From NCBI GenBank assembly GCA_028713955.1, contig JAQTNJ010000005.1, positions 1,389 to 43,344 on the forward strand: a DNA stretch of 41,956 nt, given 5' to 3'. The stretch comes from Syntrophorhabdaceae bacterium. GTDB taxonomy: Bacteria > Desulfobacterota > Syntrophorhabdia > Syntrophorhabdales > Syntrophorhabdaceae. The notes beneath the pieces are model-generated. The model searched no databases. It saw nothing but the letters and a program-made list of their open reading frames with translations, and was not told where the DNA came from. A program made the position numbers and the translations under genes. Shown one piece after another: positions 1 to 41,956 of this stretch (positions are counted from its first letter, which is position 1; the number at the start of each line of letters is the position of its first letter).

Positions 1-369
1 GGTTACCCTGAATCGCGGCCCGTAAGAGAGAGATTCATCCACCTCTGGACAACCCTTTTTAGATACTTTATTGAAAACCCTCTCCACTTCCGTTATATAG
101 AACAATATCACAACTCTCCTTATGGCGTTTCTTTGAGGAGGGACAGGATCCTGAATAAAACCGGTGACCCGGGCATATTGAAGAACCTCTTAGAGGAAGG
201 GATAGAGAATCGCACTGTAAAGGATCTGCCGATCGTCATGCTTTTTGCGCTGGCCTTTGGACCACTGGTTTTCTTAGGCCGCGATCATACACTCGGTTTG
301 ATCAAGATGGAAGATACTCGCATTGTGCGAGCCGCGGAAGCGTGCTGGGAGGCGATCGAAAATAAATGA
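1..369 (+). CDS. TetR/AcrR-family transcriptional regulator, C-terminal part
   Basis: The reading frame is open from the first base and ends at a TGA at 367-369, so only about 122 C-terminal residues are present and the DNA-binding domain lies outside the window. The visible segment (ERFIHLWTTLFRYFIENPLHFRYIEQY, broken here as RFIHLWTTLFR then YFIENPLHFRYIEQY) has the helical pattern of the TetR ligand-binding half. It stops 43 bp before an RND efflux operon in the same orientation, the usual place for the local repressor of such a pump. Family assignment rests on a C-terminal domain that diverges fast, so it is likely but not certain. Confidence 0.65.
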   Translation, partial: GYPESRPVRERFIHLWTTLFRYFIENPLHFRYIEQYHNSPYGVSLRRDRILNKTGDPGILKNLLEEGIENRTVKDLPIVMLFALAFGPLVFLGRDHTLGLIKMEDTRIVRAAEACWEAIENK

Positions 370-412
370 AAACATACATAAACAGACTGACCGGAGACAG
401 AAGGGGTGTTAC

Positions 413-1630
413 ATGAGTATTAACAAAAGAACCAGACTCATTATCAGTTTTGTCATTTTGTGTGCAGGTTTTGTGGTGGATGGTTGTACACGTAAGCAGC
501 CGCCTCCACCAAGCACGCCTGAAGTTGCTGTTGTTACAATTCAGTTGGAACGGGTGACCCTGACAACCGAATTGCCCGGTCGTACGTCTGCCCACTATGT
601 AGCGGAAGTGCGTCCGCAGGTAAACGGTATCATACAGAAACGGTTCTTTGAAGAAGGTTCTGACGTGAAGGCCGGAGACCTTCTTTACCAGATCGACCCT
701 GCCCCGTATCAGGCGGCATACGACAATGCGAGGGCCTCCCTTGCCAGGGCAGAAGCAAACCTCCCGCCAGTACGGTTAAGGGCTGAACGCTACAAGGAAC
801 TGGTCTCCATCAAGGCGGTCAGCCAGCAGGAATATGACGATGTAACGGCGAATTTAAAACAGGTCGAGGCAGAGATCAATTCCTGGAAGGCTGCCGTCGA
901 ATCGGCGCGCATCAATCTGGCATACTGCAGCATCAAGGCGCCTATCACGGGACGCATAGGCAAGTCCAACGTTACCGTCGGCGCCCTTGTGACCGCACTC
1001 CAGCCCGCCCCGCTTGCCGTGATCCAGCAGATTGACCCTATATACGTTGACGCAATGCAGTCAAGCGCCAGCCTGCTTCGTCTCAGGCAGAATATGACTG
1101 CCGGCAAGATAAAACGGGATGGCCCCGAACAGACAAAGGTGAAATTATTTCTCGAAGACGGCACGCTCTATCCGCAGGAAGGAAGCCTGAAGTTTTCCGA
1201 TGTCACCGTTGATCCCAGCACCGGGTCGTTTATCCTCCGGATGGTCTTCCCGAACAAGAAGTATATCCTTCTGCCCGGCATGTACGCGCGGGCGCTTGTC
1301 CAGGAGGGGGTGGTTGACAGCGCGATCCTTATCCCCCAGCAGGGGGTCTCCCGCGACCCCAAGGGGAATCCTGTTGTCTTCATTGTGGATGCAGAGGGTA
1401 AGGTCCAGCAGAGGATGATCACCGTGGATCGTGCCATCGGCGACAAATGGTTCGTCACATCAGGCCTTGCACCGGGCGACCGTGTGATCGTCGAAGGGAT
1501 TCAAAGGATACGCCCCGGTTCTCCCGTAAAGGCCGTCCCTTTTGATGCCGGCCGGAAGGATAACCCGGAGGCCGGTAAGACGGTCAAGCCTTCTGCAAAG
1601 ACGGTTCAGCCGCCCGTAAAAGTGAAGTGA
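413..1630 (+). CDS. RND efflux periplasmic adaptor (membrane fusion protein, AcrA/MexA type)
   Basis: A 405-residue lipoprotein adaptor that would bridge the inner-membrane pump to the outer-membrane channel. The start at 413 follows AAGGGG; an upstream in-frame start at 323 would overlap the TetR gene and lacks a signal peptide. Residues 1-24 form a lipoprotein signal ending at VDGC. Next come the beta-barrel/lipoyl segments (TELPGRTSAHYVAEVRPQV near residues 48-66), a coiled-coil hairpin (ARASLARAEANL) and the second lipoyl half (YCSIKAPITGRIGKSNVTVG). The C-terminal tail is Pro/Lys-rich. It sits 12 bp before the pump gene. The substrate cannot be told from sequence; hydrophobic compounds are usual for this HAE1-like group. 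Confidence 0.93.
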   Translation: MSINKRTRLIISFVILCAGFVVDGCTRKQPPPPSTPEVAVVTIQLERVTLTTELPGRTSAHYVAEVRPQVNGIIQKRFFEEGSDVKAGDLLYQIDPAPYQAAYDNARASLARAEANLPPVRLRAERYKELVSIKAVSQQEYDDVTANLKQVEAEINSWKAAVESARINLAYCSIKAPITGRIGKSNVTVGALVTALQPAPLAVIQQIDPIYVDAMQSSASLLRLRQNMTAGKIKRDGPEQTKVKLFLEDGTLYPQEGSLKFSDVTVDPSTGSFILRMVFPNKKYILLPGMYARALVQEGVVDSAILIPQQGVSRDPKGNPVVFIVDAEGKVQQRMITVDRAIGDKWFVTSGLAPGDRVIVEGIQRIRPGSPVKAVPFDAGRKDNPEAGKTVKPSAKTVQPPVKVK

Positions 1631-1642
1631 ACGGAGGAGCTG

Positions 1643-4600
1643 ATGTTATCGAATTTCTTCCTTGAACGCCCTGTCTTCGCATGGGTCATTGCCATCGTCA
1701 TCATGCTGGTGGGAGCCCTCGCCATCCATAATCTCCCCATATCGCAGTATCCCCCCATCGCACCCCCATCGATCTACGTTCGAAGCGATTATCCGGGGGC
1801 TTCGGCAGAGACCGTGGAAAACAGCGTGACCCAGATCATCGAGCAGAAGATGACCGGACTCGACAATATGATCTATCTGTCTGCTACGAGCGATTCATCG
1901 GGAAGCTCCCGCATCGAGTTGACCTTCGCCCCCGGGACCGATCCGGACCTTGCCTGGTCAAAGGTGCAGAACAAGCTCCAGCTCGCTATGGCGAGCCTGC
2001 CGGAGGTTGTCCAGCGTAAGGGCGTGACCGTCGGTAAGGCCACCAGAAACTGGCTGATGATAGTGAATCTGATTTCAGAAGATGGGAGTATGGATGGCAG
2101 CGATCTGAGGGATTACGCCCAATCAAACCTGGAGAAGGTGCTGGCGCGGGTGCAGGGTGTAGGCGAGGTGGAGAACTTCGGGTCCCAGTATGCCATGCGC
2201 GCCTGGCTGAACCCTGACAGGCTGGTAGATTATAACTTAACCATTGAGGACGTTATCGCGGCGCTCAAATCCTACAACGTTGAAGTCTCTGCCGGCCAGT
2301 TCGGTGGGGCGCCGGCAGTGAAGGGCCAACGTATGAACGCCTCCATCATCGTACAGAGCATGTTGAAGACCCCCGATGAGTTTGCCGCCGTTCCCCTCCG
2401 CATCAATCCAGATGGTTCCATCGTTCGCATTAAAGATGTGGGACAGGTGGAGTTGGGAACCGATGCCTACGATATCGAGGCATTTTACAACGGTAAACCC
2501 TCCGCAGGTCTCGGGATCCGCATGGCCTCGGGCGCCAATGCCTTAGACACAGCCGATGCGGTGAAGGCAAAGTTGCAAGAGATGAGCCGGTTCTTCCCTC
2601 CGGGATTGAAGGTGACCTATCCCTATGACACAACGCCCTTTGTCAGAGTGGCCATCTGGGAGGTGGTCAAGACCCTTCTGGAGGCCATCCTGCTTGTTTT
2701 CCTCATAATGTGGCTTTTCATGGGGAATATCCGGGCCACCCTGATCCCCACCATTGCAGTGCCGGTGGTGCTTCTGGGGACCTTCGCGACGCTGGGTTTT
2801 TTTGGCTTCTCTATCAATATGCTCACCATGTTCGCCATGGTCCTCTCCATCGGTCTTCTGGTGGACGATGCGATCGTGGTGGTGGAAAACGTTGAGCGTA
2901 TCATGAGCGAGGAGGGGCTTTCACCGAAGGAGGCCACGCGAAAGTCCATGGGACAGATCACGAGCGCGCTGATCGGTATCGGACTCGTGCTTTCGGCGGT
3001 GTTCGGCCCCATGGCCTTTTTCGGCGGATCAACCGGAGTCATCTACCGGCAGTTTTCCGTGACTATCATCTCCTCTATGCTGCTGTCGGTGATTGTGGCC
3101 TTGATCCTGACGCCGGTCCTGTGTGCGACCCTCCTCAAACCGGTGAAAGCGGGACATGAACCGGCGGCGAATGCGATCCCTTTCCTGCGCCCTTTCTTTG
3201 CAAGGTTTGACCATATCTTTTTCAGGTTAAGAGACCGGTATGTGAAGATAGTCGGCAATTCTTTTTCAAGGAAAACCCGCTATGCTGTAATATATGTCAT
3301 AATCGTGGCGATCGTGGGGGTCCTTTTCCTCCGCACGCCCACGTCTTACGTCCCCGAGGAAGATCAGGGTATTATGCTTTCCCAGATAATGCTGCCCTCA
3401 GGTTCCACGATAGAGCAGACAATGGAAGTCGTTAAACAGGTACAGGAACATTTTCTGAAGAACGAAAAAGAGGCAGTGGAATCCTGCATGACGATCTCCG
3501 GCATCGGCTTCTCGGGAAGGGCACAGAATAACGGCCTGGTATTCGTGAAGCTGAAGGAATGGGGACTCCGTAACCGGTCGGACCTGAAGGTTAAGGCCGT
3601 TGCACAACGGGCAACCAAGGCCTTTTCTCATATTCGAAGCGCCCTGGTATTCGCTTTCCCGCCACCGGCAGTAGTGGAGTTGGGCATGGGCACTGGATTT
3701 GATTTTGAGTTGCTTGACCGCGGCGGACTGGGCCACAAAAAGCTCATGGAGGCCCGCAACCAGCTTCTCTTCATGGCGTCAAAGGACCCCCGCCTGACGA
3801 AGGTGCGGCCCAACGGCATGGAGGATGTACCTGAATACAGGGTCGATGTGGATTGGGGGAAGGCAGGCGCCCTTGGGATTCCTATAACTTCCATCCATAA
3901 CAGCATTTCGGCGGCCTTCGGCAGCGCCTATATCAATGATTTCATCCAGGGCGGTCGGGTCAAACGCGTGTTCGTTCAGGCAGACGCCCCCCATCGCATG
4001 CTTCCCAAGGACATAGACAGGCTCTATGTACGGAACACTGCGGGAAAGATGGTTCCCTTTTCCGCTTTTGCCTCCGGTTACTGGACATCCGGCTCCCCAA
4101 GGCTCGAGCGTTTTAACGGTTTTCCGTCCATGGACATATGGGGAGAGCCGGCCCCGGGGAGGAGCTCGGGCGAGGCAATGCAGGCGATGGAAGAGCTGGT
4201 GACAAAACTACCCCAGGGGATCGGCTTTGAATGGACCGGCCTTTCCTATCAGGAGCGGATGTCGAGTTCACAGGCGCCCCTGCTGTATACCTTTTCGATC
4301 ATCGTGATCTTCCTGTGCGTGGCGGCCCTCTATGAGAGCTGGCCCATACCTCTTGCCAATCTACTCATGCTGCCCCTCGGCGTATTCGGCGCGACGCTTT
4401 TTACCTGGGCACGGGGCCTGCACAATGACGTATATTTTCAGATCGGGTTTCTCACCACCCTGGGCCTGACGACAAAGAATGCGATCCTTATCATCCAGTT
4501 TGCAAAGGAGCGAATGGCGCGGGGAGAGGGACTGATCGAGGCCACCCTCGGGGCGGTGCGGGTAAGATTCCGACCGGTCATTATGACGTCGCTCGCTTTC

Positions 4601-4906
4601 TTCTTCGGGGTTCTGCCGCTCGCCATCTCGACAGGCGCCGGCGCCGGCGCAATGAAGGCCATCGGCACCGCCGTGACCGGTGGTATGATGTCGGCCACAT
4701 TTATCGACCTCTTCTACATCCCCTTGCTCTTTGTCGTCGTATCCCGCATGTTCAAGGTGGAAAAGAAGCCTCGCTCGCCCGGTAACGGCACGAGTCCCTT
4801 TCCCTCTCCTGGAGGTGTGCCCGACGCGTCGTCATCTTCAGGGATGCAAAACGGGCAGGGGTGTGAGGCAGACCCTGCAAATACTTCAGAGGGGCGTGAG
4901 CTATGA
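1643..4906 (+). CDS. RND multidrug efflux pump, AcrB/MexB (HAE1) type
   Basis: A 1087-residue inner-membrane proton-driven exporter, slightly longer than the usual 1030-1050. GGAGG precedes the ATG. It begins with the family signature FFLERPVFAWVIAIVIML. TM4 carries the proton-relay acidic pair in GLLVDDAIVVVENVERIM, and the second half has GLTTKNAILIIQFA. Hydrophobic-amine (HAE1) rather than heavy-metal (HME) character is suggested by these motifs. The last roughly 45 residues after the final TM are a Ser/Pro/Gly-rich tail without family similarity. The stop codon overlaps the next gene by ATGA, implying translational coupling. Confidence 0.95.
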   Translation: MLSNFFLERPVFAWVIAIVIMLVGALAIHNLPISQYPPIAPPSIYVRSDYPGASAETVENSVTQIIEQKMTGLDNMIYLSATSDSSGSSRIELTFAPGTDPDLAWSKVQNKLQLAMASLPEVVQRKGVTVGKATRNWLMIVNLISEDGSMDGSDLRDYAQSNLEKVLARVQGVGEVENFGSQYAMRAWLNPDRLVDYNLTIEDVIAALKSYNVEVSAGQFGGAPAVKGQRMNASIIVQSMLKTPDEFAAVPLRINPDGSIVRIKDVGQVELGTDAYDIEAFYNGKPSAGLGIRMASGANALDTADAVKAKLQEMSRFFPPGLKVTYPYDTTPFVRVAIWEVVKTLLEAILLVFLIMWLFMGNIRATLIPTIAVPVVLLGTFATLGFFGFSINMLTMFAMVLSIGLLVDDAIVVVENVERIMSEEGLSPKEATRKSMGQITSALIGIGLVLSAVFGPMAFFGGSTGVIYRQFSVTIISSMLLSVIVALILTPVLCATLLKPVKAGHEPAANAIPFLRPFFARFDHIFFRLRDRYVKIVGNSFSRKTRYAVIYVIIVAIVGVLFLRTPTSYVPEEDQGIMLSQIMLPSGSTIEQTMEVVKQVQEHFLKNEKEAVESCMTISGIGFSGRAQNNGLVFVKLKEWGLRNRSDLKVKAVAQRATKAFSHIRSALVFAFPPPAVVELGMGTGFDFELLDRGGLGHKKLMEARNQLLFMASKDPRLTKVRPNGMEDVPEYRVDVDWGKAGALGIPITSIHNSISAAFGSAYINDFIQGGRVKRVFVQADAPHRMLPKDIDRLYVRNTAGKMVPFSAFASGYWTSGSPRLERFNGFPSMDIWGEPAPGRSSGEAMQAMEELVTKLPQGIGFEWTGLSYQERMSSSQAPLLYTFSIIVIFLCVAALYESWPIPLANLLMLPLGVFGATLFTWARGLHNDVYFQIGFLTTLGLTTKNAILIIQFAKERMARGEGLIEATLGAVRVRFRPVIMTSLAFFFGVLPLAISTGAGAGAMKAIGTAVTGGMMSATFIDLFYIPLLFVVVSRMFKVEKKPRSPGNGTSPFPSPGGVPDASSSSGMQNGQGCEADPANTSEGREL

Positions 4907-6306
4907 TACGAAACGTATTGTCGATCATCCTTGTGATGCTTTTCCTGGGAGGCTGCACCATGGCGCCGAAATATACGCGGCCTCCCGCGCCGATCCCGAA
5001 GGCGTGGCCGGAGGGCGATGCCTATAAAGACGTAAAAACAGGCGACGCGCCTTCGGCAGCGGAGCTTAAATGGCGTGATCTCATAAGTGATAAAAAGCTC
5101 CAGAAAGTCATCGAGATGGCCCTTGCAAATAATCGCGACTTCAAGCTTGCCGCATTAAATGTTGAAAGGGCACGGGCGTACTACGGCATCCAGCGTGCAG
5201 AATTGTTGCCCGCACTCGATGCTGTGGGCACGGGAAGCAGACAAAGGATGCCTGCCGACCTTTCAAACAAAAAGATAGCAGGCGTGACAGAACAATACAG
5301 TGTGAACCTCGGTGTCCTCTCGTGGGAGATCGACTTTTTTGGTCGCATACGAAGCCTGAAAGATAAAGCACTGGAGGAATACCTCGCAACAGAAGAAGCG
5401 CACCGGAGCGCCGGAATAATGCTCATCGCTGCCACTGCCGGCGCGTATTTGACGTACGCAGCAGACCGGGAAAACCTGAAGCTTGCCGAGGATACCTTAA
5501 AGACACAGATGAACTCATACGATCTGATCAAACGGCGTTATGATGTCGGTCTTGCCTCCGAACTTGACCTCCATCGCTCACAGACCCAGGTGGACAGCGC
5601 AAAAGAAAACGTCTACCGCTACACCCAGCTCGTTGCACAGGATGAAAATGGACTGAACCTTCTTGCGGGCAAGGTAGTTCCCGGGGAGCTCTTGCCGGAT
5701 GGACTTGACAGCGTCATTCCGCCGAAAGATGTTTCCCCCGGTCTGTCATCTGAGGTGCTTCTGAAACGTCCTGACATTATGGCCTCTGAGCATACGCTAA
5801 AATCCATCAATGCCATGATCGGCGCTGCACGGGCAGCATTTTTTCCTCGCATCTCTCTCACTACTACCATGGGAACCGCAAGTGCAGAGCTGTCGCGGCT
5901 CTTTCGATCAGGGCAGGATACGTGGAATTTTGCGCCGCAGGTAGTGATGCCGATATTCGACGCACGCATATGGGCGGCATATGATGCTGCGAAGGTGGAA
6001 AGGGAGATCGCCCTTGCCCGCTACGAGAAGACCATCCAGACAGCATTCAGGGAGGTTGCAGACGCTCTGGCTGTCAGGGGTACTGTTGAGCAGCAACTGG
6101 CGGCGCAGCAGTCCTTCGTCAATGCCACAGCCGAGACATATCGCCTCTCCAACGCGCGATACACGAAAGGGATCGACAGCTACCTGAGCGTCCTTGATGC
6201 GCAGCGTTCGTTGTTCAGTGCCCAACAGGGATTGATCGCTCTCCGCCTGGCGAAGGCCTCCAATCTCGTTACACTCTACAAGGTATTAGGCTGGGGAAAC
6301 GAATAG
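4903..6306 (+). CDS. Outer-membrane efflux lipoprotein, OprM/NodT family
   Basis: A 467-residue TolC-like channel subunit and the third component of the RND system. The start ATG overlaps the pump stop by four bases. Residues 1-18 are a lipoprotein signal with lipobox LGGC, followed by the typical MAPKYTRPPAPIP. The two outer-membrane-efflux repeats are visible: NRDFKLAALNVERARAYYGI with AELLPALDAVG in the first half, and AARAAFFPRISLTTTMG with RYTKGIDSYLSVLDAQRSLF in the second. Length and order are normal for the family. Confidence 0.94.
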   Translation: MIRNVLSIILVMLFLGGCTMAPKYTRPPAPIPKAWPEGDAYKDVKTGDAPSAAELKWRDLISDKKLQKVIEMALANNRDFKLAALNVERARAYYGIQRAELLPALDAVGTGSRQRMPADLSNKKIAGVTEQYSVNLGVLSWEIDFFGRIRSLKDKALEEYLATEEAHRSAGIMLIAATAGAYLTYAADRENLKLAEDTLKTQMNSYDLIKRRYDVGLASELDLHRSQTQVDSAKENVYRYTQLVAQDENGLNLLAGKVVPGELLPDGLDSVIPPKDVSPGLSSEVLLKRPDIMASEHTLKSINAMIGAARAAFFPRISLTTTMGTASAELSRLFRSGQDTWNFAPQVVMPIFDARIWAAYDAAKVEREIALARYEKTIQTAFREVADALAVRGTVEQQLAAQQSFVNATAETYRLSNARYTKGIDSYLSVLDAQRSLFSAQQGLIALRLAKASNLVTLYKVLGWGNE

Positions 6307-6313
6307 ATTTTTC

Positions 6314-6360
6314 TTGACAATAAGCCTTAATGAACCTATTATATAAAATAAAGTTTATAT
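6314..6360 (+). promoter_or_regulatory. Sigma-70-type promoter with ArsR-like operator (degenerate permease-arsM-arsR)
   Basis: TTGACA at 6314-6319 and TATTAT at 6337-6342 are separated by exactly 17 bp. A perfect dyad ATATAAA-N6-TTTATAT (6341-6360) overlaps the -10 element, a repressor-type placement. The same geometry recurs before the permease at 15272 and the arsR at 11877. ArsR-family operators of the ATCAA-N6-TTGAT class are known; assigning this site to the local ArsR is inference. Confidence 0.75.
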
Positions 6361-6375
6361 GATAGGTGTTGCTCC

Positions 6376-6608
6376 ATGTTACAAAAGTTTTCGCAATATA
6401 CGGTATGTGACCTTCCGAACCTCCCCCGTGAGAGCAGTTGTTCAAAAGCGATAGATTCCCTTTTTAATGCCACCATAGAGATATACCTTCTGACCGCGGT
6501 CATCATTTTGCAATCTCTTTTGTCCGGGGCTACTTCCCTGCCGAGCGGATGGGGAAAATACAGTTCTATAAAAAAGAATTTATCGGTAGTATTACTATAT
6601 TTTTTTAA
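6376..6608 (+). pseudogene. Truncated, frameshifted 5' remnant of a PF03773-type permease
   Basis: The first about 45 codons (MLQKFSQYTVCDL...TIEIYLLTAVII) align with the start of the intact permease at 15272 (MLNDFSKYVVYDL...TIKIFMLLAVII). Near 6506-6512 a one-base deletion shifts the frame. In the shifted frame similarity resumes as SFVRGYFPAERMGKI then KKEFIGSI, against SFVRSFFPPEKTRKI and KKEFIGNI. It stops at TAA 6606-6608, before the CSC-motif region. Everything downstream of about residue 75 is missing, and arsM starts 24 bp later. The upstream promoter/operator is also shared with the intact copy, so this is a decayed paralogue rather than a new small gene. Confidence 0.85.
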
Positions 6609-6632
6609 TTTACAAAGAAGGGGATGAACTTT

Positions 6633-7439
6633 ATGGAAAAAAATGAGATTAAAAAGACGGTTCGTGAGGCATATGGCGCGATCGCCGAGGGCCGGAATGA
6701 AGGGGGTTCTTGCTGCGGCAGTTGTTCGTGTGATAACGGAGCGTTCGCTCAGTCAATCGGATATTCCGACGATGAATTAAACATGATCCCGGAAGGGGCG
6801 AACCTGGGATTGAGCTGCGGGAATCCGACAGCATTTGCGAACCTGAAGGAAGGGGAGACGGTCCTTGACCTTGGCTCCGGGGCAGGGTTTGACTGCTTTA
6901 TCGCTGCCCGGAAGGTCGGCACGTCAGGCAAGGTCATAGGGGTTGATATGACCCCCGCGATGCTCGAGAAAGCACGCGAGAACGCGCAGAAAGGCTCTTT
7001 TTTAAACGTCGAGTTTCGTCTCGGCGAGATAGAGAACCTGCCGGTGGCAGATAGTTCTGTAGATACCGTAATAAGCAACTGCGTGATCAACCTTTCAGTG
7101 AACAAGGCGAGGGTCTTCCAGGAGATATACCGGGTATTGAAGCCGGGCGGAAGGATAGCCGTTTCAGATATGGCCCTTTTGAAAGAGCTGCCGCCGCGCA
7201 TCCGGCAGAGCGTAGACGCATATGTGGGGTGCGTTGCCGGCGCGATCCTTGTCGATGAATATAAGAGGCTTGTAGAAGAGTCAGGGTTTAAGGCTGTCAA
7301 TGCCACGGTTAAGGGCAGCTCTTCGTGCATCAGGCCCGAAACGCAGGACCCGATGGGAAAGGCTTTGCTTGAAGGAGCGGAAGACAGCACGTTGCTTGAG
7401 GACTGCGTGGTGAGCATATATGTGGAAGGGTACAAATAA
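6633..7439 (+). CDS. arsM: Arsenite S-adenosylmethyltransferase ArsM
   Basis: A 268-residue cytosolic SAM-dependent enzyme that methylates trivalent arsenic. The start at 6633 is chosen over 6624 because AGAAGGGG is nine bases upstream of it. An N-terminal cysteine cluster (CCGSCSC, residues 27-33) and LSCGNP (Cys62) are followed by SAM-binding motif I, VLDLGSGAGFD (77-87). The arsenic-coordinating cysteines lie in SNCVINL (Cys150) and YVGCVAG (Cys200). KPGGRIAVSD is the usual post-motif. It directly follows the permease remnant and precedes arsR, so it probably uses the permease's old promoter. Confidence 0.95.
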   Translation: MEKNEIKKTVREAYGAIAEGRNEGGSCCGSCSCDNGAFAQSIGYSDDELNMIPEGANLGLSCGNPTAFANLKEGETVLDLGSGAGFDCFIAARKVGTSGKVIGVDMTPAMLEKARENAQKGSFLNVEFRLGEIENLPVADSSVDTVISNCVINLSVNKARVFQEIYRVLKPGGRIAVSDMALLKELPPRIRQSVDAYVGCVAGAILVDEYKRLVEESGFKAVNATVKGSSSCIRPETQDPMGKALLEGAEDSTLLEDCVVSIYVEGYK

Positions 7440-7466
7440 TACAACCGGCGCGAAAGGGGTTTGGTT

Positions 7467-7856
7467 ATGAACGATCTTGCGGCTACATTCAAAGCGCTCT
7501 CCGATGAGACGAGGCTCAGGATCATCAAGCTCCTCGAACGCGGCGAGCTCTGCGTCTGTGATCTTGTTGCGGCCCTTGACATGGTGCAGCCAAAGGTCTC
7601 GTTCCACCTTGGCGTACTGAAAAAGGCAGGCATACTGAAAGACAGGCGGGCGGGGAAGTGGATGCACTACCGGCTTGACGATGCCGATATGTTCAAGAGG
7701 CTGCTTATGCTCTCTGTATTTGAGCGAATGCCTGAAGGAGCTTCCAATAGGGATAAGAAGAGGCTGGAAGCGGCGCTGCAGAACAGGTGTGCCGACAGAC
7801 AATCCGGCATGTCGGTATGCTGTGCGCCTCCCGACAAACAAAAGGCGGCAAAGTAA
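7467..7856 (+). CDS. arsR: ArsR/SmtB-family metalloregulator
   Basis: A 129-residue winged-helix repressor. The start at 7467 is preferred over an in-frame TTG at 7461 because AAAGGGG lies about 7 bases upstream. The core FKALSDETRLRIIKLLERGELCVCDL carries the ELCVCD metal-binding box that coordinates As(III)/Sb(III) in this family, followed by recognition-helix residues VQPKVSFHLGVLKKAG. The C-terminus adds another vicinal pair (SVCCAPP). It is a close paralogue of the regulator at 16231. It likely represses the promoter at 6314-6360, which would make this an autoregulated arsM-arsR unit. Confidence 0.92.
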   Translation: MNDLAATFKALSDETRLRIIKLLERGELCVCDLVAALDMVQPKVSFHLGVLKKAGILKDRRAGKWMHYRLDDADMFKRLLMLSVFERMPEGASNRDKKRLEAALQNRCADRQSGMSVCCAPPDKQKAAK

Positions 7857-7876
7857 CGACGCACCCCTTCTTTTGT

Positions 7877-7900
7877 CCGGCGCCGGCTTCGTTTTTTTTT
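7877..7900 (+). terminator. Possible intrinsic terminator after arsM-arsR
   Basis: CCGGCGCCGG (7877-7886) is followed after five bases by nine T residues. The dyad has little room for a loop, so the hairpin would be short. Its place between convergent genes fits a terminator, but the call is weak. Confidence 0.35.
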
Positions 7901-8516
7901 ATTTCTTCGGTTGCGCTTTCTTCAACCGGTTAAGTGCGTCGACGATATCTTTTCCTCCTACATGCTTATCGGTTTTTCCGTCTGTCTCTATAACGCATGA
8001 AGGTGTTGCCTGGACCTGGTCTTTCTTGAGATAGTCTGACAGAATATCGAAGGTCGGTTTTGGATCATAGGGTTTCAAGGCTACCTTGTTTGCCTTGAAA
8101 AGCGCTTCAAGTTTCTCGGCGCTGTCCAACCCCTGTTTTGCTGCATCTATCAGGAGTCTGCGAACGGCAAGGGCATGTTCCAGATCGTTCTTCTCGTTCA
8201 GGGCATACAGGAAATAGCGTACATAGAGAGATGAAAGTTTATAGAAAGGGGTGTCGGCAAAGGTCAGGTTGACGACCTTGCCTTTGATCAGTTCACTGAT
8301 GACCGGTTCTATCGCAGGTTCCATGTCTCTGCACGGCGGGCAGAAATAATCCGTATAGAGCCTCACCTTTACTTTGCCTTCGCCAAAGGCAGGAACGAGC
8401 ACTTCAGCGGCACTGCCGGCGGCAGGTACACTATGAAGGAATGCGAGAAAAACAAAGAACATAAAGGGTATTGCAAGAGAATGCTTTCGTATTATTAAAA
8501 TTGTTTTTGCTGTCAT
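7899..8516 (-). CDS. Secreted DsbA-like thioredoxin-fold oxidoreductase
   Basis: A 205-residue protein. The start at 8516 sits behind GAAGGAGG with six-base spacing; an upstream ATG six codons earlier overlaps that ribosome site. Residues 1-37 form a signal sequence. The active site is YFCPPCRD (Cys59, Cys62), and the cis-proline region is QATPSC. This fits the DsbA/DsbG-like class (thioredoxin_4) acting on periplasmic thiols. It is the last gene of the minus-strand operon that also encodes a VKOR, its likely electron acceptor. Confidence 0.85.
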   Translation of the reverse strand: MTAKTILIIRKHSLAIPFMFFVFLAFLHSVPAAGSAAEVLVPAFGEGKVKVRLYTDYFCPPCRDMEPAIEPVISELIKGKVVNLTFADTPFYKLSSLYVRYFLYALNEKNDLEHALAVRRLLIDAAKQGLDSAEKLEALFKANKVALKPYDPKPTFDILSDYLKKDQVQATPSCVIETDGKTDKHVGGKDIVDALNRLKKAQPKK

Positions 8517-8580
8517 CTGTTGCCTCCTTCTCATTTTTTAATTTGCGCCATATCAGAGAACACGACAATGAGAATAAAGG

Positions 8581-8895
8581 CTAACATCTCAGAGGAGGGG
8601 TTCCCGATACCAGACCGGGACTAATATTAATAACACACTCCGGGATCTCCTCGATGAATAACGGTGATAATGCCCGGTTAGGCAAAACATGACCATTGTA
8701 CATTGCTGCTATTTTGTACAGGGGTCTGTTTATGGAACTAAAAAAACAGGGGCTGCAACGGGTTATTTCTTTTTCGCTTGAAACAGGGTATCCTTCTGCA
8801 AGTTTTTTCCCCAGGATCAGTGGGGGCGAGATCAGGAAGACTAAGACCAGAATCAGGGATACTGCAAACCAAACAAGACGGTAACAACATTTCAT
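8581..8895 (-). CDS. Small secreted cysteine protein ending in TPPLRC (paralogue of 23733-24053)
   Basis: A 104-residue protein starting at ATG 8895, five bases after the VKOR stop codon. Residues 1-30 contain one hydrophobic signal or anchor segment, with KCC just before it. A CSPCF motif lies near the middle and the chain ends GTPPLRC. I do not recognise the family. The protein at 23733-24053 has the same length, a single N-terminal membrane segment, CSTPC and an identical TPPLRC end, so the two look homologous. Sitting between a VKOR and a DsbA-like gene suggests a substrate or partner in periplasmic thiol chemistry (inference). Confidence 0.65.
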   Translation of the reverse strand: MKCCYRLVWFAVSLILVLVFLISPPLILGKKLAEGYPVSSEKEITRCSPCFFSSINRPLYKIAAMYNGHVLPNRALSPLFIEEIPECVINISPGLVSGTPPLRC

Positions 8896-8900
8896 TCTTC

Positions 8901-9443
8901 TTATCCTGCAGGTCCACCGGAGACCCAGAGAGCTGTCATTACATAAGGTACCTTGAAAGCGTAAGAAGGCGCCACAGAACCCTTGAAAAAGATGGAAAAA
9001 AGGATGAGGGCGAGCCCCATCGCAACGACAGAGAGCATCTTTCTGTCCCGTTGAGCGTTCAGTAAGAAGAGGATGAAGATGATCGCCGCAAAGGCCAGAC
9101 AATAAGGGCAGTAGGTGTTGTACCATACCTGGAACCCGATGAGATAGAATTCTATCCCCACGCCTGCGGAAAGAAGAACAAGAAGCAGAGTATCTTTTTT
9201 GAGGATGCTCAGGAAGATGATGGCTGCCATATATGCGATGCCGACGTATTCAAGATTGATACCCAGTATGCTTCCGCTCAGATATGAGCAGGCGCCAGCG
9301 CAGATGCTGTAATATATCTCCAGTGCGACGGCAGCGCAGGCAAGAACGATGTTGAAGATATGCCTTTTGGACCGCGCCCACCCCGTGAACCTTTTCAGGG
9401 CGCTCCTTTCCTGTACGCCGTTTTGCTGTATCGTTACGTCCAT
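8901..9443 (-). CDS. Vitamin K epoxide reductase (VKOR) family membrane protein
   Basis: A 180-residue integral membrane protein with four to five TM segments, the DsbB-equivalent that passes electrons from periplasmic dithiols to quinone. The catalytic pair is in NTYCPYC (Cys112, Cys115) and the loop pair is CAGAC (Cys48, Cys52), after TM1. The ATG at 9443 is preceded by GAGG. Its position three genes after a permease and two before a DsbA-like protein makes it the probable oxidant of that DsbA-like partner. Confidence 0.88.
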   Translation of the reverse strand: MDVTIQQNGVQERSALKRFTGWARSKRHIFNIVLACAAVALEIYYSICAGACSYLSGSILGINLEYVGIAYMAAIIFLSILKKDTLLLVLLSAGVGIEFYLIGFQVWYNTYCPYCLAFAAIIFILFLLNAQRDRKMLSVVAMGLALILFSIFFKGSVAPSYAFKVPYVMTALWVSGGPAG

Positions 9444-9464
9444 GATAACCTCAGAGGTTAAGCG

Positions 9465-9839
9465 TCATATCTTTTCAAGGACAGATTTCAGGACCTCGCC
9501 TGTCTCTTCGGTAAGTTTACTAAAATCGTGCTTTTTTGCAACACCGAGTTCTGTGACAACAAAATATTGCGATGGTTCTAATCCATATTTCTCGAAGGCC
9601 TTTTTGCCGCATCCGGTAGGGCAACCGTCAATAACGATCGTCTTCACCGCCCTTGCGCTTTCGATAAATCCCGAAAGAGCTGCTCCCACGCCGGCAAGGC
9701 AGTAGGCATTCCCCACCCCCTTTTTGTCCAGCTCGATCATTACATTGTTCGAGACCTGCCCGACATTCGATCCCCCGGAACAGGCCAGTACCAACGTCGG
9801 CGCGCTGCCACTGCAGCACACATCTTTTTCTTCAGCCAT
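9465..9839 (-). CDS. DGC-domain putative zinc-binding protein
   Basis: A 124-residue cytosolic protein of the DGC family, named for the DGC motif, here DGCPTGCGKK (Cys73, Cys77). Further cysteines are a vicinal pair at 8-9 (DVCCSG), Cys20 in LACSGGSN and YCLAG. Family members are annotated as putative zinc-binding but have no settled function. They often travel with ArsR-controlled permeases and mini-thioredoxins, as here. The gene is 12 bp from the thioredoxin-fold gene. Confidence 0.8.
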   Translation of the reverse strand: MAEEKDVCCSGSAPTLVLACSGGSNVGQVSNNVMIELDKKGVGNAYCLAGVGAALSGFIESARAVKTIVIDGCPTGCGKKAFEKYGLEPSQYFVVTELGVAKKHDFSKLTEETGEVLKSVLEKI

Positions 9840-9851
9840 TGTAACCTCCTC

Positions 9852-10079
9852 TTAAAGCAGTTTCTTTATCTCCTCCACGGAGAGCACCTTGCCTACGCTT
9901 TTTACCACTCCGTCAACGGCAAGCGAAGGGGTTATCATGACGCCGAAATCCATAATCTTGTTGATGTCCGTTACCTTCTCGATCTCAAAGCTCACGCCCT
10001 TTTCCTGCGCTGCTTTTTCGGCATTCTCCGTGAGCTTCATGCATTTGGCGCAGCCTGTACCGAGTATCTGTATCTTCAT
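9852..10079 (-). CDS. Mini-thioredoxin (redox-active disulfide protein 2 type)
   Basis: A 75-residue thioredoxin-fold protein with active site GTGCAKC (Cys10, Cys13) and cis-proline motif MITPSLAVDG. The start at 10079 follows GGAGG; a much longer reading frame upstream is antisense-like sequence inside the permease gene and is rejected. It starts 14 bp after the permease stop. Such proteins may deliver or reduce thiol-bound substrates for the permease (inference). Confidence 0.9.
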   Translation of the reverse strand: MKIQILGTGCAKCMKLTENAEKAAQEKGVSFEIEKVTDINKIMDFGVMITPSLAVDGVVKSVGKVLSVEEIKKLL

Positions 10080-10093
10080 AACCCATACCTCCT

Positions 10094-11386
10094 CTATTCC
10101 ATTATCCATCCAAAGGCCATCCCTGCTATCGTTGAAAGAAGTATCACATATGTAATGAACACGAAAGTCTTTTTTGTTCCTAGGATGCTCCGTATCACAA
10201 GCATGCTCGGAAGCGAAAGGGCAGGGCCTGCAAGCAGAAGCGAAAGGGCAGGTCCTTTCCCCATACCCGCACCGAGCAGTCCTTGCACTATTGGCACCTC
10301 CGTCAACGTCGCAAAGTACATGAAGGCGCCCACGATGGATGCGAAAAAATTGGCAAAGAAGCTGTTCCCGCCAACGAGCGCGGCGATCCACCGCGACGGA
10401 ATAATCCCGTTGTCAGTCCCCGGCATACCGAGAAGGAATCCGGCCACGAGAACTCCTCCCAGCAGGAGCGGGGCGATCATTAGGGCGTAAGACCATGTGG
10501 AGTCGATCCAGTTTTTCGTTTCTTCAGACGAGGTCTTTGTCACCCACACTACCCCGGCAATGCCCGTAGCGAAAGGAAGGAGCGGCCACCTCGGGAAAAT
10601 AAAGGCCAGAAGCAAAACGACAATCCCCGTAATGACTGTAGGGATCAGTTTTGCCTCGAACCATTTGACGATCGTATACCCGAAGAGGAGGCCGAAAAGG
10701 CCCGTGATGTACCATTTTGCTGCATATATGGCATACCAGAATCCCTCCGTCTCCATGGGCTTGCCCCAGTTCGCGAAGACAAGGATGCCCACCATGGATG
10801 CCATGTAGACCGTATCCTGCCAGAGCTTCCTTTTTGGTTCTTCTGCCGGAGGCATGCAGATCGCCTGTTTTGCCTTTTCTTCCTTTCTGAACGTGAATGC
10901 CATAAGAAGGCCGATGACATACGCAAAGGCGACCGCTCCTATGGCCCTCGCAAGGCCGATCTGCCAGCCAAGCACCTTTGCAGAGAGGACGATGGCGAGC
11001 ACGTTGATGGCAGGCCCTGAATAGAGAAATGCCGATGCCGGCCCCACGCCGGCCCCCATCCTGTAGATGCCGGCAAAGAGCGGCAGCACGGTGCAGGAGC
11101 AGACGGCAAGGACGGTTCCGGAGACGGATGCGACGGAATAGGAAAGGCATTTGTTCGCTGCAGGCCCGAGATATTTCATCACCGCCGCCTGGGAGACAAA
11201 GACAGAGATCGCGCCGGCAATAAAGAATGCAGGCACCAGGCAGAGGAGCACATGCTTCTGCGCGTAATCCTGTATCATGTAAAAGGACTCAAGGATAGCC
11301 TTCTGAATATTCATGCTTTCAAAAGGGATGAAGTAGGCCCCGAGAAAAGCGCCAAGGAGGATGAGAAATTTATAACGGTCTTTCAT
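10094..11386 (-). CDS. PF03773-type permease (ArsP-like, 430 aa)
   Basis: A polytopic membrane protein with two homologous halves and about ten TM segments. The first half contains the family CSC motif (VCSCTVLPLF, Cys96/Cys98), followed by GPAINVLAIVLS. The second half has TEVPIVQGLLGAGMGKGPALSLLLAGPALSLP. Members export trivalent organoarsenicals (ArsP) or are uncharacterised metal(loid) permeases; the substrate here is unknown. It is the first structural gene behind an ArsR regulator and is followed by thiol-active proteins. Its architecture differs from the shorter permeases at 15272 and 21797, so it is a separate subfamily. Confidence 0.88.
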   Translation of the reverse strand: MKDRYKFLILLGAFLGAYFIPFESMNIQKAILESFYMIQDYAQKHVLLCLVPAFFIAGAISVFVSQAAVMKYLGPAANKCLSYSVASVSGTVLAVCSCTVLPLFAGIYRMGAGVGPASAFLYSGPAINVLAIVLSAKVLGWQIGLARAIGAVAFAYVIGLLMAFTFRKEEKAKQAICMPPAEEPKRKLWQDTVYMASMVGILVFANWGKPMETEGFWYAIYAAKWYITGLFGLLFGYTIVKWFEAKLIPTVITGIVVLLLAFIFPRWPLLPFATGIAGVVWVTKTSSEETKNWIDSTWSYALMIAPLLLGGVLVAGFLLGMPGTDNGIIPSRWIAALVGGNSFFANFFASIVGAFMYFATLTEVPIVQGLLGAGMGKGPALSLLLAGPALSLPSMLVIRSILGTKKTFVFITYVILLSTIAGMAFGWIME

Positions 11387-11409
11387 GAAAAGTTCCTTTC
11401 GGCAGGCAG

Positions 11410-11730
11410 CTATCGTTTACAGAGGCACACCTGCTGCCTGCGTACGTTATTTTCTATAACCGCGGTGATGCACCCGAAGAAATCTGTGACGCACGGCACC
11501 TCGAGGGCATAGATCATATCAGCCCCGGTTTTTTTCGAAGACACGATCCCCGCTTCCTTCAAAACAAGAAGATGCTTTGAGACAGTGGACTTGTCGAGCG
11601 TAAAAAGATTGAAGATCTCAGAGAAAGATCTTGAACTATCTTTCAGGTATTCCACGATCATAAGTCTTACCGGGTGCGCCATGGCCTTTATGATATTGCT
11701 TCTTATTCCAGCCTCTTCAACAGTTATCAT
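11410..11730 (-). CDS. ArsR-family regulator heading the permease-thioredoxin-VKOR operon
   Basis: A 106-residue winged-helix regulator. The start at 11730 is chosen because AAGGAG is seven bases upstream; an upstream in-frame ATG at 11784 would lie inside the promoter. The core is KAMAHPVRLMIVEYLKDSSRSFSEI, with LDKSTVSKHLLVLKEAGIV. It lacks the ELCVC box. Cysteines are instead C-terminal (VPCVTDFFGC and QQVCLCKR), which implies a different sensing site. It is 23 bp upstream of the permease in the same direction. Confidence 0.85.
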   Translation of the reverse strand: MITVEEAGIRSNIIKAMAHPVRLMIVEYLKDSSRSFSEIFNLFTLDKSTVSKHLLVLKEAGIVSSKKTGADMIYALEVPCVTDFFGCITAVIENNVRRQQVCLCKR

Positions 11731-11746
11731 ATAAACTCCTTCTGCA

Positions 11747-11784
11747 TTGTTGGCAACTATACCAACAAGCCAATTATGCGTCAA
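11747..11784 (-). promoter_or_regulatory. Promoter and dyad operator of the minus-strand arsR-permease operon
   Basis: On the minus strand TTGACG (11784-11779) and TATAGT (11761-11756) are 17 bp apart. A dyad TTGTTGG-N8-CCAACAA (11747-11768) encloses the -10 element. The half-site differs from the ATAT-type dyads of the plus-strand ars promoters, consistent with a different repressor, probably the adjacent ArsR. Confidence 0.7.
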
Positions 11785-11808
11785 GTATTTTTTGGCAAGA
11801 TTTTTCTA

Positions 11809-11860
11809 TTGACAAAATATGGGTTCCAGTATTTATTCTTATATCCGTTTATGCGGATAT
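11809..11860 (+). promoter_or_regulatory. Promoter and ArsR-like operator of arsR-acr3-arsC
   Basis: TTGACA (11809-11814) is followed after 17 bp by TTTATT (11832-11837). Just downstream is a perfect dyad ATATCCG-N6-CGGATAT (11841-11860), with the same 7-6-7 geometry as the dyads at 6341 and 15237 but CCG/CGG inner bases. It lies 16 bp before the GTG start. Confidence 0.72.
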
Positions 11861-11876
11861 ATTCATAAGTCGCAAC

Positions 11877-12305
11877 GTGGAAGACATAGCGCAGATATAT
11901 AAAGCCCTTTCAGAACCTATGAGACTGCGGATAATGATGCTCCTCATGAAGGGAGAGTTGTGTGTATGCGACTTCATGGAGGTACTGGAAGAGCCGCAGT
12001 CCAAAGTATCGCGGCACCTTGCGTATTTAAAGCACTCCGGGCTCATACAGGGAAAAAGGGTTGGAACGTGGATGCATTATTTTCTGAGAGACCATCTTGA
12101 TGGACTAATCGCAGCACATATAAAACTCCTGAAAAAAGAGCTCCCCGGCCTCAATTGGGTAAAGGCGGATGCCACGAAGCTGATCGAGGTTCAAAAAAAG
12201 AAACTTTGCGATAATGCCGCCGGGAATGGACCGGCCGCAAGGAGAAAGGCGGTTGCAGGAAAAGGACGAATAGTCCTGCAAGGAAAGAAAAGAACGAATC
12301 CATAG
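11877..12305 (+). CDS. arsR: ArsR-family regulator of the arsenite operon
   Basis: A 142-residue winged-helix repressor starting at GTG 11877 without a clear ribosome-binding site; the mRNA leader would be short. Its core IYKALSEPMRLRIMMLLMKGELCVCDFMEVLEEPQSKVSRHLAYLKHSGLI (split here for reading) has the ELCVCD metal-binding box. A Lys-rich C-terminal extension of about 50 residues is unusual for the family. It is 16 bp upstream of acr3 and probably autoregulates through the dyad at 11841-11860. Confidence 0.92.
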   Translation: MEDIAQIYKALSEPMRLRIMMLLMKGELCVCDFMEVLEEPQSKVSRHLAYLKHSGLIQGKRVGTWMHYFLRDHLDGLIAAHIKLLKKELPGLNWVKADATKLIEVQKKKLCDNAAGNGPAARRKAVAGKGRIVLQGKKRTNP

Positions 12306-12321
12306 AAAGGAGCACAAATAG

Positions 12322-13416
12322 ATGGCCACAGAACAGCTCAGCAAGAAACTTTCTTTTCTGGACAGATTTTTAACGCTCTGGATCTTCCTCGCCATGTTCA
12401 TCGGCGTGGGCTGGGGGTATGCCTCTCCGGGGGTGGTTGACTTCTGGAACCGGTTCCAGTCGGGGACTACTAATATCCCCATTGCCATCGGCCTCATCCT
12501 CATGATGTATCCGCCGCTTGCAAAGGTGCGGTATGAGGAACTGGGCGAGGTCTTTAAAAACTACAGGGTGTTGACACTATCCTTGGTACAGAACTGGGTG
12601 GTGGGGCCTATCCTGATGTTTGTCCTTGCCATCATCTTTTTGAGAGGTTATCCGGAATACATGGTTGGTCTTATTATGATCGGTCTCGCCCGGTGTATCG
12701 CCATGGTTATTGTCTGGAATGACCTCGCAAAAGGGGATACGGAATACTGTGCCGGACTCGTTGCCTTCAACTCCATATTCCAGGTCCTTTTCTTCTCTGT
12801 CTATGCCTACATCTTCATCACCGTCCTGCCGCCCATGCTCGGACTCAAAGGGGTAGTGGTGGATATTACGATCGGTCAGATTGCCGAGAGCGTCTTCATC
12901 TATCTCGGCATCCCTTTTATTGCGGGGGTGATCACCCGCTTTACCCTGATCAAGATAAAGGACAAGACGTGGTACCACGAGAGGTTCATCCCGAAGATAA
13001 GCCCCATTACGCTCATCGCCCTTCTCTTCACCATCCTTGTCATGTTCTCCCTGAAGGGTGAATACATAGTGAAGATCCCTCTCGACGTAGTGCGCATCGC
13101 CATACCGCTTTTGATCTATTTCATTGTCATGTTTCTCGTTTCTTTTTATATGAGCGCAAAGGCGAAGGCGCATTACGGACAGGCAGCCACGCTTTCCTTT
13201 ACCGCGGCATCGAACAACTTTGAACTTGCCATCGCCGTTGCGGTCGCGGTGTTCGGCATCAACTCCGGGCAGGCATTTGCCGCCGTTATAGGGCCGCTCG
13301 TTGAGGTGCCGGTGTTGATCAACCTTGTCCACCTCTCCTTATGGATAAAGAGAAAATATTTTCCATATGCCGTTGAGACGCCGCTGGGAGTCTGCTATTA
13401 TAGTTGCAGGAAATAA
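12322..13416 (+). CDS. acr3: Arsenite efflux transporter Acr3
   Basis: A 364-residue, ten-TM bile/arsenite/riboflavin-transporter-family protein that exports As(III). The ATG follows AAAGGAG. Family markers include the TM4 motif [19 protein letters not shown] with the essential cysteine at 125, the N-terminal VGWGYASPG, and the TM9-10 segment [21 protein letters not shown]. The latter two segments are standard for prokaryotic Acr3. The gene lies between arsR and arsC. Confidence 0.96.
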
Positions 13417-13433
13417 ATACAGGGAGGAGTACA

Positions 13434-13868
13434 ATGGATAAAAAAAGGGTCTTGTTCGTCTGTGTCCATAACAGCGCACGAAGCCAGATGGCTGAAGCAT
13501 TTCTCAATGCCCTCGCAGGTGACAGATTCGAGGCACACAGCGCCGGCCTCGAACCCGGCGTCCTCAACCCTCTCGCCGTTGAGGTCATGAAAGAGATAGG
13601 CATCGAGATCTCGCAAAACAAGACAAAGAGCGCCTTTGACCTTTTCAAGAAAGGCGAGCTGTTTTCCTATGTGGTGACCGTCTGCGATGCCGCGAGCGCC
13701 GAGATGTGCCCGATCTTCCCGGGGCTTGTCACAAAGACAATCCACTGGAGCTTTGAAGACCCTTCTGCCTTTACCGGTACCCATGAGGAACGGCTTGAGA
13801 AGACGAGAAAGGTGAGGGACGCAATAAAGCGTAAAATCGAGGAATGGCTGGATGGAATTGTACGATAA
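13434..13868 (+). CDS. arsC: Arsenate reductase ArsC, low-molecular-weight phosphatase type
   Basis: A 144-residue cytosolic enzyme reducing As(V) to As(III) for Acr3. The start at 13434 is supported by GGGAGGAG. The P-loop nucleophile is in [16 protein letters not shown] (Cys10). The resolving cysteines are Cys84 and Cys92 in [11 protein letters not shown], the layout of thioredoxin-coupled enzymes. A thioredoxin lies two genes downstream, but that protein has an export signal and so is probably not the cytosolic partner. Confidence 0.95.
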
Positions 13869-13905
13869 GCAAATATTTACGAGAGAATATATTAGAGGAG
13901 CCTTC

Positions 13906-14025
13906 ATGAAACGATATATTATGATCGCGTTGATTATCCTTTCAGGGGTCATTCAATACTCCTGTGCAACCACCTGTGAGATAAGGTCGCCGGCAAGTGA
14001 TTCGCAAGGTCAGGTTGGCAAATAA
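13906..14025 (+). CDS. Very small predicted lipoprotein (39 aa)
   Basis: The ATG follows AGAGGAG and encodes a hydrophobic leader of about 19 residues ending QYSC, then ATTCEIRS and a short polar tail; stop at 14023-14025. The cysteine after the leader could be lipidated, though tyrosine at -2 is not ideal for a lipobox. It fills the gap between arsC and the thioredoxin gene. Small lipoproteins of this shape occur in thiol-redox operons, but no function can be given. Confidence 0.55.
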   Translation: MKRYIMIALIILSGVIQYSCATTCEIRSPASDSQGQVGK

Positions 14026-14055
14026 ATAAGGCCGATATTATCCCTGGAGGAATAT

Positions 14056-14487
14056 ATGAGCAAACGTCTCCATAAAAATATCCTACCCGCTGCACTTATC
14101 CTTATCTGTATATTGTTCGTTTCCTTCACAACCGTGTACGGACAGGCTAAAACTGTTAAACCCCCGTCTCCGGCAACATCACTGCCCCTTCTCATTGATA
14201 TTGGCGCAAAGCAATGCATCCCCTGCAAGATGATGGCGCCTATCCTGGAAGAGCTCAAACGGGAATACGCCGGAGTATTGAATGTACAGTTTATCGATGT
14301 GTGGGAAAATCCCAATGCCGGTCAGAAATACCGGATACGGGCCATCCCTACCCAGATATTCTACGATGCCTCCGGCAGGGAGCTTTCCCGTCATATGGGG
14401 TTTATGTCGAAGGAACAGATCCTGAACGCCTTTAAAGATCTCGGGATCGATCTGAAACCAATCTCTCCTAAAAAGAAAACAGGATGA
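14056..14487 (+). CDS. Periplasmic thioredoxin-family protein
   Basis: A 143-residue protein with an N-terminal signal or anchor (residues 1-30), then a thioredoxin fold with active site KQCIPCKMM (Cys54, Cys57), VQFIDVWENP and cis-proline AIPTQIFYD. The start follows GGAGG. It is seven bases from a CcdA-type transporter, which is the expected source of electrons for a periplasmic reductant. The pair likely keeps a periplasmic or membrane thiol reduced beside the arsenic exporters (inference). Confidence 0.88.
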   Translation: MSKRLHKNILPAALILICILFVSFTTVYGQAKTVKPPSPATSLPLLIDIGAKQCIPCKMMAPILEELKREYAGVLNVQFIDVWENPNAGQKYRIRAIPTQIFYDASGRELSRHMGFMSKEQILNAFKDLGIDLKPISPKKKTG

Positions 14488-14494
14488 ACCGCTG

Positions 14495-15196
14495 ATGCTG
14501 GAGAAGTTCTTCATAGTTCTCACGCGGGCGGTCGAGGGGAGCCCGGCGATCGCTTTGGGTGCATCGTTCATCTGGGGTATCTTAAGTCTTATCTTAAGTC
14601 CCTGCCATCTCTCAAGCATACCTCTCATCGTGGGATTTATCGATGAACAAGGCCGTATATCGACACGAAGGGCCTTTTGTATTACCAGCACTTTCTCCTG
14701 CGGGCTTTTCGTGAGTATCGCAGCCATTGGTCTTTTTACGGCCCTTGCAGGCCGCATGATGGGCGATGTGGGCAGGTATGGCAATTATTTCGTTGCAGGC
14801 GTCTTTTTTCTTATGGGGCTCCACCTCTTCGACGTTATCCCAATGCCGTGGTCGGGTCCGGGACAGATCGGAATCAAGCGTAAAGGTATTATGGCTGCCC
14901 TTATACTCGGGCTCATATTCGGCATTGCGCTCGGCCCCTGCACATTTGCTTACATGGCCCCCATGTTGAGCATCACCTTTCAGCTTGCATCAACGCAGCT
15001 ATGGTATGGCATCATGCTCCTTCTGGCCTATGCCGTAGGCCACTGCTCGATCATCGTTCTGGCAGGCACCTTTACAGAACTCGTTCAGCAGTATCTAAAC
15101 TGGAACGAAAAATCCAAGGGGTCCCTGATAATAAAGAAGGCATGTGGCACCCTGGTGATTCTGGGGGGCTTTTATTTGATCTACACAACGATATAA
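14495..15196 (+). CDS. CcdA/DsbD-type transmembrane thiol-electron transporter
   Basis: A 233-residue protein with six predicted TM segments. The two membrane cysteines that relay electrons are in LSPCHLSSIPLIVG (Cys37) and ALGPCTFAYMAPM (about Cys149), each followed by the family helix-breaking pattern. It would move reducing power from cytosolic thioredoxin to the periplasmic thioredoxin encoded just upstream. No strong Shine-Dalgarno is seen; AGGA lies ten bases upstream, and translation may be coupled to the upstream gene. Confidence 0.9.
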   Translation: MLEKFFIVLTRAVEGSPAIALGASFIWGILSLILSPCHLSSIPLIVGFIDEQGRISTRRAFCITSTFSCGLFVSIAAIGLFTALAGRMMGDVGRYGNYFVAGVFFLMGLHLFDVIPMPWSGPGQIGIKRKGIMAALILGLIFGIALGPCTFAYMAPMLSITFQLASTQLWYGIMLLLAYAVGHCSIIVLAGTFTELVQQYLNWNEKSKGSLIIKKACGTLVILGGFYLIYTTI

Positions 15197-15207
15197 AAAA
15201 TATCCTC

Positions 15208-15256
15208 TTGACAACTTTTCAAACCCGACCTATAATATATCAAAATAAGTTGATAT
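15208..15256 (+). promoter_or_regulatory. Promoter and ArsR operator of permease-arsR
   Basis: TTGACA (15208-15213) and TATAAT (15231-15236) are 17 bp apart, both perfect. A perfect dyad ATATCAA-N6-TTGATAT (15237-15256) abuts the -10. It matches the known ArsR consensus ATCAA-N6-TTGAT. Promoter, dyad and leader align with 6314-6360, showing common descent. Confidence 0.85.
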
Positions 15257-15271
15257 GTTAGGATGTGGACG

Positions 15272-16219
15272 ATGCTCAATGACTTTTCAAAATATGTTGT
15301 GTATGACCTTTTCAAACTCTCTGAAGGCGCGCAGCTCTCGGGTGCCTTAGAGTTCTTTATATATGATACTATTAAGATATTCATGCTCCTTGCTGTTATC
15401 ATATTCGCCATATCCTTTGTCCGGAGTTTCTTCCCTCCGGAGAAGACGAGAAAAATACTATCGCATAAAAAAGAATTTATAGGTAATATACTGGCCGCCC
15501 TCCTCGGGGTCGCAACCCCCTTTTGTTCATGCTCTGCTGTTCCATTATTTATCGGCTTTATCGAGGGAGGTGTTCCGTTAGGTGTCACTTTTTCCTTTCT
15601 CATCTCATCCCCAATGGTAAACGAGGTGGCAGTTGTACTCCTCTGGGGCCTCTTCGGCTGGAAGATAACGGCTATTTATATCGGGACCGGCCTTTCCGTT
15701 GCAATGCTGGGAGGATACATCATAGGGAAGCTGAAGCTTGAAAACTGGGTGGAAGAGTATGTCTATAAGATGAAAATGGGAGAGAGCCAGTCTGTTCTGA
15801 CCCAAACATTCAAGGAAAGGGTTCAGTATGCGCAGTGGAACACAAAGGACATCGTGGGCAAGATCTGGTTCTTTGTACTCATCGCCATCGGCATCGGCGG
15901 TTTTATACATGGCTATGTACCTGAGGATTTTCTGACGAAGTTCGCGGGAAACGGGTTTTTTGCAGTACCCATTGCCGTGTTGGTGGGTGTGCCGCTCTAT
16001 TCCAATGCGGCCGGGGTAATACCCATCGTCTATGCCCTCATGAGCAAGGGGTTGTCCCTGGGCACGGTACTTGCTTTCATGATGGCGGTAACCGCCCTTT
16101 CCCTGCCCGAAATGATCATCTTGCGAAAGGTTCTGAAAGTGAAGCTACTCACTATCTTTGTAGGAATAATGACCGTTACGATCATGGGAGTAGGATATCT
16201 CTTTAATGCGATTATGTAA
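15272..16219 (+). CDS. PF03773-type permease (ArsP-like, 315 aa)
   Basis: A membrane protein of two permease halves, about eight TM segments. The start at 15272 is favoured by TTAGGA eight bases upstream and by alignment to the remnant at 6376; an in-frame ATG at 15263 would add three residues. GVATPFCSCSAVPLFIGF holds the CSC motif (Cys85/Cys87), followed by FSFLISSPMVNEVAV. The second half has GVPLYSNAAGVIPIVYALMSKG. Family members export arsenicals or unknown metal(loid) species. It has its own ArsR-type promoter and its arsR immediately downstream. Confidence 0.9.
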   Translation: MLNDFSKYVVYDLFKLSEGAQLSGALEFFIYDTIKIFMLLAVIIFAISFVRSFFPPEKTRKILSHKKEFIGNILAALLGVATPFCSCSAVPLFIGFIEGGVPLGVTFSFLISSPMVNEVAVVLLWGLFGWKITAIYIGTGLSVAMLGGYIIGKLKLENWVEEYVYKMKMGESQSVLTQTFKERVQYAQWNTKDIVGKIWFFVLIAIGIGGFIHGYVPEDFLTKFAGNGFFAVPIAVLVGVPLYSNAAGVIPIVYALMSKGLSLGTVLAFMMAVTALSLPEMIILRKVLKVKLLTIFVGIMTVTIMGVGYLFNAIM

Positions 16220-16230
16220 GGAGGTTGCCG

Positions 16231-16617
16231 ATGAAGGATTTACTTGACATCCTTAAGGCCTTTTCCGATGAGACGAGACTCAGGATTATCAAGCTTCTCG
16301 AAGCAAGCGAACTTTGCGTCTGTGATATAGTTGCCGCCTTTGACACGGTACAGTCCAAAGTCTCCTTTCACCTGGGCGTACTTAAGAGAGCAGGGCTGGT
16401 AAAAGATAGGAAGCAGGGAAAGTGGATGCATTACCGTATTGACAACTCCGATCTGTTTAAACGGTTTCTCGTCTTTTCGGTGCTGGAAAGGATACCCGAG
16501 GAGACCATTAAACAGGATAAGGAAAGGCTTGAACAATTTCTTAAAACTAAAAAAGAACAGAAACCTATTGGTTCTATAAATAATAGAAATGCCTGTTGTA
16601 CGGGGCAACAGGATTGA
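16231..16617 (+). CDS. arsR: ArsR-family metalloregulator of the permease unit
   Basis: A 128-residue repressor starting at ATG 16231 behind AAGGAGG; an in-frame TTG at 16225 is closer to the ribosome site and less likely. It shares most of its sequence with the regulator at 7467, including FSDETRLRIIKLLE, ELCVCDIV and VQSKVSFHLGVLK. A C-terminal vicinal pair (NACCTG) is present here too. Presumed target is the perfect dyad at 15237-15256. Confidence 0.92.
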   Translation: MKDLLDILKAFSDETRLRIIKLLEASELCVCDIVAAFDTVQSKVSFHLGVLKRAGLVKDRKQGKWMHYRIDNSDLFKRFLVFSVLERIPEETIKQDKERLEQFLKTKKEQKPIGSINNRNACCTGQQD

Positions 16618-16664
16618 ATCGAGTTTCGAAACAGGATTTACTAAATCCCGAAGAGGAGGGAACA

Positions 16665-17267
16665 ATGGACGACAAAGATATTTTGATGGACGCACTGAGG
16701 TTTCATGGTCATAAGTGCTGGGCCAGCGTGGCAGGCGTGCGTGTCGGGCTGGCAGCGTTAAGAAAGCTCGGGGTGAGACGCTCCGGCGGTACACAGCTTT
16801 ACGGCATCGTGGAAATAGGCGAAGACCACGGCGGGATGTGTTTTGGTGACGGCGTGCAATATACCACCGGCTGCACCTTCGGCAAGGGGAATATCCGCAA
16901 GGAGCCCTACGGTAAACTCGCATTTACACTGATCGATAAAGCGACCAACCGCTCCGTGCGTGTGAGTTACAAACCCACACTGCAAAAACAGATTGCCGAA
17001 TCCGCTTTTATGAGGAAACGTGGCCAGGGTATTATGCCTGACGAAATTCCCATGGAAGAACAAACGGAACTGGTGAATCTCATCTGGGATGCGCCGGAAG
17101 CCGACGTTCTTACCATCGGTGAGGTGGCTCCGTATAAGGGCCAATGGTTTCCTGAAGTGATGGGTTTTACACCCTGCGCCGGTTGCGGCGAATTGACGGC
17201 CCATGCATATCTGCGCGTGGTTGGCGCCAAGCATGTCTGTATTCCCTGCTCGGGTTACGACCGGTAA
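16665..17267 (+). CDS. FmdE-domain protein with C-terminal Cys4 zinc-ribbon-like segment (1)
   Basis: A 200-residue protein; start at 16665 chosen for GAGGAGGG upstream. The N-terminal FmdE domain has [16 protein letters not shown] (Cys18) and [16 protein letters not shown], the metal-binding core of the formylmethanofuran dehydrogenase subunit E family. The C-terminus has CAGCGE about 20 residues before CIPC, a four-cysteine zinc or metal site. No other formylmethanofuran dehydrogenase genes are present, so it is a free-standing family member of unknown role. It follows arsR by 47 bp and is paired with a similar gene. Confidence 0.85.
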
Positions 17268-17296
17268 AGGTTAAAACGTTTTTTAAGAGGTGCGCA

Positions 17297-17923
17297 ATGA
17301 AAAACCTTAACGAATATTATGATGTGGCACTCAAGTTTCACGGGCATAAATGCCCGGCCATGCCCATGGGTCTTAGGGCCGGACTTGCAGCGCTCAAAGT
17401 CCTGGGCGTGGAACGTGCAAAAGACAAGGAACTCGTTGTAGAGTCCGAGACTGGCGAAGGTCATGCTGCAGGGTGTTTTCTCGATGGCGTAATGGTCGCT
17501 ACGGGAGCTACCTATGGCAAGGGAAATATAAAGAAACTCTTCTACAACAAAATGGCATTTATCTTGATAGACGTTGCAACCGGGAGGGCAGTGCGGGTTT
17601 CTCTCAAGCCAGAGTTCTTTGAGAAGGCCCTCCAGTCACCCTTTGTACGGAAACGGAAAGAAGGTGTCGCTCCGCAAGACATCCCCTCAGAAATAACAGA
17701 TCCGCAGGTTGAACGAATATTGGGTTTGCCTGAAGCAGAGTTTCTTACCATTAGCGATATTTTTCAGAGGGACTTGAAGAAGGGCGTCACAAGTTTCGAG
17801 GTGAAGCGTTGTGCGCGCTGTGGTGAAGCAACCTTCACAAACAAACTGGAGGAAACCAAGGATGGCAGACTCTTTTGCGTTCCCTGTATAGAAGGTGAAG
17901 AGAAAGAAACCGGCATGTGCTGA
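17297..17923 (+). CDS. FmdE-domain protein with C-terminal Cys4 segment (2)
   Basis: A 208-residue paralogue of the preceding protein; start at 17297 behind AAGAGGTG. It shows [20 protein letters not shown] (Cys19), [16 protein letters not shown] and a C-terminal CARCGE...CVPC site, ending TGMC. In the second motif the cysteine of the first copy (TTGCTFGKG) is replaced by alanine (ATGATYGKG), so metal ligation may differ between copies. The pair might form a heterodimer (inference). Confidence 0.85.
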
Positions 17924-17964
17924 AAAAGGCCGGAGGGCGTCCCGCCCCTGAGGGAGGTATTACT

Positions 17965-18720
17965 ATGGAAATGACAACCGTTTTGCTTGCGCCTCTCCTG
18001 GTCTTTCTTTTTACCACGGTGCTTACTGTCGCCGGGGTAGGGGCAGCCTTTATCATTATCCCTACGTTCTACTGGCTCGGCATCCCTTTGACTGAGGCCA
18101 TGGCCGTGGCATTACTCCTGAATGCCATCAGCATGAGCTTCGCTTCTGTCAACTACATCCGGTACAAATTGGTTAACTTCAAGGCCGCCATACCGATCAT
18201 CATTCTCGCCGTGTTGTTCTCTCCCCTCGGGGCATACTCGACAAGGTATTTTTCCAAGAATGCCCTTATCATCATCTTCGTTCTTTTTCTCGTGTTTGCA
18301 GGGTCGATGATGCTCTTTTACTCGCCAAAAAAGAAAAGTGAAGCAGGTGGCTCGCCAGGCAGGGAATTGAAAACAGGCATTGGTCTCGGCATCGGTGCGG
18401 GTTATCTTGGGGGCCTCCTTGGAGTAGGAGGAGGAAACTTCATTGTTCCAGCCCTGGTATGGCTCGGGTTCGACCCGAAAAACGCCTCGGCCACAACTGC
18501 CTTCATCGTTGTGTTCGCGTCGCTGAGTGGATTCTTCGGCCATGCAGTCCTTGGCAACATTAGCTGGAATCTTCTGGCCTTCTCTGCCATCGGTTCAATA
18601 GCAGGCGCCATCGTTGGTTCATGGCTCATGCACAGGAAACTTGAGGCAAAACAGGTGAAATGGATTATCGGGATAGTGCTCTATGCGATTGCGGTAAAAA
18701 TGTTATGGGGGTTATTATGA
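17965..18720 (+). CDS. TauE/SafE (TSUP) family sulfur-compound exporter
   Basis: A 251-residue membrane protein with about eight TM segments in two repeats. GGGAGG precedes ATG 17965. The repeats are VAGVGAAFIIIPTFYWLG and GLLGVGGGNFIVPALVWLG, the duplicated glycine-rich signature of TSUP proteins, which move sulfite, sulfonates or related anions. The stop overlaps the next start by ATGA, so the exporter and the metal transporter are translationally coupled. Confidence 0.9.
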   Translation: MEMTTVLLAPLLVFLFTTVLTVAGVGAAFIIIPTFYWLGIPLTEAMAVALLLNAISMSFASVNYIRYKLVNFKAAIPIIILAVLFSPLGAYSTRYFSKNALIIIFVLFLVFAGSMMLFYSPKKKSEAGGSPGRELKTGIGLGIGAGYLGGLLGVGGGNFIVPALVWLGFDPKNASATTAFIVVFASLSGFFGHAVLGNISWNLLAFSAIGSIAGAIVGSWLMHRKLEAKQVKWIIGIVLYAIAVKMLWGLL

Positions 18721-19625
18721 ACATGAGTGGAGAAAAACGCCTTGCCGTTACCTTCTTCGTAACGGTCCTTATCCTGGCTGGCGAGGTTGTGGGCGGCTAC
18801 TTGAGTAACAGCCTTGCCCTTTTAAGCGACGCGGGGCATATGGTCACTGATGCCCTTGCGATTGCCCTGGGGTTTGTAGCTGCCCGCATCAGCAAAAGGC
18901 CATCGGACAGGAACGCCACCCTCGGCTATCAGCGCGTAGGACTCCTCGCCGCGCTAATCAACGGCGTAAGCCTCCTTGTGATCGCTGTCCTCATCTTCTA
19001 TGAATCCTACGAACGGCTCGTTGCCCCGCCCGCGATCGATATCCCCGTAATGCTGGCGATCGCTGTCCTCGGCCTTGCGGGAAATCTCGTCATGGCCTTT
19101 ATCCTCGGCCATAGCCATGAGGACTTAAACGTCAAAAGCGTCTGGCTCCACGTCCTCGGCGATACCCTATCTTCTGTAGGGGTCATCATATCGGGCATTA
19201 TTATCTATTTCACGGGGTGGACCTATGCGGACCCCATCGCAAGCGTTCTGATCGGCGGCATCATCATCTGGGGTGGTGTGAGGCTTGTGCGCGACACCTT
19301 GTCCATCTTTCTGAATCTGACCCCCAGAGGGTTCAGTGTCGAGGCGCTTATAAAGAAGATCAAAGACATGCCCGAGGTCATCGATATCCACCATGTCCAT
19401 CTCTGGCCTGTGGCGCATAACAACGTCGCCTTCACCGCCCATATCCTGGTCAACGATCAGACCCTTGGCGAGGTCGAGGCAACGAAGAAGAGGATCGAGG
19501 AGATGCTGAAAGAGAGCGGGGTGGACCACAGCACCCTGCAGATCGAGTGCAGCAGCGCAACCTGCGACAATAACCTTTACTGCCAGGTTAACCATGAGGA
19601 AAGCGGCGACGAGCATGACCACTGA
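18717..19625 (+). CDS. Cation diffusion facilitator (Zn/Cd/Co exporter, CzcD/ZitB type)
   Basis: A 302-residue inner-membrane metal/proton antiporter. Start at 18717 overlaps the upstream stop; 18723 is an alternative two codons later. TM2 holds SDAGHMVTDALAIALG and TM5 holds HVLGDTLSSVGVIISG, giving the HxxxD site in both membrane helices typical of zinc/cadmium transporters. A cytoplasmic domain follows (IDIHHVHLWPV), ending in a Cys/His-rich tail (ECSSATCDNNLYC and EHDH) that may bind metal. Confidence 0.94.
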   Translation: MNMSGEKRLAVTFFVTVLILAGEVVGGYLSNSLALLSDAGHMVTDALAIALGFVAARISKRPSDRNATLGYQRVGLLAALINGVSLLVIAVLIFYESYERLVAPPAIDIPVMLAIAVLGLAGNLVMAFILGHSHEDLNVKSVWLHVLGDTLSSVGVIISGIIIYFTGWTYADPIASVLIGGIIIWGGVRLVRDTLSIFLNLTPRGFSVEALIKKIKDMPEVIDIHHVHLWPVAHNNVAFTAHILVNDQTLGEVEATKKRIEEMLKESGVDHSTLQIECSSATCDNNLYCQVNHEESGDEHDH

Positions 19626-19672
19626 ACCTGAATAAACAAGAGCTTTGTTGTATATGAGAGAGGTATAAGGAT

Positions 19673-19747
19673 ATGGCGGTCAAAAGGGAAACATGCATAC
19701 AGTTCATTGATCAAGCAGGAAGGAGAGAACAAGGGGTGAAATCATGA
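19673..19747 (+). CDS. Possible 24-codon leader ORF before the Fe-S protein gene
   Basis: ATG 19673 is preceded by a purine-rich AGAGGTATAAGGAT, and its stop TGA at 19745-19747 overlaps the ATG of the next gene. This arrangement suits translational coupling. The peptide has no recognisable features and may be chance. Confidence 0.2.
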   Translation: MAVKRETCIQFIDQAGRREQGVKS

Positions 19748-20511
19748 AAAATAAAATCAAAGGTTTTGCGAAAGAGATCGGGACGGACGATGTGGGCATT
19801 GCGGCGATTGCGGATTACCAAAGCCCCAGGTCGCCTTCGATTGAAAAACTCTTTCCTGAAGCAAAGTCCATCGTTGTCCTTGCTTTCAGGGAGCTTTCGA
19901 ACTGTGAGAGCCCGAGCCCGCAGATCGCTATGAGCGGAAGGCTCGACCTCATGGATTTTCTCAGGAGATCTTCTTACAGAATGGCGCGGTTTCTGGAAAC
20001 AGACTGTGGCGCAAAGGCAATGACCGTACCGGCGACATTTCCCATGGAGATGAGCAGGGAAACGAAGGGGCTCGTAGCGGATCTATCCCTGCGCCACGCA
20101 GCAGTTGCAGCGGGTCTCGGTACATTCGGGAGAAACAACCTTGTCTATCATCCCAGGTTTAAGAACAAGGTGATCTTTTCCGCAGTGCTCACCGACCTCG
20201 GGCTTGAATCGGACCCGCCCGCACAGGGTGAATCGTGCAGCAGGTGCAACCGCTGTGTGGAGCATTGTCCTGCCGGCGCATTACACGAAGAAGGAAAGAC
20301 CGATGTGATGAAGTGCATGAGGACACTTGAACCCTACGGACTCGGTGCGAGCATTCAATTCTGGACAAAACTGATGGATGCCTCTCCCGAAGAGAAGAAG
20401 GTTTTGCTCCGGGATGTGGAATACTGGCGTCTCTACCATGTTCTCCAGATGGGTTTTCAATACCTGTGTTTCAACTGCATGAAGAGCTGCCCCGACATGC
20501 AGAAGATGTGA
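19744..20511 (+). CDS. Ferredoxin-domain Fe-S protein, QueG/reductive-dehalogenase-like
   Basis: A 255-residue cytosolic protein. The N-terminal region (DDVGIAAIADY, KSIVVLAF, GLGTFGRNNL) resembles the cobalamin-binding half of epoxyqueuosine reductase-like proteins. Two cluster-binding motifs follow: CSRCNRCVEHCPAGAL, and CFNCMKSCPDM near the C-terminus. It is shorter than QueG and lacks its HEAT-repeat end, so a different substrate is likely. These proteins are common in anaerobes and mostly uncharacterised. Confidence 0.75.
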   Translation: MKNKIKGFAKEIGTDDVGIAAIADYQSPRSPSIEKLFPEAKSIVVLAFRELSNCESPSPQIAMSGRLDLMDFLRRSSYRMARFLETDCGAKAMTVPATFPMEMSRETKGLVADLSLRHAAVAAGLGTFGRNNLVYHPRFKNKVIFSAVLTDLGLESDPPAQGESCSRCNRCVEHCPAGALHEEGKTDVMKCMRTLEPYGLGASIQFWTKLMDASPEEKKVLLRDVEYWRLYHVLQMGFQYLCFNCMKSCPDMQKM

Positions 20512-20579
20512 TGTGCTATAAAGGTTGTTTTTATTACCAGAATGCACCGCTTTTTGCGTGAAAACCGGAGACGTATTGT

Positions 20580-21101
20580 ATGCTCCTGACCGGATATGTA
20601 AAACGGATTTTCAGACCTGTATGCAACCCGAGCTTCGAATCGGTCCACTGCATCGCCAAACTGAATGAAGACATTTCAGAGGTACTGCCCTATCTCAATG
20701 CCGTGCTCGGCGGCACGGAATACTTTAGTGACCCGCCGGAGGTGATGTTCAGCCACTATGGCAAGATTATAAAGGTCGGGTCGAGGGAGATCGCCATCAA
20801 CGCGCTGGAGGATGAGGACGAGGCAGAACGCATCCTTTCATGGTTGAAAGACCAGATCAACGAGGCATGGGAGAACAGGGGTACGATCACACCGAAATAC
20901 ACGGGGGGAAGGAAGCCCCAGATCATGGCAATACTTAAGCTCCTTCCAAGGTCAAACTGCAAACGATGCGGCAGGCCCACCTGCACGGTCTTCGCCGCCC
21001 AGATGGCAGAAGGCGGACTTGGGCCCGAACACTGCCCTGAACTTACAGAGGAAAATAGGCGGACGCTTACCAAATATCTGGCGGGATTCGATAGCTCATA
21101 G
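20580..21101 (+). CDS. Fe-S (four-cysteine) domain protein
   Basis: A 173-residue protein starting behind GGAG. The N-terminal 110 residues have no clear signature. The C-terminal region LLPRSNCKRCGRPTC followed by PEHCPEL is the Fe-S (PF04060-like) domain also found in corrinoid iron-sulfur protein and related redox proteins, with four cysteines for a [4Fe-4S] cluster. It follows the ferredoxin-type gene by 68 bp and could be its electron partner (inference). Confidence 0.7.
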   Translation: MLLTGYVKRIFRPVCNPSFESVHCIAKLNEDISEVLPYLNAVLGGTEYFSDPPEVMFSHYGKIIKVGSREIAINALEDEDEAERILSWLKDQINEAWENRGTITPKYTGGRKPQIMAILKLLPRSNCKRCGRPTCTVFAAQMAEGGLGPEHCPELTEENRRTLTKYLAGFDSS

Positions 21102-21175
21102 CTTAAAAGCGTAAGGAAATATTTGTTCAACATTCCAGAATTTCTGGCCCTTCACCGAGGGACCTTCTTCACCGC

Positions 21176-21421
21176 TCAGGTTCCCCCGAAAAGAGGGATG
21201 CCTCCTCGCAGGGATACATCACCTGCGAAGCCAATCGCTATCTTGTCTCCATCGACTATGACCGGGATCTCCATCTTTCCGCCGGAGCAGGCGAGCATTT
21301 CCTTGAATTTTTCCGGGTCTTCATCTACGTTGATGTAGGTGGCCCTATCCCCATAGGCTGCCCGAGCCTGGCTGCAGAAAGGTCAGCTGTCGGTTCCGTA
21401 AATAATAATTTTACCGGTCAT
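21176..21421 (-). CDS. Predicted selenoprotein, glutaredoxin-like UxxC (UXX-star type)
   Basis: The 81-residue frame opens with MTGKIIIYGTDS, meets TGA at 21385-21383 (codon 13), and continues PFCSQARAAY to a stop at 21178-21176. If TGA is selenocysteine the active site is U-P-F-C, in the exact position of the glutaredoxin CxxC after the first beta strand. The rest is glutaredoxin-like (TYINVDEDPEKFKEML, then MEIPVIVDGDK with cis-proline). AAGGAGG lies upstream and the ATG overlaps the previous stop (ATGA). I recall a UXX-star (seleno)protein group of this shape, which fits. A possible hairpin follows the TGA. No selenocysteine machinery is visible in the window, so recoding is inferred. Confidence 0.82.
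21358..21377 (-). promoter_or_regulatory. Candidate SECIS hairpin for the UxxC gene
   Basis: Starting six bases after the TGA, CTGC-AG-CC, loop AGGCTC, GG-GCAG gives a short stem with a two-base bulge and a loop with G in second position, about 13 bases from the TGA. It resembles bacterial SECIS geometry but is small; no folding energy was computed. Confidence 0.45.
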
Positions 21422-21765
21422 TGACTTGTTCCTCCTTCAGGGGCATTTGGCGGCATCTTGTTGTCTTTTTCTCTGTCGTGAACCTCAATAAACTCCTCAT
21501 ATTCCTTCAGCAGGACATTCCTGTAATCCCGCCGGATAACCTCTGAGGTGGGGACATAATTGCCCATAGCCTCCAATCCGGCAATGATCTCGTCTGCGGT
21601 TTCTCTATTTGCCTTTTTTCCAACAAAATAAAGCTCTGCCATTATCTCATGGAGATTGCTCACTGCGACCTGTGTTCCATCAATGAACCTGAGTGTCTTC
21701 CGACTAACTGTCGGGGCGTTGGGATCAACTCAGGTAACTCAGCCTATCACTTGAAATATAGACAT
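21418..21765 (-). CDS. Predicted selenoprotein with two in-frame TGA codons (UxxU)
   Basis: From ATG 21765, behind the ribosome-site-like AGGGGGTGG, the frame runs MSIFQVIG, TGA (21741-21739), V-T, TGA (21732-21730), then VDPNAPTVSRKTLRFIDG and on to a TGA stop at 21420-21418. With both TGAs as selenocysteine it has 115 residues and a U-V-T-U motif, the spacing of a CxxC redox pair. Conventional calling would start at GTG 21663 (81 residues). That start lacks a good ribosome site and would discard protein-like sequence between 21729 and 21664. It is 31 bp after the permease stop and overlaps the UxxC gene. Function unknown. Confidence 0.68.
21687..21735 (-). promoter_or_regulatory. Candidate SECIS structure for the two-TGA gene
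   Basis: A perfect 5-bp inner hairpin CCGAC-AGTTA-GTCGG (21714-21700) lies 15 bases after the second TGA. It is enclosed by a perfect 7-bp stem ACCTGAG/CTCAGGT (21735-21729 with 21693-21687) that contains that TGA. The loop has G in second position. Loop distance is about 20 bases from the second TGA and 29 from the first, within the range reported for bacterial SECIS elements. Confidence 0.5.
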
Positions 21766-21796
21766 GTTTTGCCACCCCCTCTTAATGTATCTATCA

Positions 21797-22903
21797 TTAG
21801 TATACCAGCCAATCGACAAAATATCCAGCAACGACAGCAACTACAAAGACGTTGACAGCGAAGGCCAGGACCAGCTTCTTTTTAAACATGGAACCAAGTA
21901 TTATCAATTCAGGGATGGATGCCCCTGCTCCGCCTATGATGAGGGCAAGAACGGTTCCCAACCCCATGCCTTTTCCCACAAGGGCAGCGCTGATGGGGAT
22001 AATGGTTTCTGCGCGGATATACATGGGCACTCCGATAACTGCCGCGATTGGGATGGACCAGGGATTGCCCGGCCCCGCTACTTTTACCACAAGTTCCTGA
22101 GGAAAGAAGCCGTAAATAAACGCCCCTATCCCTGCACCGAGAAGCAGATACCAGAAAACACCCTTGAATGTATCCATGGCTGACGCCGATGCCCTTTTTA
22201 GCTTCTCTTTGAAGGGTATCGGTGCGGAGTCAGTGGTTTCATCAAAATCGACAGGGCAGCAAGAGGCCTGCGCAGCTTGAGGTGGGGGAGCTTTGGCTTC
22301 CGGCGTGCAACAGCTACCCGCCGTCTGAATAGTGTTTAAGGAAATAAGGGGTTGAACTGTTTCAGATGCACAACAACCTGCAGCAACAGACTGGACCTTC
22401 GCAGGAGCCGGTTGCGTTTGCGGTCCCTCTTTGCAGCAGGAGGCTGTCTGAAAACTCACCATCGGCTTGACCTGCTTTTCCATACCCATTTTCGAGAGGA
22501 GGGCTGCCATTGCCATGGATCCGAGAAATGTGACAACCATGTAGATCACAGTTACTTTGAGACCAAATAGCGAGACAAGCAGGGCTATAATGATCGGGTT
22601 GAGAACCGGTGAAGCAAAAAGGAATGACATTATAGGCCCGAAGGGAACACCCCCCTTGAGCAATCCGGCAGTTATGGGAACGGTTGAGCAGGAACAAAAA
22701 GGGGTTACAGCGCCGAGGCCGGAGCCCAGCAGATATTGCACCCACGTAAACCGGTTGGATAAAAAGCCCCTGATGCGGGACGGAGGGAGGTATTCCATCA
22801 ATATCCCCACAAGAAAGGAAACTGCAACAAAAATAAGAACAAGTTCACCGGCGATAACCAGAAAGAACTTACCGGCAGTAACAAAATTATTCAGCTCAAA
22901 CAT
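21797..22903 (-). CDS. PF03773-type permease with four Cys-Cys pairs in the central linker
   Basis: A 368-residue membrane protein. TM segments 1-4 cover residues 12-137 and include the CSC motif in GAVTPFCSCSTVPITAGLL (Cys70/Cys72). A roughly 85-residue hydrophilic linker follows with vicinal cysteines at 156-157, 177-178, 198-199 and 215-216; the first three are exactly 21 residues apart. The second permease half begins near 244 (FKGVFWYLLLGAGIGAFIYG) and ends GASIPELIILGSMF...DWLVY. The CC pairs would bind thiophilic metal(loid)s such as As(III), Hg(II) or Se compounds (inference). It follows a PadR regulator and precedes two predicted selenoproteins. Confidence 0.9.
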   Translation of the reverse strand: MFELNNFVTAGKFFLVIAGELVLIFVAVSFLVGILMEYLPPSRIRGFLSNRFTWVQYLLGSGLGAVTPFCSCSTVPITAGLLKGGVPFGPIMSFLFASPVLNPIIIALLVSLFGLKVTVIYMVVTFLGSMAMAALLSKMGMEKQVKPMVSFQTASCCKEGPQTQPAPAKVQSVAAGCCASETVQPLISLNTIQTAGSCCTPEAKAPPPQAAQASCCPVDFDETTDSAPIPFKEKLKRASASAMDTFKGVFWYLLLGAGIGAFIYGFFPQELVVKVAGPGNPWSIPIAAVIGVPMYIRAETIIPISAALVGKGMGLGTVLALIIGGAGASIPELIILGSMFKKKLVLAFAVNVFVVAVVAGYFVDWLVY

Positions 22904-22978
22904 AAGCGATTCCTCCTGATACTCTTTTCAGTAGGTCAAGCCCCTTATTAGTACCCAAAGTATGCGAGAAGAGTAGGC

Positions 22979-23410
22979 TCATACGGCTTTGCCGTGGGAG
23001 GGGGCGACGCGAGCCCCGGCAGCGGAGAGACGCATCTTTATATCTTTTAAAAAGATAAGGTCATCACCTTCGATGGCCTTATAGATATAAGGGATAGTGG
23101 ATCGCCAGGCCTCAAGTGCCACCTCGTAAGCCGCTATGCCTGAGGGCGTAAGTGTGTAGACCTGTCTTTTCTGAGCGCCCTTGAGCTGCTTGTCTTCCCT
23201 GACCTCCGCATAACCGTTTTTCGTAAGTTCCTTGAGAATGGGGTAGATGGTCCCGAAGGTGGGAACGCAGCAGCCGCTCGTTATGGATTGCAGTTCCTTC
23301 AATATCCCGTATCCATGTTTGGGGCCTTTGGACAAGACCTTCAAAACAAGGACCTTTGTAAGACCTATGTTGATCAATGATTTCCAGTAATCCAAATTTG
23401 TGAGTTCCAT
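22979..23410 (-). CDS. PadR-family transcriptional regulator with a vicinal Cys pair
   Basis: A 143-residue winged-helix protein. Diagnostic sequence is VLKVLSKGPKHGYGILKEL and TFGTIYPILKELTKNGY, with the PadR C-terminal helix (LTPSGIAAYEVALEAW). SGCCVPTFG (Cys47-Cys48) lies between helices 2 and 3 of the DNA-binding domain, where most relatives have no cysteine pair. It could therefore be a thiol or metal(loid) sensor of the permease operon it heads. The permease starts 75 bp downstream. Confidence 0.88.
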   Translation of the reverse strand: MELTNLDYWKSLINIGLTKVLVLKVLSKGPKHGYGILKELQSITSGCCVPTFGTIYPILKELTKNGYAEVREDKQLKGAQKRQVYTLTPSGIAAYEVALEAWRSTIPYIYKAIEGDDLIFLKDIKMRLSAAGARVAPSHGKAV

Positions 23411-23447
23411 GATGTTACCCCGTGGATTTATTATTCATACTGTCATT

Positions 23448-23498
23448 ATATTAATATACATTATAATGAGATATATCATAATAACCTCACTATGTCAA
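23448..23498 (-). promoter_or_regulatory. Promoter region of the padR-permease-selenoprotein operon
   Basis: On the minus strand TTGACA (23498-23493) and TATATC (23475-23470) are 17 bp apart. GATATATC (23470-23477) is palindromic and extends to ATGA-N6-TCAT. A second perfect palindrome ATATTAATAT is at 23448-23457. Either could be the PadR operator. Confidence 0.6.
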
Positions 23499-23732
23499 GC
23501 TTCCAGCGAGACAGCTTTATATGCGACAGAATTGTCGACCTGCCGCTCTCTCCCCGGAAAGAATTGTCGAGGCCTGTCCGGATCTTCTCTTGTCTGTGTT
23601 GATGGGCGCGATGGTATCTCCTGGTGAAAAAGCACGCCGGACAAGGCGTTGCGCGACATTGAGCGAATATATAATGGCATGTGCCATGCTTGGCATGGAT
23701 GTTGCTATATGATCAAACAAGAGAGTTATACG
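23499..23732 (+). other. Non-coding stretch between divergent padR and the small secreted protein
   Basis: No convincing gene is seen here; the longest frame (63 codons at 23521) has no ribosome site or recognisable sequence. It holds a direct repeat AGAATTGTCGA (23528-23538 and 23560-23570), and a TATAAT at 23670-23675. A cluster of TGGCA half-sites, TGGCA-TG-TGCCA-N4-TGGCA (23675-23695), could be an operator for the downstream gene. Confidence 0.4.
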
Positions 23733-24053
23733 ATGCCAGGGAAACGAAATATACTCTTTATTATCTCAGCGGTCATCCTCATACTCATTTTCCTCGGCAT
23801 GACGCCCGTTAAGATCGGTCTGAAAGCGGCCAATGCCTGTCCTCCCGATGATGGTAAAAGGGTAATATGCTCTACCCCCTGCATATTTAACACGGTAACC
23901 TCGCAGAACCATACAGATGATATGGGCGACGCGGGGTTACCACCCTTTTCTGCTGTTTTCAAATCAACAGTTCTCCTCCTTGAAGGAGCCGTTGATGATC
24001 ACCCGGTAACTGTTTTGAATTTTCCTTCAGAAACACCCCCGCTTCGCTGTTAA
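23733..24053 (+). CDS. Small secreted cysteine protein ending in TPPLRC (paralogue of 8581-8895)
   Basis: A 106-residue protein; start at 23733 chosen over upstream in-frame ATGs because it is preceded by GAGAG and immediately gives a basic-hydrophobic signal (MPGKRNILFIISAVIL). Cysteines lie in ANACPPDD and VICSTPCIF, and the chain ends ETPPLRC. The protein at 8581-8895 shares length, signal, the CS(x)PC motif and the identical last six residues. I do not recognise the family. It precedes a Spy/CpxP-like gene by 98 bp, again a periplasmic stress or metal context. Confidence 0.65.
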   Translation: MPGKRNILFIISAVILILIFLGMTPVKIGLKAANACPPDDGKRVICSTPCIFNTVTSQNHTDDMGDAGLPPFSAVFKSTVLLLEGAVDDHPVTVLNFPSETPPLRC

Positions 24054-24151
24054 TCCCTTTTTAATGTAATCCAGACAACTTTGTATCAAGGCTTTACCCA
24101 GGGTCCGCACAAAGACCCTTTAAAGAAAACGCAAATAGAAAGGAGGTGCAC

Positions 24152-24679
24152 ATGGAAACGAAAAATACAGATATAAGAGAAGGGTTTGCTACGACACTGT
24201 GTTGTATTCTCAGCACGCCTGTTAAGCGTCGGCTTTACGTTACCGCTCTTGTTCTGTTTTTCATGGCCCTCTGTGTTGCCGTCTTTGCCGGGGAACCGGG
24301 ACAGCTGCCCGACTTGTGCGACTTGCAGGGCGGTTTGGCCGGCACCCTTAACCTTTCCCATGAGCAGTGCAAAAAGATACAGGAGCTTGCAGATAGATTC
24401 CGGAACGATTCGGTTGCGATACGGGGAAGGATCATGGAAAAACGTTTTGAACACATGAAAGTTTCCGAAGATCCGCAAACCGATCAGCACACTATCAACA
24501 AACTTGAACGGGAGCTGAACGATCTTGAGCGGGAGTTTGCACGAATGGCCCAAAGGGCAGAATCCGAGCAGAGGCGCGTCTTGAACACTGAACAGATAAA
24601 AAAGATGAGCGACAGCCCTTATGATGGATACGGCACTCAGGGGTACGACCCGCCAAGGTATGGAAGAAAGCGATATTGA
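24152..24679 (+). CDS. Periplasmic Spy/CpxP-like (LTXXQ) protein
   Basis: A 175-residue protein. ATG 24152 follows AAGGAGGTGCAC; an in-frame GTG at 24146 lies inside the ribosome site. A long signal region ends near residue 46 (VAVFAGEPGQ). The helical domain begins TLNLSHEQCKKIQELADRF (an LTxxQ-type motif) and continues as long charged helices (INKLERELNDLEREFARM). Members are ATP-independent chaperones or heavy-metal sensors such as CnrX and ZraP. The C-terminus is Tyr/Gly-rich (YDGYGTQGYD), which is unusual. Confidence 0.75.
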   Translation: METKNTDIREGFATTLCCILSTPVKRRLYVTALVLFFMALCVAVFAGEPGQLPDLCDLQGGLAGTLNLSHEQCKKIQELADRFRNDSVAIRGRIMEKRFEHMKVSEDPQTDQHTINKLERELNDLEREFARMAQRAESEQRRVLNTEQIKKMSDSPYDGYGTQGYDPPRYGRKRY

Positions 24680-24733
24680 TAAAAGTGAAAAGATGCTTAA
24701 TACTTACATTATAGATATATTTTGAGAAAAGCA

Positions 24734-24885
24734 TATAATGATAAGGATACAGACTCACGGCAAATCCAAAGAAAGGCGACAATGTACTGGTTTTGAGGGA
24801 CAGTGCAGGCGTGCCTGTCTGGTCAGGGTGGCGCAGGTAATGGATCGAAGATGGGCCCCGCTTTAAGAGCCTGGGTGGGGTTTTT
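24734..24885 (+). ncRNA. Structured leader RNA candidate (possible c-di-GMP-I-like riboswitch)
   Basis: A TATAAT at 24734-24739 is followed by about 140 bases without an ORF, ending in a terminator just before the ABC gene. The order GGCAAA, CC, GAAA, GG, GAC (24759-24780) and a 3' block GGTCAGGGTGGC then GGTAATGG resemble the GEMM (c-di-GMP-I) layout. The GCAAAGCC core is not conserved, so the class is uncertain. Confidence 0.35.
24855..24885 (+). terminator. Intrinsic terminator in the ABC operon leader
   Basis: CCCCGC (24856-24861) pairs with GTGGGG (24875-24880), including one G-T pair, around a 13-base loop, followed by TTTTT. It ends 18 bases before the ATG of the ABC ATPase and points the same way, which suggests attenuation rather than end-of-operon termination. 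Confidence 0.65.
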
Positions 24886-24902
24886 AGTCTATGGAGGAAG
24901 TT

Positions 24903-25607
24903 ATGGAGCTTATAAAGGCAGAGAACATCAGTAAAGAGTACCGGGTTGGCGAGGTTGCGATCAGGGCATTAAACGGGGTGAGCTTTGAGATAGAACCTGC
25001 CTCGTTCGTTTCTTTTGTGGGTCCTTCGGGAAGCGGCAAGACGACGCTTTTGAATCTCATCGGCTGCCTCGACAAGCCCACAGAGGGAAGGCTCACCGTT
25101 GCCGATGCCGACGTCGCCGGCCTTGATCGCAAACAGGGCGCATCGTTCAGGGGAGAACATATCGGCTTTATCTTTCAGGATTTCAATCTCATGCCCGTCC
25201 TTACCGTCTACGAAAATATTGAATATCCACTTCTTATGGTCCAGAACGTGCCGGCGGCAGAACGGGAAGAAAGGGTTAAGAAGCTCCTTGATGCAGTGGG
25301 GATGCTGGACCAGAAAGACAAATACCCCGACCAGATCTCGGGAGGACAAAAACAGAGGGTTGCCGTTGCGCGGGCGCTCGTAACGAATCCGAGGCTTGTC
25401 CTTGCCGATGAGCCTACAGCGAACCTTGATTCAAAGACCGCCTATATGATAATCGACCTGATGAAAAAGATGCGGGACGAGTTCAAGACGACCTTTATCT
25501 TCTCTACCCATGACCAGAAGATCGTGGGAGAGGCAGAGATCATATACACGCTCCAGGACGGCACAATTGTTGACAGAAAGACAAAAGGAGGCAACGGCAA
25601 TGGGTAA
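24903..25607 (+). CDS. ABC transporter ATPase, MacB/LolD type
   Basis: A 234-residue ATP-binding subunit; ATG 24903 follows GGAGG, preferred over 24891, which lies upstream of it. Walker A is GPSGSGKTT (near residues 42-50), the signature is [15 protein letters not shown], Walker B is RLVLADEP, and the H-loop is FSTHDQ. It pairs with the overlapping FtsX-type permease. With a LolA-like protein and a beta-barrel downstream, the set looks like an envelope lipoprotein or lipid export system of the Lol/Mac class. Confidence 0.95.
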
Positions 25608-26838
25608 TCTCTTTAAAATAGCCCTGCGGAACTTAAGGCGCTACAGGAGAAGGACGATCCTTACCGCATCGCTCATTGCCATAGGCGTTCTTTTTGTCCT
25701 TGTCTTTGTCGCCGTATCGGGTTCGTTCAAAAATATGATCATAGGCCAGATCACCGATTCCATGCTCGGCCATCTCCAGATTCACCGCAAAGGATATGTG
25801 GCTTCAATCGATAATCTGCCCCTCACGTTGAATATGAAGCCCGAGGCTATGGCAAAGCTGGAGAAGACATTCGAGGGAATACCGGAAATAGCCGCCTACT
25901 CGCCGAGGATAAAGTTCGGCGGCATGTTCAGCAGTTTCACGGAGACGACCAATATAAGGCTCAACGGGGTATATCCTGATAAGGAGCTGAAAACGGTTCC
26001 CCTCCTTGCTTCAAGGATAATAGAGGGCGAAAAGGCTATCAGGAAAGGCGAGGTTATCATACCGGAGCTGATTGCAAGAGGGATGAAATTAAATGTGGGC
26101 GATACGATAGTGATCATCGCTACCAACAAAGACGGCTCGGTGAATGGAAAGCAGCTTCGGATCGGGGGCGTCCTTGAGAGCGCTACAGGACCGGGAGGAA
26201 GGGACGGCTATCTCCACATCGAAGACGCCATGGAGATACTCAGGATGGATGGGATGGAAGTAAGCGAGATCGCATTGCGCCTCAAGGATTTTGGAAAACT
26301 TAACGCCGTCTACAATACCCTGAACGCCATGCTTTCAGGCGAAATCAATAAACAGGGAAAGCCTGCCTTCGAGGTACATACATGGGAAGGCCTTTCACCG
26401 TTTTTCAATATTGCACGCATGATCGACATCATGACCTTCTTTATCAAGCTCATGCTTATCGCTATTGTGCTTGTGAGCATTATGAACGTTATGATCATGG
26501 CTGTGTACGAGAGGATACGGGAGATCGGCACGATCTCCGCGATCGGCACTATGCCGGGAAAGATTCTCTCCATGTTTCTTATCGAGGGATTTTGTCTTGG
26601 CGTCTTCGGCGCCATAATCGGCAACGCAGCAGGATTGATAATCATCTTTATCCTCAGGGCGGTTAAGATCACCTTTGAATTTGGCAGGCAGACGGGGCTT
26701 GTGCTCTCGCCGACGATAGACGTATCGGATCTCCTTGTTGTTTCCCTGATCGTTACAGGGGTGGCGATCATCGGAAGCCTCCAGCCGGCCTTCAAGGCCT
26801 CGCGGATGGAGCCGATCAAGGCGCTGAGGCATGTATGA
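25600..26838 (+). CDS. FtsX/MacB-domain ABC transporter permease (LolC/E-like)
   Basis: A 412-residue membrane protein starting at 25600 behind GGAGG and overlapping the ATPase by eight bases. TM1 (TILTASLIAIGVLFVLVFVAV) is followed by a large periplasmic domain to about residue 280, then three TM segments with the FtsX signature (VSIMNVMIMAVYERIREIGTISAIG). The fold is that of mechanotransmission permeases that act on periplasmic substrates. Confidence 0.93.
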   Translation: MGNLFKIALRNLRRYRRRTILTASLIAIGVLFVLVFVAVSGSFKNMIIGQITDSMLGHLQIHRKGYVASIDNLPLTLNMKPEAMAKLEKTFEGIPEIAAYSPRIKFGGMFSSFTETTNIRLNGVYPDKELKTVPLLASRIIEGEKAIRKGEVIIPELIARGMKLNVGDTIVIIATNKDGSVNGKQLRIGGVLESATGPGGRDGYLHIEDAMEILRMDGMEVSEIALRLKDFGKLNAVYNTLNAMLSGEINKQGKPAFEVHTWEGLSPFFNIARMIDIMTFFIKLMLIAIVLVSIMNVMIMAVYERIREIGTISAIGTMPGKILSMFLIEGFCLGVFGAIIGNAAGLIIIFILRAVKITFEFGRQTGLVLSPTIDVSDLLVVSLIVTGVAIIGSLQPAFKASRMEPIKALRHV

Positions 26839-26935
26839 TTAAACCAGATCTTTCAAAATATATGTGTCGGATTATCCTTCGAAAACACGCTCATTACGCT
26901 CCAGCGGCTCCATTCGCTCGCGTTCGGCTTCGGAA

Positions 26936-26955
26936 CTTTTGCTTGAAAGCAAAAG
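26936..26955 (+). repeat. Perfect inverted repeat in the permease-LolA gap
   Basis: CTTTTGCTT and AAGCAAAAG form a perfect 9-bp dyad with a two-base centre. It is in a 227-bp gap that otherwise holds no convincing gene; a 75-codon frame starting at 26835 lacks protein-like features. The dyad could be an mRNA stability hairpin or protein site. Confidence 0.5.
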
Positions 26956-27065
26956 ACCAAGCTTCCTTGCCTCACGACGGTTTTCTCTATGATAACCCGA
27001 CACTTTTTTATGCCGAATCCGGGACGAACGATGTCAAAAGTGAAATGACAAAGGAGAGATAAAGT

Positions 27066-27794
27066 ATGAAAAAAGCGCTGATCTTTTTGTTTGCCCTGTT
27101 TATTGCCATACCGGCATATGCCGTTGACGGGAACAAGCTTCTTCAGCAGATCGACAGGAACCTGAGCCCGGAATCCTATGAGTCCTACCGGAAGATCATC
27201 AATGTTGAACCTGACGGCCGGAAAAAGGAGTTCACCTACTATACGGTGAAAAAAGGGAGAGAAAAGGTGGCGGGTCTGTTTATCGCGCCGGCGAGCGAAA
27301 AGGGAAGGACTACGCTTCGGCTCGGCGACAACATGTGGCTTTATATTCCAAACGTAGGGAAACCGGTCCGCATTACAAGCCTCCAGTCGGTCGTCGGAGG
27401 CGTGTTCAATAATTCGGACATACTGAGCCTCGATTATGCCGTTGAATATAATGCGGAAAAGGTTGAGGAGCAGGGGAAGGAGTATCTCCTCCACCTGAAG
27501 GCGAAAACGAAGACCGTTGCCTATGACCGGCTGAAGATGTGGGTACAGAAAGAGAAATCCCTGCCTGTAAAGATCGAATGCCTCACCGAGGCAGGCCTGC
27601 TGATCAAGACCCTCTATTTCAAGGACGTGAAGGATTTAGGCGGCGGGATCGTGCGGCCCGCGGTGCTCGAAACGGACAGCCCCCTCTATAAAGGCTATAA
27701 ATCCGTTATGATATTCGCAAAGATCAAAAAGAGGGAGTTTAAGGATGAGGTCTTCACGCTGACCTTTATGCCGAAGATGGAATCGTTAAGGTAA
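27066..27794 (+). CDS. LolA-like outer-membrane lipoprotein-sorting protein
   Basis: A 242-residue periplasmic protein with a cleavable signal (residues 1-19, ending AYAV) and a ribosome site AAAGGAG. Motifs such as DNMWLYIPNVGKPVRI, LHLKAKTKTVAYDRLKMWVQKEKSLPVKIE and LYFKDVK match the LolA/LolB-fold family of free-standing sorting proteins associated with ABC or RND exporters. It is probably the periplasmic carrier between the ABC complex and the beta-barrel. Confidence 0.88.
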   Translation: MKKALIFLFALFIAIPAYAVDGNKLLQQIDRNLSPESYESYRKIINVEPDGRKKEFTYYTVKKGREKVAGLFIAPASEKGRTTLRLGDNMWLYIPNVGKPVRITSLQSVVGGVFNNSDILSLDYAVEYNAEKVEEQGKEYLLHLKAKTKTVAYDRLKMWVQKEKSLPVKIECLTEAGLLIKTLYFKDVKDLGGGIVRPAVLETDSPLYKGYKSVMIFAKIKKREFKDEVFTLTFMPKMESLR

Positions 27795-27801
27795 GACTAC
27801 T

Positions 27802-29154
27802 GTGAGAGAGGTCAGAGGTCAGAGGTCAGGGGTCAGGGGTTTTTTTAAGGCGTTTGTTTTTTGTATTTTCTTTTTCACCTTTTACCTTTCACCTTTTACC
27901 TTTCACGTATTATTTGCCGAGGAATATACATTCGATGTCTCGGAGATAGAAAAGAAGCCCTATCACGTCGGCGGTTATCTGGAGTTTTATCCTATCGTCT
28001 TCGGTCTTGATAAGAATGCCGCCCTCTATAAGCTCAACTTTTATGATAGAGATGCGAAAGGCACGACAGAACAGTACAACGGTACCCTGCAACTGGAAGG
28101 GAGCCTGGAGAAGGGCATCTCAAGGTTATACGTAAAGACCTATACGAATTATCTCAATTCCTATCAATACGAGACCACGAAGACCAGCATCTTCGAGGGA
28201 TACCTGTCACTCAAGCCATCCTCCTCCTTGATAATTGACACAGGGAAGAAGACAATGAACTGGGGTAAGGGCTATGCCTGGAACCCCGCGGCGTTCCTCG
28301 ACAGGCAAAAGGACCCCAATGACCCCGAGCTTTCCCGCGAGGGGTTCGTCGTCGCGTCCGTCGATTATACGAAAAGCTTCACAGAGGGACATTTAAAGAC
28401 ATTTTCATTTACGCCCGTGCTCATTCCTGCTTATTCAGGCGTCAATGATGATTTCGGAGAGGTGGACCATCTGAATTTTGCATCAAAGTTCTATTTTCTC
28501 TTCCTTGATACGGACATTGATTTCATGTTCCTCACCGGCGGGAGCAGGACCACCCGTTACGGGATGGACTTTTCAAAAAATATCACGACGAACCTGGAGA
28601 TACATGGAGAGGGCTCTTTGATAAACGGATACACGCAAACCTCAGTTGACGGCAACGGGAACACGTCGCGATCAACCTATGATGCCGTCAATTACCTCAT
28701 CGGCTTGCGGTATCTGACACAACAGGACACCACCTTTATCCTTGAATATTATCATAACGGAACAGGCTATAACCCGAAAGAGATGCGAGACTATTTCTCG
28801 TTCATTGATAAAGGCTACGGGATGTATACTGCAACCGGGAATCCCGGCATGCTCAACAAGGCGATCAATCTCACGCAGAATATGTATGGACGGATGAACC
28901 CGGGGAAGAATTATTTCTATCTCCGCATCAGCCAGAAAGACCCTTTTGATATATTGTACTGGACGCCTGCAGTCACGATGATCGCCAACGCAGACGACAA
29001 GAGCTTTTCGCTTATGTCCGAATTGACCTATACGGGGATTACCGATTGTGAGTTTCGTTTGAGGGGAGGGCCGATCGTCGGCACCCGCGGCACCGAATAC
29101 GGCGAGAAGCAGAACGACTACCGGGTAGATTTCAGGGCCAGGTATTATTTTTAG
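27802..29154 (+). CDS. Predicted outer-membrane beta-barrel protein with repeat-encoded signal peptide
   Basis: A 450-residue protein starting at GTG 27802, the only start before the signal sequence. The N-region (MREVRGQRSGVRG) and part of the hydrophobic core (FTFYLSPFTFHV) are encoded by heptanucleotide repeats, with a run of seven T between them. The mature part after LFAEEY has alternating amphipathic strands and many aromatic residues, and ends DFRARYYF, a BAM-type C-terminal signal. I do not recognise the exact family; co-occurrence with ABC/LolA-like genes suggests the outer-membrane component of that system. Confidence 0.8.
   Translation: MREVRGQRSGVRGFFKAFVFCIFFFTFYLSPFTFHVLFAEEYTFDVSEIEKKPYHVGGYLEFYPIVFGLDKNAALYKLNFYDRDAKGTTEQYNGTLQLEGSLEKGISRLYVKTYTNYLNSYQYETTKTSIFEGYLSLKPSSSLIIDTGKKTMNWGKGYAWNPAAFLDRQKDPNDPELSREGFVVASVDYTKSFTEGHLKTFSFTPVLIPAYSGVNDDFGEVDHLNFASKFYFLFLDTDIDFMFLTGGSRTTRYGMDFSKNITTNLEIHGEGSLINGYTQTSVDGNGNTSRSTYDAVNYLIGLRYLTQQDTTFILEYYHNGTGYNPKEMRDYFSFIDKGYGMYTATGNPGMLNKAINLTQNMYGRMNPGKNYFYLRISQKDPFDILYWTPAVTMIANADDKSFSLMSELTYTGITDCEFRLRGGPIVGTRGTEYGEKQNDYRVDFRARYYF
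27808..27840 (+). repeat. Heptanucleotide tandem repeat (GAGGTCA)n in the beta-barrel gene
   Basis: GAGGTCA occurs three times perfectly (27808-27828), then GGGGTCA and a partial GGGGT. It lies just after the GTG start, so a change in unit number would shift the reading frame. Confidence 0.9.
27873..27907 (+). repeat. Heptanucleotide tandem repeat TTTCACC/TTTTACC in the beta-barrel gene
   Basis: Five 7-base units alternate TTTCACC and TTTTACC, the last ending CACG. They encode part of the signal-peptide core. The complementary unit GGTGAAA recurs at 34592. Confidence 0.9.
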
Positions 29155-29738
29155 CGATCCTCTGCGCACAACCGAAGGAGCGTGTACAATTCTTCTTCCT
29201 TTGCTGTTCCGTGTTCCACTGCCTCAAAGGGGTTTCTTCCCATCTTCTTTACTGCTTCGAGCGCCTTCTCAACAGAAAATCCGCGCCCGTAAGCAAGCCA
29301 TGCAGCATGGACAAAGCCTGTCCTTCCTCTTCCGCCCGCACAGTGAACAACGACAGGCTCACCCTCCGCATCGGATTCTTTTAGAAAAAGAAGGATCTTC
29401 CCCAGCATCTCTACCCTGCAAAGATGGTAATCCTCGACAGGCGCATTCAGTACGCGGGCGGCTCCAAACTCTCCCCCGTATACCCTCAACAGGTCCACCA
29501 TGTAGTATGCGAGCTGGCTTTGAGCAAGAAGAGAGCATACCCGCACAATACCTCTCTCTTTCATAAAGGATATCCATCGCCTTACAACGCTTTCCGGTAT
29601 TGATCGTGCGCCGTAGCCCGGCATCTGAGCGCCGAATACGATGTGTTCCGCTTCACATGCCGGACCAAATGTCGATTCTACAGTTCGTCCAAAGGATCGG
29701 ATGAGATCAGGTATCTTTTTATCCGGTAAGTTTACCAT
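29151..29738 (-). CDS. Dual-specificity/tyrosine protein phosphatase family
   Basis: A 195-residue cytosolic enzyme with the cysteine-based active site VVVHCAGGRGRTG (HCxxGxxRTG) near residues 130-142, and an upstream acidic loop (NAPVEDYHL) that may hold the general acid. Length and order fit a compact cysteine-phosphatase, perhaps cyclin-dependent-kinase-inhibitor-3/DSP-like. It converges on the beta-barrel gene with a 3-bp overlap of stop codons. Substrate unknown. Confidence 0.85.
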   Translation of the reverse strand: MVNLPDKKIPDLIRSFGRTVESTFGPACEAEHIVFGAQMPGYGARSIPESVVRRWISFMKERGIVRVCSLLAQSQLAYYMVDLLRVYGGEFGAARVLNAPVEDYHLCRVEMLGKILLFLKESDAEGEPVVVHCAGGRGRTGFVHAAWLAYGRGFSVEKALEAVKKMGRNPFEAVEHGTAKEEELYTLLRLCAEDR

Positions 29739-29786
29739 TTCATCGAGGTCCTGCCAGGCCAGGGCGGTGATCAGAACAGGATTTTA

Positions 29787-29867
29787 TTATCCCTTGTTCC
29801 CTCGGTTCTCACCGTACTCTTCGTATTCCTTCAGCTGGAGATCGTCCTCATCTTTCTTATGCGACAC
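29787..29867 (-). pseudogene. Possible remnant of the small protein that follows the Cys-pair permease
   Basis: GTG 29867 behind AGGAGG opens a 26-codon frame (MSHKKDEDD, then LQLKEYEEYGEN). The end resembles NVLLKEYEEFIEV of the two-TGA protein at 21418. Its start lies 30 bp after the ancestral stop of the decayed permease, matching the 31-bp gap in the intact module. The N-terminal UxxU part is absent. The match is short, so homology rests largely on context. Confidence 0.45.
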
Positions 29868-29897
29868 AGTACACCTCCTGAATTGTTTTTTATCGGT

Positions 29898-30150
29898 TTA
29901 GTATACCAACCATTATACCAGGAAACCTGCTGCAATGGCAACGAAGAAGACATTCACCGCAAAGGCAAACACAAGTTTCTTCCTGAACATCGAACCGAGA
30001 ATTATCAGCTCCGGAATGCTCGCTCCGGCCCTGCAACTCTCACCACAAGATCCTGAGGAAAGAAGCCGTAAATGAAAGCGCCGAGGCCGGAGTCCGGCAT
30101 GTATTATACCCAGGTGAGTCTGCTGGAGAGAAAGTCTCTTGTGCGGGCTG
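29898..30150 (-). pseudogene. Decayed paralogue of the Cys-pair permease
   Basis: Fragments align in order with the permease at 21797: RTRDFLSSRLTWV-stop-YMPDSGLGA with its residues 43-65, then FIYGFFPQDLVVRVAGP with its second half, then after a frame change GASIPELIILGSMFRKKL and AFAVNVFFVAIAAG. A premature stop replaces Asp before the terminal WLVY. Two internal deletions removed the TM core with the CSC motif, the CC linker and the region between VAGP and GASIPEL. The gene is clearly non-functional. Confidence 0.88.
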
Positions 30151-30196
30151 TGTGTGGGCAAGCCCTGTCAATGGAAAAAAGACATTGTCATGTAAT

Positions 30197-31393
30197 CTAA
30201 GTCCGGTAGAAATGCTCCCGCGTCATCGGCAGCGAATTATTCAGCCCGTTCGTAAAAAGTATCTGATAGAGCCTTATGCTGCCCCATCGGAAGGCCGCTG
30301 CGCTGCCGTTCAGAAACATGCGCCACATGCGGACAAATCTATCGTCGAACATCTCTTCTATTCTTTGTGCGTTCGCCTCGAACCGTTTGCTCCATTCGTC
30401 GAGAGTCGCTGCATAGTGGAGGCGAAGGTTCTCAATATCTGCAGGGACTAACCCCTGTTTGCCCATGGTGCGGATTATATGATCAAGTATCGGGAGGTAA
30501 CCTCCCGGGAATATATATTTCATTGTCCACGGATCCTCGGCGGTATCGCACTCTTTGCCGATAGTATGAAGGAGACCGATGCCCCCCGGTTTCAAGAGGT
30601 GCCTTGTCTTTTCCATAAACGTGGGGATAAAACCTTTTCCTACGTGCTCGAACATACCGATGGAAACGAATTTGTCAAATTGGCCTTTCACGTTACGGTA
30701 GTCTTCAAGACGAATGGTAATGTCATTTTCTAATCCCTCCTCGGCCACTCTTGACCTCGCATATTCAGTCTGGTGGCGGGAAAGGGTGCAACCGAAACCT
30801 TTTATCCCGTAATGACGAGCGGCATAGAGAAGCATACCGCCCCACCCGCATCCGATATCTACCAGGGTTTCTCCTTCCTTAAGCTGAAGCTTCCTGCAGA
30901 TATGTTCGTACTTTTGCTGCTGCGCCTGTTCAAGGGAATCCTCTTTACTTCTGAAATAGGCACAGGAATATGCCATGCTTTCATCAAGGTAGTGCTTATA
31001 GAATTCGTTTCCCAGATCGTAGTGATGTGCAATGTTCCCTGGCGATCTTTTGAGTGTGTTGACGGATTTGAGGTGTTGCAGAAAAATGGCTATCCTGGTG
31101 CTCAAGGAAAGTTTTATGTCCTGAAAACGGGGGTCAATACCGAGACGGACAAGCTGTTGGAAATCGCCATCCACATCGATGTTACCGGCAACATATTCTT
31201 CCCCGAATCCGAGGGTGCCTTTACTGAAGATGTGTTTTACCGCAGTCTTGGTGTTGAATGTGAGTGTAAAAGCGGGGATGCTGTTGCAGTACATTTCTGT
31301 TTCACCATCCCAAAACCTTACCTCGAAAGGGACTTCAGGCAGATTACCGCTCAACTCCCCCAGCAATTTTTTAACTGTTTTCTTTATGAGCAC
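30197..31393 (-). CDS. cfa: Cyclopropane-fatty-acyl-phospholipid synthase
   Basis: A 398-residue SAM-dependent enzyme that adds a methylene bridge to unsaturated membrane lipids. Motifs: IAHHYDLGNEFYKHYLDESMAYSCAYF, the SAM site LVDIGCGWGGMLLYAA, the FGCTLSRHQTEYA motif, SIGMFEHVG and GGIGLLHTIG. Length is normal. The GTG at 31393 directly abuts AGGAGG with no spacing and no in-frame ATG is near, so the true start is uncertain (an ATA three codons in has ideal spacing). Confidence 0.95.
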   Translation of the reverse strand: MLIKKTVKKLLGELSGNLPEVPFEVRFWDGETEMYCNSIPAFTLTFNTKTAVKHIFSKGTLGFGEEYVAGNIDVDGDFQQLVRLGIDPRFQDIKLSLSTRIAIFLQHLKSVNTLKRSPGNIAHHYDLGNEFYKHYLDESMAYSCAYFRSKEDSLEQAQQQKYEHICRKLQLKEGETLVDIGCGWGGMLLYAARHYGIKGFGCTLSRHQTEYARSRVAEEGLENDITIRLEDYRNVKGQFDKFVSIGMFEHVGKGFIPTFMEKTRHLLKPGGIGLLHTIGKECDTAEDPWTMKYIFPGGYLPILDHIIRTMGKQGLVPADIENLRLHYAATLDEWSKRFEANAQRIEEMFDDRFVRMWRMFLNGSAAAFRWGSIRLYQILFTNGLNNSLPMTREHFYRT

Positions 31394-31463
31394 CTCCTGA
31401 GGTTGGTTGGGATATGTGGCATCATCTCCGCCATCATTAATTTTTATTCAACCCTATCTCTTT

Positions 31464-31492
31464 ATTATAATTCACTATTATGCTGCGGTCAA
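31464..31492 (-). promoter_or_regulatory. Promoter of cfa
   Basis: On the minus strand TTGACC (31492-31487) and TATAAT (31469-31464) are 17 bp apart, about 70 bp upstream of the cfa start. The intervening leader holds no ORF. Confidence 0.7.
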
Positions 31493-31601
31493 GGTGCGGG
31501 TATATGACGCCTTCCGGGGTATATCGGTAGTTCGCAAAATTGCCCGTCTGTTATTCCGGGTAACATTTTTTATGAGTTAATGCGCTATATTAAAATTTCA
31601 C

Positions 31602-31629
31602 TTGACAAATTGAACCGCTAAAATATAAT
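31602..31629 (+). promoter_or_regulatory. Promoter of the DUF2080-like/GNAT/kinase genes
   Basis: TTGACA (31602-31607) and TATAAT (31624-31629) with 16-bp spacing, both perfect, in a strongly AT-rich tract. It is divergent from the cfa promoter and 57 bp upstream of ATG 31686. Confidence 0.75.
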
Positions 31630-31685
31630 TATAATACAGCTATATTATAACTATATATATATATTCATCCGAGGAAGGGTAATCG

Positions 31686-31874
31686 ATGGGTGCAAAGATA
31701 TTAAAGTCCGTAAAATCCGCTGATGACCTAAGGAACATCCTGGACAAGGTCAAGTTTGAGGTCTATGGTGAGGAGATGCTTGAAAAGGCAGTAAAGCAGA
31801 GCGGGAACTCCGGACGTGTCTACCTGCCCCCTGAGTGGATAGGGAAGCACGTTAAGATCATACGTATCGATTGA
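31686..31874 (+). CDS. Small DUF2080-like protein (62 aa)
   Basis: The C-terminal half GNSGRVYLPPEWIGKHVKII resembles short proteins annotated as DUF2080 or transposon-encoded, an AbrB-like DNA-binding strand pattern. The N-terminal half is a charged helix. The start follows GAGGAAGGG. No transposase is nearby, so a mobile origin is only hinted at. The next gene starts 10 bp downstream. Confidence 0.65.
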   Translation: MGAKILKSVKSADDLRNILDKVKFEVYGEEMLEKAVKQSGNSGRVYLPPEWIGKHVKIIRID

Positions 31875-31884
31875 GGAGACAATT

Positions 31885-32325
31885 ATGATGAACGGGGTCA
31901 GGGTCAGGAAGATTACCGTTAAAGACGTTCCACAGATAATTGAGATCCAGGAGTCCATCACAAAGAAAAAGGTCTCGAAGGCATGGACACAGAGCATAGA
32001 AGCTCACCTCAAAAAACAGGATGTTGCCGGATTTGTCGCCTTACGGGATGAAGGGGTCGTAGGGTTCATTATAGGCGAGATCAAGGGACCGGGGTTCGGG
32101 ATTGAAAAGAGCGGGTGGATTGTCGTAGTCGGTGTATGTGCCCGGTGTATGGGTATAGGCATAGGACAGGCATTGGCAAAGAAGCTCTTTGAATACTTTA
32201 GAAAAAAGGGGATTCAGGATATTTACACGGCAGTGCGGTGGGATGCCATAGATATGCTTTCATTTTTCAAATCAACCGGCTTCGACCGTTCAGAGTTCAT
32301 TAATCTCGGAAAACATTTGGAGTGA
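31885..32325 (+). CDS. GNAT-family N-acetyltransferase
   Basis: A 146-residue protein with the GNAT fold: VRKITVKDVPQIIEIQ at the N-terminus, GFIIGEIKG as strand 4, and acetyl-CoA-binding motif A as VVVGVCARCMGIGIGQALAKKLFEYF, where the usual R/Q-x-x-G-x-G/A loop is RCMGIGIG. The C-terminus has the SFFKSTGF motif. Substrate unknown; cotranscribed with the small DNA-binding-like protein. Confidence 0.88.
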   Translation: MMNGVRVRKITVKDVPQIIEIQESITKKKVSKAWTQSIEAHLKKQDVAGFVALRDEGVVGFIIGEIKGPGFGIEKSGWIVVVGVCARCMGIGIGQALAKKLFEYFRKKGIQDIYTAVRWDAIDMLSFFKSTGFDRSEFINLGKHLE

Positions 32326-32400
32326 TGGAAGACCGTTCTCATAAGGCCTTCGGCAGAGGCTATGAAAAAAGAAAAGAAACAGGAAAAGGAGAGCTGAGAA

Positions 32401-33144
32401 ATGTGGGAGAATATCAGTTCCGAAAAATGTAGGTCTTACATTCAAAGTCACTTTTTCCAGAAGGGCAAAAGTATTTCCGAAGCTTCCGTAAAACCGGCAA
32501 TAACGATCTCACGGGCAGAAGGTGCGGGCGGTCTTACGGTCGCTTCCGAGCTGGCGGACTACCTGCAGGCACACGTTCCGTCTCATGAGGTATGGACCGT
32601 TTTCTCTCGTCATCTCGTGGCAAAAGTGCTGGAGGAACACAACCACCGCAAGAACATCGGCGATTTCATGAAGGAAGACCACAAGGCGATGCTGACCGAT
32701 GCGCTTGAGGAGCTGCTGGGTTTGCACCCTTCAACCTGGACGCTTGTTGAACAGACTAACGCAACGATCCGGCGCCTTGCGAAAACAGGGAATGTTATTC
32801 TGGTGGGCCGGGGGAGCAGCGTCGTCACCAGCAAACTGAAGAACGTCTTTCATGTGCGCCTGACAGGGTCGCTTGAAAAGAGGATCGAGCAGGCGCAGAA
32901 GGTCTTTGGTTACGATGAGAGATCAGCCGCCCATTATATCAAGAAAAAGGACCAGGCACGCAGGCGCTACATAAAGGATAACTTCGACAGAGAGGTCGAT
33001 GACCCATTGCTTTACCACGTCACCATTAATACGGATCTTGTCGGGCACGCCGAGGCTGCCCGTTTGGTAGGCGATGAGGTAATCAAGCGTTTCAGGCTGG
33101 ACAGCCTTGCGAAAACAATGGCAAGTGTGAGCCGTGTAGCGTAA
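32401..33144 (+). CDS. Cytidylate-kinase-like family protein
   Basis: A 247-residue protein resembling the cytidylate kinase-2 family. ITISRAEGAGGLTVASELADYL is the N-terminal segment that stands in for the P-loop, with the typical ISR-GAGG pattern. GNVILVGRGSSVV, FHVRLTGSLEKRI and YIKKKDQARRRYIKDNF complete the fold, the last resembling the lid. Typical cytidylate kinases have G-x-x-G-x-GK; here GK is missing, so the nucleotide substrate is unsure. It ends 33 bp before the V-ATPase operon. Confidence 0.8.
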   Translation: MWENISSEKCRSYIQSHFFQKGKSISEASVKPAITISRAEGAGGLTVASELADYLQAHVPSHEVWTVFSRHLVAKVLEEHNHRKNIGDFMKEDHKAMLTDALEELLGLHPSTWTLVEQTNATIRRLAKTGNVILVGRGSSVVTSKLKNVFHVRLTGSLEKRIEQAQKVFGYDERSAAHYIKKKDQARRRYIKDNFDREVDDPLLYHVTINTDLVGHAEAARLVGDEVIKRFRLDSLAKTMASVSRVA

Positions 33145-33177
33145 CGGCAGGAGATCATTTTCTATGGAGGCTCTACC

Positions 33178-33486
33178 ATGCAGGATATAATCCAAAAGAT
33201 AGTCGCGACGGAAGATGAAGCGAAGACTACTGTCGAAGCAGCCCGGACTGAAGCGGATCGCATTGTATCAGACGCTCAAAAAAAAGGACAGGAAATTGTT
33301 GATCGGGCCCGTCAGGAGGCGTTCATCGAGGCTGAAAGGATCATAAAGGATGCAGTAGAAAAGGCCGAGCAAGAGAAAGAAACCCTTTTGGCTGACGCCG
33401 TTGCTAAGGTTGAAAGCCAGATCCAGCTCGAGCCGGCAAGCAGGAAATCGGCTATAGAAGGGGTGGTCCGTTGCGTATGCGAATAA
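33178..33486 (+). CDS. V-type ATPase peripheral-stalk subunit (H/G-like)
   Basis: A 102-residue protein that is almost entirely a charged coiled coil (AKTTVEAARTEADRIVSDAQKKGQEIVDRARQEA and onward), as in archaeal/bacterial V-ATPase subunit H or eukaryotic G. It would pair with subunit E as the peripheral stalk. It is the first gene of the operon and overlaps the subunit C start. Confidence 0.8.
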   Translation: MQDIIQKIVATEDEAKTTVEAARTEADRIVSDAQKKGQEIVDRARQEAFIEAERIIKDAVEKAEQEKETLLADAVAKVESQIQLEPASRKSAIEGVVRCVCE

Positions 33487-34583
33487 ACATAGTCGACCCA
33501 GGCGATACTTCGGTCGCTGCACCGACGTGGCGAACAACAAAAGATATGGATTATCTCGCTGCCCGTCTTCATGGCCGTAAAAGCCGCATGGCTGAGGCTG
33601 AGCGCCTCGACAGTCTGTGTCGCATCGGAAGTCTTGGGGAATTTTTTCATGTGGTCTTTCCAGAGTCCCAGATTAGCGGAGTCCTTGATTTCCAGCGCTC
33701 GTTGGTCTATGAACTTGCCGGCGAATTATCAGGATTCCGCGCTAATATATCAGGCCCGGGAGTTAATCTCATTAATTGGACGCTCGTCCGGTTTCAGATG
33801 GAAAATTTAAAGGTGCTGATCCGCGCATTTTTAACAAAGGTCCCCATCGAGGACCCCGACGAATACCTCATACCTCTCCCCAAGGAGCTGACACTTGATA
33901 TCCGGGGACTGGCGGAAGTGGAATCTCCGGAAGGTTTTGTCCGGCTGTTCCCAAAGGAGGGGATCCTCAGGAGGAACATGGAGAAGGCCCTCGAGATCTA
34001 TCGCGACAATCCCCGACCGTTCTTCTTTGAAGCAGCACTGGACTGCAGTTATTTTCAGGGGTTGGTATTCAGAATGGAGAAACTCTCGCAGGAAGACCGG
34101 GAGATCATAACGCCAATGGTGCATCAGGAAATTGATATCTTCCACCTGATGTTAATAGCACGGGGAAGATTCCACTATGGCCTGGCGCCATCGATGCTGC
34201 AGCCGTTCCATGTCGAAGGGACCCGGATCAAGCGTTCACTTTTTACCGCCATGCTCAACGACCCTGATCTCTATACATCGGTGGGCCGCGTCGGAGAGCG
34301 CATCTTCGATTCAGTACCTTTTGAATGGGGAACGGGCGACGGATCGAATGCCGTTGATGCATCTGTCCTGGAGGGACTTGCGTGGAATCGATTCTTTCGT
34401 CTGGCAAATATGGCTTTTCGCCGAAGCCACATGGGGTTGGGGGCGATTATGGGTTACGCGGGACTTCGTCGTGTAGAAGTGGCGAACCTCATCACGATCT
34501 CCGAGGGGATCCGGGGAGGCATGGCCGGTGAGACAATACGTGGACGTTTGATACCACGAACTGATTTGTTGAAGGTTGCATGA
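33477..34583 (+). CDS. ntpC: V-type ATPase subunit C (AC39/d-like)
   Basis: A 368-residue central-stalk socket protein linking the rotor ring to the stalk. The start may be ATG 33477 or TTG 33471, both after GGGGTGG and both overlapping the previous gene. Sequence features include DMDYLAARLHGRKSRM, NLINWTLVRFQMENLKVLIRAF and RGRFHYGLAPSMLQPF, consistent with the AC39 fold of three helical repeats. It is followed by a 95-bp spacer with a heptamer repeat. Confidence 0.85.
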   Translation: MRINIVDPGDTSVAAPTWRTTKDMDYLAARLHGRKSRMAEAERLDSLCRIGSLGEFFHVVFPESQISGVLDFQRSLVYELAGELSGFRANISGPGVNLINWTLVRFQMENLKVLIRAFLTKVPIEDPDEYLIPLPKELTLDIRGLAEVESPEGFVRLFPKEGILRRNMEKALEIYRDNPRPFFFEAALDCSYFQGLVFRMEKLSQEDREIITPMVHQEIDIFHLMLIARGRFHYGLAPSMLQPFHVEGTRIKRSLFTAMLNDPDLYTSVGRVGERIFDSVPFEWGTGDGSNAVDASVLEGLAWNRFFRLANMAFRRSHMGLGAIMGYAGLRRVEVANLITISEGIRGGMAGETIRGRLIPRTDLLKVA

Positions 34584-34591
34584 GAACCAAT

Positions 34592-34612
34592 GTGAAAGGT
34601 GAAAGGTGAAAC
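34592..34612 (+). repeat. Heptanucleotide tandem repeat (GTGAAAG)n
   Basis: Three 7-base units GTGAAAG, GTGAAAG, GTGAAAC in the spacer between ntpC and ntpI. The unit is the complement of TTTCAC-C in the beta-barrel gene repeat. Confidence 0.85.
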
Positions 34613-34629
34613 GGAACGGGATAGCCATC

Positions 34630-34686
34630 ATGAACTCGATAAGCGCAGCAAACGCTGAAACTGTTGTGGAGGTAGCCGGTGTTTAG
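34630..34686 (+). CDS. Possible 18-codon leader ORF overlapping ntpI start
   Basis: ATG 34630 opens a short frame ending at TAG 34684-34686, overlapping the GTG of ntpI by eight bases. It may couple translation of ntpI after the spacer. No ribosome site is obvious, so this is tentative. Confidence 0.2.
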   Translation: MNSISAANAETVVEVAGV

Positions 34687-36691
34687 GACGGTACCAATGA
34701 TGCGAGTACACGCGATCGTGCTTGCCCGGGACGAGCGGAAGATGCTCAAGGGACTGGGCGCGTTGGGGGCCGTGCACCTGACGCGCACGCGTTCCGATCC
34801 TGATACGGCGCTTTTCGCTCCCACCGATTTCACCGGGGAACTGACGAGATATGATCGTATCCGCACTCGTATTCAGGCGCTTCGCCAATCACTGGAGATC
34901 GTTCCCTTGTCCAACAGGCAACGTGAGCGCAGGGAGGAGGGTTTAACCCAGGCGCCTTTACCGGCGATGACCGCCGATGAGGCCGAAGCGACCCTCTTTT
35001 CCATAGAACAGCGCAGCTCCGGTTTGTTGGAAGACCGCCAGAGTCTCATACAGCGTCAGAAGGAGTTAACCGTCATGTACGAGCGAGTATCACCCTATCG
35101 TGGGTTCGAGATCCCGCTCACCGGACTTGACGAATATTCCTTTCTCCATTTTGTCACAGGGAGCTTGCCGGAGCAGAACCTTGAGGGTCTTGAAAAAGAG
35201 GTTGGTGATAATGTGGCGCTGCTTCCCCTGACCCGACAAAAAGGACAACAGCGGTTTTTTGCCATCACCACCCGGCTGGGACAACCAGCGCTGGAAAAGG
35301 CGCTGCAACAGGCGGGTTTTCAGCGCGAGATGCTTCCTGTTGTCAAAGGTTCGACGGTGGATAGAACGTCCGAAGAGGCGCAGCGAGAACAAGAACAGTT
35401 GAAGGCGGAATTGGAGCAATTGAACGGCAAGCTCAAGACGATCGCGGCGGAGCTCGCCCCCACCCTGGCTGAGATCGAGGAATTTGCGGATATGGAGTGC
35501 CAACTTCTGGAGGCAAGCCAGAAATTTCCCCGGACAGAAACGACGGTACTGATAGCGGGATGGGTACCGGCCAGCGAAGTGGCGGTTGTAAAACGGCATA
35601 TGGAAGAGATTACCGGCGGCCGGTATGTGCTTGAGGCCACTCCCCCTGACGATTCAACCGGTGAAGAGGTGCCCGTGTTGCTCCGGCACTCGTGGCTTTT
35701 ACGCCCCTTCGAGATGCTGGTATCAGCCTATGGTCTTCCGAACTACCGGGAGCTGGAGCCCACGCTGTTTGTCGCCCTCAGCTACATAGTAATGTTCGGC
35801 ATGATGTTCGGTGATGTGGGGCACGGAGCGGTCCTTGCCGCCTGCGGCCTGATCGCCCTTATCAGGGCCGGACGATCCGAAAAGGTGCAGGACATCGGCG
35901 TGCTCCTTATCTCTGCGGGACTGTCCAGCATCATCTTCGGCGCGGTGTACGGGAGTTACTTCGGCATCGAAACGCTCAAGAAATACGCGCTCTGGCATGA
36001 CCCCCTGGAAGGCGATCCCATACAACTGATGTACGGCGCTATCGGCATCGGTATAGCGCTGATCAGCATCGGGCTCATACTGAATGTCGTCAATCTATTT
36101 CGAAAAGGCGATATCATCGGGGGGATCCTCGACAAGTTCGGCCTCATAGGCCTCTTGTTCTATTGGGGTACGCTGGTTCTCCTGATCTATGGGGCGACCA
36201 TCCGGTCGTGGGGACTCATGGGCATATGCACCATCCTTTTTCTCGCGGTACCCATCATAGGCTGGTCTGTCAAGGAACCGATAGAGCATCTCATGAGGAG
36301 CAAGGCCGGTGGGCACGGTGGTGCACACGGCGGAATGGGAGGGGCTATTATCGAATCGTGCGTCGGTGCCTTTGAGGCCATTCTCAGTTATCTTGCGAAC
36401 ACCATAAGCTTTGTGCGTCTTGCGGCCTATGCCATGAGCCACGCGGCGCTGCTCTTCGCCGCTTTTATGGTGGCCGGGGAGGTCAGAGGTTCTGCCGGGG
36501 GCAGCGTATGGAGTCCGTTGGTCATTATCTTCGGGAACCTTATAGCCATTGTCCTGGAGGGGGTCATTGCTTCGGTACAGGCGCTGCGTCTCGAATATTA
36601 TGAGTTCTTTGGAAAGTTTTTTTCCGGCGGCGGTGAACCATTTGAGCCGTTCCGTCTGACCCCGGGCGGTGTAGAAGACAAACCTCGTTAG
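34679..36691 (+). CDS. ntpI: V-type ATPase subunit I (a-like)
   Basis: A 670-residue stator protein forming the proton/sodium half-channels. GTG 34679 follows GGAGG with six-base spacing. Residues 1-360 are the cytoplasmic coiled-coil part. From about 365 on come seven to eight TM segments, including FVALSYIVMFGMMFGDVGHG, the typical GDVGHG of the family, and ISFVRLAAYAMSHAALLFAAF with the essential arginine. Length is normal. Confidence 0.95.
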   Translation: MFRTVPMMRVHAIVLARDERKMLKGLGALGAVHLTRTRSDPDTALFAPTDFTGELTRYDRIRTRIQALRQSLEIVPLSNRQRERREEGLTQAPLPAMTADEAEATLFSIEQRSSGLLEDRQSLIQRQKELTVMYERVSPYRGFEIPLTGLDEYSFLHFVTGSLPEQNLEGLEKEVGDNVALLPLTRQKGQQRFFAITTRLGQPALEKALQQAGFQREMLPVVKGSTVDRTSEEAQREQEQLKAELEQLNGKLKTIAAELAPTLAEIEEFADMECQLLEASQKFPRTETTVLIAGWVPASEVAVVKRHMEEITGGRYVLEATPPDDSTGEEVPVLLRHSWLLRPFEMLVSAYGLPNYRELEPTLFVALSYIVMFGMMFGDVGHGAVLAACGLIALIRAGRSEKVQDIGVLLISAGLSSIIFGAVYGSYFGIETLKKYALWHDPLEGDPIQLMYGAIGIGIALISIGLILNVVNLFRKGDIIGGILDKFGLIGLLFYWGTLVLLIYGATIRSWGLMGICTILFLAVPIIGWSVKEPIEHLMRSKAGGHGGAHGGMGGAIIESCVGAFEAILSYLANTISFVRLAAYAMSHAALLFAAFMVAGEVRGSAGGSVWSPLVIIFGNLIAIVLEGVIASVQALRLEYYEFFGKFFSGGGEPFEPFRLTPGGVEDKPR

Positions 36692-36707
36692 GCGTAAGGG
36701 AGGATAC

Positions 36708-36735
36708 GTTCAATGTTCAATGTTCAATGTTCAAT
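36708..36735 (+). repeat. Heptanucleotide tandem repeat (GTTCAAT)4
   Basis: Four perfect 7-base units GTTCAAT then a partial GTTA, in the 155-bp gap between ntpI and ntpK. No ORF is disturbed. The gap contains no other gene. Confidence 0.92.
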
Positions 36736-36846
36736 GTTAAGACCAAATAGACCAGAGAAACTATATAAACTCAAGGAACGCAACAAACACTATAAACGGG
36801 ATACCGGAGAGCGTAACACAATCTTAGAAAATATTGGAGGTGTAAT

Positions 36847-37194
36847 ATGACCAAGTTGTTATTTCGGCGAATTGGGCTAATCAATGCGGTTCTGATGGGG
36901 ATGATACTGCCTGGTGCTGTAGTTTTAGCGGCAGAAACTGCGCATGGCGGCGGTGCCCCTACTGACACGATATCAGTGTACAGAGCCATCGGCTTGGGCG
37001 CGGCTGCAGCTTTTGCCATCGCCATAAGCGTTCTCGGCGCAGGCGCCGCCGTAGGAAGGATAGGGTCAGCGGCGCTCGGTGCGGCGGCGGAGAAACCGGA
37101 GCTTTTGACCCGCAGTATCCTCTTCGTGGCATTGGCAGAGGGACTTGCAGTGCTGGGCTTTGCTATCGCTATGATGCTGATACAAAAGATATAA
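36847..37194 (+). CDS. ntpK: V-type ATPase proteolipid subunit K (c-ring)
   Basis: A 115-residue rotor subunit. The first about 30 residues form a signal-like hydrophobic segment (VLMGMILPGAVVLAAE). Then a single two-helix hairpin follows: RAIGLGAAAAFAIAISVLGAGAAVG, loop AALGAAAEKPELLTRS, and LFVALAEGLAVLGFAIAMML with the ion-carrying glutamate in ALAEGLA. One carboxylate per hairpin matches F-type-like 8-kDa proteolipids rather than duplicated eukaryotic c subunits. GGAGG precedes the ATG. Confidence 0.92.
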   Translation: MTKLLFRRIGLINAVLMGMILPGAVVLAAETAHGGGAPTDTISVYRAIGLGAAAAFAIAISVLGAGAAVGRIGSAALGAAAEKPELLTRSILFVALAEGLAVLGFAIAMMLIQKI

Positions 37195-37204
37195 GGGGCC
37201 TATC

Positions 37205-37513
37205 GTGAAGTTTTATTGTATTGCCGACGAGGACACAGCGCGAGGTTTCCGTTTGGCAGGCATAAACGCGCGGGTTGTAGTAACGGCAGAGGAGGCTCGG
37301 TCCGCTATCGATGAAACGACAGAGCGACCTGACTGCGGGGTGATCATCATCACCGAAAAGGTGGCAGCATGGATCAGGCCACAGGTGGAGATGATCCGAC
37401 TGGAGAGGGAACGGCCGCTGATCGTTGAGATACCCGGGCCGGAAGGACCACTGCCAGGGCGTAAGAGCCTGCGTGAATTCGTAGAGGAAGCTGTGGGAGT
37501 GAGTGTTGGTTAA
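37205..37513 (+). CDS. ntpF: V-type ATPase subunit F
   Basis: A 102-residue central-stalk protein starting at GTG 37205 behind AAGGGG. The sequence FYCIADEDTARGFRLAGINARVV and DCGVIIITEKVAAWIRP are the Rossmann-like motifs of subunit F. The end contains PGRKSLREFVEEAVGV. It lies 10 bp after ntpK. Confidence 0.88.
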   Translation: MKFYCIADEDTARGFRLAGINARVVVTAEEARSAIDETTERPDCGVIIITEKVAAWIRPQVEMIRLERERPLIVEIPGPEGPLPGRKSLREFVEEAVGVSVG

Positions 37514-37525
37514 GGGGGTATATGG

Positions 37526-38176
37526 ATGACGACGGATCAAAGCTCTACCGAAAAATTGCGTGAAGAGATCCTGGCAGATGCCGGGAGAGAGGCTGAAAAA
37601 ATTGTCATTCGCGCGAAACAGGACGCGGAAGCTCTTCTGACCAGCGCTGCCGCAGAAGCGGACCGGTTGAGGCAGGAGCGGCTTGATCATGCCCGTACAG
37701 AGGCTGCTCACCAGAGTGAGATGATCCTGGCCACGGTTCCCGTCGAGATCGACCGGTTGCGCGCGGCCCGAGTTGAAGCGTTGCTCGCGACAATATACGA
37801 AGAAGCGAGTGAACAATTGATGGCCCGAGAAGGTTTTGAATATCGCGAGACCGTGATCGCCCTTGCAGCTCATCCGATACGCCAGATGGAAGGCGATGCC
37901 TTTGTCGTGAAGTTGTCAGGCGCAGACCAGGCCATCCTGGGCGGTGCCCTGGCGGAGGAGATCGCTGGCAGAGTCGGGCGGCCGGTAAGCATCACGATCG
38001 CGAACGCACCGGACACTTCAGAAGGCGGCGTTATCGTTGAGGATGGAGAAGCTCGCCAGGTGTGGGATAACCGCTTTTTGAAGAGGTTGGAACGGTTATG
38101 GCCGGAACTGAGGCGACAGATAGCAATGCAGGCGAACTTTGTCCCGAAAACAGGATCAGGAGGAAATAACCCATGA
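37526..38176 (+). CDS. ntpE: V-type ATPase subunit E
   Basis: A 216-residue peripheral-stalk protein. An N-terminal coiled coil (residues 8-75, KIVIRAKQDAEALLTSAAAEADRL) is followed by the globular head with SEGGVIVEDGEARQVWDNRFLKRLERLWPELR, the standard C-terminal signature. Its stop overlaps the ntpA start by ATGA. Confidence 0.88.
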   Translation: MTTDQSSTEKLREEILADAGREAEKIVIRAKQDAEALLTSAAAEADRLRQERLDHARTEAAHQSEMILATVPVEIDRLRAARVEALLATIYEEASEQLMAREGFEYRETVIALAAHPIRQMEGDAFVVKLSGADQAILGGALAEEIAGRVGRPVSITIANAPDTSEGGVIVEDGEARQVWDNRFLKRLERLWPELRRQIAMQANFVPKTGSGGNNP

Positions 38177-39984
38177 CCATTGCTTCCATGACTACTGAAC
38201 CTATGGCAATCCGCATCAGCGGGCCCATTGTGACCGCCGCGGGCATGTACGCGGCACAGATGTATGAAGTTGTGCAGGTAGGCAGCCTGGGCTTGGTGGG
38301 AGAGGTGGTGAAGCTGGTTGGCGATCATGCCACCATTCAAGTGTATGAGGATACCACTATGATAAAGCCCGGAGCGCCAATTCGGTGCACGGGTGCGCCT
38401 CTATCCGTGTGGCTTGGCCCCGGGCTCGTTGGCAACATTTATGACGGTATACAGCGCCCGTTGCCCGGTATCCAGGCTCGTAGCGGCGCCTGGATACGGC
38501 GTGGCGAAAAGGTGGATCCTCTGGATACAGAGAAACTCTGGACCTTCGAGCCCCTTGTAAAACCCGGTGAGGTGGTAGCGGAAGGCCAGGCCATAGGCAA
38601 GGTCGTTGAGACGCCGCTGGTCGATCATCTGATCATGGTACCGCCGGAACTTTCCGGCACGGTCCGTTCCATTGTCGATAAGGGGAATTATAAAATTGTC
38701 GACACTGTGGCCGTTGTGGAAACAACAACAGGACAGCATGATATCACGATGCTTCAGCGATGGCCGGTGCGGGTGCCGCGTCCCATTCGCCAACGGTTGC
38801 GTATCACCGAACCGCTGATCACGGGGCAGCGCATCATTGACACCTTCTTCCCCATCGGCAAGGGCGGTGCCGCTGCAATCCCGGGAGGATTCGGCACGGG
38901 AAAGACGATCACCCAGCACCAGCTCGCGAAATGGTCTGATGCCGATATCATTGTGTTCATCGGTTGCGGGGAACGGGGTAATGAAATGACTGAGGTCCTC
39001 CGTGAGTTTCCGGAACTGAAAGATCCCCGTTCCGGCAGACCCCTGATGGAACGGACCATCCTCATTGCAAACACCTCGAACATGCCCGTGGCGGCCCGGG
39101 AAGTATCAATTTATACAGGCATTACCCTGGCGGAGTATTACAGGGACATGGGCCGATCCGTGGCGGTCTTTGCCGACTCGACGAGCCGTTGGGCGGAGGC
39201 CCTGCGCGAACTGGCGGCAAGGTTGGAAGAGATGCCCGCGGAAGAAGGCTTCCCGGCATCGTTGCCCACCCGGCTCGCGCAGTTTTATGAGCGCGGCGGT
39301 GCTGTTACCACCCTGGCTGGCGATCGGGCTTCGGTAAGCATCGTCGGAGCGGTTAGCCCGCCCGGCGGCGACTTTTCCGAACCTGTCACCCAGCACACGC
39401 GGCGTTTTATCCGCTGTTTTTGGGCACTTGATACAGAGCTGGCCAATGCGCGGCATTACCCTTCGATCCATTGGCTGCACTCGTACTCGGAGTACGTGGA
39501 AGATGTGGATCTCTGGTGGAAGAAAGAAGCTCCCGACTGGGTCGAGTTGCGCACGGAAGCACTGACGCTGCTCCAGCGGGAAGAACGTCTCCAGCAGATC
39601 GTTCAACTCGTGGGGCCGGATGTCCTGCCCGACGGGCAACGCTTGATCCTTTTTATTGCCGAGATCATGAAAGACGGTTTTCTCGCCCAAAGCGCCTTTG
39701 ACGAAAACGATATGTACTGTGCGCCGGAACGGCAGGTCGCCCTTCTGCGTATCATACTTACCTTCTATCACAGGGGCCGTGACTTGATCCAGGGAGGGGT
39801 TCCGCTAATGCGAATCCGTTCTTTAAACTGTGTACCACAGATAATGCGGGCGAAGTCGGCTTTCGGCAACGATGAACTCGAAAAACTTGAGGAACTGAAA
39901 CAGATGATCGCGGAAGAGACGGAAGCGCTTGCAAAAGAGTATACCAAGGAGGGCACCTTACCATGCACACCACCTTCGACGTAG
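38173..39984 (+). CDS. ntpA: V-type ATPase catalytic subunit A
   Basis: A 603-residue catalytic subunit; ATG follows AGGAGG. Walker A is [14 protein letters not shown] near residues 234-247; the family-specific bulge domain precedes it ([22 protein letters not shown]). Walker B and catalytic regions include [15 protein letters not shown] and [18 protein letters not shown], and [13 protein letters not shown] is the nucleotide-site aromatic segment. This is the hydrolysing or synthesising subunit of the rotor. Confidence 0.97.
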
Positions 39985-41411
39985 AAGACCGGGGATTGCA
40001 GTACATAGGTTCGTCACGCATCGAGGGACCGTTGGTTGTAGTGGAACGGGTCCGTGATGTGGGTTACGATGAGATTGTTGAGATTCTCGATTCCACCTGC
40101 CGTTCCCGTCTGGGCCGCGTCCTTGACATTTCCGAAAGCCAGGCTGTGATACAGGTCCTCGAGGGTACGACGGGACTCTCGAACGAGGCCTTGCGTACCC
40201 GCTTCCTGGGAGAAAGCTTTCTCCTGCCCGTATCCAGGCATATGTTGGGCCGCGTGTTTGACGGTCTCGGCCGCCCGGCAGATGGCGGTTCACCCGCGCT
40301 CTCCGCCGAGCGGCGTGATGTCAACGGAATGCCCATAAATCCTTATGCGCGGCGCTATCCGCGGGAATTCATACAGACCGGTTTATCTGCCATTGATGGG
40401 ATGAATGCGCTGGTCCGAGGCCAGAAGCTGCCCATCTTTTCCGGAAACGGTCTGCCCCACGACCGTGTGTCTGCCCAGATCATGAGGCAGGCACGCCTGC
40501 TGGAAGAAGAGGTTGAGTTCTCGATTGTCTTCGCCGCCATGGGCGTGAAGCATGATGTGGCTGAATTTTTCATCCGTAATTTCCGGGAATCCGGCGCCCT
40601 TGCCCGTGCCGCCATGTTCTTTTCCTTAGCTGACGCACCGAGCGTGGAACGTCTCCTTACGCCGCGCGTCGCCCTGACCCTGGCGGAACATTTGGCTTTT
40701 GACTGCGGCCAGCACGTGCTGGTATTGCTGACGGATATGACAAACTATTGTGAGAGCCTTCGCGAAGTGGGCACGGCACGGGGCGAGATTCCGGGCCGCA
40801 AAGGATATCCGGGCTATCTCTACTCCGATCTTGCCAGCATCTACGAACGGGCCGGCCGTATTGAAGGCTCGCCGGGATCGATCACCCAGATGGCCATTCT
40901 GACCATGCCCGCCGACGATATCAGCCATCCTGTCCCCGATCTCACTGGCTACATCACGGAAGGACAGATCGTGCTGGATCGGGAACTATTTCAGCGCGGT
41001 GTTTACCCGCCCATCGCCGGCCTTCCAAGCCTGTCACGCATCATGAAGGATGGCGTGGGGAAAGGCTACACCCGTGAGGATCATCCGATACTCGCAAGCC
41101 AGTTGTTCGCCTGCTACGCTTACGTAAAGAGGGTGCGCGGGCTGGCCGATGTCATCGGGGAAGAGGAATTGAGCGCCCTCGATAAGCAATACCTGAAGTT
41201 CGGCGAAGCCTTTGAAATGCGTTTTCTGAATCAGGGCGAGTACGAGAACCGGTCCATCGAAACCACGCTCGAACTCGGCTGGGATGTACTGTCCACATTG
41301 CCCAAGGATGAGCTGCACCGCGTAAGCGACGCCCTGCTGAAGAAATACTACCACGAGAAAGAGGAGGCACCTGTCTGCGCGACACCGCTTGAAGGAGGCG
41401 CAGCCGGGTAA
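39963..41411 (+). CDS. ntpB: V-type ATPase regulatory subunit B
   Basis: A 482-residue non-catalytic partner of subunit A, starting at 39963 behind GGAGGGC and overlapping ntpA by 22 bases. It keeps the shared fold ([21 protein letters not shown]) but lacks the Walker A lysine, as expected for subunit B. Other markers are [17 protein letters not shown] and [18 protein letters not shown]. Confidence 0.96.
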
Positions 41412-41420
41412 AATAGTTCC

Positions 41421-41956
41421 ATGGGAAAACTGAACATCGCACCGACCAAGTCGAATCTGCTCATACTGAAACGGAAGCTTGCCTTCGCCGAAGAGGGCTA
41501 TGACCTCCTCGAACAAAAACGACAAATCCTTATTTTTGAACTGATGAACCGCCTGAGCCGTGCCCGTAATGCGGAACAGGGCACTCGCGAAGCCCTTCGT
41601 CAGGCCTATGAAGCCCTTCGAGAGGCCCGGTTGGACGGAGGATCGGAAGCCATCGACAGGGCCACCCTCGCCGTGAAGATGGACCATCAGGTGGATATCT
41701 CGGACCAGCACCTTATGGGTATGAAGATTCCACACGTGACGGTTCAGACGGAACCGGTCAATGCCCAGTTTGGCGTGGGAGGAACTTCGGCGAATACTGA
41801 CGTTGCCATGAGCCGCTTCGTTGAAGTGCTTCCCCTGATCGCGGAATTGGCAGAGCTGGAAAATGCCGTGATGCGGCTGGCCCTGGAGCTTCGCAAGACC
41901 CAACGGCGATGCAACGCACTCTCCAAGATATTTATGCCGGACTACCGGGAAACGAT
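41421..41956 (+). CDS. ntpD: V-type ATPase subunit D, N-terminal part
   Basis: The frame opens at ATG 41421, 10 bp after ntpB, and runs open to the window end (178 codons). It begins MGKLNIAPTKSNLLILKRKL, the subunit D signature, then a long central-shaft coiled coil (YDLLEQKRQILIFELMNRLSR). The visible end is RRCNALSKIFMPDYRET, which is close to the usual C-terminal motif where about 20-40 residues remain. It forms the rotor shaft. Confidence 0.9.
   Translation, partial: MGKLNIAPTKSNLLILKRKLAFAEEGYDLLEQKRQILIFELMNRLSRARNAEQGTREALRQAYEALREARLDGGSEAIDRATLAVKMDHQVDISDQHLMGMKIPHVTVQTEPVNAQFGVGGTSANTDVAMSRFVEVLPLIAELAELENAVMRLALELRKTQRRCNALSKIFMPDYRET

Follow-up and report, generated by a model that had tools for sequence, protein, structure and literature searches.

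A predicted double-selenocysteine protein family with a probable role in arsenic or metalloid efflux

Bacterial selenoproteins that take part in metalloid resistance are an already known kind, and several described systems lie close to the gene that we report here. ArsD (NF033727) is a small metallochaperone of ars operons, and its cysteine pairs bind As(III). Thioredoxins of the MTH895/ArsE type (TIGR00412) are found in ars neighbourhoods and carry a C-terminal CxxC thioredoxin, and in the Sao system selenoproteins are encoded beside the permease SaoE (NF040736). A 2026 review counts 119 selenoprotein families or subfamilies; its passages on these groups describe UXX-star proteins as thought to act with metals, and name as UxxU selenoproteins only Prx-like proteins, the metal-binding protein NF041115 and the FmdB family (PMC13188914). 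Bacterial families with two selenocysteine (Sec) residues are few.

We analysed 41,956 nucleotides of a Syntrophorhabdaceae genome (contig JAQTNJ010000005.1; this whole stretch is the window), which contain a gene for a predicted double-Sec protein. Like ArsD, the protein is small and encoded in an ars-type operon, and its cysteine relatives carry CC; the ArsD profile did not match it in Pfam and NCBIfam scans. ArsD occurs separately from the family and is fused to ACR3 at one locus (L102:2332-3723), where an ArsD-like domain (45.5 bits, cut-off 90) on the ACR3 N terminus lies directly upstream of a UxxxU gene. The MTH895/ArsE proteins share with the double-Sec protein an unnamed N-terminal domain and the ars neighbourhood, but they have the thioredoxin and no Sec arm, which is the reverse of the window protein. 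A UXX-star family 1 protein (NF041114) is encoded by the adjacent gene, likewise with a UGA-encoded Sec, but it has a glutaredoxin fold and is unrelated in sequence to the double-Sec protein, which matched none of the UXX-star profiles NF041114, NF041211 and NF047338 in NCBIfam. The Prx-like, NF041115 and FmdB proteins share UxxU with the window protein but, as the review's passages present them, differ in their domains, and NCBIfam gave no match to them. The neighbouring permease is related to SaoE (106.7 bits, cut-off 325), and none of SaoC, SaoB, SaoX and SaoT matches the double-Sec protein. The family appears to be absent from the review's families in the passages covering UxxU (PMC13188914). 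The June 2026 NCBIfam library, including the families of Haft and co-workers, holds no model for it, and a literature search on ArsE/F/G gave no relevant description; within these libraries and the review, the family thus appears to be undescribed.

The gene starts at an ATG (21765-21763) preceded by AGGGGG, and past codon 12 its frame is open as far as the terminal TGA at 21420-21418 (Table 1). The first-pass annotation had given this frame, its start, both internal TGA positions and the stop at 21418, and these coordinates proved exact. With TGA read as U, the protein begins MSIFQVIG-U-VT-U-VDPNAPTVSRKTLRF..., and the full translation is MSIFQVIGUVTUVDPNAPTVSRKTLRFIDGTQVAVSNLHEIMAELYFVGKKANRETADEIIAGLEAMGNYVPTSEVIRRDYRNVLLKEYEEFIEVHDREKDNKMPPNAPEGGTSQ. 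GTG 21663, the conventional start, corresponds to codon 35 of this frame and falls within a predicted β-strand.

Table 1. Features of the double-Sec locus and the nearby ars cluster, in window positions
Feature	Position	Strand	Details
ars cluster	11877..16617	+	ArsR 11877, ACR3 12322, ArsC-like 13404, thioredoxin 14056, DsbD-like 14495, SaoE/SO_0444-like permease 15263, ArsR 16225
ACR3 arsenite efflux pump	12322..13416	+	TIGR00832 456.7 bits; genome's only copy
UXX-star family 1 glutaredoxin-like selenoprotein gene	21176..21421	-	NF041114 79.7 bits, cut-off 72
Predicted double-selenocysteine protein gene	21418..21765	-	115 aa + TGA stop; TGA-as-U reading, relatives, dN/dS
Predicted β-hairpin, codons 22-35, start of core domain	21661..21702	-	AF2 strands 22-26, 32-36
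Candidate SECIS apical stem-loop CCGAC-AGTTA-GTCGG	21700..21714	-	Spacing and fold, codon bias, dS, covariation
Sec codon 2 (codon 12, UGA)	21730..21732	-	TGA invariant, 25/25 close members
Sec codon 1 (codon 9, UGA)	21739..21741	-	TGA invariant, 25/25 close members
ArsP_1 / SO_0444-SaoE-like permease	21797..22903	-	31 nt upstream of Sec gene; PF03773 195.7 bits
PadR-type regulator, likely first operon gene	22979..23410	-	PF03551 65.2 bits

The minus-strand order is PadR regulator, ArsP_1 permease, double-Sec gene and UXX-star selenoprotein gene, and the PF03773 and NF041114 matches bear out the earlier description of a gene between a metal(loid)-type permease and another UGA gene. The ArsP_1 permease scores under the NCBIfam equivalog cut-offs. 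The UXX-star gene, the only copy in the genome, has its Sec TGA at 21385-21383 with a hairpin after it, and its ATG overlaps the double-Sec stop as ATGA; a UXX-star gene also lies directly after, or close to, the double-Sec gene at several other loci. The ars cluster is 5-10 kb from the double-Sec gene, with ACR3 8 kb off, and its ArsC, thioredoxin and permease are under the equivalog cut-offs. A search of the organism's own 3.45 Mb genome found a single copy each of ACR3 and the double-Sec gene, both in the window, where there is also a CDF efflux gene. Two tandem, similar-looking ORFs (16596-17267 and 17183-17923) have an FHGHKC motif and gave no NCBIfam match. A small protein encoded at 20580-21101 is similar in its C-terminal part to the Cys-rich 4Fe-4S domain of RnfB and the acetyl-CoA synthase gamma subunit, and relatives of it recur near the double-Sec family (cluster c11).

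Pfam and NCBIfam scans of the double-Sec protein and its cysteine forms returned no family model, and for the double-Sec protein NCBIfam gave nothing at E<=10 except an unrelated match at E=0.14. A match of one cysteine form to XdhC_CoxI (23.4 bits, below the cut-off of 24.3) was set aside. An AlphaFold2 (AF2) model built from 20 sequences (mean pLDDT 75) has a β-hairpin and three helices at residues 22-102, with pLDDT 77-93 over most of the length of this core domain, whereas the first 20 residues, which include both Sec positions, have no confident structure (pLDDT <50 in the N-terminal arm). The model thus places the Sec pair in a predicted arm, short and flexible, ahead of a conserved domain of a β-hairpin and three helices, and starting at GTG 21663 would remove the first strand of the predicted hairpin. 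A PDB sequence search gave chance matches alone, Foldseek found none at E<=0.001, a fold search that cannot exclude a fold, and VIA-align scores, for small helical domains, did not exceed Z 5.7, which is uninformative. A thioredoxin fold was neither predicted by AF2 nor matched in Pfam, or in the PDB at E<=0.001.

The spacing of the two Sec residues varies within the family: two residues separate them in GUVTU, GUVGU and GUVDU, three in GUKDGU, and four in GUKGGEU and GUVGGCU. One family member has LxxU (L118:5278, minus strand); its first Sec position is Leu (TTA) and the second TGA alone is retained, which is either a true loss or a sequencing error. In the cysteine relatives, CC or CPC stands at the end of the domain where the Sec forms have their pair, and these do not match the Sec positions column for column because the length of the arm varies. 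The first-pass annotation had equated UxxU with a CxxC redox motif. The two-residue spacing holds for the window protein, but the equation does not extend to a family that has spacings of 2, 3 and 4, no thioredoxin-like prediction and CC/CPC relatives; since the spacing is variable (UxxU, UxxxU, UxxxxU), the Sec pair is not simply a CxxC redox site.

In other genomes the core domain is also fused to an MTH895/ArsE-type thioredoxin. Many further core-domain matches that we examined were proteins of ~165-200 aa with the core domain first and the thioredoxin after it, and Pfam has no model for the N-terminal part of these fusions. Many Desulfobacterota genomes have ars loci in which the unnamed domain stands N-terminal to an ArsE-type thioredoxin (L112:6724-7278, L126:1533-2033, L128:5274-5768 and similar). 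In a tree of 68 sequences, whose details are unsure given its few columns and midpoint root only, the Sec forms all fall in one clade (97/87) beside the CC/CPC cysteine forms, and the thioredoxin fusions lie across a strongly supported branch (100/99).

The narrow family profile matched 36 of 395 genomes across the phylum and 42 of 148 relatives, some Cys-only or truncated forms included; the ~9% of phylum-sample genomes that match are mostly Sec forms. With a wider search, 129 of the 395 genomes, about a third, proved to carry the core domain, and a plasmid search found nothing. The loci are strongly associated with arsenic genes: in 35 of 51 with the Sec form, ars-type genes lie no more than 5.5 kb away (ACR3 in 22, ArsR in 17, ArsP_1/SO_0444 in 14, ArsC in 9 and ArsM in 6), and 24 have such a gene on the same strand within 1.5 kb. 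The remaining 16 have none of these ars genes, and many of them are at contig ends. Thioredoxin and DsbD-like genes recur near family loci, and seven Sec-form loci contain a CDF efflux gene. The core-thioredoxin fusions are likewise often in ArsR-permease-ACR3 loci. Counts for gene cluster c0 were left out because fusions mix the core domain with stand-alone thioredoxins there. ArsR is a broad regulator family, and the permeases, which fall short of the equivalog cut-offs in NCBIfam, could transport other metals (the annotation of SO_0444 is Cu/Zn).

The best explanation, and in our judgement a probable one, is that a protein made with two Sec residues through one SECIS serves as an accessory of arsenic or metalloid efflux, with putative As(III)-binding selenolates. 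Its neighbourhood suggests that it works in an efflux module with the ArsP_1 permease and the UXX-star selenoredoxin, and that arsenic or another metalloid would be its substrate. The two UGAs would be decoded through one hairpin just downstream, and the core domain would dock on a partner, either a pump or a redox protein. The two selenolates of the arm would bind As(III), or else an arsenical in methylated or thiolated form, and pass it to the pump, much as the vicinal cysteine pairs of ArsD do, and the UXX-star protein or ArsE-type thioredoxins could keep the Sec pair reduced. Translation of the UXX-star protein may in addition be gated by the supply of selenium, as both UGAs lie upstream of its start.

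The main rival is that the Sec pair is a redox centre, a diselenide or selenol relay from thioredoxins to ArsC, the UXX-star protein or oxidised arsenicals. The fusion of the core domain to CxxC thioredoxins elsewhere and the thioredoxin and DsbD-like genes nearby are consistent with such a relay, as is the review's description, in the passages concerned, of known selenoproteins as mostly oxidoreductases (PMC13188914). However, the spacing drifts from 2 to 4 residues, a thioredoxin fold is neither predicted nor matched, and the L118 member has just one Sec, and we consider the relay unlikely. A fixed redox site would account less well than arsenical binding for a spacing that varies, for the CC/CPC forms and for the pump context.

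Slightly less likely again is that the double-Sec protein serves another metal or selenium (Hg, Cu, Zn, Cd or organometals) and has arsenic genes nearby since resistance genes cluster. The permease of the SO_0444 Cu/Zn or SaoE type and the CDF efflux genes, in the window and in seven loci, point in this direction, and UXX-star proteins have been suggested as metal ligands in the review's passages on them (PMC13188914); against it, ACR3, ArsC and ArsM recur beside the family, and the thioredoxin-fused relatives sit in ars loci as well. Under the preferred arsenical-binding reading, the locus would add an unnamed domain and a putative selenium-based accessory to anaerobic arsenic resistance. We see even chances for a broader proposal, in which an undescribed family has UGAs at drifting spacing (2, 3 or 4) that share a SECIS, an arsenic-binding arm with paired selenolates evolutionarily replaces a thioredoxin on the same docking module, and the ATGA overlap couples expression of the next selenoprotein.

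Both in-frame TGAs almost certainly encode selenocysteine, a reading that sequence comparison supports well. A tblastn search of contigs from 84,980 species genomes found TGA at both places in all 19 relatives from genome contigs, and nearly all more distant Sec-form members also keep both. Among 25 close members, dN/dS was 0.30 for codons 2-8, 0.067 for codons 9-12 and 0.15 for codons 13-17; selection at the protein level thus spans the TGAs, in line with the earlier proposal that the stretch from the TGAs to GTG 21663 is protein. That GTG is absent from most relatives and the sequence upstream of it is conserved, contrary to what would be expected if all homologues started there. Where the core domain begins, the 25 aligned members have no in-frame start codon in common, and two of them have no in-frame start at all from UGA2 to codon 45; codon 42 is ATG in most, and starting there would cost the predicted β-hairpin.

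The genome encodes the Sec machinery, with selA (586.1 bits), selB (366.6 bits) and selD (369.8 bits) over their cut-offs and a tRNA-Sec over the gathering score (68.7). The genome's selD (G000:C203:2-907, L124) has one in-frame TGA and is thus probably a selenoprotein too. In this Sec-rich phylum co-occurrence with selB does not discriminate (46/51 with the double-Sec family versus 33/40 without). The conserved TGA pairs, the SECIS and the machinery, along with relatives that bear Cys in the arm though not in the same columns, support the suggestion that standard gene calling had overlooked two Sec codons, and standard annotation would miss or truncate the Sec forms.

Standard gene callers read the locus as if the TGAs were true stops, so that an 8-residue leader peptide would control a downstream ORF from GTG 21663 or a later codon. 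We regard this as very improbable, since protein conservation runs through and beyond both TGAs, most relatives lack the GTG, two of 25 have no usable start from UGA2 to codon 45, and a SECIS signature is present. That this organism reads UGA as Trp or some other residue is hardly credible: nothing was found in its favour, the full Sec machinery is present, and TGA is the ordinary stop of 6 of 15 window genes.

A bacterial SECIS is described in the review's passages as having its loop 16-37 nt after the UGA, with a G as the first or second base of the loop (PMC13188914). In the window gene the loop begins 29 nt past Sec codon 1 and 20 nt past Sec codon 2, and in all examined Sec members it begins 26-32 nt after UGA1 and 17-24 nt after UGA2, with G as the second loop base. 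One hairpin therefore fits the rule for both UGAs, and a single SECIS apparently serves both; as their spacing evolves, decoding of consecutive UGAs could be tested in a natural series. An Rfam scan of the window gave no match, as expected because bacterial SECIS elements vary.

Constraint at the RNA level is visible separately from that on the protein. For Val20, in the loop, 55 of 57 sequences use GTT, whereas elsewhere in these genes GTT makes up 101 of 301 Val codons (p=1.6e-20); within the hairpin, Ser is always AGY, and the Arg/Trp codon is CGG or TGG in 56 of 57. dS falls to 0.107 in codons 18-22, about six-fold lower than the 0.62-0.74 of codons 13-17, codons 23-34 and beyond. The stem also covaries, with 16 double-change cells versus 6.1+-1.9 after shuffling (0/500) and 85% of cells paired versus at most 46% with slid partners; relatedness of the sequences inflates these counts, and the slid controls carry the same relatedness. 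Compensatory changes replace G-C by A-U at one pair and A-U by G-C at the pair after it, and where CGG becomes TGG in one stem arm (Arg to Trp), the other arm shows a silent CCG to CCA change.
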